The notes beneath the pieces were generated by a model that saw only the letters and a program-made list of their open reading frames with translations, did no database searches and was not told the DNA's origin. Below are positions 1-64,000 of a DNA stretch of 64,000 bases, in pieces. The position numbers and the translations under genes are program-made. Source of the DNA: Pseudoalteromonas sp. (lineage in GTDB: Bacteria; Pseudomonadota; Gammaproteobacteria; Enterobacterales; Alteromonadaceae); contig NZ_JAGYIU010000001.1 of NCBI RefSeq assembly GCF_018402495.1, positions 558,001 to 622,000 on the forward strand, in the 5' to 3' direction. How positions within the stretch are numbered: the first letter of the stretch is position 1; each line of letters opens with the position of its first letter.

Positions 1-1528
1 AACACAAATTTTGCACGGCTCGTGTCGTAACGCCCATCACCCTGCAAAAGACAGCCTAGTCAGTTCAAGCCAATGGCAAGGTTTTCAACGCAGCCATAAT
101 CAGCAAGGAGCGCAGTTATTACTGCTTTCGGGCGACCAGGTGTACGCCGATGACGTAGCAGGGCCCATGCTATTAGCGATTCACCAGTTAATAAAACAGT
201 TAGGTATTTATAAAGAGCAACCACTTGAACTTGATTTACCTCAAGATATAACCGAGCAGCTTTATGGTCGTCATCATTTATTACCCACCACCTCATGGAA
301 AAAGCGCTCTAAATTAGGTATAGGTTATTGGTTAAAAAAAGACGAGCCGCATTTTTCCAGCGTAAAAGCGTATAATCACCTGATTCACTTTGAAGAATTT
401 GTTGCGCTTTATTTACTTAATTTTAGTAGCACCGCGTGGCAATATGTTGATTTAACAAACCTTACTTACTCAAGTAGTAACGAAAAAAACCAAACACTGT
501 TTAATACCGAAAAAACCGTACTCATTGATTATGTGCAAGGTTTAGCTGAAGTAGAGCGATTATTTGCGAATGTGTCGACCTTGATGATGTTTGACGATCA
601 CGATGTAACCGATGATTGGAACCTCACCGCCGGATGGGAGCAAGCAATTAACCAAAACCCGAGCAGCAAACGCATTGTTAACAATGGTCTAGCAAGTTAT
701 TGGCTGTTTCAGGGAATGGGTAACGACGCACTACAAAAAACCGGCGCCTTATTAACCCCGTTTATAACCAGTTTAGCGGGCAACAAGCACTGGCAATTTA
801 AAGCGTTTGATAAACACCTAAACGATTTTAACCATTGGCATTATGAGTTAACTACCATTCCCAAAGTGGTGGTGCTCGACACCCGAACACATCGCTGGCG
901 TAACGAGCAAAACTTTAACGAACCCTCAGGCTTATTAGATTGGGAGCGCCTTACAGAGCTTGAAGAAAGCCTACTTAGCCATGACCAAGTCATTATTGTA
1001 TCGCCCGCTCCTGTATTTGGGGTTAAATCAATAGAGGCCATTCAAGCCGTGTTTAACATGTGTGGGCAACCGCTGATGGTTGATGTAGAAAACTGGATGG
1101 CGCACGAAGGCTCAGCAAAAAAACTGCTCGACACATTTAGACGCACCGACACCCCAAACGAAACACTGATTTTATCGGGCGATGTACATTATTCGTTTTG
1201 TTTTTCAGTACAAAAGCGTTTTGGCGAACACCACAATAGAATTTGGCAACTAACCGCCAGCGGGATCAAAAATGAGTTTCCCCGTAAGCTAATAAATGTG
1301 CTTGATAAACTCGACTCTATTTTATATGGACCTAAAAGCCCACTAAACTTTTTTACCAAACGCTGGCACATGGAGGTAGACAAACACCAAACCAATGGCA
1401 AAGGGCAAAAGTACCTAGTAAGTGATTCAGCAATAAGTTTAGTTACCCTAAAAGCTGGGAATTTAGCTCGTTATCAACTTATACACGGCGACGGCCACAC
1501 CACCGAATTTGATTTAAAAGAACAGTAA
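1..1528 (+). CDS. PhoD-like metallophosphatase, 5' end cut by window
   Basis: The reading frame is open from the left edge, so the N-terminus lies outside the window; about 508 residues are visible. It shows the PhoD/alkaline phosphatase D superfamily signature in order: GSCRNAHH near the visible start, GDQVYADD (metal-binding loop), FDDHDVTDDW, and LSGDVHYSF near the C-terminal third. These families hydrolyse phosphomonoesters or diesters using a Ca/Fe-type metal centre. A TTG within the visible part could be read as a start, but it sits just before the first conserved motif, so a real start upstream is more likely. Substrate and location cannot be told because any signal peptide would be outside the window. 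It ends convergent to rsmF. Confidence 0.8.
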   Translation, partial: TQILHGSCRNAHHPAKDSLVSSSQWQGFQRSHNQQGAQLLLLSGDQVYADDVAGPMLLAIHQLIKQLGIYKEQPLELDLPQDITEQLYGRHHLLPTTSWKKRSKLGIGYWLKKDEPHFSSVKAYNHLIHFEEFVALYLLNFSSTAWQYVDLTNLTYSSSNEKNQTLFNTEKTVLIDYVQGLAEVERLFANVSTLMMFDDHDVTDDWNLTAGWEQAINQNPSSKRIVNNGLASYWLFQGMGNDALQKTGALLTPFITSLAGNKHWQFKAFDKHLNDFNHWHYELTTIPKVVVLDTRTHRWRNEQNFNEPSGLLDWERLTELEESLLSHDQVIIVSPAPVFGVKSIEAIQAVFNMCGQPLMVDVENWMAHEGSAKKLLDTFRRTDTPNETLILSGDVHYSFCFSVQKRFGEHHNRIWQLTASGIKNEFPRKLINVLDKLDSILYGPKSPLNFFTKRWHMEVDKHQTNGKGQKYLVSDSAISLVTLKAGNLARYQLIHGDGHTTEFDLKEQ

Positions 1529-1945
1529 TTTAAATACAAGAATTAGGTCGCTATTATTGCCGACATGTAGCAGCGACTTCATGTCGCGTCATTTTTTAAT
1601 GTCGTGAGCGACGGGCGACGAGGTGCAGGTTCCACCGAAAAAACCTCGGGGTCAACCTTATCCGTAGGCGAGAGTTTACCTCGCGCTTATTTTAAGGTTA
1701 GGCTCGTAACCCGATACCCGTAACTCATTTTAAAGACAAAAAAAGACCCAGAGCTATAAAACTCTGGGTTATAGGGGGCTCATGTGGTGAGCCCTGCGCT
1801 AACTAAAAACACTTTCAGATTCTTAGGGAGAAGTTGAAAGTTATTTAAGTATAGTCAAAAGTGCTAAAAACACACATTTTTGTTCGTTTTTTATACTGTC
1901 GTAATTACAGCAAGTTACATTTGTTATGCACATCTTTATTAGAGT
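1529..1945. other. Intergenic region between convergent genes, with palindromes
   Basis: No gene is seen. The stretch around 1560-1700 is rich in small palindromes, for example CGACATG...CATGTCG near 1562-1587 and CGAGGT...ACCTCG near 1619-1658, which looks like remnants of a dispersed repeat. Two clear hairpins follow at 1746-1769 and 1776-1794. A further 7-bp inverted repeat (ACTTTCA...TGAAAGT) lies near 1811-1842. Confidence 0.5.
1739..1769 (-). terminator. Intrinsic terminator for rsmF
   Basis: An 8-bp stem ACCCAGAG/CTCTGGGT (1746-1753 with 1762-1769) is followed, on the minus strand, by a run of seven T. A second hairpin, GGGCTCA/TGAGCCC (1776-1794), lies between it and rsmF and lacks a T-run. 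The orientation of the T-run assigns termination to the minus-strand gene. Confidence 0.7.
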
Positions 1946-3397
1946 TTACACCCAGTTTATTAACTGCGTATTTTGTACTAAATCTCGTGGTAAAGAATTT
2001 TTAACTTTATTTTTTTGCCATTTTCCTAAGCCAATAGGGCAGCCACATAAAGTTAGGATCACTTCGCCGCTGGATTTGGTTATCTCTTCTAGGCGTATAT
2101 CTTTACCATTAAAGTAATCGTTAGCCTGTTCATTGGTTAATGCCAGTACATTACTTTTACACTGCTTACCAAATACGGTGGCAAATTCGTGCGTTAGGCG
2201 TACCCCATTTTTATGAATAACGCCTACTTGTATGCCTAATCGCGCATATTTAATTTTGTTTTGAATAGCCTCAAACTCATCAGGAAACAGCCAAAGCTCT
2301 TTGTCGCGCTGTTTTAACGTACCTGGCAGACTTGTTAAACCAAATTGCTTTTTAAGGAAGCTCATAAACGCAGCACTTTGTTTACTATCAAAGTCACTAA
2401 AGGGGAACGCGCCTTTTTTAACTTTTAATGTTTGGTTTTCGCAGCTGCTGTGCTTTTTAAATTTGGCAATAAAAAAACCTTCGCTGTCGAACGTTTGCGG
2501 CCAAACATGTAAGTAGCCCTCTGCGGTGGTGGCTTTATCAGCCCCTGGGAATAAGTCGCTTAATGACTCAGAGCTTATATATTCGCCAAACTCATCTAAT
2601 AATGCGCTACATACTTGCTGGTTTTCGAGTGGGGTTAACGTACAGGTTGAATACACTAATGTGCCACCGGGTTTAAGTGCATAAAACGCACTTTTAATCA
2701 GATCTTTTTGTACTTGGGCAATGGTAATATTTGACTCGATAGACCAATTTTTTAGTGCGTCGGGATCTTTACGTACCGTGCCTTCACCCGAGCAGGGGGC
2801 ATCAAGCAAAATACTATCGAAGCATTCAAACATGTAATTACCAAACACCACGCCATCAAAATGCGATAACGCACAGTTACCAACACCCATGCGCTTTAAG
2901 GTGGCGCTAAGTACTTTTAAGCGTGACGACGACAGCTCATTGGCGACCAGCACGCCTTGATTGTTCATTAACGCTGCGAGCTGTGAGGTTTTTGACCCCG
3001 GTGCCGAGGCCATATCGAGCACGGTTTGACTGGTTTGTAAGCTTTGTTTAAGTGCCATAGGTGGCAACATTGAGCTTGCCTCTTGTACGTACATGGCGCC
3101 GCTTAGGTGTAAATCGGTGTTACCTAGGGCTAGGTTTTGTTCTTCATCACTGGGGCGCTCTAACCAAAAACCCTCGTCGCACCAAGGAATAGCGCTAAGC
3201 TGCCAGTTTTTTTTAGCCGCTTGCTGCTTAAATTCCTCAACACTCATTTTTAATGTATTAACGCGAACCGATTTACGCAAAGGGCGACGACATGCATTTA
3301 TAAAGTCATCTAAGCTTAGGTGCTCAGGAAGATAGGTTTTTACATCGTCAATAAAGTGTTTAGGAATATAAGTGTTTGCGTCCACGTTTTGGCTCAT
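1946..3397 (-). CDS. rsmF: 16S rRNA m5C1407 methyltransferase RsmF
   Basis: RsmF uses S-adenosylmethionine to make 5-methylcytosine at 16S rRNA position 1407. The 483-residue length matches the family (E. coli about 479). Visible motifs are the SAM-binding loop [14 protein letters not shown] near residue 126, DAPCSGEGT near 198 (motif IV with a cysteine), and YSTCTL near 247 carrying the second catalytic cysteine. The long C-terminal half fits the RsmF-specific RNA-binding extension. The ATG start gives [10 protein letters not shown]. It is transcribed alone, divergent from the propionate operon and convergent with the phosphatase. Confusion with RsmB is possible in principle, but length and the C-terminal region favour RsmF. 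Confidence 0.92.
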
Positions 3398-3476
3398 ACA
3401 ATAAAATTAAAGCAGTATAATAGCATTTTTAATGCGATTTTTCAGTTTGAAAGAGCAAATTAGAAATATAACCAAG

Positions 3477-3484
3477 TGTCGACA
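3477..3484. promoter_or_regulatory. TGTCGACA operator-like site 1
   Basis: A perfect 8-bp palindrome, the first of three identical copies in the 250 bp between rsmF and gntR. It is the most distal, about 145 bp upstream of the inferred transcription start. Confidence 0.45.
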
Positions 3485-3539
3485 GTTTGCTGTTTATGCA
3501 GCTATAAAAATGTGTTTTTATGCGACTAAAGTTTAATGA

Positions 3540-3547
3540 TGTCGACA
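3540..3547. promoter_or_regulatory. TGTCGACA operator-like site 2
   Basis: Second copy of the palindrome, 63 bp downstream of the first and about 40 bp upstream of the predicted -35 box. Its position would suit DNA looping or cooperative binding by a dimeric GntR protein. Confidence 0.5.
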
Positions 3548-3585
3548 ATTTGTTGGTTTTTTATTCGTTTAAAAGGGGTTTAGGG

Positions 3586-3614
3586 TTGACAGTGTTGAAC
3601 AACTAGCACATAGT
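3586..3614 (+). promoter_or_regulatory. Predicted sigma70 promoter of gntR-prp operon
   Basis: A perfect -35 box TTGACA (3586-3591) is followed after 17 bp by CATAGT (3609-3614), a 4/6 match to the -10 consensus. Transcription would begin near 3621, so the third TGTCGACA palindrome covers about +5 to +16. This geometry suits steric repression. The prediction is by eye. Confidence 0.55.
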
Positions 3615-3624
3615 TAAGCCATAA

Positions 3625-3636
3625 ATTGTCGACAAT
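3625..3636. promoter_or_regulatory. Operator-like site 3, ATTGTCGACAAT
   Basis: A perfect 12-bp palindrome sharing the TGTCGACA core of the two upstream sites, just after the predicted transcription start and 13 bp before the gntR ATG. FCD-type GntR regulators bind short palindromes containing GT...AC, so autoregulation by the adjacent gene product is the natural inference. Confidence 0.6.
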
Positions 3637-3649
3637 ATAAAAATACTTT

Positions 3650-4363
3650 ATGACACAGCCCCTTTTAAATGAAACATCTATAACAACCGCTTCAGATAAA
3701 GTGTTTGTAGATATGCGCCGTGAAATTGTAGAAGGCAGCATTGCACAAGGCAGTAAAATATCTGAGCCAGAGCTGGCAAAGCGTTATGGTGTAAGCCGTG
3801 CAACGCTTAGAGAAGCACTTAATCGTTTAGAAAGTTGCTATTTAGTTGAGCGTAAAGCCAATATAGGTTGCCGTGTTGTGGCTTTAACTGCCGAGCGATT
3901 AATTGAAGTATACCAAGTTCGCAGTGCACTTGAAGGGCTTGCATGTAGGTTAGCTGCCGACAATATGGAACCAGATGAAGTACAAGGCTTGAAACAATTA
4001 CTTAATCAGCATTTGCAAACTCAGCGTGTTAAAGAAGGTGAATCGTACTATCAAGAAGCAGGCGACTTAGATTTTCATTACAGAATAATCAAAGGCAGTA
4101 AAAACGCTCACTTAATTCATTTGTTATGCCACGACCTGTACCAATTAATAAGAATGTACCGTGTACAAATGGGCATGGTAGGGCCACGGGTATCGAAAGC
4201 GTTTGACGAACATTTAGCCATTATTAACGCCATTGAAAACCATGATGGTGAGCTGGCCGAAATGCTAATGAAGCGCCATATCAGTGCATCACAAGCAAAT
4301 ATACAAACAAAATTTGATAGATATCAATCAGTACAAGCCGTGCAAAATCACGTGGCTAACTAG
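3650..4363 (+). CDS. GntR-family (FCD) regulator of the propionate operon
   Basis: A 237-residue regulator with an N-terminal winged helix-turn-helix (about residues 20-80, including SEPELAKRYGVSRATLREAL) and a C-terminal helical FCD ligand domain (about 90-225) of the FadR subfamily. It is first in a co-directional series with prpB, prpC, acnD and prpF, so it likely senses a methylcitrate-cycle or propionate metabolite and represses the operon; that role is inferred from position. Three TGTCGACA palindromes and a TTGACA promoter lie directly upstream. No good ribosome binding site is seen before the ATG. Many other bacteria instead use sigma54 activator PrpR for this locus; here the regulator is clearly GntR type. 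Confidence 0.85.
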   Translation: MTQPLLNETSITTASDKVFVDMRREIVEGSIAQGSKISEPELAKRYGVSRATLREALNRLESCYLVERKANIGCRVVALTAERLIEVYQVRSALEGLACRLAADNMEPDEVQGLKQLLNQHLQTQRVKEGESYYQEAGDLDFHYRIIKGSKNAHLIHLLCHDLYQLIRMYRVQMGMVGPRVSKAFDEHLAIINAIENHDGELAEMLMKRHISASQANIQTKFDRYQSVQAVQNHVAN

Positions 4364-4433
4364 TACAGGTGTAACATTTTTAAAAAATACTAAGTTGCCA
4401 AAGAGCAGCCCCGTTCAAAGTTAGGAGAAGGTA

Positions 4434-5312
4434 ATGTCAGCAGGATTAAAATTTAAACAGGCAATTGCAAATAACCACCCGTTACAAGTTGTGGGTACTA
4501 TAAACGCGTATACCGCGATGATGGCTGAAAAAATGGGTCATCAGGCTATTTATTTGTCGGGTGCGGGTGTGGCTAATGCCTCATTTGGTATGCCAGATTT
4601 AGGGATGACCAGCCTTGATAACGTACTTGAAGATATTCGCCGTATTACCGGTGCTAGCGATTTACCTTTGTTAGTGGATGCCGATACAGGTTGGGGTGGG
4701 GCGTTTAATATTGCCCGTACCGTTAAAGAAATGACTAAAGCAGGTGCAGCCGGTTTTCATATTGAAGACCAAGTGGCGCAAAAGCGGTGTGGCCATCGCC
4801 CTAATAAAGAAATAGTTACCCAAGCTGAAATGGTAGATCGTATTAAAGCGGCGGTTGATGCTAAAACCGATAGCGATTTTTATATTATGGCGCGTACCGA
4901 TGCGTTTCAAAAAGAAGGCTTAAATGCGGCGATAGACCGTGCAGCTGCGTGTGTTGAAGCGGGCGCTGATGCGATTTTTGCAGAAGCGGTTCATGACCTT
5001 GCTGATTACCAAGCATTTAGTAAAGCCATTAATGTGCCTATTTTGGCTAACATTACTGAGTTTGGCCAAACCCCAATTTACACCAAAGAGCAACTGAGTG
5101 ATGTGGGCGTAGAAATGGTGCTTTACCCATTAAGTGCGTTTAGAGCAATGAATAAAGCAGCACTTAATGTGTATTCAGCTATTTTGAATGAAGGTTCTCA
5201 ACAGAGCCAAATTGAAAATATGCAAACTCGTGCAGAGCTTTACGACTTTTTAGATTACCACTCGTACGAAAACACGCTAGATAACCTTTTTTCAGCAAAA
5301 TCTGACAAATAA
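4434..5312 (+). CDS. prpB: 2-methylisocitrate lyase PrpB
   Basis: PrpB cleaves 2-methylisocitrate to pyruvate and succinate, the last step of the methylcitrate cycle. The 292 residues carry the isocitrate-lyase superfamily features: the metal-binding segment VDADTGWGG near residue 80 and the active-site loop KRCGH, with the catalytic cysteine at about residue 119. Length fits PrpB (E. coli 296) rather than true isocitrate lyase, which is much longer. A strong ribosome binding site (TTAGGAGAAGG) precedes the ATG. It follows gntR by 70 bp and precedes prpC by 23 bp. Confidence 0.95.
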
Positions 5313-5335
5313 TAAAAATTCAATAGGAGAGAATC

Positions 5336-6460
5336 ATGGTAGATAAAGCATTAGGCGGCGCAGGCTTACGCGGACAAGTAGCAGGCCAAACAGCATTGTG
5401 TACAGTAGGGCAAACGGGTTCTGGTTTAACGTATTGTGGTTACGATATTAGCGAGCTTGCTGAAAAAGCACAGTTTGAAGAAGTGTCGTTTTTACTTTCT
5501 CGTGGTGAGTTACCAACATCAAGCGAACTGGCAGAGTATAAAGCTAAACTTAAAAGCTTGCGCGGCTTACCCGATGCATTAAAAACAGTGCTTGAGAACA
5601 TTCCTAAAGACGCACACCCAATGGATGTAATGCGTACAGGTTGTTCTATGTTAGGTAACCTTGAAATGGAAAATGATTTTAGCCAAGCAAACGATGCAAT
5701 TGACCGCATGGTGGCAATTTTCCCAAGTATTATTTGTTATTGGTATCGTTTTACCCATGACGGTGTGCGTATTGAAACGCAAACCGATGACGATTCAGTA
5801 GGCGCACACTTTTTAACGTTATTACACGATAAAGCGCCAAGCGAATTATTTGCACAAGTAATGAATGTATCGCTAATTTTGTACGCAGAGCATGAATTTA
5901 ATGCCTCTACCTTTACCGGTCGTGTGTGTGCATCAACGCTTTCTGATATCCATTCTTGTGTAACTGGCGCAATTGGTACCTTACGTGGTCCACTGCATGG
6001 CGGTGCCAACGAAGCCGCCATGGATATGATTGAAGGCTTTACCAGCGCCGATCAAGCTGAAGATGCATTAATGGGTATGCTTGCGCGTAAAGATAAAATT
6101 ATGGGCTTTGGCCACGCTATTTATCGTGAGTCGGATCCGCGTAATGTGATTATTAAAAAGTGGTCTGAAAAACTAGCGGCGGAAGTGGGTGATGAGGTGC
6201 TTTACCCGGTGTCTGTTCGTTGTGAAGAAGTTATGTGGCGTGAGAAGAAGTTATTCTGTAATGCTGATTTTTTCCATGCATCGGCGTACCACTTTATGGG
6301 TATTCCTACCAAGTTATTTACGCCTATCTTCGTAATGAGCCGTGTAACTGGTTGGACAGCGCACGTAAAAGAGCAGCGTGCTAACAACCGTATTATTCGC
6401 CCAAGTGCCGATTACACAGGGCCAGATGCACGTAGTTATACGCCAATCGAATCAAGATAA
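5336..6460 (+). CDS. prpC: 2-methylcitrate synthase PrpC
   Basis: PrpC condenses propionyl-CoA with oxaloacetate to give 2-methylcitrate. The 374-residue protein is a short citrate-synthase-family enzyme with the catalytic histidine segments GPLHGGANEAAMD near residue 218 and GFGHAIYRESDPR near 257, and the C-terminal RPSADYTGP loop that contacts substrate. Length and operon context favour methylcitrate synthase over the longer TCA citrate synthase. A good ribosome binding site (TAGGAGAG) lies before the ATG. A perfect 11-bp hairpin follows the stop codon. Confidence 0.95.
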   Translation: MVDKALGGAGLRGQVAGQTALCTVGQTGSGLTYCGYDISELAEKAQFEEVSFLLSRGELPTSSELAEYKAKLKSLRGLPDALKTVLENIPKDAHPMDVMRTGCSMLGNLEMENDFSQANDAIDRMVAIFPSIICYWYRFTHDGVRIETQTDDDSVGAHFLTLLHDKAPSELFAQVMNVSLILYAEHEFNASTFTGRVCASTLSDIHSCVTGAIGTLRGPLHGGANEAAMDMIEGFTSADQAEDALMGMLARKDKIMGFGHAIYRESDPRNVIIKKWSEKLAAEVGDEVLYPVSVRCEEVMWREKKLFCNADFFHASAYHFMGIPTKLFTPIFVMSRVTGWTAHVKEQRANNRIIRPSADYTGPDARSYTPIESR

Positions 6461-6475
6461 TTATATAGTCCATAC

Positions 6476-6500
6476 AAAGGTGAGTTACTAACTCACCTTT
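6476..6500. terminator. Perfect 11-bp hairpin between prpC and acnD
   Basis: AAAGGTGAGTT (6476-6486) pairs perfectly with AACTCACCTTT (6490-6500) around a 3-nt loop. Only three T follow, so it may cause partial termination or act as an RNA-processing and stability element inside the operon rather than a full stop. The prpC-acnD gap of 127 bp is the longest in the operon. Confidence 0.5.
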
Positions 6501-6587
6501 TACGGCTTTAGCAAATTATGCAAACAATACATCTTCTAATCTAAAGCCTGTCTTGATCAACCACGTCACCAAATTAGCGAATTTATT

Positions 6588-9197
6588 ATGACCATTATTA
6601 ATAACACCCAATACCGTAAGCCATTACCAGGCTCAAATGTTGATTACTACGATACCCAAGCCGCGGTTGATGCGATTAAGCCAGGCGCATACGCTACATT
6701 ACCTTACAGCTCGCGTGTATTTGCCGAGAACTTAGTGCGCCGCTGTGAGCCCGATATGTTAACCGATGCGCTTAGCCAAATAATTGAGCGTAAACAAGAC
6801 TTAGATTTTCCGTGGTACCCAGCACGCGTTGTATGTCATGACATTTTAGGCCAAACCGCACTGGTTGATTTAGCGGGCCTGCGTGATGCTATTGCTGCAA
6901 AAGGCGGCGATCCTGCAAAAGTAAATCCGGTTGTACCAACTCAACTAATTGTGGATCATTCATTAGCGGTTGAGCACGCAGGTTTTGATCCCGATGCATT
7001 TGAAAAAAACCGCGCCATTGAAGATAGACGCAACGATGACCGTTTTCATTTTATAAACTGGACCAAAACAGCGTTTAAAAATATTGATGTGATCCCACCG
7101 GGTAATGGCATCATGCACCAAATTAATCTTGAAAAAATGTCGCCGGTTATTCAAAACCGTGACGGTATTGCCTTCCCAGATACCTTAGTGGGAACAGACA
7201 GCCATACCCCGCATGTTGATGCTTTAGGTGTTATTGCTGTAGGCGTAGGTGGCCTTGAAGCCGAAAGCGTAATGCTAGGGCGCGCATCATACATTCGCTT
7301 GCCAGATATTGTGGGTGTGGAGCTTACCGGTAAACGCCAACCTGGCATTACTGCAACCGATATTGTACTGGCGATTACCGAATTTTTACGCGAGCAGCGT
7401 GTGGTATCGACTTACCTTGAATTTTATGGTGAAGGAGCTGATGCACTTACGCTTGGCGACAGAGCCACGATTTCAAACATGACCCCAGAATTTGGCGCAA
7501 CGGCCGCTATGTTCTATATAGACGATAAAACCATTGATTATTTGCGTTTAACAGGTCGTGATGAAGAGCAAATTGCCTTGGTAGAAAACTACGCGAAAAC
7601 AGCAGGTTTATGGAGCGATAGCTTAAAAACCGCTCAATACGATCGCGTACTTAAATTTGACCTATCAAGCGTAGGGCGCAACATTGCAGGGCCTTCAAAT
7701 CCGCATCGTCGTGTATCTACTAGCGATTTAGCTGCGCAAGGTATTTCGGGTGTTGTTGAGAACGAAGAAGGCTTAATGCCAGATGGCGCCTGTATTATCG
7801 CCGCTATTACCAGTTGTACTAATACCAGTAACCCGCGCAATGTCATTGCGGCAGGTTTATTGGCACGAAATGCTAACGCTAAAGGACTCACACGTAAACC
7901 ATGGGTTAAAACGTCATTGGCACCGGGCTCTAAAGCGGTGCAATCGTACCTTGAAGATGCAAACTTACTTACTGAATTAGAGCAACTCGGTTTTGGTATT
8001 GTGGGTTTTGCCTGTACTACCTGCAATGGCATGAGTGGTGCGCTTGATCCTAAAATTCAACAAGAAGTGATTGATCGCGACCTATATGCAACGGCTGTAC
8101 TTTCGGGTAACCGAAATTTTGATGGCCGAATTCATCCGTATGCAAAGCAAGCGTTTTTAGCGTCACCACCTTTAGTAGTTGCTTATGCAATTGCGGGCAC
8201 CATTCGCTTTGATATAGAAAAAGATATACTCGGTAAAGATCAACAAGGTAACGATGTAACCTTAAAAGATTTATGGCCATCTGATGAAGAAATAGATGTG
8301 GTTATCAAACAAAGCGTAAAACCAGAGCAATTTAGAAAAGTATACGAGCCAATGTTTAACTTAACCGTTGATTACGGCGAAGATAACGACCCTCTATACG
8401 ATTGGCGCCCAGAGAGTACGTATATTCGCCGCCCACCTTATTGGGAAGGAGCATTGGCAGGTGATCGCAGTATGACAGGTATGCGCGCGTTAGCAGTACT
8501 TGGCGATAACATTACAACCGATCACTTATCACCTTCTAATGCGATTATGGCCAGCAGTGCGGCAGGTGAATACCTGACTAAAATGAATGTGCCAGAAGAA
8601 GACTTTAACTCATACGCTACGCACCGAGGCGATCACTTAACCGCGCAACGTGCCACCTTTGCTAACCCTAAACTACTTAATGAAATGGTACTTGATGAAA
8701 ACGGTGACGTTAAGCAAGGATCGTATGCGCGTATAGAGCCAGAAGGTGAAAACACCCGTATGTGGGAAGCTATCGAAACTTACATGCAGCGTAAACAACC
8801 ACTTATTATTTTGGCAGGCGCTGATTACGGCCAAGGCTCTTCGCGCGATTGGGCAGCAAAAGGCGTAAGACTTGCTGGTGTTGAGGTTATTGCAGCCGAA
8901 GGGTTTGAGCGTATACATCGTACTAATTTAATTGGTATGGGCGTATTGCCGCTTGAATTTAAACCAGGTACAACGCGTAAAACACTTAACCTAGATGGTA
9001 GTGAAAGCTATGACGTGAAGGGCGAGCCCACACCAGGCGCAACCCTAGAGCTTGTTATTACCCGTAAAAATGGCGAAGTATTAAATGTACCGATGAAATG
9101 CCGATTAGATACGCAAGAAGAGCTCTCTATTTATGCCGCGGGCGGTGTATTGCAACGCTTTGCGCAAGACTTTTTAGAAGCCACGCAAGCATCATAA
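6588..9197 (+). CDS. acnD: Fe/S-dependent 2-methylisocitrate dehydratase AcnD
   Basis: AcnD dehydrates 2-methylcitrate to a methylaconitate isomer which PrpF then isomerises; together they replace PrpD. The 869-residue length matches AcnD and aconitase-A-like proteins. Cluster ligands are seen as SCTNTSNPRN near residue 409 and the paired cysteines of ACTTCNGMSG near 475. The C-terminal swivel domain contains GADYGQGSSRDWAAKG, with the active-site SSR motif, near 745. It sits 12 bp before prpF, which separates it from a housekeeping AcnA. The ATG start gives MTIINNTQYRKPLPG. Confidence 0.93.
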   Translation: MTIINNTQYRKPLPGSNVDYYDTQAAVDAIKPGAYATLPYSSRVFAENLVRRCEPDMLTDALSQIIERKQDLDFPWYPARVVCHDILGQTALVDLAGLRDAIAAKGGDPAKVNPVVPTQLIVDHSLAVEHAGFDPDAFEKNRAIEDRRNDDRFHFINWTKTAFKNIDVIPPGNGIMHQINLEKMSPVIQNRDGIAFPDTLVGTDSHTPHVDALGVIAVGVGGLEAESVMLGRASYIRLPDIVGVELTGKRQPGITATDIVLAITEFLREQRVVSTYLEFYGEGADALTLGDRATISNMTPEFGATAAMFYIDDKTIDYLRLTGRDEEQIALVENYAKTAGLWSDSLKTAQYDRVLKFDLSSVGRNIAGPSNPHRRVSTSDLAAQGISGVVENEEGLMPDGACIIAAITSCTNTSNPRNVIAAGLLARNANAKGLTRKPWVKTSLAPGSKAVQSYLEDANLLTELEQLGFGIVGFACTTCNGMSGALDPKIQQEVIDRDLYATAVLSGNRNFDGRIHPYAKQAFLASPPLVVAYAIAGTIRFDIEKDILGKDQQGNDVTLKDLWPSDEEIDVVIKQSVKPEQFRKVYEPMFNLTVDYGEDNDPLYDWRPESTYIRRPPYWEGALAGDRSMTGMRALAVLGDNITTDHLSPSNAIMASSAAGEYLTKMNVPEEDFNSYATHRGDHLTAQRATFANPKLLNEMVLDENGDVKQGSYARIEPEGENTRMWEAIETYMQRKQPLIILAGADYGQGSSRDWAAKGVRLAGVEVIAAEGFERIHRTNLIGMGVLPLEFKPGTTRKTLNLDGSESYDVKGEPTPGATLELVITRKNGEVLNVPMKCRLDTQEELSIYAAGGVLQRFAQDFLEATQAS

Positions 9198-9209
9198 GGA
9201 CACACGTTT

Positions 9210-10385
9210 ATGTTTAAACCACAAATTAAAGTGCCAGCAACTTACATGCGCGGCGGCACCAGTAAAGGGGTGTTTTTTAATTTAACCGATTTACCTGCAC
9301 CTGCCCAAGTGGCAGGTGCGGCGCGCGATAGCTTATTATTACGCGTTATTGGTAGCCCAGATGCGTATGGTAAGCAAACAGACGGTATGGGCGGAGCAAC
9401 TTCAAGCACCAGCAAAACAGTTATTTTAAGTAAAAGTGAACAACCCGATCACGATGTTGATTATTTATTTGGCCAAGTCGCCATTGATAAACCGTTTGTT
9501 GATTGGAGTGGTAACTGCGGAAACTTAACCTCTGCCGTGGGCGCGTTTGCCATCAGCAACGGTTTAGTTGATAAATCTCGCGTGCCTGATAATGGCATTG
9601 CTGTTGTACGCGTATGGCAGGCAAACATTAAAAAAAGCATTTTAGTGCATGTACCTATGACTCACGGTGAAGTACAAGAAACCGGTGATTTTGAGTTAGA
9701 TGGTGTGACGTTTCCTTCGGCTGAGGTAAAGCTTGAGTTTATTGACCCAGCTGATGGCGACGGTGCGCTATTTCCTACAGGTAATGTGGTTGATGATTTA
9801 GAAGTACCCGGTGTAGGTATACTAAAAGCAACCATGATCAACGCAGGTATTCCCACTATTTTTGTAAATGCCAGCGATATTGGTTATACCGGTACTGAGC
9901 TACAAGATGATATAAACGCTGATGAAGCCGCACTCACTAAGCTTGAAACCATTCGTGCCTATGGCGCGGTAAAAATGGGACTAATTAATACGATTGATGA
10001 AGCGCAAGCACGCCAACACACACCTAAAGTGGCGTTTGTGGCTGCACCGCTTAATTACAAATCATCAAGTGGTAAGCAGGTTAATGCAAGCGATATAGAT
10101 TTGTTAGTACGTGCAATGTCAATGGGTAAGTTACACCATGCAATGATGGGCACCGCAGCGGTAGCTATTGGCACAGCAGCCGCAATTGACGGAACATTAG
10201 TTAATTTGGCCGCTGGTGGCGGTGCTATTAACGAGGTTAACTTTGGTCACCCATCGGGCACACTTAAAGTAGGTGCAGAGGCGGTTGTTACAAATGGTCA
10301 ATGGCAAGTGACTAAAGCGAGTATGAGCCGCAGCGCACGTGTATTAATGGAAGGCTGGGTAAGAGCGCCATTTGATTATGACTAA
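9210..10385 (+). CDS. prpF: 2-methylaconitate cis-trans isomerase PrpF
   Basis: PrpF is the partner required by AcnD, converting its methylaconitate product to the isomer used by the next hydration step. The 391 residues begin with PATYMRGGTSKGVFF, the family's N-terminal signature, and contain DWSGNCGNLTSAVG near residue 100, the other conserved active-site loop of this diaminopimelate-epimerase-like fold. The ATG lies 12 bp after the acnD stop, implying translational coupling. The operon ends here with an intrinsic terminator; no prpE or prpD is present in the window. Confidence 0.93.
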   Translation: MFKPQIKVPATYMRGGTSKGVFFNLTDLPAPAQVAGAARDSLLLRVIGSPDAYGKQTDGMGGATSSTSKTVILSKSEQPDHDVDYLFGQVAIDKPFVDWSGNCGNLTSAVGAFAISNGLVDKSRVPDNGIAVVRVWQANIKKSILVHVPMTHGEVQETGDFELDGVTFPSAEVKLEFIDPADGDGALFPTGNVVDDLEVPGVGILKATMINAGIPTIFVNASDIGYTGTELQDDINADEAALTKLETIRAYGAVKMGLINTIDEAQARQHTPKVAFVAAPLNYKSSSGKQVNASDIDLLVRAMSMGKLHHAMMGTAAVAIGTAAAIDGTLVNLAAGGGAINEVNFGHPSGTLKVGAEAVVTNGQWQVTKASMSRSARVLMEGWVRAPFDYD

Positions 10386-10422
10386 CTAGCACCCAAAATA
10401 CGTACTATAGTAAAATAATAAG

Positions 10423-10453
10423 CCGCGAACTTAACTTAGTTTGCGGTTTTTTT
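10423..10453 (+). terminator. Intrinsic terminator of the prp operon
   Basis: CCGCGAAC (10423-10430) pairs with GTTTGCGG (10439-10446), with one G-T wobble and an 8-nt loop, followed by seven T. It lies 38 bp after the prpF stop codon. Confidence 0.85.
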
Positions 10454-10609
10454 ATTCAGTCATTCAATAGGTTGTAAAATACACTTTGTTGAGGGTTATT
10501 CAATAAATAGCAGTATTTTTCTGTTATGTCGGTAAATATTCACTTATATTAAAAACGCTTACCTACATTTATAGCTGTTTATTAGAAGTACGTGTTTACG
10601 GAGTTGTTA

Positions 10610-11908
10610 ATGGATTTATCAAGGCTAAATGCAGAAAGGTTGATACAAAATTTACAAACCGGTGTGGTCGTGCATGCACCAGACACAGGAATTTTGTATG
10701 CAAACCCTGCGGCTTTAAATATTTTACGTTTAACAAAAGAGCAAGCGTTAGGGCGCGACTCATTTGATAGTAAATGGAAATTACTGGATGAATTTCGTCA
10801 ACCACTGCAGAGTTCTCATTATCCTGTTAGTGTTGTTATTAAAACCCAAAAACCACTGATGAATGTTGAAATAGGTATATGTGATAGCTCAAGCGACGAA
10901 ATTACATGGGTGCTATGTAACGCTTATCCAGAGTTTGACGAGCAGAACAACATTGCTGAAATAGTCGTCACTTTTATCGATATTACTCATCAAAAACAAG
11001 CTATTCCATTTAAAGAAATTGTTGAATTAGCCAGCGACGTTATTTTAGTAACCGAGGCAACCCCTATTACTGATGATGGCCCTAAAATTGTTTATGCAAA
11101 CCAATCGTTTACTAAAATAACTGGTTATCATTTAGATGAAGTTAGAGGTAAAACGCCGCGCATTTTACAAGGCGCTAAAACTCAACAAGCGACACGCGAT
11201 AAAATTAGGCATGCGCTAGAAAATAAACAGCAAGTATCTGAGCAAATACTAAATTATAAAAAATCAGGTGAGCCTTATTGGATTGATATGAATATTTTTC
11301 CATTAAAAAATGCGTTAGGTGAGTTGGCTTACTATGCTGCGATTGAGCGCGATATTACTAAAATGAAGCAGTATCAAGCACAGCTAAAAGATTTAACCAT
11401 TAAAGATCCGCTTACTAATTTACTCAACCGAAGAGGGTTTATGGAAACAGCTAAGCTTGCACTTGATGCGTGTATTAAAGACAGCCAGCACTTAACCCTT
11501 ACGATGATAGATATAGACCACTTTAAGCGCATTAACGATCGATTTGGCCACGAAGGCGGAGATAGTGTGTTGCAAAGCATAGCTGCTACGTTTAAATCAT
11601 TTTGTGACAGTGACGATATTATAGCCCGTTTAGGAGGAGAAGAGTTTTGCATTGTTTCGCCTACCAAATGTGTCAGTACCGTTGTTAAAACCTTAGCAAA
11701 GTTGCAAGATCATTTAAAAGATAACCCAGTGCAGTTATCAAGTGGCGGGCAGGTGAGTTATACAATAAGCAGTGGTGTATCAAGTTTGACTTCTGAGTCG
11801 TGTTCGCTGCAGGGACTATTAAGAAATGCCGATACAGCACTTTATAATGCAAAAACAACCGGACGGGACCAAACGGTGGTATTTAACCAAAGCCTAGATT
11901 ATGAGTAG
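10610..11908 (+). CDS. PAS-PAS-GGDEF diguanylate cyclase
   Basis: A soluble cytoplasmic sensor predicted to make cyclic di-GMP. The first PAS domain spans about residues 10-120. The second (about 130-255) is LOV-like, with GKTPRILQG near 179 and NYKKSGEPYW, but it has proline where photoactive LOV domains have cysteine. The GGDEF domain (about 265-430) has an intact GGEEF active site near 341. The inhibitory RxxD site is absent: the position holds DSDD. The ATG at 10610 is preferred because GGAG stands 6 nt upstream; an in-frame GTG 18 bp earlier lacks this support. No membrane segment is seen. The signal is unknown. Confidence 0.88.
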   Translation: MDLSRLNAERLIQNLQTGVVVHAPDTGILYANPAALNILRLTKEQALGRDSFDSKWKLLDEFRQPLQSSHYPVSVVIKTQKPLMNVEIGICDSSSDEITWVLCNAYPEFDEQNNIAEIVVTFIDITHQKQAIPFKEIVELASDVILVTEATPITDDGPKIVYANQSFTKITGYHLDEVRGKTPRILQGAKTQQATRDKIRHALENKQQVSEQILNYKKSGEPYWIDMNIFPLKNALGELAYYAAIERDITKMKQYQAQLKDLTIKDPLTNLLNRRGFMETAKLALDACIKDSQHLTLTMIDIDHFKRINDRFGHEGGDSVLQSIAATFKSFCDSDDIIARLGGEEFCIVSPTKCVSTVVKTLAKLQDHLKDNPVQLSSGGQVSYTISSGVSSLTSESCSLQGLLRNADTALYNAKTTGRDQTVVFNQSLDYE

Positions 11909-11950
11909 ATAAAACTGAAACAGGGTCGCTTAACTTTAGCTGCCCAGGGT

Positions 11951-12850
11951 TTAATCGAGGTTATAACACTGCAGTTTTTTGCTTTTTATAAAGGGTTCTA
12001 ATTCATTATTTTCACGCATACTTGCTATCTCTGCGTTAATGTCATCTAGGATAAATTGCCAATTAGGCGTGCTTTTGCTGACTTCGTAATACAAGGCTTT
12101 GTATTCTATGCTTGGCGTTAATGCAACGAGGGCATTAAGCATCATTTTTTTATTTTTGTTTGATAAAGGCGATTTATAAATACTGGCTTTTAGTACTTCT
12201 AAGTCGGCAACAATAAGCTCAACGCGACCATTTAAAAGCAAATGAATAAGCTGATACTCACTGTTAGCAACGATGGTTTTTATTTCGCCTTGTTCAATAA
12301 GTTGATCTAATTCTTTACTATTTTTATATGAACGTACCACCCCCATAACCCTGTTTTTTACAGACTCAATACTGCCATTGTAATTAATACTGTGATCTCT
12401 AAGTGCCACAAATGATAAGTCGCCACCAGGAATGGGCTCAGATAACGCGAGTAACTGATTACGTGTTTTGGTTAAAATGTTTTCTGACATTACATCGTCA
12501 CTAATAAAATACTCAGGAAATAAAATATCAGCTTTGCCTAGTTCAGCTTCACGCACTGCACGCGCCCAAGGGTAAAACTCTATATGTACACCATAGCCGC
12601 GTTTTACTAACATGCTTACTGTGAGTTGATATAACCAGCCCTTATTGCATAAGTTATCGTCTATGTAGGGGGGCCAATTGAGTGTAACTAAGCGAAGAAC
12701 TGTATCGGCTTTTAAATTATAGCCATAGCCGCTTTTGTATTTTTCGCCAGGAAGCGTGATGTTTTTATTGTCGACTGTATAGGTCACTGGCGCAGGTTGT
12801 GCGTAAGTGAAAAATGATAGTACTAAGGCAGCGATTAAAAAAATTCTCAT
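11951..12850 (-). CDS. Periplasmic solute-binding (SBP family 3-like) protein
   Basis: A 299-residue protein with a clear signal peptide (MRIFLIAALVLSFFTYAQPAPV). The mature part carries the periplasmic binding fold of family 3: LRLVTLNWPPYID near residue 52, FYPWARAVREAELGKADILFP near 92, and a second lobe with IVANSEYQLIHLLLNGRVEL near 193. No permease or ATPase lies nearby, so this is probably an orphan binding or sensory protein of the kind common in Alteromonadales rather than part of a full importer. The ligand is unknown; amino acids are the family's usual ligands. It ends convergent with the cyclase gene. Confidence 0.75.
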   Translation of the reverse strand: MRIFLIAALVLSFFTYAQPAPVTYTVDNKNITLPGEKYKSGYGYNLKADTVLRLVTLNWPPYIDDNLCNKGWLYQLTVSMLVKRGYGVHIEFYPWARAVREAELGKADILFPEYFISDDVMSENILTKTRNQLLALSEPIPGGDLSFVALRDHSINYNGSIESVKNRVMGVVRSYKNSKELDQLIEQGEIKTIVANSEYQLIHLLLNGRVELIVADLEVLKASIYKSPLSNKNKKMMLNALVALTPSIEYKALYYEVSKSTPNWQFILDDINAEIASMRENNELEPFIKSKKLQCYNLD

Positions 12851-13045
12851 AAGGATAATGCATTTTTATCTTTAATTTTAAGTGTAGTGCGTTATTTGGA
12901 ATAAACAACTCAAATAGTGAGGTTCTTTTAGTATACAAACAATTAAATATAGCCTTAAAAAGCGATAGCTATTAACATGTAAAGATGAGTAATTTAACTT
13001 TGATACGACATAAAACTAAAGGTCTTTTTACTAGAAGGAATTTTT

Positions 13046-13969
13046 ATGGCTAATAAGCCAATAAGTGAAGACAATCCGTTTGCTAATTTATCTGATGTGC
13101 AGTGTGAGCAGATCCAACATTGGTATCAAAAGCATATTTCTAGAACTTTAAATTCTTTACTTAAAGGCAGCCAGTCAGGGAAAGTAATAGAAAGCAAGCT
13201 AGAAAATTCTTTAAACCAAGCATTTACTCATAGCAAGCAAATAACAACTTATACTGTTGACGGTCATTCTAATATTAAATTAAAAAATGCCAGTGTAATG
13301 GCTGAGCTTAATGATACCCGTGATTTGTTTCATGGTGCGCAACTGAAAATAAATAAGCTAGAACAAAAAATAACAACAAGCGCTGAAGAAATACAATTAC
13401 TAGAGGCACAAAAAAGCGAGTTACAGTTAGAAGTACGTAGCTTAAAGCAACGTTTAAACCATGTACTATCGCGATTAGAGTCACAAGGTGTCTCATTCCA
13501 AAAAAGCCATTATGTAGGGCGTATTTTGGTACACGCACTGCGTGTAAGCTTTCATAGTTGGCAGCAAACTCCCTCAGGAGAGCCGTTCAAAAATCATGAC
13601 TTTTATAAGCTTTTCCCGCGTGTTTTGTATTCAAGCTTATTAAAAGAAATTGAAAAACTATTAGGTGAGCACGATTATAATCAAATAGAGCGTTCGCTTA
13701 GTGACTTTGTATTTAAACAAAAAGGCTCACCTGTAGAGAACTGGCCAGACGAAGACCCGATATACGATACGCGATTAATAAATCAAAAACAGTCTGAGTT
13801 GTTAATAAAGCTACATAGCCAAAAACAGCAGCGAAAAAACTTTACTGCCTATCTAGAAAAACGCCTTTCTAATACTGGCTTTACCCATAAACACAGTGAT
13901 TTATTGATGACTTTAGTTGAATTTGCTACTGGTAATGAAAATAGTCAGTTTTCTAATTACAGCCATTAA
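13046..13969 (+). CDS. Uncharacterised cytoplasmic coiled-coil protein
   Basis: I do not recognise this 307-residue protein. It has no signal peptide or membrane segment. Residues about 85-150 are a strong coiled-coil candidate (LKINKLEQKITTSAEEIQLL and the following Leu/Glu/Lys/Gln-rich stretch). The regions on either side are charged and mixed, and the C-terminus (about 245-300) is again rich in Lys, Gln and Ser. A ribosome binding site (AGAAGGAA) precedes the ATG. It lies between two oppositely oriented solute-binding-like genes, 14 bp from the stop of the second. A structural or adaptor role is possible but unsupported. Confidence 0.6.
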   Translation: MANKPISEDNPFANLSDVQCEQIQHWYQKHISRTLNSLLKGSQSGKVIESKLENSLNQAFTHSKQITTYTVDGHSNIKLKNASVMAELNDTRDLFHGAQLKINKLEQKITTSAEEIQLLEAQKSELQLEVRSLKQRLNHVLSRLESQGVSFQKSHYVGRILVHALRVSFHSWQQTPSGEPFKNHDFYKLFPRVLYSSLLKEIEKLLGEHDYNQIERSLSDFVFKQKGSPVENWPDEDPIYDTRLINQKQSELLIKLHSQKQQRKNFTAYLEKRLSNTGFTHKHSDLLMTLVEFATGNENSQFSNYSH

Positions 13970-13983
13970 TTAATCATAAATGA

Positions 13984-14784
13984 TTAGGGGACTTTAAGAT
14001 AACTTGTATGGTTAGCGTTGTGCTGTTGAAGTCCTAGCTGTTTTAACCTAGCTGATAATTTGTTTTGTGAAAGTGCTTTTATTACCAGCTCATACAGTGT
14101 GTTTATATTAAGTTGGTGTGTTGGGCGAATTAACAGCTGGTGCTTGTAGGTTTGCGCAACGCGCTCTGATATAAGCAATAATTTTTTATTTTTTGGATAG
14201 TTATTAAGGTATTGATTTAAATAAGAACGAGTGACAATAGCAGTATCGCTACGTTTTTTTAGGACTAATTCAATGCTTTTTTTGTGGTTGCTTAGTAACC
14301 TCATCTTATAGTCTTTTTCAAGTATTGAAGGGTTACTTTCAAAGTTTGCTAACTCATAGTGATAACCCAAAATGCCAATAATGGTTTTATTATCTAAGTT
14401 ATCAAACCAAGTTTGTGATTTTGCAAACTGCTTTAAGGCAATAAAGACTTCACTATCTGTTGCGATGACAGGAGAGTTATTTATTACATGATTGTCTTGC
14501 AGCCAACCCCAGTTTGGATCTTCAAAAAAGACCGCATCGAACAAACCTTGCTGATAATCTTTAAAGCGCCGAATAGGTGTGGTGAGCACAAGCTCAAAAT
14601 GATAGTCAGACTGTATTTTATTAAGCTCTAAAATAAGATCTACAGTAAACCCGGAGGCTTGACCGTTAACAATTTCTACATAAGGAGGAAATTCATAGCC
14701 ACCCACTTTAACCAGGGTTTTAGCTTGTGCTTGGCTAATCAAACAAATTAGCAGTGCTAATGTACTAAAAAAAGATAACTTCAT
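13984..14784 (-). CDS. Periplasmic solute-binding (SBP family 3-like) protein
   Basis: A 266-residue protein starting at ATG (MKLSFFSTLALLIC), with a signal peptide ending near SQAQA. The frame also opens at a TTG 18 bp upstream, but the extra residues would only lengthen the signal peptide. Family-3 features are VKVGGYEFPPYVEIVNGQA near the mature N-terminus, GFTVDLILELNK, and DAVFFEDPNWGW. The C-terminal lobe contains TAIVTRSYLNQYL. As with the other binding-like protein nearby, no ABC permease or ATPase accompanies it, and the two share only general architecture. The ligand is unknown. Confidence 0.72.
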   Translation of the reverse strand: MKLSFFSTLALLICLISQAQAKTLVKVGGYEFPPYVEIVNGQASGFTVDLILELNKIQSDYHFELVLTTPIRRFKDYQQGLFDAVFFEDPNWGWLQDNHVINNSPVIATDSEVFIALKQFAKSQTWFDNLDNKTIIGILGYHYELANFESNPSILEKDYKMRLLSNHKKSIELVLKKRSDTAIVTRSYLNQYLNNYPKNKKLLLISERVAQTYKHQLLIRPTHQLNINTLYELVIKALSQNKLSARLKQLGLQQHNANHTSYLKVP

Positions 14785-14943
14785 AGGTATAAAAGCCTTC
14801 AATATTTTCTATGACATTTTAGCTTACATACTACTTATTTAGTAACAAAATATAAATTATCAAACAAATATCTGTTGGAGTAATTTTTTCTAGCGTTATA
14901 AGTAGGTTTTATGCTTTTGTTTAATGTTTGGTGGTTATTCGAT

Positions 14944-15017
14944 GTCGGGTGTTTACCCAACGTCGGGTAGTGTGGCTTCGCCACTTAACCGACCTACGTT
15001 CCCAACAATCAACGTAG
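14944..15017. repeat. REP core A with one 18-bp unit
   Basis: One 18-bp unit (14944-14961) is followed by the REP core starting at 14962: GTCGGG..., the hairpin GTGGCTTCGCCAC, then CCGAC, and a second inverted repeat CTACGTT...AACGTAG reaching about 15016. Four further cores of the same kind start at 15882, 16115, 16332 and 16546, and a solitary relative lies at 49985. It forms the 5' side of the RAYT locus. Confidence 0.85.
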
Positions 15018-15265
15018 GTTGGATAAGCCGGAGGCGCCATCCGACGATGTTGGATAAGCCAAAGGCGTCATGCGGCGATGTTGGATAAGCCAGAGGCGTC
15101 ATCTGACGATGTTGGATAAGCCAAAGGCGCCATCCGACGGTGTTTGATAAGTCAAAGGCGCCATCCGACGGTGTTTGATAAGTCAAAGGCGTCATCCGAC
15201 GATGTTGGATAAGCCAGAGGTGCCATCCGACGATGTTGTATAAGCCAGAGGTATTGGTCGTTCAT
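15018..15265. repeat. 31-bp tandem repeat, seven full units plus a partial
   Basis: Units begin at 15018, 15049, 15080, 15111, 15142, 15173 and 15204, with a partial at 15235. The period is exactly 31 bp. Each unit has the pattern GTTGGATAAGCC...GGCG-CATCCGACGAT and is itself an imperfect palindrome (TTGGAT/ATCCGA). Units differ at a few positions, often alternating between GGCGCC and GGCGTC. The array ends about 15 bp before the RAYT start codon. Confidence 0.92.
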
Positions 15266-15281
15266 TATAAGGAGATTTTTT

Positions 15282-15779
15282 ATGAGGTATCGTCGAAACT
15301 ATCAACCAGGAGGAACGTATTTTTTTACGGTTAATTTGCAGGATCGTAAAAAGTCATTATTGGTGGAGCATATTGATTTATTGCGTGGGGCTGTGCGCTG
15401 GGTAAAAATGCATAAGCCATTTTATATTGATGCGTGGGTGGTGTTGCCTGATCATATGCATGCAGTGTTAACTTTACCAAAAGGTGATAGCGATTATTCT
15501 GGTCGTTGGCGTGAAATTAAAAAACCTTTTTCTAAAGGGTTACCTAAAAACGAATATTTATCACTCGCACGCGTTAATAAAAATGAACGAGGGATTTGGC
15601 AGCGCCGTTTTTGGGAGCATACTATTGTTGATGAACGTGATTATTGGCACCATGTAAATTATGTGCATTTTAACCCGCTTAAACATGGCTTGGTTGAGCG
15701 GGTGATTGATTGGCCTTATTCAAGCTTTCATAAAGCGGTCGCATCAGGAATATACAGCCGTAATTGGTGCGGGGAATAA
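15282..15779 (+). CDS. REP-associated tyrosine transposase (RAYT, TnpREP)
   Basis: A 165-residue Y1 HUH single-strand DNA transposase of the domesticated RAYT group, thought to move or maintain REP elements. It starts MRYRRNYQPGGTYFFTVN, has the metal-binding HUH motif in PDHMHAVLTL near residues 56-65, HVNYVHFNPLKHG near 124-136, and WPYSSFH near 144; the nucleophile should be the tyrosine in the C-terminal helix around NYVHFNP. Length matches RAYTs. A ribosome binding site (AAGGAG) lies before the ATG. REP arrays of one family flank it on both sides, the hallmark of these genes. It appears intact. Confidence 0.93.
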   Translation: MRYRRNYQPGGTYFFTVNLQDRKKSLLVEHIDLLRGAVRWVKMHKPFYIDAWVVLPDHMHAVLTLPKGDSDYSGRWREIKKPFSKGLPKNEYLSLARVNKNERGIWQRRFWEHTIVDERDYWHHVNYVHFNPLKHGLVERVIDWPYSSFHKAVASGIYSRNWCGE

Positions 15780-15782
15780 TTA

Positions 15783-16590
15783 ATACGTTTTATGTAGGCG
15801 TTTTTTGATGTTGGGAGTTTATCCAATGTTGGGAGTTTGTCCAATTTTGGGAGTTTAACCAATGTCGGGAGTTTATCCAACGTCGGGTGGCGTGGCTTCG
15901 CCACTTAACCGACCTACGTTCCCAACAATCAACGTAGGTTGGATAAGCCGGAGGCGCCATCCGACGATGTTGGATAAGCTCGGTGCGTCATGCGACGATG
16001 TTGTATATGTGGGTGCTTTTTGATTTTGGGATATTACCCAACGTCGGGTGTTTATCCAATTTAGGGAGTTTATCCAATTTAGGGAGTTTAACCAATTTAG
16101 GGAGTTTAACCAATGTCGGGTGGCGTGGCTTCGCCACTTAACCGACCTACGTTCCCAACAATTAACGTAGGTTGGATAAGTTCGGGGCGCGCCATCCGAC
16201 GATCTTTGATAAGCCAGAGGTGTCATGCGACGGTGTTGGATATGTGGGTGCTTTTTGATTTTGGGAGATTACCCAACGTCGGGTGTTTATCCAATTTAGG
16301 GAGTTTAACCAATGTCGGGAGTTTATCCAACGTCGGGTGGCGTGGCTTCGCCACTTAACCGACCTACGTTCCCACAATCAACGTAGGTTGGATAAGCCAA
16401 AGGCGTCATCCGACGATGTTGGATAAGCCAGAGGTGTCATGCGACGGTGTTATATATGTGGGTGCTTTTTGATTTTGGGAGATTACCCAACGTCGGGTGT
16501 TTAACCAATTTAGGGAGTTTAACCAATGTCGGGAGTTTATCCAACGTCGGGTGGCGTGGCTTTGCTACTTAATCGACCTACGTTCTTTTT
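15783..16590. repeat. Composite REP array downstream of RAYT, modules B-E
   Basis: Four modules are built as (18-bp unit)n, REP core, (31-bp unit)2, linker. Cores start at 15882, 16115, 16332 and 16546. The 18-bp units (pattern GTTGGGAGTTTATCCAAT) number four before B (15810-15881), four before C (16043-16114), three before D (16278-16331) and three before E (16492-16545). Each linker reads ATATGTGGGTGCTTTTTGAT and closely resembles the sequence just after the RAYT stop (ATGTAGGCGTTTTTTGATG). Module E breaks off within its core at the tRNA-repeat boundary. Open frames across these repeats are artefacts. Confidence 0.9.
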
Positions 16591-16596
16591 ATGAGT

Positions 16597-16947
16597 TGGT
16601 ACGACTGAGTGGATTCGAATCATCGACTCTTGGACCGGGTGATTAAGAGTAGGTAGTGCTTTTTCTTGAGGTGTTTTTTGAATTGGTACGACTGAGTGGA
16701 TTCGAACCAATGACTCTTGGACCGGGTGATTAAGAGTGGGTAGTGCTTTTTCTTGAGGTGTTTTTTTGAATTGGTACGACTGAGTGGATTCGAACCACCG
16801 ACCTCTGGACCGGGTGATCAAGAGTAGGTAGTGCTTTTTCTTGAGGTATTTTTTTGAATTGGTACGACTGAGTGGATTCGAACCACCGACCCTTGGAGCG
16901 GGTGATTAAGAGTAGGTAGTGCTTTTTCTTGAGGTGTTTTTTTGAAT
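16597..16947 (-). repeat. tRNA-Val-derived 88-bp tandem repeat, four units
   Basis: Units begin at 16597, 16684, 16772 and 16860, with the intact tRNA at 16948 continuing the register (steps of 87-88 bp). Read on the minus strand, each unit has AAGCACTACC (D-arm to anticodon-stem region), a replaced anticodon region of the type TACTCTTGATCACCCGGTCCA, then the whole T arm, 3' acceptor strand and CCA. The 5' acceptor strand and most of the D arm are missing, replaced by a T-rich spacer. They lie downstream of tRNA-Val copy 2 in transcription order. Confidence 0.9.
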
Positions 16948-17024
16948 TGGTACGACTGAGTGGATTCGAACCACCGACCCCTACCATGTCAAGGTAGTGC
17001 TCTAACCAACTGAGCTACAGTCGT
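16948..17024 (-). tRNA. tRNA-Val (GAC), copy 2
   Basis: A full 77-nt tRNA with encoded CCA. The acceptor stem pairs ACGACTG with CAGTCGT, the discriminator base is A, the D arm carries AGCTCAGTTGGTTAGAGC, the anticodon arm is CTACC-TTGACAT-GGTAG giving anticodon GAC, and the T loop is GGTTCGAATCC. Layout and length agree with E. coli tRNA-Val(GAC). It is the downstream of two identical copies in this cluster and is followed by the 88-bp repeats. Confidence 0.97.
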
Positions 17025-17050
17025 ACAATATGAAATTCTTAAACTTTGTT

Positions 17051-17362
17051 TGGTACGACTGAGTGTATTCGAACCACCGACCCCTGGACTGGGTGATCAA
17101 GAGTAGGTAGTGCTCTTTCCTTCAACGTACTTTAAATACAGCATTTACTCATTTTGGTACGACTGAGTGGATTCGAACTACTGACCTTTGGACCGGGTGA
17201 TCAAGAGTAGGTAGTGCTTTTTCCTTCAACGTACTTTAAATACAGCATTTACTCATTTTGGTACGACTGAGTGTATTCGAACCACCGACCCCTGGACTGG
17301 GTGCTCAAGAGTAGGTAGTGCTCTTTCCTTCAACGTACTTTAAATACAGCATTTACTCATTT
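17051..17362 (-). repeat. tRNA-Val-derived 104-bp tandem repeat, three units
   Basis: Units begin at 17051, 17155 and 17259 (exact 104-bp steps), continuing into the intact tRNA at 17363. On the minus strand each unit reads AAAGAGCACTACC, a substituted anticodon region ending CAGTCCA or CGGTCCA, then GGGGTCGGTGGTTCGAA and the acceptor 3' strand with CCA. The spacer ends in GTACGTTGAAGGAAAGAGC, which keeps the GTACG of the normal 5' end but lacks the D-arm core. They trail tRNA-Val copy 1 in transcription order. Small differences (GTGTATTCG versus GTGGATTCG) show independent drift. Confidence 0.9.
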
Positions 17363-17439
17363 TGGTACGACTGAGTGGATTCGAACCACCGACCCCTACC
17401 ATGTCAAGGTAGTGCTCTAACCAACTGAGCTACAGTCGT
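17363..17439 (-). tRNA. tRNA-Val (GAC), copy 1
   Basis: Identical in sequence to the copy at 16948-17024: 77 nt, GAC anticodon in CTACC-TTGACAT-GGTAG, complete cloverleaf and encoded CCA. It is the first intact tRNA after the predicted promoter at 17606-17634. Confidence 0.97.
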
Positions 17440-17543
17440 ACTGTAAGTTTACATACTATTTAATTCATCCATGAAGCTTCATCCTGTCGGCGTCCTGCCT
17501 CCACCTCGTTAGGCTGCGAAGCTTCGCTTCGGTCCAATCTCGC

Positions 17544-17564
17544 CCAACTGAGCTACAGTCGTAC
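17544..17564 (-). pseudogene. 5' relic of a tRNA-Val gene
   Basis: The 5' acceptor strand and D-arm start of tRNA-Val (minus strand GTACGACTGTAGCTCAGTTGG) are present, but the sequence then diverges into a hairpin-rich segment (17471-17543, including GCGAAGCTTCGC). No anticodon arm or T arm follows. It is the mirror of the repeat units, which keep only the 3' half. Being closest to the promoter, it may be the broken first gene of the original cluster. Confidence 0.8.
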
Positions 17565-17605
17565 TTCTGTATTTAAGAATTGTTAATTGCTTAACAACGG
17601 TCGCT

Positions 17606-17634
17606 AATATATAGCGTGATGAGTGGTGAATCAA
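17606..17634 (-). promoter_or_regulatory. Predicted tRNA-Val operon promoter
   Basis: On the minus strand TTGATT (17634-17629) and TATATT (17611-17606) are separated by exactly 17 bp. They are followed by a G+C-rich AGCGACC discriminator, typical of stable-RNA promoters under stringent control. It lies about 42 bp upstream of the tRNA relic. Confidence 0.7.
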
Positions 17635-17674
17635 GCATGTTTATGGTTTTTAAGTTTATTTGCCGTTTTTTTAT

Positions 17675-18724
17675 TCATATTGGACTGATTTCGCACGTTT
17701 TATAAAATTTTTGCCACCAGATAACATGCTCTTTTGCTGACGCTTTTAGCTGAGAGAGTAAGTTGTTAGAGTTTGGGTCAAGTAGGGCATTTATCGCTTC
17801 ACTGCTTACTGCTTGATTAAACCATAGTTGCATATACAGCGGCTGCAATGTTTCTAAATAACCGCTCAGCTGTGCTTGATAAGGCTGTATTTGTTTTAAA
17901 TAATATTTATTAAATATATTACTGACAATTTTAGCCTGCTGCTTGTTTTTCCCTTTAGGGCAAATATCTTCTACTACTAATGAATTTACAAACTGGGTTG
18001 CTGTATGATTTAAGCTAATTTGTTCTCGCGCAGCTTGAATAAGCTGTTGGTCAAATTTGTATCTGTTGAGCGGTTCAAGCGCTGACAAAATATCATCGCT
18101 GTTTATTGCCATACTCTTTTTCGTTTCTATTTGGTGTTTTATGGTCGTTAGCTTTTTAAGCGCCTCAACTGTGTCGCTAAACCCAGCTGGTTGGGTGCTG
18201 AGTTCTTGGCCAGTGAGCTGCCAAGTGCTGCTCAGTTCAGGTTCACTATATAAAACATTATTAAAATAATGAGCGAGCTGAGTTTGTTTCTGGGTTTTTG
18301 CCGCTGCAATTTTACTGTGAACGTTGCTTTGTTTATTTAAGGTGTTTAAACAGTTTTGCGCGCTTTGAATAAAATCTATTTGGTACTTCAATTGGCTAGC
18401 AGCGGTGGCTGTTTTGCCTAATTGATTATTATGCTCGCTTATCAGAACGTTAAGTTTACATTGGCTAATACCAGCTAGTTCAGTTATGCCAATTTTAATG
18501 GCAGGTTGCAACGCTTCAACTGGCTCTACTAAGGCTAATTGTTGCAGTGGCTTTGTGTGTGGCTTAGGCGTTTGTAAGGTATTACTTAAGCGAGACAAAT
18601 AGGTTTTATTTGCCTCACTGGGCTGCTCTGAGCAGCCCAAAAGCACCATACAACATGCCGCTAATAACCAATTAAGCGGCAGTTTGGTATAGATTGATTG
18701 TTTAAGTGAGAATAAATGGTTCAC
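17675..18724 (-). CDS. Predicted lipoprotein, DUF3080-like
   Basis: A 349-residue protein beginning at GTG, with a signal peptide and a lipobox LLGC near residue 31 (AACCMVLLGCSEQ), so it is predicted to be lipid-anchored. The rest is largely helical and rich in Gln, Leu and Ala, with YLSRLSNTLQ directly after the anchor, which recalls DUF3080 proteins. This assignment is from memory and moderate. Its start overlaps the 3' end of the MATE gene by 23 bp, so the two are probably cotranscribed. No enzymatic motif is visible. Confidence 0.65.
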   Translation of the reverse strand: MNHLFSLKQSIYTKLPLNWLLAACCMVLLGCSEQPSEANKTYLSRLSNTLQTPKPHTKPLQQLALVEPVEALQPAIKIGITELAGISQCKLNVLISEHNNQLGKTATAASQLKYQIDFIQSAQNCLNTLNKQSNVHSKIAAAKTQKQTQLAHYFNNVLYSEPELSSTWQLTGQELSTQPAGFSDTVEALKKLTTIKHQIETKKSMAINSDDILSALEPLNRYKFDQQLIQAAREQISLNHTATQFVNSLVVEDICPKGKNKQQAKIVSNIFNKYYLKQIQPYQAQLSGYLETLQPLYMQLWFNQAVSSEAINALLDPNSNNLLSQLKASAKEHVIWWQKFYKTCEISPI

Positions 18725-20057
18725 GTTTAAATCGCCTATGAACGGTCAGCATCAGTAGTATAGCTGCAACTGATAAGCCAACGATAATGCCTATCCAAAA
18801 ACCATGCGGGCCCATTGCTGGCACTATCATGTCTGTTCTTGCTAATACGTAGCCTAAACTAAAGCCGATTAACCAATAAGAAATAAAAGTAATATACGAA
18901 ATCGGCGCTGTGTGTTTTAAACCACGTAAAATACCGTTTGCAGCTACTTGTAATGCATCAGGAAGTTGGTAAATACAGGCTAAAATCATAATTGATGAAG
19001 CAAGCGCAAGTACCGCAGGGCTATCGCTATATAATTGGCTAATCACATCACGCCCTATAAATGTAATAAAAGCGATAAACAACGCAACCATAGCCGCCAT
19101 AATATAACTTGTTGATACTGCAACTTTTAATTGTTCTAAATGATTTTGACCAAATAAATTACCAATGCGTATGCTAATGGCAATTGAGAGGCTCAATGGC
19201 ATCATAAATAAAAGTGCAGTCACACTGGCTGCAATTTGATGGCCAGACACAGCCACCGCACCCAAATGCGCAATAAACAGGGGAATACAGGCAAACAAGG
19301 TCACTTCAAAAAAAGTAGCGAGTGAAATAGGAATACCGAGTTTGGTAATAATACCAATGGTTTTAAAATTGGGTTTTTCAAAGCCAGTTAATAAGCCTTT
19401 GGCATCTATTTTTTTACTCAGCTGGCAATAAGTAACTTGCGCAATAGCCATTACAGTAAATACCAGTGCGGTGGCAATACCACAGCCAGCGCCCCCAAAT
19501 GCGGGTAGACCAAATAAGCCCTTAATAAAAATATAATTGAGTGGGATATTTACCGCAAGCCCGAGTAGGCTGATATAAAACGCAGGCTTGGTCATCCCCA
19601 TGCCTTCGGTCATATTTCTATACACGGTAAAAATTAAAAAACCAAATACACCCCATTTAACAAAATGAATGTAATCAAAAGCAAGTCCCGCAATCGCCGG
19701 GCTAGTATCAAGTTGTAAAATAACGGTGTTGGCAAGCTGGGCAGCACAAAAACCTGCAATACTCAAAAGGAGCGTTAAATAAAGCGCTTGCTGAAAATAA
19801 TGGCTAATGCCGTTGCGGTCTTTAGCACCCGCAAATTGAGCAATGACTCCCGTTAGGGCTAATAAAATACCTTGTATTGCTAATAAAATTGGGTTCCATA
19901 TTCCTGTAGCAATTGACAGTGCAGCGAGATCGGTTGGACTCACTTGTCCGGCCATAATGGTATCAACCACTGACATTAATACTAAGGTCACTTGTGCTAA
20001 AAAAACGGGAAAGGCGAGGGAAAGTAAACGTTTAGCTTCCCAACTACAAAAAGTCAT
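18702..20057 (-). CDS. MATE-family multidrug efflux transporter
   Basis: A 451-residue membrane protein with about twelve hydrophobic segments in two related halves, fitting the MATE family (NorM/MdtK), which exports cationic drugs in exchange for sodium or protons. The N-terminal LAFPVFLAQVTLVLMSVVDT and TIMAGQVSPTDLAALSIATG segments are characteristic, as is EGMGMTKPAFYISLLGLAVN near residue 150. It is divergent from riboflavin synthase, the same arrangement as mdtK and ribC in E. coli, which supports orthology. Start is ATG. Confidence 0.9.
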   Translation of the reverse strand: MTFCSWEAKRLLSLAFPVFLAQVTLVLMSVVDTIMAGQVSPTDLAALSIATGIWNPILLAIQGILLALTGVIAQFAGAKDRNGISHYFQQALYLTLLLSIAGFCAAQLANTVILQLDTSPAIAGLAFDYIHFVKWGVFGFLIFTVYRNMTEGMGMTKPAFYISLLGLAVNIPLNYIFIKGLFGLPAFGGAGCGIATALVFTVMAIAQVTYCQLSKKIDAKGLLTGFEKPNFKTIGIITKLGIPISLATFFEVTLFACIPLFIAHLGAVAVSGHQIAASVTALLFMMPLSLSIAISIRIGNLFGQNHLEQLKVAVSTSYIMAAMVALFIAFITFIGRDVISQLYSDSPAVLALASSIMILACIYQLPDALQVAANGILRGLKHTAPISYITFISYWLIGFSLGYVLARTDMIVPAMGPHGFWIGIIVGLSVAAILLMLTVHRRFKREPFILT

Positions 20058-20249
20058 AAAAAACAGCTATTCAGAAAAACATAGCCGCATTGTAATCTAT
20101 TGTGATTGCTCTATCTATGTAGACAATCAGCGAATCTATTAAATTGCTGCATAAGCTTACTTTTGTTGCTAATAAAAGTGCTATTAAGTGAATTATTTTA
20201 GCGATTGATACGTTAAACTAGCACTTTGTTAGAAAGAGAAGCGATTTTT

Positions 20250-20876
20250 ATGTTTACCGGTATTATTCAAACTCAAGCAACAGTAGTCTCTAGAACCCAT
20301 ACGCAGGGTGTATTACGTTTAGTCGTTTCTGTTAATGAGCAATACGTAAAGCATTTAGACTTAGGTGCTAGCATCGCTATAAATGGTTGCTGCTTAACGG
20401 TAGTTAAAGTAGAGCGTATTAATCAAGATGTAGTGGCTCAAGTGCATTTTGATGTTATTGACGAAACTTTGCAGCTTACTAACCTTGGACAACTGGAATT
20501 GGGTAGTTTAGTCAATTACGAGCGTTCTGTGTCGTTTGGTACTGAGCTGGGTGGGCACATAGTCTCTGGTCATATTCATTGTACTGCCAAAATAGTGCAA
20601 ATAGTTAAACTAGAAAATAACTACAAAATGCAGCTTAGCCTTCCAAAAAAATGGCAAAAATATGTGTTATACAAAGGGTTTGTATCTATTAATGGCGCCA
20701 GTTTAACGGTTGGCAATATTGATGAGCATGGCTTTTGGTTACACTTAATACCAGAAACACTCGATATTACTAATTTAGGTGCAGCCGTTGTAGGTGATGA
20801 ACTTAATATAGAAGTTGATCAGCAAACATACACTATTATAAACACTGTCGAAAACTACATGCGTCAACATAGCTAA
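20250..20876 (+). CDS. ribE: Riboflavin synthase (alpha-chain type)
   Basis: Catalyses dismutation of two 6,7-dimethyl-8-ribityllumazines to riboflavin. The 208-residue protein has the expected duplicated lumazine-binding barrels: MFTGIIQ, NGCCLTVV and TNLGQLELGS in the first, GGHIVSGHIH at the junction, and SINGASLTVG, HLIPETLDITNLG in the second. The ATG at 20250 gives the conserved MFTGI N-terminus; an in-frame TTG 24 bp upstream is not favoured. It is divergent from the MATE gene as in E. coli. No FMN riboswitch is apparent upstream. Confidence 0.93.
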   Translation: MFTGIIQTQATVVSRTHTQGVLRLVVSVNEQYVKHLDLGASIAINGCCLTVVKVERINQDVVAQVHFDVIDETLQLTNLGQLELGSLVNYERSVSFGTELGGHIVSGHIHCTAKIVQIVKLENNYKMQLSLPKKWQKYVLYKGFVSINGASLTVGNIDEHGFWLHLIPETLDITNLGAAVVGDELNIEVDQQTYTIINTVENYMRQHS

Positions 20877-21076
20877 AATATTTGTTCGTCATCGCTGTCC
20901 ACGTGTAACTCTAACTTATTACGTGCATAGTCTATATGCATATTTAAATGAATTAGATTACAGCAAGCACTGCATTCTTCATAGTAGTCTTGATCGCCCA
21001 TACTGGCATCAAGGTCTAAATGAATATGGTGTCCACAATGTGGGCAGGCGATACGTTGTGATAAAAAGTCTTTCAT
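20873..21076 (-). CDS. Small CPXCG-type zinc-ribbon protein
   Basis: A 67-residue protein with CPHCGH at residues 12-17 and ECSACC near 35, a four-cysteine zinc-ribbon pattern of the small CPXCG cysteine-rich family seen across gammaproteobacteria. Function is unknown. Its stop overlaps the riboflavin synthase stop by 4 bp on the opposite strand. Confidence 0.75.
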   Translation of the reverse strand: MKDFLSQRIACPHCGHHIHLDLDASMGDQDYYEECSACCNLIHLNMHIDYARNKLELHVDSDDEQIF

Positions 21077-21148
21077 GCTTAACGGCCTAAAAAATTTAGC
21101 TACCGTTAAGTATAGTCTTTATGATTTGTTTACTGCATTTATTTAAGT

Positions 21149-22012
21149 TTAGTCGTTTAGTAGTTTATCAACGTGCTCTTTGGCCTGATTTAGATAATGC
21201 CCAGCATAAATGTTGGCGTTGTTTAAAATAGGGTAAAGCTGGTAAACAAGTTTACGTTGCTCATAACCCTGAGCTAAAGGATAGTGTTGGTTATAAGCAC
21301 TGTAAAAATCGTCAGGTAGGGGTGCAAAAAGCTCACTCATGGCAATATCGACCTCCCGATCGCCATAATAACAAGCAGGGTCAAATAGAGTTGGGATCGT
21401 GTTAACAAATCCAATATTACCGCGCCAGAAGTTACCGTGTAATAATGATGGTAAAACAGGGTGGTTATGCAGTTGCTCTTTTACTTGGTCTATTAGTTGG
21501 TTTGGCTCTGCCAGTACAATGCCTTTTTCTGCCAATAGTTGCAATTGCCAACCAATTCGCTCTTCTGCAAAAAATACATCCCACTTTTTATGCCACTGAT
21601 TTGGTTGAGGTGTGGAGCTTAAATAATTGTCAGTATCAAAGCCAAACATCGCTTGCTCATGCTTTTGATGTAACATAGCAAGGTGTTTGCCCATAGTTGA
21701 CCAATGGGTGTGAGGAAGCTCATCAAGTGTTAACCACTCTAACACAATAAACGCATATTCTATATTGGCGCCAGTAGTAATACAGTCGGGTATCATAAAC
21801 ACACTGTTTTGAGTAAGTTGTTTTAAACCTTGAGCTTGTGCTTCAAAGCGCTCAAGCTCATGTTTTTTTGCTATTTTAACTAAGTAATTGTGCGTGCCAT
21901 TACTTAAATGAAATAACTTATCGGTTGATGAGCTTTGCAACTGACGTTTTTGAGTGTGTTTAAATTCGTAATGGATAGCTTGGCTGATCTGTTGATTAAC
22001 TGTATTCCACAT
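21149..22012 (-). CDS. Fructosamine-kinase-family protein (YniA-like)
   Basis: A 287-residue aminoglycoside-phosphotransferase-fold protein of the fructosamine/ketosamine 3-kinase family, which phosphorylates glycated amines for repair. Visible features are the nucleotide-loop region LSNGTHNYLVKIAKK near residue 32, LEWLTLDE (hinge), LLHGNFWRGNIG near 190 (catalytic loop) and FDPACYYGDREVDIAMSEL near 213. The catalytic loop reads HGN where family members such as E. coli YniA have HGD, so activity should not be assumed. It stands alone. Confidence 0.85.
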   Translation of the reverse strand: MWNTVNQQISQAIHYEFKHTQKRQLQSSSTDKLFHLSNGTHNYLVKIAKKHELERFEAQAQGLKQLTQNSVFMIPDCITTGANIEYAFIVLEWLTLDELPHTHWSTMGKHLAMLHQKHEQAMFGFDTDNYLSSTPQPNQWHKKWDVFFAEERIGWQLQLLAEKGIVLAEPNQLIDQVKEQLHNHPVLPSLLHGNFWRGNIGFVNTIPTLFDPACYYGDREVDIAMSELFAPLPDDFYSAYNQHYPLAQGYEQRKLVYQLYPILNNANIYAGHYLNQAKEHVDKLLND

Positions 22013-22129
22013 AACAATTGCTTACCTTTTAAACCTGTAAATCAACTATGGCAAAAAGAGATTAAATTAACAAATTAATCAGTGTAAAATTAAATCCTAA
22101 AGCTATAAATCACTGTTGTGGAATAAAAA

Positions 22130-22822
22130 ATGAATAAAAGTTTTATTACTAATTCTTTAGCAGCATGCTGTGTTGTTATTGGTGTTGTATTTGAGCAAGC
22201 CCTAGTACTTTCTGTGGGCTTATTTGCACTTTCTGGTGCGGTTACAAACTTACTTGCTATTCATATGCTATTTGAAAAAGTTCCGTTTTTATACGGCTCG
22301 GGTGTTATAGCGCTTAAGTTTGAAAGTTTTAAAGTGGCGATACGAAACTTAATTCTTACCGAGTTTTTTTCTGAGCATAAAATAGACAAGCTTCTAAGCA
22401 AGGCGCAGCCAACAGTTGATTTTGAGTCGGTTATTTATAAAGTGGATTTAAATCCGGCGTTTGATAATTTGTTAGTAGTGATAGAACAATCTCAATTTGG
22501 TAGCATGCTGGCCATGTTTGGCGGTACACAAGCCGTTGAGCCAATGCGAGAAAAGTTTATTGAAAAAATGCAATCATCATTGGTACAAATAAGCGACACC
22601 GATGATTTTAAAGCATTACTAAGCGATATGCTTGCGAAAGGCAATAACGCAGAAAGTTTACATAATACGGTGCTTAAATTAGTTGATGAGCGTTTAGATG
22701 AGCTTACACCTAAAATGGTGAAAGAAATTATTCAAACCATGATCCGCGAGCACTTAGGTTGGCTCGTTGTGTGGGGTGGTGTATTTGGTGGTTTATTTGG
22801 CTTAATTGCAGCAATTATTTAG
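22130..22822 (+). CDS. DUF445-family membrane protein
   Basis: A 230-residue protein with two hydrophobic segments at the N-terminus (about 8-50, containing GAVTNLLAIHMLFEK) and one at the C-terminus (WLVVWGGVFGGLFGLIAAII), separated by a helical soluble part. The AVTNLLAIHMLFEKVPFLYG stretch is the DUF445 signature. The function of the family is not established. It precedes a zinc-motif protein by 37 bp on the same strand. Confidence 0.75.
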   Translation: MNKSFITNSLAACCVVIGVVFEQALVLSVGLFALSGAVTNLLAIHMLFEKVPFLYGSGVIALKFESFKVAIRNLILTEFFSEHKIDKLLSKAQPTVDFESVIYKVDLNPAFDNLLVVIEQSQFGSMLAMFGGTQAVEPMREKFIEKMQSSLVQISDTDDFKALLSDMLAKGNNAESLHNTVLKLVDERLDELTPKMVKEIIQTMIREHLGWLVVWGGVFGGLFGLIAAII

Positions 22823-22859
22823 GCTGTTAAGCCGCTTAAAAAGAGTATAAGGAGCAAGG

Positions 22860-23645
22860 GTGCGAAAAACGTTAGCAAGTTACTATCAGCAAGCCTACGC
22901 GTGTGAGCAACAGCATTTTAATCAGTGCTTTTATTGTGGTTGTGAGGCAACAGAGCGCGATCACTGTCCGCCATTGCATATGCTGCAAAGCATTATAGAT
23001 TTAGGTGAAGAGGCTGATTTTATAGCCATAGCAGCATGTTATGAATGCCATGCGTTACTTCATAATGAACGTTTAATGACCATTGATGAGCGTTTTAGTA
23101 AGCTTAAAAAGAAATTATCTAACAAGTATGCCAAGCCATTACGTGTTTATAATATGTGGGAAGAAAGCGAGCTTAGTGATATGAGCGATGAATTTGCACA
23201 CAGCATTCAAGCAGGTATGAAGCTCGGCAAAGAGGCTGCACAGCGTCTTGCATTTACAGGGTTTAGTTACGCCACAGAAGAGGCGCGTGTTACGGTGCGT
23301 GAAAAAACCAAAGAGTTTGATGTGGAAGGCACTGTATTTACTGATTTTAAAGAAGCGCTTAACTATTGTATTAATGTATTAAAGGTGCAAAAAAGTGACT
23401 TTTATAAAATTTTAGTAGAAGACTATCAGGGGGACTTTAATAAGGCATTAGGTCAATACCGACATCGTCATAATAAAGTCACCGCCGCTAAAGATGGCAA
23501 CACATTGATTAAAGACTTTTCGAAGTTACATAAGCAAAATTCGGATTTTGTAACCCGAACGGTTAAACATTTTATTAGTAAAGATCCATCGCTCACCACA
23601 GAAAGGGCACTGGATAAGCTTTATAACAATTATATAAAAAAATAA
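22860..23645 (+). CDS. Uncharacterised protein with HNH-like zinc motif
   Basis: The 261-residue protein starts at GTG, preceded by AAGGAGCAAG. Residues 22-67 hold CFYCGC, ERDHCPP and CYECHALLHN: two Cys-x2-Cys pairs around a DH, a layout like HNH nucleases. However, the canonical second and third HNH residues are not clearly present, so nuclease activity is only a possibility. The remainder is charged and helical, ending in a Lys-rich tail. It lies 37 bp after the DUF445 gene and may be cotranscribed with it. I do not recognise a named family. Confidence 0.65.
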   Translation: MRKTLASYYQQAYACEQQHFNQCFYCGCEATERDHCPPLHMLQSIIDLGEEADFIAIAACYECHALLHNERLMTIDERFSKLKKKLSNKYAKPLRVYNMWEESELSDMSDEFAHSIQAGMKLGKEAAQRLAFTGFSYATEEARVTVREKTKEFDVEGTVFTDFKEALNYCINVLKVQKSDFYKILVEDYQGDFNKALGQYRHRHNKVTAAKDGNTLIKDFSKLHKQNSDFVTRTVKHFISKDPSLTTERALDKLYNNYIKK

Positions 23646-23745
23646 TGACAGAAACTCACCTTAAATAACTGCCTTTTCAGCTGTTTTTTTAGCTTTATAG
23701 GTTTACATTCGCTACAGTGTTGAAAAAACAGGAGAACCAAAAAAC

Positions 23746-25128
23746 ATGCAAAAATTTGCTCCCTCATTGTTAGCTGTTGGTTTAGCAGCGGCACTTGTTG
23801 GTTGCCAAGAAAGCGGCCCACAAGATACAAAAATAACCATAAATAAAAACCCATATCCAAGTACGTATCAACCAATTTCTGCATCAAGCACATTGATCAC
23901 TAATGCGACTGTATTAACAGGAACGGGTGAACGTTTAGATGAAGCTGATGTGTTTCTTGTTGATGGTAAAGTACAGCAAGTAGGTAAAGATTTAACAGCC
24001 AAAGCAGATATTACTATTGATGCCCAAGGTAAATGGGTAACGCCAGGTATTATTGATGTACATTCGCACTTAGGGGCCTACCCAAATCCGTCAGTAGATT
24101 CACATCAAGATGGCAACGAAATGACCAGCCCAAATACGGCAGAAGTATGGGTAGAGCATTCAATTTGGCCACAGGATCCCGGTTTTAACCGCGCACGTGA
24201 AGGCGGTATTACCTCATTACAAATATTGCCGGGTTCAGCTAATTTATTTGGTGGACGTGGTGTTACTCTAAAAAACGTCCCAGCACATACTATGCAAGGG
24301 ATGAAGTTTCCTGATGCGCCCTATGGTTTAAAAATGGCCTGTGGTGAAAACCCTAAGCGCGTTTATGGTCGTAAAGGCGAACTGCCAATGACGCGCATGG
24401 GTAATATGGCAGGTTATCGTACTGCATGGATTGAGGCGCAAGAGTATAAGCGTGCATGGGACAAATACGATGCCGATTACGCTGCGGGTAAAAACCCTCA
24501 AGCGCCGCATCGCGATATTCAATACGATACGCTTCGTGGTGTTCTTGAAGGCGAAGTAATGATCCATAACCACTGCTATAAAGCTGAAGAAATGGCGATG
24601 ATGATTGACCTATCGAAAGAGTTTAATTACCACGCGGGTACATTCCATCACGGTATTGAAGCGTATAAAATTGCAGACTTACTTGCTGATAACGGCTCAT
24701 GTGCGGCACTTTGGCCAGATTGGTGGGGTTTTAAAATGGAAGCTTACGATATGGTGCAAGAAAACGTAGCCATTGTTGATGCCGTTAAGAATTCATGTGC
24801 GATAGTACACTCAGACTCTGACACCACTATTCAACGCTTAAACCAAGAAGCAGCAAAAGTAATGTACAGTGCGAACCAAAATGGCTTTGATATTTCTGAG
24901 CAACATGCGATTAAGTGGATCACGGCAAATGCCGCTAAATCACTCGGTATTGAGGATAAAACAGGTTCTTTAGAAGTGGGTAAGCAGGGAGATGTGGTTA
25001 TTTGGAATCAAAACCCATTTAGTGTTTATGCTAAAGCAGAGCAAGTATTTGTGGATGGTGCAAAAGTTTACGATAGAAACGACAGCGCTTTTCAGGCAAA
25101 AAGTGATTTTATGTTAGGTCAACAATAA
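23746..25128 (+). CDS. Amidohydrolase-family lipoprotein
   Basis: A 460-residue protein with a signal peptide ending in a lipobox (LVGCQE, cysteine near 20), so a periplasmic lipid-anchored location is predicted. The metallo-dependent hydrolase barrel shows the HxH ligand pair in DVHSHLGAYP near residue 105, HNHCYKAEEM near 269, YHAGTFHHGIEAY near 295 and IVHSDSDTT near 350. The C-terminal EVGKQGDVVIWNQNPFSVYA is the returning beta-sandwich typical of imidazolonepropionase-like amidohydrolases. The substrate is unknown. A second amidohydrolase follows 12 bp later with its own ribosome binding site. Confidence 0.85.
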   Translation: MQKFAPSLLAVGLAAALVGCQESGPQDTKITINKNPYPSTYQPISASSTLITNATVLTGTGERLDEADVFLVDGKVQQVGKDLTAKADITIDAQGKWVTPGIIDVHSHLGAYPNPSVDSHQDGNEMTSPNTAEVWVEHSIWPQDPGFNRAREGGITSLQILPGSANLFGGRGVTLKNVPAHTMQGMKFPDAPYGLKMACGENPKRVYGRKGELPMTRMGNMAGYRTAWIEAQEYKRAWDKYDADYAAGKNPQAPHRDIQYDTLRGVLEGEVMIHNHCYKAEEMAMMIDLSKEFNYHAGTFHHGIEAYKIADLLADNGSCAALWPDWWGFKMEAYDMVQENVAIVDAVKNSCAIVHSDSDTTIQRLNQEAAKVMYSANQNGFDISEQHAIKWITANAAKSLGIEDKTGSLEVGKQGDVVIWNQNPFSVYAKAEQVFVDGAKVYDRNDSAFQAKSDFMLGQQ

Positions 25129-25140
25129 GGAGCACCCAGA

Positions 25141-26382
25141 ATGAAAAAATTATCACGTTCGTTTTCGCTTTCTCTGGTTGCTGCAGGGTTACTGGCATCA
25201 GGTGCGGTAAGCGCGCAATCACTGGCTATTATTAATGCAACATTACATACAGCCACAGAGCAAGGTATATTAGAATCTGCCAGTATTGTAATAAATGACG
25301 GCAAAATAACGGCGATAAATCCTGATAATGTTAAAGCGGATAAAATTATTGATGCACAGGGTAAAATAGTTACCCCGGGTTTTATTGCCAGTATTAATCA
25401 ATTAGGCTTAGTTGAAGTGGGTGCGGTTTCGGGGTCGCGAGATGCCGGTGATGACAAAGCGGGTATTGATTTTGATCCAAGCTTGGCTTTTAACCCGCGT
25501 TCAAGCTTAATTCCTTATGCTCGTAAAGGTGGGATCACCCGTGATGTGATCACTCCACACGGTGGTGATAGCATTTTTGCAGGTCTTGCAAGTGTTGTTG
25601 ATTTAAGCGGGAGCTTTGAAAGTGTGTTGCAAAACCAGGTTGCATTAGTAGTGCATTTGGGTGAACGCAATAAAGGCTCGCGTGCTTTAACATTGCAAAG
25701 ACTTATTAATAAACTTGATGAACACAAGACCAAGCAGAGTAAAAAAGCTAAAAAAGACGACGCTAAGCCAAGTGCTGAAGATACAATAATGGCCAAAGTA
25801 CTTAACGGTGACATGCCATTATTAATTAGTGTGTCGCGCGCGGCCGATATTGTTGAACTGATAAAAGTGAAACAGCAGTTTGGGGTAAATATTGTACTCA
25901 ATGGTGCACAAGATGCGGTTGTTGTTAAAGATCGTATCGCAAAGGCGGGTATTCCTGTGATCATCAGTGCAATGGATAACTTACCAGGCAGTTTTGATTC
26001 ATTACATGCAAGCTTAAATAATGCCGGCATACTAGAAAAAGCAGGTGTTAAAGTACTGCTAACTGTGGGTGGCGATGCCAGCCATAATGTTTACCAGCTT
26101 CGCTATGATGCCGGTAACGCAGTGTCTTACGGTATGAGCCAGCAAGGCGCATTAAAAGCACTGACCTCACATGTTGCTGATGTATTTGGCATTAATGCCG
26201 GTAGCTTAGAAGTAGGTAAAGCCGCTGATGTTGTAATGTGGAGTAACGACCCATTTGAGCTGAGCAGCCACGTAAATAAAATGTTTATTAATGGTGTTGA
26301 GGTTAGTACTGAATCTCGCCAAGATAAACTGCGTGAGCGCTATACAACAGAATCAAACATGCCACGCGCATACACAAAGTAA
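25141..26382 (+). CDS. Amidohydrolase-like protein lacking metal ligands
   Basis: A 413-residue periplasmic protein (signal peptide ending near GAVSAQS). It keeps the amidohydrolase frame: the N-terminal beta-sandwich, KIVTPGFIASIN where the HxH motif would be expected, and the C-terminal EVGKAADVVMWSNDPFELSS. The HxH pair is replaced by ASINQ, and I see no clear replacement for the other ligands apart from one SHVADVFG histidine. It is therefore probably inactive as a hydrolase or uses another mechanism. It is coupled to the active-looking paralogue upstream (12-bp gap), suggesting a heteromeric pair. A Lys-rich insert sits near residue 200. Confidence 0.8.
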   Translation: MKKLSRSFSLSLVAAGLLASGAVSAQSLAIINATLHTATEQGILESASIVINDGKITAINPDNVKADKIIDAQGKIVTPGFIASINQLGLVEVGAVSGSRDAGDDKAGIDFDPSLAFNPRSSLIPYARKGGITRDVITPHGGDSIFAGLASVVDLSGSFESVLQNQVALVVHLGERNKGSRALTLQRLINKLDEHKTKQSKKAKKDDAKPSAEDTIMAKVLNGDMPLLISVSRAADIVELIKVKQQFGVNIVLNGAQDAVVVKDRIAKAGIPVIISAMDNLPGSFDSLHASLNNAGILEKAGVKVLLTVGGDASHNVYQLRYDAGNAVSYGMSQQGALKALTSHVADVFGINAGSLEVGKAADVVMWSNDPFELSSHVNKMFINGVEVSTESRQDKLRERYTTESNMPRAYTK

Positions 26383-26407
26383 ACTTTTTAAGTTGAATTT
26401 AAAAGGC

Positions 26408-26417
26408 CGCATTAGCG
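26408..26417. repeat. Left target-site duplication of the IS4-type element
   Basis: CGCATTAGCG stands directly before the left IS end and is repeated exactly after the right end. Joining the flanks restores AAAAGGCCGC-ATTA-GCGGCC followed by seven T, a textbook intrinsic terminator for the amidohydrolase pair, whose loop is now split by the insertion. Confidence 0.92.
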
Positions 26418-26470
26418 TAATGCCGATCAGTTAAGGAAGAAAAAGCTTGACGATCGGTAAAATGAGATCA

Positions 26471-26499
26471 AAATCCTATGATCACAGGTCATAGGATTT
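26471..26499 (+). promoter_or_regulatory. Hairpin overlapping the transposase ribosome binding site
   Basis: AAATCCTATGA (26471-26481) pairs perfectly with TCATAGGATTT (26489-26499) across a 7-nt loop, 4 bp before the ATG. The only Shine-Dalgarno-like sequence (TAGGA, 26492-26496) lies within the 3' arm. Transcripts entering from outside would fold it shut, while one starting inside the left arm would not. Confidence 0.6.
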
Positions 26500-26503
26500 T
26501 TTT

Positions 26504-27838
26504 ATGCAACTTGCTCATGAATTAGCTTCCACTCTCGATGCATGCAACACGTTTAACACATTTGAAAAGTATGCCGAAATACTCTCCCCAGAATTAATTG
26601 AACACGCTTTTCAACAAGCTGGCGTAGCAACTGTTAGAAAGCGCCGCCTCCCCTTAGAAGCTGTATTATGGTCAATCATTGGCATGAGCTTATTTAGGCA
26701 ACGTTCGGTTTGGGATATAGCAACTCAAATGGACATTATGTTACCTGATAAAAAACCTTTATTAGCACCCAGTGCAATCGTGCAAGCTAGGCAACGTCTA
26801 GGCTCAGAAGCTGTTAAGCAAGTATTCTTAGCAATGGCAAAGCAAAGTTACCAGAGCGATAAATTTGAAACATGGGCGGGGCTCAATTTACTCGCTGTCG
26901 ATGGTGTTGTTTGGCGGACAACAGACACACCTGAAAATCATGAAACATTTAAAGCCCAAAGCAATGGGCACAGTGAAAATATCTTTCCTAAAATACGTAT
27001 GGTCTGCCATATGGAAGTCACCAGCCACCAACTCATCAACAGTGCATTTTCTGATTATAGAACGAGTGAAATGCGATTAGCTGAGCAGCTCATTGAGCAA
27101 ACGCCAGATAACTCGTTAACGATATTTGATAAAGGGTATTATTCCCTTGGGCTACTGAGTCGCTGGCAACAAGCAGGAAAACAAAGGCACTGGATGATAC
27201 CCGCCCGCAAAGACCTTCAATTTGAAGTGATAAAGAAAATAAGCCCTAATGACTTACAGATACGACTGACGTCTACCCCGCAATCTAGAAAGAAATTCAG
27301 TGACTTACCTACTCATGTTGAGGCTCGCTTAGTTACAAAAACAATTAGAGGAAAAACCTATCGCATTTTGACGTCTATGATTGACCCAATGCGCTTTCCA
27401 AATGAGGAAATGGTTGAATTATATTGTTATCGCTGGGAAATAGAGCTGGGCTTTAGAGAAATGAAACAAACACTATTGAACAGTAAATATACCTTGAGAA
27501 GCAAGCGGCCCGATATGATAGAGCAAGAATTGTGGGGGATATTACTCGCATATAACCTCATAAGACAAGCGATGACAGAAGCTGCGAGTAAGCTTGATAG
27601 TGTAATACCAAATCAACTTAGTTTTGCGAGTTGCTCAATGGCAGTCACCCAATATTTTGCAACGATACCACTGACATCAGCGGGGAATATTCCAAAGCAC
27701 TACGCGCTATTAATAGAGCAGTTAGGTTACTTTAAATTGCCAAGGCGGCGCGAAGATAGGTGCTATAAACGGTGGGTCAAACCCAAGCCATCTAAATACC
27801 CATCTAACAAGAGAAAAAATACCAGTCAGCTTAACTGA
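26504..27838 (+). CDS. IS4-family transposase
   Basis: A 444-residue DDE transposase. The first Asp lies in [13 protein letters not shown] near residue 128, the second in [13 protein letters not shown] near 206, and the third acidic residue in the IS4 YREK signature Y-2-R-3-E-6-K ([15 protein letters not shown] near 307). The N-terminal region (about 15-110) is the IS4 transposase N-terminal domain with [12 protein letters not shown]. No frameshift or internal stop is present. The TGA stop is part of the right terminal inverted repeat. Translation is probably held down by the upstream hairpin. Confidence 0.95.
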
Positions 27839-27847
27839 CTGGCATTA

Positions 27848-27857
27848 CGCATTAGCG
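27848..27857. repeat. Right target-site duplication; terminator 3' half
   Basis: The second copy of CGCATTAGCG. It is followed by GCC and seven T (27858-27867), the 3' arm remainder and T-run of the interrupted terminator. Confidence 0.92.
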
Positions 27858-27883
27858 GCCTTTTTTACGATTACCTTTTACTT

Positions 27884-27926
27884 ATACCAATTCGCAAAGT
27901 AAACCACTTAAATAAGCGAATTGGTA
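27884..27926. repeat. 12-bp perfect inverted repeat ATACCAATTCGC
   Basis: ATACCAATTCGC (27884-27895) and GCGAATTGGTAT (27915-27926) are perfect inverted copies with a 19-bp spacer. Sequences containing ATACCAATT are frequent dispersed palindromes in marine gammaproteobacteria as far as I recall, so this may be one of a genomic family. It lies between the IS flank and the icd terminator. Confidence 0.6.
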
Positions 27927-27932
27927 TTAGGC

Positions 27933-27958
27933 ACAAAAAAGACGCTCTTTGGAGCGCC
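27933..27958 (-). terminator. Intrinsic terminator of icd
   Basis: On the minus strand an 8-bp stem with one mismatch (AGGCGCTC/GAGCGTCT around CAAA; 27939-27958) is followed by a T-run (27933-27938). It lies about 20 bp after the icd stop codon. Confidence 0.8.
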
Positions 27959-27978
27959 TTTTAATTCATTTAATTGAT

Positions 27979-30655
<2,677 letters not shown>

Positions 30656-30874
30656 TCACTCTAAAATATCACCGTTGGGGGCAATATTAGTAGCGTGTAG
30701 ACCTTTTGGGCCTTGTTGTAATTCGAAGGTAACATCTTGACCAGCTTTAAGTGTCTTGTATCCGTCCATTACAATAGTGGAGTAATGAGCAAAAATGTCG
30801 TTCTCGCAACCGTCTTCTACGATGAAACCAAAACCTTTGGCGTTGTTGAACCATTTGACTTTACCACAAGCCAT
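30656..30874 (-). CDS. cspD: Cold-shock-domain protein CspD
   Basis: A 72-residue single cold-shock domain: MACGKVKWFNNAKGFGFIVE carries RNP1 (KGFGFI), followed by DIFAHYSTI (RNP2-like). CspD proteins bind single-stranded DNA and inhibit replication in stationary phase in E. coli. The assignment to CspD rather than another Csp rests on divergence from clpS-clpA (gap of 200 bp), the same arrangement as E. coli, and on the C-terminal part HATNIAPNGDILE. Confidence 0.9.
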   Translation of the reverse strand: MACGKVKWFNNAKGFGFIVEDGCENDIFAHYSTIVMDGYKTLKAGQDVTFELQQGPKGLHATNIAPNGDILE

Positions 30875-31074
30875 ACTTCTACATCCTTCTATAAGTTGAC
30901 TAATTTAGTTATCCTAAACTGTATTGTTTGCTAGACTGACTAAGGTGTAGCCAATCACTATTTGACTGTAGTTTATTTAATCACTCAGTCAAGTGTTTAG
31001 TGTTATTTTTTTAACATTTTATTTATTTTTTATTCAAGTTTGCTTGAGTTATAAAGACAAGACTATATTTAATT

Positions 31075-31392
31075 ATGAGTGGTATGAAAGATTCTGGTGT
31101 TATAGACACCGTTCGCGATAGTGAAAAGCAAAAGTTGCAGCCACCGCGAAAATACAAAGTTGTGTTAAACAACGATGACTACACGCCGATGGACTTTGTA
31201 ATAGAAGTCTTGATGACGTTTTTTAATATGGATAGCGATAGAGCAACTGATGTGATGCTGCAAGTACATCAGCAAGGTAAGGGCATATGCGGTGTTTATA
31301 GCGCCGACGTAGCGCATACCAAGGCTGAGCAAGTTAACCGCTACTCAAGGGATAACGAGCATCCACTGCTATGTAGTTGTGAGCAGGAATAA
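31075..31392 (+). CDS. clpS: ClpS, N-degron adaptor of ClpAP
   Basis: ClpS delivers proteins bearing N-terminal Leu, Phe, Tyr or Trp to ClpAP. The 105-residue protein has a flexible N-terminal tail and the folded core with [20 protein letters not shown] (ligand pocket, near residue 27), [20 protein letters not shown], and [16 protein letters not shown]. Length matches E. coli (106). It lies 68 bp upstream of clpA, in the standard pair. Confidence 0.96.
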
Positions 31393-31460
31393 ATACCACA
31401 AAGGTGAACTTTTGCCTTTGATGTGCGGTATAAAATTATTATCTCTGTAAGGGGTTGCCA

Positions 31461-33722
31461 ATGCTAAATAAAGACTTAGAACTAACTTTGAACACTGCGT
31501 TTCGTGAAGCGCGTACACGTCGTCATGAGTTTATGACTGTAGAGCATCTCTTATTAGCTCTACTCGACAATCCATCAGCGGGTGAAGCGCTCAACGCGTG
31601 TGGTGTTGACGTTTCTGGACTAAAAACAGAGTTACTTGAATTTATTGATGAAACCACGCCGGTTATTCCTGATTTGGAAGAAGATCGCGAAACCCAGCCG
31701 ACACTTGGTTTTCAGCGTGTGTTACAGCGTGCGGTATTCCACGTGCAATCTTCGGGTAAAAATGAAGTAACTGGCGTGAATGTGCTGGTGGCTATTTTTT
31801 CTGAACAAGAAAGCCAAGCAGTGTATTTACTTAAAAAGAACGATATTTCTCGCCTTGATATTGTTAACTTTATTTCTCATGGTATCGCTAAAAGTGATGA
31901 TGAGCTTGGAGATGACGCTGACGATATTCACGAAGAGGTACAAGAAGTCTCTAGTGAAGAAGCGAGCAAACTTGATAGTTTTACCACCAACCTTAACATT
32001 CAAGCCAAAGAGGGCAATATTGACCCACTTGTTGGTCGCGACAGCGAAGTAGAGCGCACAGTACAAGTGCTGTGTCGGCGCAAAAAGAACAACCCACTAC
32101 TGGTTGGTGAAGCCGGCGTAGGTAAAACCGCCATTGCAGAAGGGTTAGCGTATCGTATTGTTAACGAACAAGTGCCTGAAGTTATTGCTGATGCGGTTGT
32201 TTATTCATTAGATATGGGCGCTTTGCTTGCCGGTACTAAATACCGAGGCGATTTTGAAAAACGCTTTAAAAGCTTATTAAAAGAGTTACAAGCTAAACCG
32301 GGCTCTATTTTATTTATAGATGAAATTCATACCATTATCGGTGCAGGTGCTGCATCGGGTGGGGTGATGGATGCCTCAAACTTAATTAAACCACTGCTTT
32401 CAAGTGGGCAATTACGTTGTATGGGTTCTACCACCTATGGCGAATATAAAAACATTTTTGAAAAAGATCGCGCTTTGGTACGTCGTTTTCAAAAAATTGA
32501 TGTGCTTGAACCTAGCGTGGAAGACACCACTAAAATTCTTAACGGCCTAAAAGAGCGTTATGAGGCACATCATGGTATTCGTTATACGCAAAAAGCGTTA
32601 AAGGCAGCTGCTGAGCTAAGCGCTAAGTACATTAACGAACGCCATTTGCCGGATAAGGCGATTGATGTCATAGATGAAGCAGGTGCAAGCCAACGTTTAC
32701 TACCTACATCTAAGCGCAAGAAAACCATTAATGTTTCTGATATCGAAATGATAGTGTCAAAAATGGCGCGTATTCCGCCGCAAAATGTGTCGTCTTCTGA
32801 CAAAGAAACGCTGAAAAACTTAGACCGTAACTTAAAAATGTTGGTGTTTGGACAAGATCAGTCTATTGATGCATTAACCTCTGCCATTCGTTTATCGCGC
32901 TCTGGCTTAGCGAACGAGAACAAACCGGTAGGGTCGTTCTTATTTGCAGGCCCAACAGGGGTAGGTAAAACAGAGGTCACTAAGCAGCTAGCTAAGTGTA
33001 TGGGCGTTGAGTTTATTCGTTTTGATATGTCTGAATATGTTGAGCGCCATGCGGTGAGCCGTTTAATTGGTGCGCCTCCTGGTTATGTTGGTTTTGAACA
33101 AGGCGGCTTACTAACAGAAGCTGTGATCAAAAACCCACATGCGGTAGTATTGTTGGATGAAATTGAAAAAGCCCATCCAGATATCTACAACATTTTATTA
33201 CAAGTTATGGATCACGGTACGCTAACTGATAATAATGGCCGTAAAGCCGACTTTAGAAACGTCGTTGTGGTAATGACAACCAATGCGGGCGTACAAGAAA
33301 CCACACGTAAGTCGATTGGATTTAGTGAGCAAGACCATACACACGATGCAATGGGTGAAATTAACAAAGTATTTTCACCAGAATTTAGAAACCGCTTAGA
33401 TAACATTATTTGGTTTAATCATCTCGATAAAGACGTTATTTTACAAGTGGTTGATAAGTTTGTTGTGGAGCTTCAAGCGCAACTAGACAAGAAATCAGTT
33501 AATCTTGAGCTGACGTCTAAAGCACGTGAATGGTTGGCTGACAAAGGCTATGACAAAGCAATGGGCGCACGTCCTATGGCACGTGTTATTCAGGAAGACC
33601 TTAAAAAGCAATTGGCTAACGAAATACTGTTTGGCGAGCTAATTTCTGGCGGTACGGTAAAAGTATCGGTTAAAGATAAAAAGCTGCGTTTTGATTACGA
33701 AAGTGATTTAACCCCTGCCTAA
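31461..33722 (+). CDS. clpA: ClpA, AAA+ unfoldase of ClpAP
   Basis: The hexameric unfoldase that feeds ClpP. The 753-residue protein has the N domain (1-140), acidic linker (about 145-170), first AAA+ module with [13 protein letters not shown] near 213 and [12 protein letters not shown] near 285, and second module with [13 protein letters not shown] near 495 and [13 protein letters not shown] near 560. The ClpP-docking loop reads IGF (SIGFSEQDH near 618). The ATG at 31461 is chosen because AAGGGG lies 6 nt upstream; an in-frame TTG precedes it. Length agrees with E. coli ClpA (758). Confidence 0.96.
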
Positions 33723-33737
33723 TGGTCGATATACAAA

Positions 33738-33761
33738 AGCCTGCTTCGCGCAGGCTTTTTT
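33738..33761 (+). terminator. Intrinsic terminator of clpA
   Basis: AGCCTGC (33738-33744) pairs with GCAGGCT (33750-33756) across a 5-nt loop, followed by T5. It lies 16 bp after the clpA stop. Confidence 0.9.
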
Positions 33762-33787
33762 ATTTGCCAAAGAAATAGACAACAAAA

Positions 33788-33813
33788 AACCCAGCAAAGG
33801 CTGGGTTTTTTGT
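33788..33813. terminator. Bidirectional terminator between clpA and infA
   Basis: AACCCAGC (33788-33795) pairs with GCTGGGTT (33100-base-scale neighbour, 33800-33807) around an AAAG loop, flanked by an A-run on the left and a T-run on the right, so it can terminate in both directions. The likely minus-strand user is infA. Confidence 0.85.
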
Positions 33814-33862
33814 TTATTAAATGTAATTACTGGCGATTATCCATTAATTACATTTAATAAAC
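33812..33862. repeat. 18-bp perfect inverted repeat
   Basis: GTTTATTAAATGTAATTA (33812-33829) is matched perfectly by TAATTACATTTAATAAAC (33845-33862), with a 15-bp spacer. It is A+T-rich with no T-run beyond it, and it directly follows a standard terminator. It could be a protein site, a small non-autonomous element, or the distal part of the infA transcript end. Confidence 0.7.
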
Positions 33863-33914
33863 GCTTAAAGCTAGTTTGCACTAGCCAAAAACTAAATCTC
33901 GTTTACGCACTTAC

Positions 33915-34151
<237 letters not shown>

Positions 34152-34223
34152 TTAATAGTTAAACGCTGCAGATTTTGCCCAAAATACGCCAATAAGTAAA
34201 GGCGCAGGGGCTATTTTTGTAAA

Positions 34224-34928
34224 TTAAATAGCCAGCCACTGGTCATTGCACTGTTTTTGAGCAGGTAAAAACTGCGTTTTATAGTTCATTTTGTCGCATT
34301 CATCTATTTGGTAGCCTAAATAAACAAATTGTTTTTGTTGTAGTTTAGCAAATTTAAGTTGCTGTAATATCATTACAGTGCCTAAACTAAAGTGTTCATA
34401 GTCAGGGTCAAAAAATGTATAAATTGCCGAAATAGCGTTGTCCATACAATCAGTTACAGCAACAGCCACTAAGTTATCTTGATCCCAAAGTTCAATAAAA
34501 GTAATGGTTAACCAACTACAAAACAAAAAACTTTGAAATTGTGATTTATCAGGTGGGTACATAGAACCGTCTTGATGACGTAAACTAATGTATTTATTGT
34601 AAAGTGGGTAGTATTGTTCGCGTTCAACTTGAGAATATTTTACCTCAAAGCGGTTTTTTGCTTTGTTAAGTTTACGTTTTTGCGATTTTGTCGGCATAAA
34701 CTCGTTTGCTAAAACGCGCACAGAACTACACGCGCTGCAAATAGGGCAGTGCGGACGGTAAATTTGGTTACCACTGCGACGAAAGCCCAATCCTAATAAT
34801 GACTCAAACTTATTGCTGCTGTAACAACTTGGATCGAGTATGACCAACAGTTGCTCTTGGCGGTTAGGCAAATAACTGCATTCAAATGGTTGGCTTAGGC
34901 CAATACGAGCGGGAAGTTGTTCATTCAT
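34224..34928 (-). CDS. bpt: Aspartate/glutamate leucyltransferase Bpt (ATE family)
   Basis: Transfers leucine from Leu-tRNA to N-terminal Asp or Glu, creating primary N-degrons. The 234-residue protein carries the ATE N-terminal cysteine-rich motif: CSYLPNRQEQ near residue 17 and YRPHCPICSACSSVR near 57, and the C-terminal domain with SAIYTFFDPDYEHFSLGT and YLGYQIDECDKMNYKTQFLP. Length fits Bpt; eukaryotic arginyltransferases are longer. Its start overlaps the aat stop by 8 bp, implying coupled translation. Confidence 0.93.
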   Translation of the reverse strand: MNEQLPARIGLSQPFECSYLPNRQEQLLVILDPSCYSSNKFESLLGLGFRRSGNQIYRPHCPICSACSSVRVLANEFMPTKSQKRKLNKAKNRFEVKYSQVEREQYYPLYNKYISLRHQDGSMYPPDKSQFQSFLFCSWLTITFIELWDQDNLVAVAVTDCMDNAISAIYTFFDPDYEHFSLGTVMILQQLKFAKLQQKQFVYLGYQIDECDKMNYKTQFLPAQKQCNDQWLAI

Positions 34929-35637
34929 AAATCGCTAATAGCTCCTGTGGTTGCCACATGCTGTCAGGTGGGGTGTAACATTGTGCTTTATTAAGTTTAG
35001 TTAAAAATTCTTCACGTGGAATAACGCTAGCACCTAACGACATTAAATAAGGATTTTCTAATTGGCAATCAATAAAATGCGCATTATGGCGTTTAAGCCA
35101 ATTAACCAGCGCCCACATAGCCAGTTTGGAGCAATTTGTTTGATGATGAAACATTGATTCACCACAAAAAACACCGGTTTGCATGATGCCATATAAGCCA
35201 CCTGCAAGCTCTCCCTCGCACCAAACCTCTAAACTATGAGCTAGGCCATTGTGATGGGCATTAATGTACGCCTGTTGCATATGCGGAGTGATCCAGGTGC
35301 CATCGGTATCAATACGTTGATCGCGACATGCTTCTATCACTTCTTCAAAGGCATGGTTTATGGTTACGGTGACCGGGTGCTTTTTTAAATGCTTACGTAG
35401 GCTTTTACTAACATGAAAGTCATTGAGCTCAACAATACCGCGTTCACTAGGTGACCACCACATAATTGGCTCGTGCTCACTAAACCACGGAAAAATACCT
35501 TGGCTGTAGGCATTTTTTAATCGCGCTACCGATAAGCATCCACCAATGGCAAGTAAACCATCGGGATCATCTAATGCATGGTTGGGATCAGGAAAAGCAA
35601 AGTGGCTTTGAGCGAGTTGATAGAGTTGTTTAGTCAT
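34921..35637 (-). CDS. aat: Leucyl/phenylalanyl-tRNA--protein transferase Aat
   Basis: Attaches Leu or Phe to N-terminal Lys or Arg of substrates, marking them for ClpS. The 238 residues include FPDPNHALDDPDGLLAIGG at the N-terminus, YSQGIFPWF near residue 43, WWSPSERGIV near 59, and GGLYGIMQTGVFCGESMFH near 140, all family signatures. Start is ATG. It heads the aat-bpt pair. Together with clpS and clpA 1 kb away, it completes the substrate-marking half of the pathway. Confidence 0.96.
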   Translation of the reverse strand: MTKQLYQLAQSHFAFPDPNHALDDPDGLLAIGGCLSVARLKNAYSQGIFPWFSEHEPIMWWSPSERGIVELNDFHVSKSLRKHLKKHPVTVTINHAFEEVIEACRDQRIDTDGTWITPHMQQAYINAHHNGLAHSLEVWCEGELAGGLYGIMQTGVFCGESMFHHQTNCSKLAMWALVNWLKRHNAHFIDCQLENPYLMSLGASVIPREEFLTKLNKAQCYTPPDSMWQPQELLAIYE

Positions 35638-35756
35638 AACACCGATTGAATAACTGCATGGTCAAGATAAAGTGTAACCTGTTGCTTTAAAATCACAAAC
35701 CACAAATTATTGTGTCACTACATAGGATTTACTTTCTAAGCGCTATTTTTGTTAGG

Positions 35757-35784
35757 CAAAAAAAAGCGCGTTTAAAACGCGCTT
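35757..35784 (-). terminator. Intrinsic terminator of acnB
   Basis: A perfect hairpin AAGCGCGTTT/AAACGCGCTT (35764-35784) is followed on the minus strand by a T-run. It lies 23 bp after the acnB stop codon. Confidence 0.88.
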
Positions 35785-35807
35785 AATTGAACCATTAACT
35801 AATCGGA

Positions 35808-38621
35808 TTAGCTAACCACTTTTACAGGTACTGCTTGTCCAGCGTTAAACTTAGTTGTCATCGCTTCTTCAACAGGTACAAACGATGTAAGGTCAATGCC
35901 TTCAACCGCAGACTTATACTCTTCGATAGTCGGGAAACGACCAAGTACTGTAGAAAGTACTACAACCGGCGTAGAACCTAGTAGTGACTCACCTTTTTTC
36001 TCAGATGTATCGGCTACTACACGGCCTTGGAACAGACGAGTTGATGTTGCGATAACAGTATCACCAGGTTCTGCTTTTTCTTGGTTACCCATACATAGGT
36101 TACAACCAGGGCGTTCTAGGTATAAGATATTTTCATACTTAGTACGTGCCGCTGTTTTTGGTTTTTCATCGTCAAATTCAAAACCCGCGTATTTAGCAAG
36201 AATATCCCAGTCGCCTTCCGCTTTAAGCTCATCAACAATGTTGTATGTTGGTGGCGCAACAACTAATGGTGCTTTGAATGAGATAGAACCGTTTTTCTTT
36301 TCTAGGTTACGCAGCATGTGAGCAATAATTTTCATATCGCCTTTGTGAACCATACACGAACCAACGAAACCTAAATCAACAGGTTTGTCGTTGTAAAAAG
36401 AAACAGGGCGGATCACATCGTGAGTATAACGCTTAGAAACATCGTCGTTATTTACGTCTGGATCGGCGATCATTGGTTCAACGATTTGGTCTAAATCAAC
36501 CACAACTTCTGCGTAGTATTTAGCGTTGTCGTCTGGAGAAAGTGCTGGCTCTTCACCAGATTGAATACCTGCAATACGCTTGTCAGCTAAGTCGATTAGA
36601 CCTTGTAGCGTTTGCGCTTCGTTATCCATACCTTTGTTGATCATGATTTGGATACGTGATTTAGCAAGTTCAATTGACTTAATTAGCGTTTCATCATTTG
36701 AAATACAGATTGACGCTTTCGCTTTCATTTCTGCAGTCCAGTCAGTGAAAGTAAACGCTTGGTCAGCCATAAGGGTACCAATATGCACTTCAATGATACG
36801 ACCTTGGAATACGTTTTCGCCGCCAAATTGCTTAAGCATTTGCGCTTGCGTTGCATGGACAACGTCGCGGAAATCCATGTGCTTAGCCATTTTGCCTTTA
36901 AACGTCACTTTAACTGAATCAGGAATTGGCATCGCTGATTCACCCGTTGCAAGTGCAACAGCAACAGTACCTGAATCGGCACCAAAGGCAACGCCTTTAG
37001 ACATACGTGTATGCGAGTCACCACCAATGATGATAGCGCGATCATCAATTGTAATGTCGTTCAATACTTTGTGAATAACGTCAGTCATTGCATGGTAAAC
37101 GCCTTTCGGGTCACGTGCAGTGATCAAACCAAACTTATTCATGAACGCCATTAGTTTTGGAATATTTGCTTGTGCTTTGCTATCCCATACTGATGCAGTG
37201 TGACAACCAGACTGATAAGCACCATCAACAAGTGGTGAAATCGTTGAAGCCGCCATCGCTTCTAGTTCTTGTGCTGTCATTGGACCGGTTGTATCTTGCG
37301 AACCAACGATGTTCACTTTAACGCGAACATTTGAGCCTGCATGAAGTGGCGTATCTGATAGTACACCTACTGCATTACGGTTAAAGATTTTTTCAACCGC
37401 TGTTAAGCCTTGGCCTTCGTGTGAAATTTCTTTTGAAGGTGCATACACAAGTGGAGTTTCAATGCCGAGCGTTTCAGCAGCAAACGTTTGTAGTTTCTTA
37501 CCAAATACTACAGCGTAAGAACCACCGGCTCTCATAAATTCAACTTTTTGCGGTGTGAACGCTGATGAAATATCAACAAGTTCTTTATCACCGTTATAAA
37601 GCTTTTTCTCTTTTGTATTGATTGTTAATACAGTACCTGTGGCAACTGAATAAGCTTCTTCAAGCACTGCATCGCCATTTTCATCAGTTACAGTATTGCC
37701 GTCTGCATCTACTTTCTTAACCCAGTTTTTAAGATCAAGACCAATACCGCCGGTTACATCAACCGTCGTCAAGAAGATTGGTGCGATACCATTAGTACCT
37801 GCAACAACAGGTGCAATGTTGATGAAAGGAACGTATGGACTTGCTTGTTTACCCGCCCAAAGTGCAACGTTATTTACACCAGACATACGAGATGAACCAA
37901 CGCCCATTGTGCCTTTTTCAGCAATAAGCATTACTTTAGCATTAGGGTGTTTCTTTTGAAGTTCAACGATTTCTTGTTGTGCCTCTTCAGTGATCATACA
38001 CTTACCGTGTAATTCACGGTCAGCACGTGAGTGTGCTTGGTTACCTGGAGACAGTAAATCAGTTGAGATGTCGCCTTCACCAGCAATGTAAGTTACTACT
38101 TCGATTTTTTCTTCGATGTCAGGTAGTTTTGTGAAGAATTCAGCTTTTGAGAAACTCTCTAGTAATTCTTTAGCAATTGCGTTACCTGCTTCGTAGGCCG
38201 CTTTTATGCGCTCCATATCAGCATCGTATAAGAATACCTGAGTTTTAAGTACTTCAGCGGCTTGTGCTGCGATTGCTGCGTCATCACCAAATGCTAAATC
38301 AATTAGCATTTCAATTGACGGGCCGCCTTTCATGTGTGAAAGCAGTTCAAATGCAAATTCTGGAGTGATCTCTGCAACGTGCTCTTCACCTAAAATGATT
38401 TCTTTTAGAAACTGTGCTTTAACGCCCGCAGCACTGGTTGTTCCAGGTAAAGTATTATAAATAAAGAAATGCAGTGAATCTTTACGGTGCTCGTTATTAG
38501 TATCTTTAATTTGATTAATTATTTCTGATACCAGTTCAGCGCTATCGATTGGTTGTGGGCTTAATCCAAGCTCCGTTTTACGGGTTTGGATTTCTTCCAT
38601 ATATTTTGTATACAAACTCAT
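35808..38621 (-). CDS. acnB: Aconitate hydratase B, long form
   Basis: AcnB interconverts citrate and isocitrate in the TCA cycle and in E. coli also acts on 2-methylcitrate intermediates. At 937 residues it is about 70 longer than E. coli AcnB (865). The N-terminal helical region, the swivel domain (KGTMGVGSSRMSGVNNVALW near 235), and the cluster region (GSCMVHKGDM near 770 and RPGCNLCMGNQEKAEPGDT near 845) are all present. Extra length includes an Asp-rich DADGNTVTDENGDAVLEEAY insert near 310. The pattern recalls the longer AcnB annotated in Bacteroidota; that comparison is from memory. Start is ATG. Confidence 0.93.
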   Translation of the reverse strand: MSLYTKYMEEIQTRKTELGLSPQPIDSAELVSEIINQIKDTNNEHRKDSLHFFIYNTLPGTTSAAGVKAQFLKEIILGEEHVAEITPEFAFELLSHMKGGPSIEMLIDLAFGDDAAIAAQAAEVLKTQVFLYDADMERIKAAYEAGNAIAKELLESFSKAEFFTKLPDIEEKIEVVTYIAGEGDISTDLLSPGNQAHSRADRELHGKCMITEEAQQEIVELQKKHPNAKVMLIAEKGTMGVGSSRMSGVNNVALWAGKQASPYVPFINIAPVVAGTNGIAPIFLTTVDVTGGIGLDLKNWVKKVDADGNTVTDENGDAVLEEAYSVATGTVLTINTKEKKLYNGDKELVDISSAFTPQKVEFMRAGGSYAVVFGKKLQTFAAETLGIETPLVYAPSKEISHEGQGLTAVEKIFNRNAVGVLSDTPLHAGSNVRVKVNIVGSQDTTGPMTAQELEAMAASTISPLVDGAYQSGCHTASVWDSKAQANIPKLMAFMNKFGLITARDPKGVYHAMTDVIHKVLNDITIDDRAIIIGGDSHTRMSKGVAFGADSGTVAVALATGESAMPIPDSVKVTFKGKMAKHMDFRDVVHATQAQMLKQFGGENVFQGRIIEVHIGTLMADQAFTFTDWTAEMKAKASICISNDETLIKSIELAKSRIQIMINKGMDNEAQTLQGLIDLADKRIAGIQSGEEPALSPDDNAKYYAEVVVDLDQIVEPMIADPDVNNDDVSKRYTHDVIRPVSFYNDKPVDLGFVGSCMVHKGDMKIIAHMLRNLEKKNGSISFKAPLVVAPPTYNIVDELKAEGDWDILAKYAGFEFDDEKPKTAARTKYENILYLERPGCNLCMGNQEKAEPGDTVIATSTRLFQGRVVADTSEKKGESLLGSTPVVVLSTVLGRFPTIEEYKSAVEGIDLTSFVPVEEAMTTKFNAGQAVPVKVVS

Positions 38622-38873
38622 AGAAAACTCTCGGTAATTTACTTGATATGAAGTTAAGCATTTTAACTGATTTTACAGTCTCTAGTAATGCCTAAATGAA
38701 TAAAGCTTTTATTCCTGACGATAATTATAGCTAGTTTTACTTATATAATTTGACGGTATTCGTTGCTCACCCTTAGATCCTATCGCACCTAAGCCATTAA
38801 TTGTATAAATAAAACTAATTTCAATTATAAGTACAATGAATTTTGGTGTGAGTACAGTTATGTTTGGGCACAA

Positions 38874-38899
38874 AAAAGGGCTGAAAATTCAGCCCTTTT
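38874..38899 (-). terminator. Intrinsic terminator of trxB
   Basis: AAAAGGGCTGAA (38874-38885) pairs perfectly with TTCAGCCCTTTT (38888-38899) with a 2-nt centre. The A-run on the left gives a T-run on the minus strand. It lies 17 bp after the trxB stop. The rest of the acnB-trxB gap (38622-38873) shows nothing recognisable. Confidence 0.88.
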
Positions 38900-38916
38900 C
38901 TAATTTAGATTCTAAA

Positions 38917-39876
<960 letters not shown>

Positions 39877-40131
39877 CTAAACGTTTAATACGATTTTAAT
39901 GCGCCCGATTCTAAGAAAAACAAGTAAGAAGTAAATAAAAGATGAGATTATTTTTTTTTGCAAATTACTAAGCTGTTCATTAATGTGTACTAAAAGCAAC
40001 ACCCGCCTAATAAATAGACTGTTAGATAATAAAACGACGTTTATTCATGACCAGTCTGATTTTTTTTGTTATCTTTTAATTAATTTTGATTTGTCACTGC
40101 TTAATTATGTGACCTAAGTGAATAGGCAACT

Positions 40132-41457
40132 ATGTTATTTTGGCAAGAGAAACCCGCATTTGGGTTGACTTCAAAAGACGTTAACGTCTTAACCAATGCG
40201 CAAGAATACCGTACGCAATTGTTAGATTTAATTGCCAACGCAAAAAAACGAATTTATATCACCACACTTTATTTACAAGATGATGAAGCGGGTCGTGAGA
40301 TTTTAGCCGCACTACACAGTGCATCGTTAGCTAACCCTGCGCTTGAGATAAAAGTATTGGTGGACTTTCACCGTGCGCAACGCGGTTTAATTGGTGCACA
40401 AAAGTCAGAGGGCAATGCAAGCTTATATTGCGACGATTTAGAAAAATTTAATTCAAACGTTCAAGTGTATGGTGTCCCCGTAAAGGCAAAAGAACTGTTT
40501 GGGGTGTTGCATTTAAAAGGCTTTGTTATTGACGACACACTGCTCTACAGTGGTGCCAGTTTAAATAATGTGTATTTGCAATATAGCGACCGATACCGGC
40601 TCGATCGCTACTTTTTAGTATCGCAAAGCGAATTATGTGACTCGATAGTTGATTTTATAGAATCGACTTTGCTTAGCTCTGCAGCTGTGCCACGCCTCGA
40701 TCAACGACCGCTTAAACGTATGGCTGACTTTAAGCTTGAACAAAAGCAACTTATGCGTGAGCTTAAATCGGCAAGCTACAAAAATGCGCAAGAGTTTAAT
40801 TCACATGCATTGGGTATTCGTTTATTTTTAGGCTTAGGGCGTCGTAATAACGAGCTTAATCGCTTAATTAAAGCGCTGTTTGATACCACCGAGCAAGAGT
40901 TGGTGTTGTACACGCCGTATTTTAATTTCCCAGCGCCATTAATGCGCTCTTTACGTCGCTTATTAAAGCAAGGTAAAAACGTCACTATTGTGGTGGGTGA
41001 TAAAACCGCTAACGATTTTTACCTGCCACCTAGCGAGCCATTTAGTAAAATAGGCGCATTACCGTATTTGTACGAAACAATTTTGCACAAGTTTGTAAAA
41101 TCGCAAAAACGCCACATAGATAATGGCAACCTAAACGTATACCTGTGGAAACACGAGAGTAATTCGTTTCATCTAAAAGGGATTTGCTGTGACCGTAAAG
41201 TGCATTTACTTAGCGGGCATAACCTAAATCCGCGCGCGTGGGGGCTGGATATCGAAAATGGCATCCTGATAGAAGACCCTGAACAATCTATCATGCGCGA
41301 TATTGATAATGAACGCCAAGAAATTTTAAAGCATTGCCGTCGTTTAACCGGCCCAGATGATTTAGAAACCATGGACGATTACCCGCAGCCGGTGAAAAAA
41401 CTGCTTGGTCAAGCTAAGCGCGTAAAAGTCGATTTTATTATCAAACGGTTTATATAA
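40132..41457 (+). CDS. pssA: CDP-diacylglycerol--serine O-phosphatidyltransferase
   Basis: Makes phosphatidylserine, the precursor of phosphatidylethanolamine. The 441-residue protein belongs to the phospholipase-D type of PssA (E. coli 451), with two HKD-like motifs: HLKGFVIDDTLLYSGASLN near residue 125 and FHLKGICCDRKVHLLSG near 345. It has no membrane segment, in line with the peripheral E. coli enzyme. It is a single transcription unit between trxB (divergent) and ald (convergent). Confidence 0.93.
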   Translation: MLFWQEKPAFGLTSKDVNVLTNAQEYRTQLLDLIANAKKRIYITTLYLQDDEAGREILAALHSASLANPALEIKVLVDFHRAQRGLIGAQKSEGNASLYCDDLEKFNSNVQVYGVPVKAKELFGVLHLKGFVIDDTLLYSGASLNNVYLQYSDRYRLDRYFLVSQSELCDSIVDFIESTLLSSAAVPRLDQRPLKRMADFKLEQKQLMRELKSASYKNAQEFNSHALGIRLFLGLGRRNNELNRLIKALFDTTEQELVLYTPYFNFPAPLMRSLRRLLKQGKNVTIVVGDKTANDFYLPPSEPFSKIGALPYLYETILHKFVKSQKRHIDNGNLNVYLWKHESNSFHLKGICCDRKVHLLSGHNLNPRAWGLDIENGILIEDPEQSIMRDIDNERQEILKHCRRLTGPDDLETMDDYPQPVKKLLGQAKRVKVDFIIKRFI

Positions 41458-41488
41458 CCCCAGTGTATAAATCTAAAATTTAGATACA

Positions 41489-41516
41489 AAAAAAGCAGCT
41501 AGTTAGCTGCTTTTTT
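41489..41516. terminator. Bidirectional terminator between pssA and ald
   Basis: AGCAGCTA (41494-41501) pairs with TAGCTGCT (41504-41511), flanked by an A-run and a T-run, so it serves both convergent genes. Confidence 0.9.
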
Positions 41517-41565
41517 AATGCTTATACCTAAATAATGACTTAGGTATAAGCGGTAACAATAATAG

Positions 41566-42687
41566 TTAAGCGTTTTCTACTGCAGTGCGTGGGTCAACAT
41601 ATTCCATGTTGAATGCTTCAGCTACTTCTTTGTAAGTTACTTGGCCTTTAATTACGTTTAAGCCTTTTAAGAAATGAGCGTCATCTAGTAGTGCTTTTTT
41701 GTAACCTTTGTTTGCAAGGTTAATGATGAACGGTAATGTTGCATTGTTAAGTGCAAACGTAGATGTACGTGGTACAGCACCTGGCATGTTAGCAACACAG
41801 TAGTGAACAACTTCATCAACGATGAAAGTAGGATCAGCGTGCGTAGTTGCTTTAGAGGTTGCAATACAACCACCTTGGTCAATCGCAACATCAACAATTG
41901 CAGCACCAGGCTTCATTGCTTTGATGTGTTCAGCAGTCACTAGTTTAGGTGCAGCAGCACCTGGGATAAGCACGCCACCAATTACTAGGTCAGCTTCTAG
42001 TACGTGCTTTTCAAGCGCGTCAGCTGTTGAGTAAATAGCTTTAACTTTGTTACCAAACTGTGCGTCTAGTGCACGTAGTACGTCGATGTTACGGTCAAGT
42101 ACAACAACCTCAGCACCTAAGCCAACCGCCATTTGTGCAGCGCTACGACCAACCATGCCGCCACCAATAACAACAACTTTAGCTGGCTCAACACCTGGTA
42201 CACCACCTAGTAACATACCACGACCGTGGTTTGCTTTTTCTAGCGCTTGTGCACCTGCTTGAATAGACATACGACCCGCTACTTCACTCATTGGTGCCAA
42301 TAGTGGTAAACCGCCGCGTGCATCAGTCACTGTTTCATAAGCAATACAGATTGCTTTACTTTTAACAAGGTCTTCAGTTTGTGGAAGATCCGGTGCAAGG
42401 TGAAGGTAAGTGAAAAGAATTTGGTCTTCACGTAACATTGCACGTTCAACAGCTTGTGGCTCTTTTACCTTGATGATCATTTCTGCTTTTGCAAAAACGT
42501 CAGCAGCTGTTTCTAAAATTTCAGCGCCTGCTTGAACATAATCATCATTTGTAAAACCAATGCCCATACCAGCATTCGTTTCAACAATCACTTGGTGGCC
42601 GTGATTTACAAGTTCGCGAACACTCGCAGGAACCATACCTACACGGTACTCATGGTTTTTAATTTCTTTAGGTACACCAATAATCAT
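41566..42687 (-). CDS. ald: Alanine dehydrogenase
   Basis: Reversible NAD-dependent conversion of L-alanine to pyruvate and ammonia. The 373 residues begin [20 protein letters not shown], with catalytic LHLAPD (His near residue 96) and the Rossmann motif [20 protein letters not shown] near 172. Length is typical (about 371-374). It is divergent from lrp with 139 bp between the starts; Lrp control of ald is known in other bacteria and is plausible here. Confidence 0.95.
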
Positions 42688-42826
42688 AATTTTGCCTTGT
42701 TAGAACGGGATAAAAATTTTTCACTATTATATTCATGCTAGGGTAGTGTGTCTCACCTTTTTTTAATGTCTTTGTAGTGTTAATATCTGTTAAATCAATT
42801 TTATTAGAATAAAAAACTAAAAAGCT

Positions 42827-43306
42827 ATGCATAACTTATTAGACCGTATTGATCGCAAGATTTTAGTCGAATTACAACTCGATGGCCGCTTGTCAAATGT
42901 TGAACTGGCCCGACGAGTTGGCCTAAGCGCCACGCCCTGTCTAGAGCGAGTGAAAAAGCTTGAACGAGAAGGGTATATTTTAGGCTATAAAGCAGTGGTT
43001 GATCCCGCCAAGCTTGGCCAAGGGCTTTCTGTGTATGTGGAAGTAACCATTACCAAAACATCACCTGACGTATTTGAAGAATTTAGTGCTGCTGTGAGAA
43101 AGCATGAAGAGATTATAGAATGTCATTTGGTTTCGGGTAATTTCGACTTTTTATTAAAAACCCGGGTTAACGACATGTCAGAATACCGAGGCGTGCTCGG
43201 CGATATACTATTAAAATTGCCCAATGTGAGTGAAAGCCGCACCTATGTAGTCATGGAAGAAGTAAAAGGTGAAGAGGGTGTGGTGATCCGTCCTTTTGTT
43301 GCTTAA
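42827..43306 (+). CDS. lrp: Leucine-responsive regulatory protein Lrp
   Basis: A 159-residue Lrp/AsnC global regulator with N-terminal HTH (LSNVELARRVGLSATPCLER, near 22-41) and C-terminal RAM effector domain (EIIECHLVSGNFDFLLKTRV near 92). Resemblance to E. coli Lrp is strong throughout, including RTYVVMEEVK. Upstream of ftsK as in E. coli, which supports true Lrp rather than another AsnC paralogue. It is divergent from ald. Confidence 0.94.
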   Translation: MHNLLDRIDRKILVELQLDGRLSNVELARRVGLSATPCLERVKKLEREGYILGYKAVVDPAKLGQGLSVYVEVTITKTSPDVFEEFSAAVRKHEEIIECHLVSGNFDFLLKTRVNDMSEYRGVLGDILLKLPNVSESRTYVVMEEVKGEEGVVIRPFVA

Positions 43307-43518
43307 TGATAGAGTAACAGCAGTAAATATACTTTTATTGTTGCAGCCAATTTTGCTTTGCTTAAGTAAAAGCATGATTAAATAATAAAAACGTGTTCAT
43401 AATCAGGCCATCATGGTTAAGATAAAGTGCATCAAAATACATTTCCTGCTAAGGTATTTCATTGCTTTATATGCGTGTAAGTAGAAGTGTAAAAAATAAT
43501 AATGAGGGATAGCTAATT

Positions 43519-46008
43519 ATGCGCCTAAACGGTGTACAAAGACTATTAGAAACAGGGCTGATTGTCAGTACCTTTGCGGCGGTATTTATTTTATGTGCTT
43601 TAATTAGTTTTCATCCTGCCGATCCTGCTTGGTCGCAAACGGGTGAGTTTACCAATGTAAAAAATATTACAGGCACAGCAGGTGCATGGATAGCCGATTT
43701 ACTGCTGCTCACTTTTGGCTGGCTTGCTTATTTTGTTCCTGTGGCCATTCAGCTGCTTGGCTATCTGGTATTTAAACAGCCACATCGTATTTTGCAACTC
43801 GATTACACCACACTTGGATTGCGTGTTATTGGTTTTGCGTTATTTATTACCTCTGCCACTGCTATCAGTAGCATTAATTTTGATGATATTTATAACTTTT
43901 CCTCTGGTGGGGTAGTGGGTGATGTGGTTGCATCGGCCATGATGCCGGCATTTAATTTTACCGGTACCTCTATTTTATTGTTGTGCTTCTTTTTTGCAGG
44001 ATTAACCCTGCTAACAGGGGTGTCGTGGGTTCAATTTGTTGATTACTTGGGAGACTTAGTTGTTAAGTGCTATTTATTTTTATTGAATTATGTGCGCGGT
44101 TGGATGCAACGTGAACGTATGGCAGGTAAAGAGCAAAACGATCAGCCAGATGCCTATTTTGAAGACGATACGCGCCAACAAGAACCTGAGGGTAGCGACA
44201 AAAAAGTAAACAAGCCAAAAGCACTCGATAAACCCACAAGTAAAGTAAATGCACCGCAAGACGACGAATTTATGCCGTTTGAGGAGCTTGACCAAATACT
44301 CGATCAAGAAATTAGCTTTAGTGCTATAGATGATGAGCCTATGGATACAGAGGCTGCACTCAATGCGCTTGATCAAAGTCCCGTTGTTGAACCTGAAAAA
44401 CCAGTGACTACTGTGGTATCGCCAGCTAGGCCAATTAACAAGCCAAAACAAGGGTTTCAACCGCCACCTACCGCCAAAGAAAAGTTTGAACAATTGTTAG
44501 AGCAAGAGCCACCACCAGGGCCATTGCCATCACTGGATTTACTTGATAGGCCCGATAAAGCGAAAAACCCAATTTCACAAGAAGAGCTCGACAGTGTATC
44601 GCGTCTTGTAGAGACAAAACTACTTGATTTTAATGTACAAGCAACTGTGGTTGGAGTTTACCCAGGCCCCGTTGTAACGCGTTTTGAGCTTGATTTAGCA
44701 CCGGGTATTAAGGTGTCTAAAATTACAGGGCTGTCAAAAGATTTAGCCCGTTCGCTTTCGGCGATAAGTGTCCGTGTGGTTGAAGTTATTCCGGGTAAAA
44801 CCTATATAGGGATTGAGCTGCCGAATAAGTACCGAGAAATAGTGCGTTTATCAGAAGTTATAAATGCGCCGAAGTTTGAGCAAAATCCATCGCCATTAAC
44901 CATGGTGCTAGGTAAAGATATCGCAGGGCAACCTGTGTGTGCCGATTTAGCAAAAATGCCGCATTTATTAGTTGCAGGTACAACGGGTTCAGGTAAGTCA
45001 GTGGGCGTTAATGTGATGATATTAAGCTTACTGTATAAGTCGGGGCCTGAAGATGTGCGCATGATCATGATTGACCCGAAAATGCTTGAGCTGTCAGTAT
45101 ATGAAGGTATTCCGCATTTATTGTGTGAAGTGGTGACCGACATGAAAGAAGCCGCTAACGCGCTGCGTTGGTGTGTAGGTGAAATGGAACGTCGTTATAA
45201 GCTGATGTCGGCTTTGGGTGTACGTAACTTAAAAGGGTACAACCAAAAAGTAATGGAAGCTAAAGAAGCGGGCTACCCCATTATGGATCCATTATTTAAA
45301 GACACTGATGGCATGAAAGAGGGCCCAGACGAGCTAGATAAACTACCGAGTATTGTGGTGGTTATTGACGAATTTGCTGACATGATGATGATTGTGGGCA
45401 AAAAAGTTGAAGAGTTGATTGCTCGTATCGCGCAAAAAGCTCGTGCTGCTGGTATTCATTTAATTTTGGCAACACAGCGCCCATCGGTGGATGTAATAAC
45501 CGGTTTAATTAAAGCGAATATACCTACACGTATGGCGTTTCAGGTATCAAGTAAAATAGACTCGCGCACTATACTTGATCAACAAGGCGCAGAAAATTTA
45601 TTAGGCATGGGTGACATGCTCTATTTACCGCCAGGCACCAGTGTACCTGAGCGTGTGCATGGCGCGTTTGTAGACGACCATGAAGTACATGCTGTGGTAA
45701 ACGATTGGAAAGCCCGTGCTAAACCCAATTATATTGATGAAATTTTAAATGGCGATGCCACTGAAGACATTTTATTACCAGGGGAAGCCAGCGAGAATGG
45801 CGATGAAGAGTCAGATCCGTTATATGACGAAGCGGTCGCCTTTGTAATAGAAAGCGGTAAGGTATCGGTATCATCAGTGCAACGTAAATTACGTGTAGGC
45901 TATAACCGTGCTGCACGATTAGTAGAACAAATGGAAACATCAGGTATCGTGAGTGCCCCAGGACACAACGGCGCGCGCGATGTATTAGTACCTAATGGAG
46001 CAAATTAA
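43519..46008 (+). CDS. ftsK: DNA translocase FtsK
   Basis: Septal DNA pump that brings chromosome termini together for XerCD at dif. The 829-residue protein has four N-terminal membrane segments (about 12-180), a short Pro/acidic linker (about 200-340), a RecA-like motor with Walker [13 protein letters not shown] near 490 and Walker [13 protein letters not shown] near 614, and a C-terminal winged-helix gamma domain (about 755-829, [18 protein letters not shown]) that reads KOPS sites. It is far shorter than E. coli FtsK (about 1329), the difference being the linker. Its stop overlaps the lolA ATG by one base. Confidence 0.96.
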
Positions 46009-46634
46009 TGAAAAAATTAAGTAGTTTATTATTGGTATTGGGCAGTTTAGTGGCGATGCCAAGCTTTGCTGACGACAGCCAAGCATTACAAGATAAGTTA
46101 TCGATCTTAAAAAGCTTTAAAGCGCAATTTAAACAAAACGTAACCGACGGTGAAGGCCAAGCAGTAATGCAAGGCGAAGGAACACTGGCATTGCAGCAGC
46201 CTATGATGATCCGCTGGCAGCAAACTAACCCAGACGACACCTTATTTGTTTCAAATGGTGATAAAACCTATTACTTTGATAGCTTTGCTGAGCAAGTAAC
46301 CATTATGAAAACCAGCGGTTTAATTGACTCAACGCCGTTTATATTGCTCACCTCTAAAGACCCTGCGCAATGGGAAAAATACAGCGTGCTCGCTACCGAT
46401 TTAGGCTTTAGTATTACGCCTAATAAAGGGGTTGAAAGCCAAGTAGAGCAGCTTGATATTAGCTTTGCTGATAACGAGCAAGGGCTTGCAAAATTGGTAG
46501 TTAAAGATAACTCAGGCCAGCTGTCTGCGTTTACATTTAGCAATGCACAGGTTAATACTGAGCTTGACAAAACAACTTTTGAATTTACCCCGCCAGCGGG
46601 TGTAGAAATAGACGATCAGAGTAACGGTGAGTAA
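46008..46634 (+). CDS. lolA: Periplasmic lipoprotein chaperone LolA
   Basis: Carries outer-membrane lipoproteins from LolCDE to LolB. The 208-residue precursor has a signal peptide ([21 protein letters not shown]) and LolA features including [33 protein letters not shown] near residue 55 and the C-terminal [13 protein letters not shown]. It overlaps ftsK by one base and rarA by eight, so the three are translationally coupled, as in E. coli synteny. Confidence 0.95.
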
Positions 46635-47970
46635 TTTAGGATTTAACTTTGGGCCCGATGTGCGCCCACTCGCTGCGCGTATGCGCCCTTTATCGCTTAA
46701 CGATTATATTGGGCAGCAACATTTACTCAGCGCTGATAAACCTCTTCATCAAGCTATAGTGGCAGGGCGCTGCCATAGTTTAATTTTATGGGGGCCGCCG
46801 GGGGTAGGTAAAACTACGCTGGCGCAAATTATTGCCAACCATGCCGACGCTGAACTAATTCAAATGTCGGCAGTAACGGCGGGCGTAAAAGATATACGCG
46901 ACAGCGTAACCCAAGCGCGCGATAACTTACAAAGCCGTGGTCAGCGCACTTTGATGTTTGTTGACGAGGTACACCGCTTTAATAAATCTCAGCAAGACGC
47001 GTTTTTACCGCATATTGAAGATGGCACTTTTATATTTGTAGGCGCCACCACCGAAAACCCCTCGTTTGCGCTTAATAATGCGATTTTATCTCGCGCAAGG
47101 GTGTATGTCTTAAAATCCTTGCAGGAAAGCGATTTATACACAGTAATAGAGCGTGCACTTAAACAAGATGAGCAATTAAGCCAAAAGCAAATCGTGATTG
47201 CAGATAACGCCAAACAAGCGCTGTGCCAAGCAAGCGGTGGCGATGCTCGTAAAGTGCTTAATTTACTCGAGCAAGCAGTAGATTTAACCACTGAGCAAAA
47301 CAGCAAGTACAACGTAGACGAACAGGTACTGAGCCAAGTACTCCCTACGCATTTAGCTAAATACGATAAAGGCGGCGATGAATTTTACGATTTAATTTCG
47401 GCGTTTCATAAATCAGTACGGGGCAGTTCGCCCGATGGTGCGCTTTATTGGTACTGCCGTATTTTAGCCGGTGGCGGCGACCCGCTTTATGTTGCAAGGC
47501 GCTTATTAGCAATTGCCACAGAAGACATCGGCAACGCCGATCCACGAGCGATGGAAGTGGCTTTGAACGCATGGGATATATTCCAACGTGTTGGCCCAAG
47601 CGAAGGTGAGCGCGCCATTGCACAGGCCACTTTGTACTTGGCTAGTGCACCTAAAAGTAATGCGGTTTATATGGCGTTTAATCAAGCCAAACAAGACGCT
47701 AAAAACGAGCCGAGTTACCCCGTACCTGAACATTTACGTAATGCCCCCACCAATTTAATGAAAGACTTAGGCTATGGCGCAGAGTATCGTTACGCGCATA
47801 ACGAAGAAGGCGCATTTGCTGCTGGCGAAAAGTATTTACCGCCAGAAATGGATGGCAAACAATACTACCAGCCAAGTGATCGTGGACTTGAGCAAAAAAT
47901 TAAACAAAAGCTCGATTATTTAAAAGAGCGCGACGCACAAAGCCCAATAAAACGTTATGAGCATGATTAA
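46627..47970 (+). CDS. rarA: Replication-associated recombination protein RarA
   Basis: An AAA+ ATPase (MgsA/WRNIP1 family) acting at stalled replication forks. The 447-residue length equals E. coli RarA. It shows [18 protein letters not shown] near residue 20, Walker [13 protein letters not shown] near 58, sensor region [20 protein letters not shown] near 105, and the C-terminal tetramerisation domain with [17 protein letters not shown] near 258. The start is GTG at 46627 within the end of lolA; no later start keeps the conserved N-terminus. Confidence 0.95.
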
Positions 47971-48343
47971 ACTTTACATGATGATAGCCCTTGGCGGAGC
48001 GTCAGGAGCCTGTTTACGGTTTTTTATTAGCGAAACCATGCTAAAACTCCTCGGTAGGGGATTCCCTTTTGGCACGTTGACGGTTAATATTCTGGGTTCA
48101 TTGTTGATGGGCATTTTATACGGTTTAATAGATAAACAAGTTATTGCCGTCAGTCCTGCTAAAACCCTCATCGGAATTGGCTTTTTAGGTGCGTTAACCA
48201 CCTTTTCAACATTCTCAATGGATTCGTTGTTGTTATTACAACAAGGTCACTTTATTAAAATGGCCCTCAATATCATCTTAAACGTGATGGTGTGTATTTT
48301 TATGGCTTGGCTGGGCCTTCAGCTAGTAATGCAAAAAGGTTAA
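47957..48343 (+). CDS. crcB: Fluoride channel CrcB (Fluc)
   Basis: Exports fluoride as a dual-topology dimer. The 128-residue protein has four hydrophobic segments, [14 protein letters not shown] near residue 15, [14 protein letters not shown] near 42 (the conserved Asn), and [17 protein letters not shown] near 75 with the FSTFS fluoride pathway. It overlaps the rarA end by 14 bp. It is inserted between rarA and serS, which are neighbours in E. coli. No fluoride riboswitch can precede it, since the upstream sequence is rarA coding. Confidence 0.93.
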
Positions 48344-49657
<1,314 letters not shown>

Positions 49658-49694
49658 AGTACTAGCTGTCAGCTTTTAGCTATAAGCTTTAATT

Positions 49695-49731
49695 AAAAAA
49701 GCCGCTGTTTTAACGAACAGCGGCTTTTTTT
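49695..49731 (+). terminator. Intrinsic terminator of serS
   Basis: GCCGCTGTT (49701-49709) pairs with AACAGCGGC (49716-49724), followed by T7 and preceded by A6. It lies 43 bp after the stop codon. Confidence 0.92.
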
Positions 49732-49984
49732 GTTGTGGGTAAATGGGAAAAGGTGAAGGAAAGTCTAAAGAAAACATTTCAAATATTGTTGTTAGTCAAC
49801 TAGTTGATGCAAACTATGGAGTGTCATGATTTATTTAAAGACTATTTGGTTGAAGACCAATATAGGCAAATATTAACCTCATATATCAGAACTTAAATCT
49901 TATTACGGCTTAATTTAAGCCGCTATTTTGCATATTAAGCACAGCGTGATAAGTCGGGTTGTCCCAAGTAAATTCATCATTTTT
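49732..49984. other. Non-coding stretch downstream of serS
   Basis: No gene, promoter or repeat is evident in these 253 bp. Together with the REP element that follows, it makes up the 422-bp gap between serS and the sugar dehydrogenase. Confidence 0.4.
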
Positions 49985-50060
49985 GTCGGATGGCGTGGCT
50001 TCGCCACTTATCCGACCTACGTTAAAAGGTAGGTTGGTTAAGCCGAAGGCGCCACCCAAC
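49985..50060. repeat. Solitary REP element related to the RAYT arrays
   Basis: GTCGGAT...ATCCGAC (49985-50016) encloses the same GTGGCTTCGCCAC hairpin found in the 15-16.5 kb cores. It is followed by CCTAC/GTAGG (50016-50033) and GTTGG...CCAAC (50033-50060) enclosing AGCCGAAGGCGCC, equal to one 31-bp-type unit. It lies 34 kb from the RAYT, at the 3' side of the sugar dehydrogenase gene, where it may also protect or end the transcript. Confidence 0.88.
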
Positions 50061-50079
50061 AGAGTTTTAACTCTCTTTA

Positions 50080-51231
50080 TTAATTAATCGCTTTAAACAA
50101 CATCAGCTTAGCCTCTTTTCCATCCGTTAATATCGCTACATTACCTTCAGCAGTGACAAACACATCTCTGAGCCTGCCTGTGGCTTCTGGGAAAATATGC
50201 GATTGGGTGTATTCACCATTTGCTAAATTAACGCTGTAGAGCTTTTTATCGACCAGTGTAGTGATAAGGACATGGCGTTGCAGTGAAGGGAAGGCTGTAT
50301 GGTTAGAACCATAATACGCCATGCCTGATGGAGCGATGGAGGGCGTCCAATCTACGGTTGGTTTAGCCATTCCGGGGTAGTCTCTAAAGGGCGAAATACG
50401 TGCTTGTGAATAATCGTCACCGTTGGTTATTACTGGCCAGCCATAATTGGTGCCAGCTGTTAAATAGTTAAGCTCATCACCGCCTGCGGGGCCGTGTTCG
50501 TGGCTAATAATTTGCTGTGTATCGTAATCATAAACCAAGCCTTGCAAGTTACGGTGCCCGAGTGAATAAATGGCATGCGCGTTAGCGTTTTTATGACTAA
50601 GAAACGGGTTATCACTTGGTATTGTGCCGTTTAAGTTTATGCGTAATGTTTTGCCAAGTTGACTGGTAATAACCTGTGCTTGCTCGCGGTAGTCAAAACC
50701 ATCACCACTTGAAAATAATAAGGTATTATCAGGCAGCACAAGCGCGCGGCCAGAATAATGCTGCGGTGTGCCTTTATCGGTGGCGACTTTATAAATAATT
50801 TTTGGCGTTGAAAATTGCGCACCATCAAACGTGGCTTTGGCTATTACTAGCCTGTTTGCATCAAGCTCACCTTGGGCGTAAGTGAATATTATTTCTTTTG
50901 ACTCACTGTAATTTGGCGAAAGCACTACATCAAGGAAACCACCTTGCCCTGCAACGTATAAGCCCTCGAAGTTTATTTTAACTCGGGTTTGTTGGTTGTT
51001 TTTAATGATAACAACATGGCCATCACGCTCGGTGATTAACCAGGTATTGTTTGGGAGTTTAACCATACTCCACGGTGAATTGAGCCCTGTTGCTAAAGTA
51101 CTAGCTGTGTATTGCTGTGTTGGTAGCTCGGCACTAGCGTGACAAGAAAACGCTAAAAGTGACAGTAGCGTAATACAACGTAGAGATTGTTTACCCTGCA
51201 AGCCTTTGCTAGTGTAAGGAAAAAGTTTCAT
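50080..51231 (-). CDS. PQQ-dependent aldose sugar dehydrogenase (YliI-like)
   Basis: A 383-residue exported beta-propeller quinoprotein oxidising aldoses with PQQ. The signal peptide runs to about CHASA. Motifs are LATGLNSPWSMVKLPN, GGFLDVVLSPNYSESKEIIF, LFSSGDGFDYR, and GHRNLQGLVYD with EHGPAGGDELNYLTAG near residue 235, the last being the Ca/PQQ-site region of glucose/sorbosone dehydrogenases. The ATG at 51231 gives a normal signal peptide. A longer frame to 51279 would overlap the divergent gene and has no support. Only 17 bp separate the two divergent starts. Confidence 0.88.
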   Translation of the reverse strand: MKLFPYTSKGLQGKQSLRCITLLSLLAFSCHASAELPTQQYTASTLATGLNSPWSMVKLPNNTWLITERDGHVVIIKNNQQTRVKINFEGLYVAGQGGFLDVVLSPNYSESKEIIFTYAQGELDANRLVIAKATFDGAQFSTPKIIYKVATDKGTPQHYSGRALVLPDNTLLFSSGDGFDYREQAQVITSQLGKTLRINLNGTIPSDNPFLSHKNANAHAIYSLGHRNLQGLVYDYDTQQIISHEHGPAGGDELNYLTAGTNYGWPVITNGDDYSQARISPFRDYPGMAKPTVDWTPSIAPSGMAYYGSNHTAFPSLQRHVLITTLVDKKLYSVNLANGEYTQSHIFPEATGRLRDVFVTAEGNVAILTDGKEAKLMLFKAIN

Positions 51232-51248
51232 TTTAAGTTGAGATAACC

Positions 51249-51710
51249 ATGCAGTTTTTAACACGTATACTCCCGTCATTTTTAGTTTCTTGGTTACTTA
51301 CATTCACTCTTGCTAGCTTGTTTCATAGTCAATACGTTGTCAATCAATTAGTTAATGTAGGTGTTGTAGTGGGCTTTAATGATCGTGTTAACGTAACCCT
51401 TGAAGATTGGCTTGGCTTGCTACCGACCTATGGCGCTATTATTGCTGTAGCACTTGCCATCGCGTTTTTGGTTACTTGGTTTATTGCTAAAAAAATGAAC
51501 AAGCAAGGTACACAACTATTTGTTATTGCTGGTATTGTAGCATTTGCTACCGCGTTAATTGCGATTGAGTCAATTATGAATATTACTATTATTGCAGGTG
51601 CAAGAGGTTGGGGTTTTTATGCGCAATTATGTGCAGGTGCAGTAGGGGGTTATGTATTTGCAAAACTTATTAAGGAAAATAAGCACAAGGCAGCGCATCA
51701 CGGCTTTTAA
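51249..51710 (+). CDS. Small four-helix membrane protein, unknown function
   Basis: The 153-residue protein has about four hydrophobic segments: FLVSWLLTFTLASLF near 11, LPTYGAIIAVALAIAFLVTW near 57, LFVIAGIVAFATALIAIESI near 90, and YAQLCAGAVGGYVFAKLI near 125. It ends in a Lys/His-rich tail. I do not recognise the family. Its start nearly touches the start of the divergent sugar dehydrogenase, so their promoters must overlap the opposite gene. Confidence 0.7.
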   Translation: MQFLTRILPSFLVSWLLTFTLASLFHSQYVVNQLVNVGVVVGFNDRVNVTLEDWLGLLPTYGAIIAVALAIAFLVTWFIAKKMNKQGTQLFVIAGIVAFATALIAIESIMNITIIAGARGWGFYAQLCAGAVGGYVFAKLIKENKHKAAHHGF

Positions 51711-51732
51711 GTCAGTATTGGTCTGCAATGTA

Positions 51733-51760
51733 AAAAGCCGCTATTAATATAGCGGCTTTT
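51733..51760. terminator. Bidirectional terminator
   Basis: GCCGCTAT (51737-51744) pairs with ATAGCGGC (51749-51756) around TAAT, flanked by A4 and T4. It serves the membrane protein gene and the convergent Nramp gene. Confidence 0.88.
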
Positions 51761-51784
51761 GTGTGTATAAATTGCGTCGTGATA

Positions 51785-52984
51785 TCAAAAAATCAAACTA
51801 AACAGCTTGTAACCACTTAAGCCAAAAATAAGCACTAACACTGGTAAGATAAGTAAGTTTATCAATACTGAGTTAGTGTATTTACCCATTACAGAGCTTT
51901 GGTTAACTAGCCAAACAAGGTAGGCAGTTACAATTGGTAATAATAAGCCATTGGCGGCCTGTGCAAAAATTATCACGGCAACAGGGTCTAACCCCAGAGA
52001 TGCCACCGCTGCACCAAATAATAAAATAACAATCGCAACGCTTTTAAAGCGGGTGTTATCCATTTTATTTGGCCAACCTAACATGCCACATACTGCATAT
52101 GCACCGGCAAGGGGAGCTGTTATTGCGCTGGTTAAACCTGCTGCAAATAAGCCAATAGCAAAAAAGTAATGGGCGGCATCGCCAAGTAATGGCTCAAGTT
52201 GTACCGCCATGTTGGCAGCGCTAATTTGCCCTGCATCTGTGCCATAAAATGCCACTGACGCGGTTGATAAAATAGCCAGCGTGATCACGCCACCTAAGGC
52301 GATAGATACGCCAGTGTCTACATTAGTTTGCTTGATGACTTTTTGTTTATCACTTTTGCTGTCGTGCCTTGCAGCTAAAACACCTGAGTGTAAAAATAAG
52401 TTATACGGCACTATGGTGGTGCCCACTAATGCCAATACGGTGGTAATTGAACCCTCAGGCATACTAGGAATAAAGCCTGCTAACACATCACTCAGCGAGG
52501 GAGCAGCCATTACCAGCGTAGATATAAACACTAGGCTCATTAAAATAACCAGTAAAATGAGTGCGTTTTCAACCACTTTGTGTTTTCCGCTATACAGCAA
52601 TGCCGCACTTAAAAAAGCAATGAGTGGCGTCCAAAGCTGGGCATTTACCTGAGGAAATATTTCAATTAATCCCATGCTGGCACCACTTAAGTTACCTGCC
52701 TCATAGGCTGCACTGCCTACTCCAATAGCGCTTATTACTAAAAATATAGCAAGGGTTTTAAATAGGGGCGTTTCAATGTGAGCTCTTAGCGCTTGCGCTA
52801 AATCTTGCCCGGTGGCTACGCCTAGGCGTGCCGCCATAGATTGTAATAATATAGTGGCTAAAACTGAAAACAGTAATGTCCATATGAGTGCAAAACCAAA
52901 GTTTGCACCTGCCACGCTGGCGGTAGTAATAGTCCCTGGTCCAATGAAGGCAGCGGTGACAAGTAGTCCTGGTCCTAATCGCAT
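51785..52984 (-). CDS. Nramp-family transporter with altered metal site
   Basis: A 399-residue membrane protein with about eleven hydrophobic segments of the Nramp (SLC11) fold. The first segment reads FIGPGTITTASVAGANFGF where classical Nramp proteins have DPGN, so the coordinating Asp and Asn are Gly and Thr. The sixth segment reads TTIVPYNLFLHSGVL where MPHN is usual, so the metal-binding Met is Val. It therefore belongs to a divergent branch, and Mn or Fe transport cannot be assumed. A palindrome ATGAT-A-ATCAT lies about 140 bp upstream. Confidence 0.85.
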   Translation of the reverse strand: MRLGPGLLVTAAFIGPGTITTASVAGANFGFALIWTLLFSVLATILLQSMAARLGVATGQDLAQALRAHIETPLFKTLAIFLVISAIGVGSAAYEAGNLSGASMGLIEIFPQVNAQLWTPLIAFLSAALLYSGKHKVVENALILLVILMSLVFISTLVMAAPSLSDVLAGFIPSMPEGSITTVLALVGTTIVPYNLFLHSGVLAARHDSKSDKQKVIKQTNVDTGVSIALGGVITLAILSTASVAFYGTDAGQISAANMAVQLEPLLGDAAHYFFAIGLFAAGLTSAITAPLAGAYAVCGMLGWPNKMDNTRFKSVAIVILLFGAAVASLGLDPVAVIIFAQAANGLLLPIVTAYLVWLVNQSSVMGKYTNSVLINLLILPVLVLIFGLSGYKLFSLIF

Positions 52985-53589
52985 AGTTGACCTTAATAGT
53001 ACTTTTGCATATTGCTATTTAAAGTTACATCTAACGTTTTATAACGCGATGCCTGTATTATTGCTGCCACTTATATTAAGTGCCTTGCAGCGATAGCCGC
53101 CCCTTGGCAAACCTTTTTTTGATGATAATCATATGTTAAAAAAGGTCGCGTAGCATACCAACTTATATATAAATTTAAAGGGGGTGTAGTGCGTTTGCGT
53201 AAAAAACACTCAAATGTTTATCGGTAAGCTTACTTAATGAACGAATAACTGCCTATCTGAACTTTTGGTCAACATTGCATCTAAAAATAATTCTTTTGAG
53301 GGCTTTGTTATCTCTTTTGTGATGCTAAGGGAGCTCTAAATTGCAATGTCGTTTATTTTAGCCAAAACAGAGTAAACAAATGGTGCTTATTTCTAATCCT
53401 GAAATTTGCAAAATGCATATGTTGAGTTGCATTTTGCAAATCAATTAAATAAATAAAAGTAAAAAAATAAAGTAAAAATCATAAGTAACTAATATTTATA
53501 GTTTTTATTTTGTTGTGTGTGTTGGCACTCATTATGCTACTTAACAGTGAACCAAAAGCAATATTAATAAAGCGACACTGAGGTGGAAT
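52985..53589. other. Long A+T-rich intergenic region before the pilus operon
   Basis: No gene is seen in 605 bp between divergent Nramp and pilus genes. A Fur-box-like core (GATGATAATCAT, 53121-53132) sits inside an ACCTTTTTT...AAAAAAGGT inverted repeat near 53111-53145. A perfect 14-bp inverted repeat lies at 53404-53441, and the last 120 bp are very A+T-rich, as expected for a silenced fimbrial promoter. Confidence 0.5.
53404..53441. promoter_or_regulatory. Perfect 14-bp inverted repeat upstream of pilus operon
   Basis: ATTTGCAAAATGCA (53404-53417) and TGCATTTTGCAAAT (53428-53441) are exact inverted copies with a 10-bp spacer, about one helical turn. It lies 149 bp before the first pilin ATG. 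No T-run follows, so an operator is more likely than a terminator. Confidence 0.5.
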
Positions 53590-54126
53590 ATGAAAAAATC
53601 AAATTTAGTAATCACTATGTTAGCAGCTTCATCAATCACTATTAGCTCGTCATTTGCGAGTGAAATACGTGGTGATGTTGATGTATCTTTAACTATCGGA
53701 CAGGGTTGTGCTATCAACGGTACCACTGATGCCGGTGCAGGAATCAATAAATTTGCATCAGTTGACTTTGGAGAGCAAAGCAATTTGGATTTATTTATTG
53801 ATGCAGAATCAACTGGCTCAGCAGGTGCAGGTAGTATCGAACTAACTTGTAACTCTAGCCTTGCTTACAATGTTTCACTTGACGATGGCTCGAATCCGCA
53901 GTCAGGTCAACGTCGTGTATCGAGAGGTGGATTAGATTTTGTGAGTTATGAACTTTATCAAGATGCTGCTCGCTCGGTACGTTGGGGTGAAGGTCCAGAA
54001 TCTTTTGCACTAACAGGTACAGGCGCGGCACAACCACTGACTATTTATGGGCGTGTATTGGCAGGACAAACTACACCTGCTGCAGGTGATTACTTAGATA
54101 CAGTGCGTATGACTATTTCATGGTAG
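53590..54126 (+). CDS. Csu-type major pilin-like subunit (SCPU domain)
   Basis: A 178-residue secreted protein with a signal peptide ending near SSFASE and a spore-coat-protein-U/CsuA-B domain. Signs are SLTIGQGCAINGT near 34, GAGSIELTCNSSLAYNVSLD near 78 (the two cysteines form the conserved disulphide), SYELYQDAARSVRWG, and PAAGDYLDTVRMTISW at the C-terminus. It is first in the operon and preceded by GAGGTGG. Subunits of this kind are polymerised by donor-strand exchange into archaic chaperone-usher pili. Confidence 0.88.
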   Translation: MKKSNLVITMLAASSITISSSFASEIRGDVDVSLTIGQGCAINGTTDAGAGINKFASVDFGEQSNLDLFIDAESTGSAGAGSIELTCNSSLAYNVSLDDGSNPQSGQRRVSRGGLDFVSYELYQDAARSVRWGEGPESFALTGTGAAQPLTIYGRVLAGQTTPAAGDYLDTVRMTISW

Positions 54127-54192
54127 TTCACTGGGGCGTCATTTAATCATTGAGAATGACGCCATAATTTCATCATTACGGGGATATGAGGT

Positions 54193-54702
54193 ATGAAAAC
54201 TAACTCATTACTCGCGCTACTCGCTATCACTCCTTTTATTTTGTTTGCTGCTCAATCTGAAGATACCAGTGAGATAAGTATCCAAATAGAACAAGGTTGC
54301 ATTTTAGATAATGGCAGTGGTGCATCCTCATTTGGTGTAATAAGTTTTGGTGAATACAGTAGCTTAACTTATGGCGCTCAAACCACATCGAACCAAGGTA
54401 GTGGTTCTATAGGCTTTCGTTGTTCACCGAATTTAAGTTATCGAATCGAGCTGGGTAATGGATTAAATGCAACAGATAGCAGCGGCCGAAAATTATTAAA
54501 TAGCTCTACCGGAGAATTAGTCCCATATCAGCTTTATCAGGATGTTGGACGGTCTCAGGTTTGGGATGATGCAAATGCGGTTAGCGGAACTGCTAGTGGT
54601 TTGTTTGAGTGGTTGCCTATTTTTGTATCAATTGCGCCTCAGCCAGTTACACCTTCAGCCGGGGTTTACAATGACAATATTGAAGTTGTACTTATCTTCT
54701 AA
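54193..54702 (+). CDS. Csu-type minor pilin-like subunit (SCPU domain)
   Basis: The 169-residue precursor has a signal peptide (ending near LFAAQS) and the same domain plan as the preceding subunit: ISIQIEQGCILDNGSG, GSGSIGFRCSPNLSYRIELG, PYQLYQDVGRSQVWDD and a C-terminal AGVYNDNIEVVLIF. It is 66 bp after the first subunit and 11 bp before the chaperone. It is likely a paralogous shaft or adaptor subunit. Confidence 0.87.
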   Translation: MKTNSLLALLAITPFILFAAQSEDTSEISIQIEQGCILDNGSGASSFGVISFGEYSSLTYGAQTTSNQGSGSIGFRCSPNLSYRIELGNGLNATDSSGRKLLNSSTGELVPYQLYQDVGRSQVWDDANAVSGTASGLFEWLPIFVSIAPQPVTPSAGVYNDNIEVVLIF

Positions 54703-54713
54703 GGAGACACACA

Positions 54714-55454
54714 ATGAAGAACATTAGCCTAATTGTTTTATTTGGGATGCTTGCGTTCTTTAGTATCTGCAGACTTAGCGCAGCTGAATTATTAATTTCA
54801 CCAGTTAATATTGATATCCCGTCAGGTGAAAAAGCGGCAATATTGAAACTACAAAACAACAGCAACTCTCCAATGAAAATTCAAATACGTATACGTAACT
54901 GGGATTCAAGCGATACAACACAATCAAAACCTAAGGTTATTGCCAGTCCAGCGTTTTTAAATATCTTTCCTGGAAAGCAACAAGTTGTTCGTATTGTTAA
55001 TACTGGTCTTGCAAGTAATATCGACCAGGAACGCTTATATCGTGTGTTCTTAGACGAGATTCCTAGTAATGACAAAAAATCAGAACAAGGCCTGTTATTG
55101 CAAGTACGTTACGCTTTGCCGCTTTTTATCGGGGGGCCTGATCTTTCGGTTGCTCGTACTAACAACTTTAGTCAACTAAAAAGTATATGGAACCGGGCAA
55201 TTAGTTATTCACACAACAAAGCAATTAATCAAATTGGATTTAACAATCAAGCTAACGGCCATGCCAGGATTTCAAAATTACGCTTTAGTGACAGCACGGG
55301 TAAAGAAACCGTTATTTTTGGCGGATTATTAGGCTATGTGCGAGCAAACAGTCAAGAGTTTTTTAATATCCCACCAGTTGCATTGACTACATCATCGACA
55401 TTGTATGCAGAAATTAATGGTGTTGATGTGGAGATTGAATCAGATAAGAGGTAG
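54714..55454 (+). CDS. Periplasmic pilus chaperone (CsuC-like)
   Basis: A 246-residue secreted protein with two immunoglobulin-like domains. The first has LLISPVNIDIPSGEKAAILK near residue 24 and KQQVVRIVNTG (chaperone signature region) near 92, followed by RLYRVFLDEIPSND. The second covers about 145-246. It would hold subunits in the periplasm by donating a strand. It lies between the small subunits and the usher, the normal Csu order. Confidence 0.9.
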   Translation: MKNISLIVLFGMLAFFSICRLSAAELLISPVNIDIPSGEKAAILKLQNNSNSPMKIQIRIRNWDSSDTTQSKPKVIASPAFLNIFPGKQQVVRIVNTGLASNIDQERLYRVFLDEIPSNDKKSEQGLLLQVRYALPLFIGGPDLSVARTNNFSQLKSIWNRAISYSHNKAINQIGFNNQANGHARISKLRFSDSTGKETVIFGGLLGYVRANSQEFFNIPPVALTTSSTLYAEINGVDVEIESDKR

Positions 55455-55456
55455 CT

Positions 55457-58195
55457 ATGAATACACCAATGAAAGTAATATTTGTTGCCGCTGCTTGCTG
55501 CTCTTCAACCTTATCTGCTGAGACACTATTTTTAGATGTGTACTTAAATAGCGTATTAGTTAATGAACTTGTAGAGTTTGATCATACTAATGATCATTTT
55601 TGGAGTACTGATAAAGTACTTGATAATTCACCATTAAGTGACTACGCAAGTGGGCTAACTGGTAAGGTTGATTATTGTGGTTTGCAACGAATTAGTTGCA
55701 AATATAGTTATGAGACACAGCGATTATATTTAACAGCAGACTCAGATATGTTCCCAACTCAAATCATTTCTAATAAAAGAGAAAGTATGCTTCCTATAAC
55801 TAAGTCTCGAGGAGCTTTGTTAAATTACGACATTTACTATCGCGATTATGAATCAGGTACAGCTACAACTGATATCTTACAACAATGGAGAGCATTTTCT
55901 GAAGTAGGTATTTTTGAAACAACCGCAAACTTGCGCAAAGAGTGGAATAGCAAAAATAACAATGCAGTCTCTGAAGGGGTAACTCGTTATGACAGCTTTT
56001 GGCAATACAATGACGAAAAAAAGATGCGTTACTGGCGTGTTGGCGACATGATTTCAGGCGGAAGCTCTTGGGCGAGGCAAGTTAGAATGGGAGGAATAAA
56101 ACTATCTCGTCGGTTTGAGTTAAACCCAAAATTTGTCAGTTACCCATATCCTGAATTCATTGGTAGTGCGGTTTTACCTTCTGATGTGGAGGTATTTATT
56201 AATAATTACAAAATGTTTAACGGTAACGTTGAACCTGGCAAGTTTGTCATAGATAGCGAACCTAAGATAAATGGTTTTGCCAGCGCAAGCATAATAACAA
56301 CTGATATAAACGGTCAAGCAGTCACTCGCGACTTACAGTTTTATGTTGCTCCTGAATTATTAAGAGAAGGGGTTTATGATTACGACCTTAACCTAGGTGT
56401 GTTGAGGCAAAACTTCGGTATAAGATCTTTTGACTATGATTCAAATCTAACAGGCATAGCCGATGTCCGTTATGGCCTAACGAATAGTATTACTCTTTCA
56501 AGTCACCTAGAACTCAATGAAGGTATTTACAATTTAGGGATCGGGACTGATTTTACTTTTGCCAATGTTGGAGTTTTTTCGTTTGCTTTATCCCATGGTA
56601 AAGATAGCGCTAATAGTGGTTGGCTAGGTTCTGCAGGATATCGTTTTCAGGCAGACAACTGGGGGTTTTCGGCACAAGTAAAGCAGCAACAATCAGGTTA
56701 TCGTGATATTGGTACTACTCAGTTTGTGTTACCAATAAAGCGAGAGGCTCAAGCTAATGCTGCATACTCATTTGGTAATGGAGTTTCATTAGGAATTGGT
56801 TATTTTGACATTGAAAAGTTCGATAATGACAATCGACAACTTGTATCGGGTTTTTATAATCAATCGTTGGGGAGCTCATCGTTATCAGCTAGTGCTAATT
56901 TTGATCTGAATACTAAGGATGTTAGTTTAGGTCTAAATTTATCGATCCCCTTTGGTCAACGCTCAAGAGCGAGTATTAGCCATGTACACAATAATCGAAG
57001 TGAAAACCGTACTGTTGCATCGGCTTCTATTTCACGTATTGGTAACCGTGGCTTTAAGGGATCGATGAGTAATGTAGTAGGTTCTAGTGAGTTGTCAGCA
57101 AATGGTAGTTGGAGAACAGATAAAATAGAGCTAAGTTCGGGTTATTACAATCGCGGTGGTTCGAGTGGTTATTGGGGACAGCTTTCTGGATCTTTAGTGC
57201 TTTCTAAAAATAGTGTGCTTATGGGGAATCGCATTGCTGATACATTTGCTGTTGTCTCGACAGGTGGAATTGCAGATGTCCCCGTATTAGTAGAGAATCA
57301 GGTTGTGGGAGAATCGGATGAAAATGGTGTTTTATTAGTTACAGGGCTAGCATCATACAACCCCGTTAATATTAGTATTAGTACTAAAACCTTACCAATA
57401 GATACCAATGTGATAAACGATAGAGTGCAAATCATGGCAGCTGAAAATCATGGCGTAGATGTCGATTTTGAACTTTACCAAACTAAAGCTGCCATTATTA
57501 TTCTCAATGATAAGAGTGGGCAGCCGATTCCCGTTGGTACAGTCGCTAGTTTAAATGGGGAGCAGGGTGATAATTTTGTTGGCTGGGATGGTGAGCTATA
57601 TCTAGAAAAGTTACAAGACAATAACACCCTAATTTTAAAATGGGATGATAAACAGTGTACTTTAGAGTTCCCTTATGTGAAAGAAAGTGAAGATATACCT
57701 ATTATTGGTCCGCTACTTTGCCAAGAAAGTGCAACAGAAACTGCTTTTAAGCAATCTGAGAGACTGAATGAGAGCGCAACTCCAGAAGCAATAAATATAA
57801 ATAATGAAGGCTGTGAAGCTCACTATGTTGATCTAAAGAATGAAGAGTATATCTGTGAGGTACATTTGATAGAGGCTTTTTTTGAAGATAAATTTTTAAA
57901 AGAAGGGACAATAACACTTATCACACACTTGGATCAAAAAATAAAGGCTTATGCCGACTCAACCGTTACACTGCCTCTCATATCATCTTATATATTTAAA
58001 TACCCAACAACTTTACCTAATCCGCAAAATATAAAGAGCGGCCAAGTCTTACAATTGGACTATTCTGATTACGAACATCATTACTACCCGCTACCAACTA
58101 CTTGCATGGTAAACAAACAATTGAGGCAAAGTTTATATTCAACACATAAATCGGATAGATTAGTATATATTATGACCCGAGGAGAGTCAGTATGA
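55457..58195 (+). CDS. Archaic outer-membrane usher with C-terminal extension
   Basis: The 912-residue usher has a signal peptide (ending near LSAE), an N-terminal domain, the plug region (FIGSAVLPSDVEVFINNYKM near 233), a long beta-barrel, and C-terminal domains ending at PIIGPLLC (Cys about 755), where archaic ushers normally stop. A further 157 residues follow, beginning with a Glu/Asn-rich linker and containing GCEAHYVDLKN, EYICEVHLIEAFF and an aromatic-rich DYEHHYYPLP tract. I do not recognise this part. The start is 2 bp after the chaperone stop; the stop overlaps the next ATG. Confidence 0.88.
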   Translation: MNTPMKVIFVAAACCSSTLSAETLFLDVYLNSVLVNELVEFDHTNDHFWSTDKVLDNSPLSDYASGLTGKVDYCGLQRISCKYSYETQRLYLTADSDMFPTQIISNKRESMLPITKSRGALLNYDIYYRDYESGTATTDILQQWRAFSEVGIFETTANLRKEWNSKNNNAVSEGVTRYDSFWQYNDEKKMRYWRVGDMISGGSSWARQVRMGGIKLSRRFELNPKFVSYPYPEFIGSAVLPSDVEVFINNYKMFNGNVEPGKFVIDSEPKINGFASASIITTDINGQAVTRDLQFYVAPELLREGVYDYDLNLGVLRQNFGIRSFDYDSNLTGIADVRYGLTNSITLSSHLELNEGIYNLGIGTDFTFANVGVFSFALSHGKDSANSGWLGSAGYRFQADNWGFSAQVKQQQSGYRDIGTTQFVLPIKREAQANAAYSFGNGVSLGIGYFDIEKFDNDNRQLVSGFYNQSLGSSSLSASANFDLNTKDVSLGLNLSIPFGQRSRASISHVHNNRSENRTVASASISRIGNRGFKGSMSNVVGSSELSANGSWRTDKIELSSGYYNRGGSSGYWGQLSGSLVLSKNSVLMGNRIADTFAVVSTGGIADVPVLVENQVVGESDENGVLLVTGLASYNPVNISISTKTLPIDTNVINDRVQIMAAENHGVDVDFELYQTKAAIIILNDKSGQPIPVGTVASLNGEQGDNFVGWDGELYLEKLQDNNTLILKWDDKQCTLEFPYVKESEDIPIIGPLLCQESATETAFKQSERLNESATPEAININNEGCEAHYVDLKNEEYICEVHLIEAFFEDKFLKEGTITLITHLDQKIKAYADSTVTLPLISSYIFKYPTTLPNPQNIKSGQVLQLDYSDYEHHYYPLPTTCMVNKQLRQSLYSTHKSDRLVYIMTRGESV

Positions 58196-59115
58196 ATACC
58201 ATAAGTAAATTGTGCTGCAGCGCTATACTGTTCATGGTCGGTGAAACGGCAATTGCTGGTTGTGTCGTTGGAGGAAACAGCAATCAAAATTTAGGTTCGT
58301 TTAGTTCAAACTCAGTATCAATAGGGGTGATCGAAACATCATTTAGCTCTGACTTTGCCTGTTCAGGCTTTGTTAATTTGTTAGACTACAGTAAAATTGA
58401 TGCCACTTTAGTGGGTGCTAATTTTCAATTGAACTCAACAAGTGGAGACTCAATCCCTTATACCCTTTATACCTCGCCAGAACGTACTGATCCATTTACT
58501 CTAAATGAGACCGTTAGCTTCGGCTCATTTAATTTATTGGACCTGTTAGGACTATTTGGCGATGATGGTACTATCCCAATTTATTTATCAACTGCTACAG
58601 CAAATGTCGGTGTTGGTTCATATAGTGATTCGATTACTATTTTTTGGCAATGGGATTATTGTTCAGGCATTGGTTTACTTGGTATTTGCCTTGGACGCGA
58701 TAAAGGTTCTTCGAGTGTAATTATTAATATACAACTCGATGTAACAGCTAGCTGTAGTGTGAAGACATCAGATGTTTCTTTAGGTATGGTGTCTTATTTA
58801 GGTGATATCCACAGTGCTATTTTACCTTTTGATGTAAACTGTACAAAACAGCTTAGTTATCAGTACTTTGTTGACGGAGGCGATAATTTTATTAATGGAA
58901 GTCGAAACATGGCTCTTAACGGTGAAAACATTGCTTATAAGATCTCTACTACTGATGGGAATACTCTTATTGGTCCAGATGTTGGCGCTAGTGTTGCCGG
59001 AGTTGGTATTGGTAATAACCAAGCATTTCAATTTTTAGTGGAAACATTGGTAGATGATAGATTCCCAGTCCCAGGGTTATATAAAGATCGTGTGAGAATA
59101 ATAGTGGAGTTTTGA
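58192..59115 (+). CDS. Two-domain tip adhesin-like subunit (CsuE-like)
   Basis: A 307-residue precursor with a signal peptide (ending near ETAIAG) and two successive SCPU-type domains: residues about 22-175 (SDFACSGFVNLLDYSKID, SIPYTLYTSPERTDPF) and about 180-307 (LDVTASCSVKTSDVSLGMVS, GLYKDRVRIIVEF). Csu tip proteins have this two-domain plan, the first domain lacking a donor strand and binding surfaces. It overlaps the usher by 4 bp and ends the operon. No terminator is obvious. Confidence 0.85.
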   Translation: MNTISKLCCSAILFMVGETAIAGCVVGGNSNQNLGSFSSNSVSIGVIETSFSSDFACSGFVNLLDYSKIDATLVGANFQLNSTSGDSIPYTLYTSPERTDPFTLNETVSFGSFNLLDLLGLFGDDGTIPIYLSTATANVGVGSYSDSITIFWQWDYCSGIGLLGICLGRDKGSSSVIINIQLDVTASCSVKTSDVSLGMVSYLGDIHSAILPFDVNCTKQLSYQYFVDGGDNFINGSRNMALNGENIAYKISTTDGNTLIGPDVGASVAGVGIGNNQAFQFLVETLVDDRFPVPGLYKDRVRIIVEF

Positions 59116-60010
59116 TAAAAAAGTTCCTGAATATAAGTTACCAATAGATTACAATGAATATATCAATCTTTTGTCGAATTCTTACATAATAAGGTTTGCA
59201 TTGAGTTACATTTTTTGTTTTTCGATATTCACTAACTCACGCCATTTGCTAATATTGTTAATGCATGTTTTGAAAAGACCTATATGATATATATTAGCAT
59301 AAATAATAAAGAATAACTTAATTATCAATGGCTTAAAGGGGTGGTTAATTAATAATAATGAAGTGAAAATTGCAACGTTTAACCTGTTTAACTACCTTGA
59401 GCCACCTAATGCTTACTACGAATTTGAACGTATTTATACCGCAGAGCAGTGGGCTAAAAAACAGCGATGGATTGTTGATTACCTAGCAGAGCATCAGCCA
59501 GATGTGATTGGTTTTCAAGAGGTATTTAGCATTGATTCGCTTAAAAAATTATTAAAAGAGCAAGGCTATGCATACTTTGCCGTGGTAGATGAGGCCCAGG
59601 TAATCGACAACTTTATTTACAAACGCCCTGTAGTAGCGCTTGCTGCTAAATACCCCATCGTTGAAGTGACAAGTGTTGAGCACGACCATGAGCTTGCCAG
59701 CACCCTTGGTTTAACTGAGGATTTTACATTTAGCCGAAAGGTGCTTAGAGCTACAATAACCTTACCGCATATCGGCAACACGGATTGTTATGTGGTGCAT
59801 TTTAAGTCTAAGCGCTCAATGATAGAGCTTGATGAGCAAAACAAAGACCTCACACCCGAAAAAAATATTATCGAGCTATTAAAAGCCGATATAGCTGGGA
59901 GTTGGGGCTCAACTATTCAGCGCGGCAGCGAAGCTACATTACTGATGATAGACATCATTGCACGCCGCGAATCTACACAAAACCCAATGATTTTAATGGG
60001 CGATTTTAAT

Positions 60011-60624
60011 TTTCAGCCCCTAAACCACCTACTTCAGTAGGTGGTTATCATCAAATAGGCTTTGCCTGTAAAAAGTACTCATGTTAATTCCTAGGTTGAT
60101 TTTTAGCGAAGTCACAAAAGGAAAAAACATGAGTAGATACGAGAAAGCATCGCATGTGTATTGGCGATGTCAATATCATATAGTTTGGACACCGAAATAT
60201 AGATTTAGGATCCTTAAAAACAAAGTAGGCAGGGATGTATACAGATGCATTCAGGTCTATTGTGAACAGCTTGGGTGCAAAGTTGTTGAGCTGAATGTAC
60301 AAATAGATCACGTACACTTAGTAGTAAAAGTGCCACCAAAGCTGTCAATTTCAAAATTAATGGGGGCATTGAAAGGTAAAATAGCGTTAAAAATGTTTAG
60401 TAAATATCCGTACTTAAGAAAGAATAAGTTATGGGGTAATCATTTTTGGCAGCGAGGGTATTTTGTTGACACGGTAGGCATAAATGAAGAAGTAATACGG
60501 AGATATGTCAGGCATCAGCAGAAAGAAGAGAGACAAGAGCAAGCTCAGTTAACACTGGAGTAAACAACGCCCCCTTTTAGGGGGCTAATTCAAAGCCACC
60601 TTCTTTAGAAGGTGGATCTTTTAC
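60011..60624 (+). mobile_element. IS200/IS605-family element, about 614 bp
   Basis: The element carries only tnpA. It has a left-end hairpin AACCACCTAC/GTAGGTGGTT (60023-60046) and a right-end hairpin CCACCTTC/GAAGGTGG (60596-60615), with no terminal inverted repeats and no target duplication, as expected for single-strand transposition. A G+C-rich hairpin GCCCCC/GGGGGC (60569-60585) follows tnpA as a probable terminator. The boundaries are set by restoring the interrupted reading frame and could shift by a few bases; the right end is TTTTAC. Confidence 0.88.
60129..60563 (+). CDS. tnpA: IS200-type Y1 transposase TnpA
   Basis: A 144-residue HUH single-strand transposase. It begins MSRYEKASHVYWRCQYHIVW and has WTPKYRFRIL, the HUH motif in IDHVHLVVKV near residues 60-69, LWGNHFWQRGYFVDTVG near 100, and the nucleophilic tyrosine in VIRRYVRHQQ near 127. 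The ATG at 60129 is chosen because AAAGG stands 7-10 nt upstream and the N-terminus matches the family; the frame is open further upstream. Length is normal and it looks intact. No tnpB accompanies it. Confidence 0.95.
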   Translation: MSRYEKASHVYWRCQYHIVWTPKYRFRILKNKVGRDVYRCIQVYCEQLGCKVVELNVQIDHVHLVVKVPPKLSISKLMGALKGKIALKMFSKYPYLRKNKLWGNHFWQRGYFVDTVGINEEVIRRYVRHQQKEERQEQAQLTLE

Positions 60625-61011
60625 AATAACTTAGCCGATGGTGTATTAAGTCATTTACTAACGAATACACTTCGATTTGCTCCGGCTTTTGATTGCAAAA
60701 ACTACCTTGCCAAATATTGTTTGAATGATGCATGGCATTTATTCAAAAGGTTGCAATTAAACTTGGTTAGTCAAGATGATGAAAATACAATGGATTTAAA
60801 ACGTAAGCCTACTCATTATTTTGGCGCGAGCAGTGCAGTGCTTGACTATATTTTACTATCTTGCGAGTTTGATCCACGTTACGATGACAGCTTTTTTGAG
60901 GTGAGCCATTACCATACTTATGATCGCCATTTAATTAACCCTGAATTTGAGCGTGATGATTTAAGTACTGATCACGCCGTGATCTTGATTACTTTATCAT
61001 TAAGGTCGTAA

Positions 61012-61369
61012 CGTGTTTTGTTACTAGGCATTGTCAGCTGCTGGCATAATTAATATCGAGTCGCTCAATAGGTGTCTTGATGTACTTCCCTTTTTTTATT
61101 CTCGTGTTTTAAGGTTAGTGTATTAACCTTAGAGTTGTTGACCTTTTTGGATTACAATTTGTTCAAACTAGGGGCGGTTTAATCGCCCCTAGGCAGAACC
61201 CGAAGGGCAACGCCTGTTTGGCATTGATGCTGCGTTACCGCCTATTTATGAGGAACAACCACACTACATAGGCTCTGCTTTGCCTAAATACCAAACAGGC
61301 TGCTGCAAATTTAACCTTGAAAGGTCAATAGACCCTAGTTAATGGCCTAAAAATAAGGGGAAGGAAATA
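61012..61369. repeat. Structured non-coding region, possible MITE-like element
   Basis: No gene is seen in 358 bp. Several inverted pairs are nested around one centre: TTGACCTTT (61138-61146) with AAAGGTCAA (61320-61328), AACTAGGG (61166-61173) with CCCTAGTT (61333-61340), and GCCTGTTTGG (61212-61221) with CCAAACAGGC (61291-61300). Short local hairpins include GGGGCG/CGCCCC (61171-61189) and AAGGTTA/TAACCTT (61111-61130). The layout suggests a mobile or RNA-structured element. Confidence 0.5.
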
Positions 61370-62380
61370 CTAACCAAATAGCTTTCTTCTGACTACTTTT
61401 CTGTATTCGCTTGGGGTTTGGCTCAATACCTTTTTAAACACACGAGTTAAGTGTCCTTGATCGTTATAGCCAACTTCTAACGCCACTTCTTGAATTGATA
61501 AATTCGATGAAGCTAATAATTCTTTAGCGCCTTCTACGCGCAACTGCTGCCAATATTCTATGGGGCTTTGATTGGTTGCCGCCTTAAAGCGACGGGTAAA
61601 GGTTCTGTAGCTTAAGCTAAATTGTGCTGCGACTTCTTGTAAATTGAGTTCACTCGACAAATTAGTTTTTAGCCAAAATTGAATTTGTGCAATAAGTTCA
61701 TCAGCATGTCGGTTAACGGCTCCTTCTAAATAGCGTTGGTCTTCGTAGGGTTTACGTATTTCATGAGAAAAGTTGCGCTCTACATGTTGCGCAGCTTCTT
61801 TACCATAGTATTGACTAATAATATGCACAATTACGTCAGCTAAGGCGTTTAAACTGGCTACGGTATAGATACGCTCAGATTGAGTGATAAAAAAATCGGG
61901 TTTTAAGCTGACGTTTGGGTAATCTTGTGAAAATTGCCTAGCGTAATGCCAATGCGTGGTTGCAGGGTGCCCATCGAGCAAACTGGCTTCTGCTAGTAAA
62001 CAGTTGCCGGTACCAACCCCAATAATATGGCTTCCCATGGTAAAACTCTCATTAAGCCAGTTAACTATTAGTTGATTCGATTTAACAACCGGGCGGGGAT
62101 TACGCCAAATACCGGGTACGATAATTAAATCGCAATAAGGGGCATGATCACTGCTGCAATCAGGCACGATGGCTAAACCTGTTCTGGTTGTAATAGGAGC
62201 CATGTTTTTTGCAATTAAATGGATATTCAGTGCTCTGAAGTTTTTTTTACTAGTATGCCCCTTGTCAAACGCTTCACCTGCTCTGAGCATTTCAATTGGC
62301 AGGGTTAAACTCGTTACCAGCAGGTGTGAGTAAACAGCAATGGCGATATTTAACGGTGGGGGTGTTTGATTTTTGTCCAT
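61370..62380 (-). CDS. GlxA-type AraC-family transcriptional regulator
   Basis: A 336-residue regulator with an N-terminal DJ-1/PfpI-like domain (about 10-190; IAVYSHLLVTSLTLPIEMLR, GVGTGNCLLAEASLLDG near 121) and a C-terminal AraC double HTH (about 230-330; NLQEVAAQFSLSYRTFTRRF and VALEVGYNDQGHLTRVFKKV). Such regulators often control nearby catabolic or synthesis genes. It is divergent from the ketosynthase gene with 128 bp between the starts, so regulation of that gene is a fair inference. The effector is unknown. Confidence 0.88.
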   Translation of the reverse strand: MDKNQTPPPLNIAIAVYSHLLVTSLTLPIEMLRAGEAFDKGHTSKKNFRALNIHLIAKNMAPITTRTGLAIVPDCSSDHAPYCDLIIVPGIWRNPRPVVKSNQLIVNWLNESFTMGSHIIGVGTGNCLLAEASLLDGHPATTHWHYARQFSQDYPNVSLKPDFFITQSERIYTVASLNALADVIVHIISQYYGKEAAQHVERNFSHEIRKPYEDQRYLEGAVNRHADELIAQIQFWLKTNLSSELNLQEVAAQFSLSYRTFTRRFKAATNQSPIEYWQQLRVEGAKELLASSNLSIQEVALEVGYNDQGHLTRVFKKVLSQTPSEYRKVVRRKLFG

Positions 62381-62508
62381 TTCAATGCTCCGACCAGTTA
62401 AATGTGGCCTTTTATGCTTAATATTTGGCTATTAAAGCACAAAGCTATGTGGGTAATCCAATTAAACTGAGGTCATATTGTTGTAACACGTTTTTTAAAA
62501 GGTAAATT

Positions 62509-64000
62509 ATGACCGCATTACCCGTCATTGTAGGTATGGGAGGCATTAATGCCGCTGGCCGTACGTCTTTTCATCAAGGTTATCGTCGTATCGTGTTAGA
62601 TAGCTTAGCGTCACAAGCGCGACAAGAGACATTTTTAGGCCTTGCCACATTAATGAATTTAGTCAGTGTTGTGAATGGGCAACTTCAAGACATGCAAGGC
62701 AATCATGTTGAGCAAAGCGACATTGAAGCACGCTTTGGTGAGCAAATTATTGCAGGTACATTGATTCGTAAAATTGAAAAACAACACTTTGATGTTGATG
62801 CCACACCTTGGCAGCAAAAAATGACCTTAACCGCGTCTGATGAAAACGCGATTGTGTTTGTAACACGCAGTCGTGATTTACCTTCGCCAGTACCTGAAAG
62901 TTGGCACGTAGAAGCGCTTGATAATAAAAAAGTGAAAGTAACTATTGCTGCTGAGCTTAGCGTAAAGCACGATTCTACTCGCGACAACCCAATAAAGTCA
63001 GCAGGGCAATTTCCTACCGGGTTTGATCCGTCAATAATGTACAATAGCCGCTACCAGCCTCGCGGTTTACAAGCGACCATATTTGCTGCCACCGATGCAA
63101 TTAAATCAACAGGGCTTGATTGGCAACACATTATGAATAGCGTAGAGCCTGATAAAATTGGTACCTATTCAGCATCGGTTATTGGCCAAATGGATGATAA
63201 AGGCTTAGGTGGTTTAGTTAAGGCTCGCCAGCAGGGCGATCGTGTCAGCACTAAACAGCTTGCACTGGGTTTAAATACAATGTCGACCGATTTTATTAAC
63301 GCCTATGTGACCGGTAATGTGGGGACTACTTTTTCAACTTCAGGCGCATGTGCCACCTTTTTATATAATTTACGCGCAGCGGTAAACGATATTCAAGCAG
63401 GGCGTACACGCGTTGCAATTGTGGCAAGTGTAGAGTGTGCTATTACCCCTGAAGTGGTTGAAGGTTTTGGCAATATGAGTGCGCTGGCTAATATTGAAGG
63501 TTTGCGCCGCTTAGATAATTTAAGTAATGACGATGAACCTGATTATCGTAGAAGCAGCCGCCCATTTGGGGAAAATTGTGGCTTTACTTTAGGTGAGGGC
63601 GCACAAGTTGCTATTTTAATGGATGATGGGCTGGCACTTGAACTTGGTGCAGACATTATGGGCTGCGTGCCTGATGTATTTGTTAACGCCGATGGAGTAA
63701 AAAAATCAATTACCTCACCTGGGCCTGGTAACTATATAACCATGGCGAAATCGGTTGCACTTGCTAGTAGTTTGTTAGGAAAAGAGGCACTGCAACAGCG
63801 TAGCTTTATTTTAGCCCATGGCTCAAGCACACCACAAAACCGTGTTACTGAATCATTAATTTATCATAAAGTAGCGCAATCGTTTGCTATTAATAGCTGG
63901 AAAGTAACCGCCCCTAAAGCCTATGTTGGCCATACTATAGCACCTGCCAGTGGCGACCAGCTTGCCATCGCCTTAGGTGTATTTAGCCACAATATCATGC
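62509..64000 (+). CDS. Beta-ketoacyl synthase, 3' end cut by window
   Basis: The frame is open to the right edge (497 codons seen). It is a thiolase-fold condensing enzyme: the nucleophile cysteine lies in FSTSGACATFLYN near residue 280, and the two histidines in LAHGSSTPQNRVTE near 436 and KAYVGHTIAPASG near 473, completing the Cys-His-His triad. An ATG with AAAAGG 6-10 nt upstream begins MTALPVIVGMGGINAAGRTS. The N-terminal region before the nucleophile is longer than in FabB or FabF, so it is a distinct ketosynthase, possibly for a specialised lipid. Only the AraC-type regulator is adjacent. Confidence 0.85.
   Translation, partial: MTALPVIVGMGGINAAGRTSFHQGYRRIVLDSLASQARQETFLGLATLMNLVSVVNGQLQDMQGNHVEQSDIEARFGEQIIAGTLIRKIEKQHFDVDATPWQQKMTLTASDENAIVFVTRSRDLPSPVPESWHVEALDNKKVKVTIAAELSVKHDSTRDNPIKSAGQFPTGFDPSIMYNSRYQPRGLQATIFAATDAIKSTGLDWQHIMNSVEPDKIGTYSASVIGQMDDKGLGGLVKARQQGDRVSTKQLALGLNTMSTDFINAYVTGNVGTTFSTSGACATFLYNLRAAVNDIQAGRTRVAIVASVECAITPEVVEGFGNMSALANIEGLRRLDNLSNDDEPDYRRSSRPFGENCGFTLGEGAQVAILMDDGLALELGADIMGCVPDVFVNADGVKKSITSPGPGNYITMAKSVALASSLLGKEALQQRSFILAHGSSTPQNRVTESLIYHKVAQSFAINSWKVTAPKAYVGHTIAPASGDQLAIALGVFSHNIM

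Follow-up and report, generated by a model that had tools for sequence, protein, structure and literature searches.

Tandem tRNA-Val copies broken at the anticodon loop in Pseudoalteromonas, a possible variant of the RtT-type repeats of tRNA operons

Behind each of two tRNA-Val(GAC) genes of a Pseudoalteromonas sp. genome we find tandem arrays of broken tRNA-Val copies in which the anticodon loop has been replaced by a short segment that is conserved between species. Judged from sequence, these units may represent a conserved, co-transcribed, anticodon-loop-broken variant of the RtT-type repeats of tRNA operons with a role at the level of RNA, a reading to which we give about an even chance.

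The arrays lie in a contiguous stretch of 64,000 nucleotides, hereafter the window. On its minus strand the locus reads promoter, relic of a tRNA-Val 5' half, tRNA-Val(GAC), three 104-bp units, a second tRNA-Val(GAC) and four units of 88, 88, 88 and 87 bp. ARAGORN placed the two genes, whose sequences are identical, at 16948-17024 and 17363-17439, and Tandem Repeats Finder scored the 104-bp and 88-bp arrays at 635 and 686, far above chance; dissection of the sequence set their spans at 17362-17051 and 16947-16597. These three analyses confirm the order of genes and units given in an earlier note on this DNA, which had overlooked the relic (about 17563-17544, ahead of the first gene, with non-tRNA sequence down to 17440). 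The features of the locus are as follows.

17606 to 17634, minus strand: sigma-70-like promoter TTGATT-17-TATATT of the tRNA-Val operon, putative, from a consensus scan and leader comparison
17440 to 17563, minus strand: relic, a tRNA-Val 5' half TACGACTGTAGCTCAGTTGG (17563-17544) followed by non-tRNA sequence, read from the sequence
17363 to 17439, minus strand: tRNA-Val(GAC) gene 1 (ARAGORN; Rfam tRNA, 70.2 bits)
17259 to 17362, minus strand: 104-bp unit A1, a broken tRNA-Val (Tandem Repeats Finder and dissection, as for all units below)
17155 to 17258, minus strand: 104-bp unit A2
17051 to 17154, minus strand: 104-bp unit A3
16948 to 17024, minus strand: tRNA-Val(GAC) gene 2, identical to gene 1 (ARAGORN; Rfam tRNA, 70.2 bits; sequence)
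16860 to 16947, minus strand: 88-bp unit B1
16772 to 16859, minus strand: 88-bp unit B2
16806 to 16825, minus strand: example of the substituted segment, ACTCTTGATCACCCGGTCCA, in unit B2 (search of the own genome)
16684 to 16771, minus strand: 88-bp unit B3
16597 to 16683, minus strand: 87-bp unit B4

The arrangement of a tRNA-Val 5' half followed by non-tRNA sequence is also present in the genome G020, and BLAST (E<=0.001) returned no second copy of 17452-17540 in the window's own genome. By eye, the stretch that follows the relic within 17440-17563 resembles those that this genome has beside its tRNA-Lys and tRNA-Leu(CAA) relics. The array is adjoined at 15018-16585 by dense REP-like tandem repeats with periods of 31, 18, 36 and 214 bp, which surround a 165-aa ORF (15282-15779) assigned to no Pfam family; its HMH motif is, we presume, like that of a REP-associated transposase. 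A coding function of the units themselves was rejected, as lengths of 104, 88, 87, 91 and 95 bp break any reading frame and the 94-aa ORF over the B units was taken to be mechanical.

Each unit retains the last part of the D arm together with the 5' strand of the anticodon stem (AGCACTACC), and also the T-arm sequence, the 3' acceptor strand and CCA. In place of the anticodon loop and the 3' anticodon strand stands a segment that opens with ACTCT (e.g. TACTCTTGATCACCCGGTCCA), which bears out the substituted anticodon region that had been claimed. In the Val units tRNA sequence flanks this insert on both sides and the break is at the anticodon loop (two of 98 units were dropped from the junction comparison for length, and identical copies were merged). 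Within the own genome the 20-letter segment has seven copies at up to three mismatches, none with more than two, and all lie inside this array.

The remainder of the tRNA is less intact than had been described. The T arm, 3' acceptor strand and CCA said to be kept by every unit are present as sequence, but the T stem is altered in five of the seven window units, and the exact inner stem GTGG/CCAC survives in 13 of the 35 distinct shorter units of the window's clade. Such frequent mismatches mildly disfavour the suggestion that the units act as decoys for RNase P, RNase Z or CCA enzymes. Likewise, 5' acceptor pairing is indeed lacking from the 87-88-bp units, but the 104-bp units retain TACG of the 5' acceptor strand, which was paired with the 3' strand in the single unit folded (G000_646). 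No complete cloverleaf with an anticodon arm was recognised, neither ARAGORN nor the Rfam tRNA model calling any of the seven units, and we infer that they cannot mature into tRNA.

To follow the units among relatives, the Val locus was read in 55 of 60 Pseudoalteromonas genomes (G002, G016 and the stretches L130-L139 were left out; G003, G017 and G034 gave no usable match). Whether relatives would lack the units or show them in random decay had been raised as a test, and the answer is divided: by a strict end criterion, units with the conserved segment follow tRNA-Val(GAC) in 31 of the 55 genomes (98 units, 1-11 per genome with units), whereas the other 24 have no clear unit. The strict count is used because a loose core pattern, positive in 43 of 55, also fires at loci where no unit is visible. 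Contigs stop in or near arrays at five loci (L017, L020, L032, L102 and L110), and copy numbers in draft genomes are therefore lower bounds.

In a mixed set of 60 genomes the segment was found at up to three mismatches in 20, comprising 17 of 36 from the genus and 3 of 24 from outside it, while a reversed-pattern control gave three hits. The matched places were inspected in all of the 17 genus genomes except G023 and G027: in 11 genomes they lie at the tRNA-Val locus, and in G004, G012, G017 and G033 they contain no tRNA. Among the contigs of named genomes the segment pattern picked out 14 stretches, ten from Pseudoalteromonas and four that are single matches in other records. A contig of P. 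haloplanktis ATCC 14393 has five matches to this pattern. Partial tRNA-Val(GAC) copies were found in none of 18 genomes from other families of the order, within the stretch around the best tRNA-Val(GAC) match, although in a few of these (e.g. G045 and G050) that match was too weak for a tRNA-Val.

Longer units, in which the D arm is included, occur in some species, and G033, G060 and one G083 unit preserve the 5' acceptor strand in full. Because of these longer forms, the 104- and 88-bp units of the window look like 5'-shortened versions of a once full-length broken tRNA, the shortening presumably having come after the break. Four full-length G083 units pass the Rfam tRNA cut-off at 34-44 bits, and full-length broken tRNA-Val units such as those of this genome (L126) could be misannotated as tRNAs.

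Comparison between genomes separates the parts of a unit by their conservation. Mean identity of the best unit pair was 0.776 for the substituted segment (0.566 when shuffled), 0.640 for the first 20 letters of the spacer (0.587 when shuffled) and 0.866 for the 3' half, measured over 406 genome pairs (91 units, 29 genomes) that are not independent of one another. The spacer has thus drifted almost to the shuffled background while the segment is conserved between species, and even where spacer identity was under 0.6 (97 pairs) the segment kept a mean of 0.75. The acceptor allele of 41 informative units was that of the preceding tRNA gene in 30 cases, that of another gene of the locus in six and neither in five, so that units and genes seem to be homogenised together, and conservation of the 3' half is to be expected. 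The segment has no template elsewhere in the genome, and its conservation therefore points to constraint. The units are probably both homogenised with the tRNA genes and constrained in sequence; a conserved insert at the anticodon position hints that they may do something, and the conservation may also have a reason other than RNA function.

The promoter pattern TTGATT-17-TATATT is present in the leader of 55 of the 56 locus pieces with enough upstream sequence, the sole exception, G031 (L032), being a contig piece that starts within the array, and a looser version of the pattern occurs in none of 75 stretches between successive tRNA genes. The consensus scan by itself is no evidence, since it returned two promoter-like sites in the region where shuffles give 2.6. 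With the pattern present only upstream and none between genes, the units between genes are probably co-transcribed with the downstream gene from a single upstream promoter. No intrinsic terminator was listed by the scan on the minus strand of 16300-17900. A terminator role for the units was considered and rejected, because terminator-like sites do not separate loci with units from those without (4 of 37 genomes versus 0 of 12, grouped by the loose pattern).

The start of the substituted segment recurs at the broken loops of a second isotype. Partial copies were found near fMet genes in three of the 18 genomes from other families (G040, G046 and G049; the stretch from G051 held no called tRNA). 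The anticodon loop is replaced by ACTCTY... in four units of G046 and in one of G040; GGTCTT opens the second G040 unit, and the G049 copies are unlike all of these. For the six G046 and G040 units, all broken at the anticodon and from loci chosen by fMet homology independently of the motif, identity to the Val segment extends to 4.94 of the first six positions and 6.69 of the first nine, against 1.77 and 2.45 under permutation, a level that none of 2000 column permutations reached. We prefer this figure to the 5.21 of six obtained from a narrower set of five units picked for ACTCTY.

A search with CTCGTCGGGCTCAACTCT, allowing one mismatch, was positive in 19 of 247 genomes of the order, 16 of them with a CCA-like end (families f6, f11, f12 and f16); of the three that were not counted, two had no tRNA (L249, L250) and G179 had no CCA-like end. 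This filter kept 56 fMet units of the 16 genomes. In these genomes positions 6-12, which the pattern does not fix, match the Val segment at 3.04 of seven versus 1.47, a level attained in 1 of 2000 permutations. A longer form typical of f11 occurs in 10 of 247 genomes, seven from that family and three chance-like (G055, G200 and G237), where the locus has no tRNA and reads like a protein gene. The ACTCTY motif is thus patchy in the order rather than general. The broken fMet units resemble the Val units in having an ACTCTY-starting segment at the anticodon loop, in keeping the 3' half and CCA, and in standing in tandem or between tRNA genes; they differ in isotype and in their AT-rich insert (in f11 mostly ACTCTYTATAAACAATGG), which is without the CCC/GGTCCA part. 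The fMet operon of G049 (L241) contains seven partial copies, several of which consist of a terminator-like hairpin, short hairpins and a tRNA 3' end, 98-116 bp in length.

A fold common to the units was not supported. Consensus folding with RNAalifold gave 0.0 kcal/mol for each of three wide sets: 48 of the 54 distinct class II (shorter) units, the window clade's 35, and the full 31 of class I. Subsets gave consensus energies of -13.4 (G083-type class I), -9.8 (G079-type class I), -3.0 (other class I) and -23.3 (G001-clade class II). Taken by themselves, the seven window units have in common a hairpin (-8.1 kcal/mol) formed by the kept anticodon strand and the 5' strand of the T stem, but it is lost in the wider set. 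The part of the unit that precedes the T arm showed no stability beyond that of shuffled sequence (mean z +0.27 over 89 units). Pairing between the upstream tract and the CTCTY of the ACTCTY motif was weak in the fMet units (p 0.12 with other units as control, 0.025 with shuffled sequence), and we did not find it convincing.

Other tRNA operons of the window's genome also contain broken copies. Scanning 28 further stretches around tRNA matches, 15 of which were read with their spacers, revealed by eye broken partial copies in the operons of Val(TAC), Thr, fMet, Arg(ACG), Leu(CAA), Leu(TAG), Phe, Gly and Lys and also after Ser(GCT), with different isotypes broken at different places. The Val(TAC) insert was found at up to three mismatches in 17 of 60 genomes, 15 times in the tRNA-Val(TAC) cluster and twice (G015, G061) without a tRNA. 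An insert in the fMet T loop, GTTCACTCTTCACCTTCACAGC, is matched at 22 of 22 letters in five genomes and at up to three mismatches in 8 of 60 (in G033 at a place without a tRNA). After tRNA-Ser(GCT) (G000:C7:17200-19000, L158) stand two identical 185-bp units that read ...CAGGGTTCGA, insert, TATCCCTCCCTCTCCACCA, by eye a split T loop; they score 20.4 bits against the RtT model, below its cut-off of 45 bits. These are operon repeats of the same kind as the Val units, with acceptor end and CCA kept, but of another isotype and broken in the T loop, and by eye each contains a terminator-like hairpin.

Two further observations concern these operons. By eye, the tRNA 3' end together with a terminator-like stretch is duplicated after the Phe, Arg(ACG), fMet and Leu(CAA) operons (L143, L147, L155, L166). 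Several broken arms (L147, L142, L241) are perfect inverted repeats around AA (TTGGCT-AA-AGCCAA, TTAC-AA-GTAA and CGACGACC-AA-GGTCGTCG), as expected from template-switch mutations.

The closest known parallel is, as had been proposed, the RtT repeat of the E. coli tyrT operon, and the likeness proved closer than claimed. As a positive control, the RtT model (RF00391) found four matches of 133-138 bits in the E. coli K-12 tyrT-tyrV operon, one between the genes and three after the second. Compared by eye with tRNA-Tyr, an E. coli unit reads ...AAGGTTCGA, a long insert, ATCCTTCCCCCACCACCA, with T-arm sequence on both sides and the T loop interrupted, so that the tRNA-Tyr 3' half is split there. 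RtT and Val units therefore share a tandem arrangement directly behind a tRNA gene, a unit between two genes, an end formed by the tRNA's 3' acceptor strand and CCA, and an insert in a tRNA loop with tRNA sequence on either side. They differ in isotype and in the break, which for RtT is a long insert in the T loop (the loop also broken in the Ser units) and for Val about 20 nt at the anticodon loop. The tRNA-derived part had been described as far longer than in RtT, a contrast that shrinks because RtT units also carry the 5' half of the T arm. Although the architecture matches, membership of the RtT sequence family is not supported: the RF00391 covariance model gave no match in 16500-17640 up to an E-value of 10, and none above cut-off in the own genome, G046 or G135.

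Published excerpts describe RtT RNAs as products released from tRNA transcripts that have a link to the stringent response and, in Actinobacillus, were detected by northern blotting (PMC4986893, citing Bosl and Kersten 1991), and place RtT-like elements among BIMEs (PMC2965389, citing Bosl and Kersten 1991). The pseudo-tRNA tRNA-Other of Bacillus cereus (PMC3399842) is, like the Val units, tRNA-derived, non-translational and part of a longer transcript; it differs in flanking a genomic island and in having a reported deletion phenotype, and the excerpt of that paper makes no mention of a tandem array. Within the narrow scope of titles and abstract openings in the open-licence PubMed Central literature, we recognised neither such Pseudoalteromonas units nor anticodon-loop-broken tRNA repeats.

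In the reading that we favour, broken tRNA-Val(GAC) copies stand in tandem within a two-gene tRNA operon, and those between the genes would be transcribed from its single upstream promoter. As the tRNAs mature the units would then be excised, yielding either short RNAs or linkers that are discarded, as reported for RtT, and may in this way release a small RNA; Bosl and Kersten reportedly observed such release of unit RNA from the tRNA transcript in E. coli. The conserved insert would be kept because a step at the RNA level needs it, be it processing or the binding of a protein or another RNA. We hold this reading at no better than even because no fold extends across the wide sets, T stems are poor, the units show no extra stability, the upstream pairing is weak, terminators show no link to units and 24 of 55 genomes are without clear units.

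The same evidence leaves room for the units being neutral passengers, in which tandem duplication leaves defective copies that are amplified and homogenised by unequal crossing-over or gene conversion, transcribed and discarded. The absent genus-wide fold, T stems mismatched as decay would give, and the 24 genomes without units by the strict criterion make such a by-product a strong rival. It also agrees with unit counts ranging between 1 and 11 in the genomes that have any, with the homogenisation of units and preceding tRNA, and with isotypes of one genome broken at different places. Nevertheless, the segment is more conserved than the spacer although nothing elsewhere in the genome could have served as its template, and the same motif at the broken loops of two isotypes in several families would be hard to obtain from random decay; we therefore regard neutrality as a serious possibility that falls short of probable. 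A feature of the DNA seems improbable to us, namely that the units are scars or targets of site-specific recombination, or of short insertions aimed at loops, with ACTCTY the end of the inserted sequence instead of an RNA signal. The anticodon loop, T loop and 3' end of a tRNA are places used by tRNA-targeting integrases, and by eye the breaks fall in anticodon or T loops or leave the 3' end, with the motif starting at the junction or one letter after it in Val, fMet and Arg units. However, the Val and fMet inserts are flanked by tRNA sequence on both sides, an arrangement that a simple attachment-site scar would not produce; these inserts differ in length with no common far end seen, and no integrase was present among the four Pfam-checked ORFs of those listed at 12-22 kb. 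More improbable still is a role in stopping transcription, by Rho or by attenuation, whereby the array would close the operon or adjust the two tRNA genes relative to each other. Transcription of E. coli tyrT is said to terminate through Rho inside the repeats, no intrinsic terminator is listed for the minus strand of 16300-17900, and by eye intrinsic terminators can be seen inside fMet units of G049 and, in G000, inside those of Ser, Phe, Arg and Leu(CAA); against this, units also precede the second tRNA gene, and their presence does not sort the genomes by terminator-like sites.

A broader proposal, which we offer as doubtful, is that tRNA operons of marine gammaproteobacteria hold a widespread class of broken copies in which several isotypes share an ACTCTY... 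insert, decoding is lost and the acceptor end and CCA are kept. These would form a family of tRNA-derived RNAs, with RtT as an outlying member, set free as the transcript matures to target tRNA-processing enzymes or stress signalling. Tandem units may also be one cause of assembly breaks at tRNA operons, several of the loci ending at a contig edge. RtT is known chiefly from a single E. coli operon; should units with a shared insert prove common across the tRNA operons of the order, it would become one member of a class, and what tRNA transcripts release besides tRNA, and why, could be tested by comparing isotypes and species.
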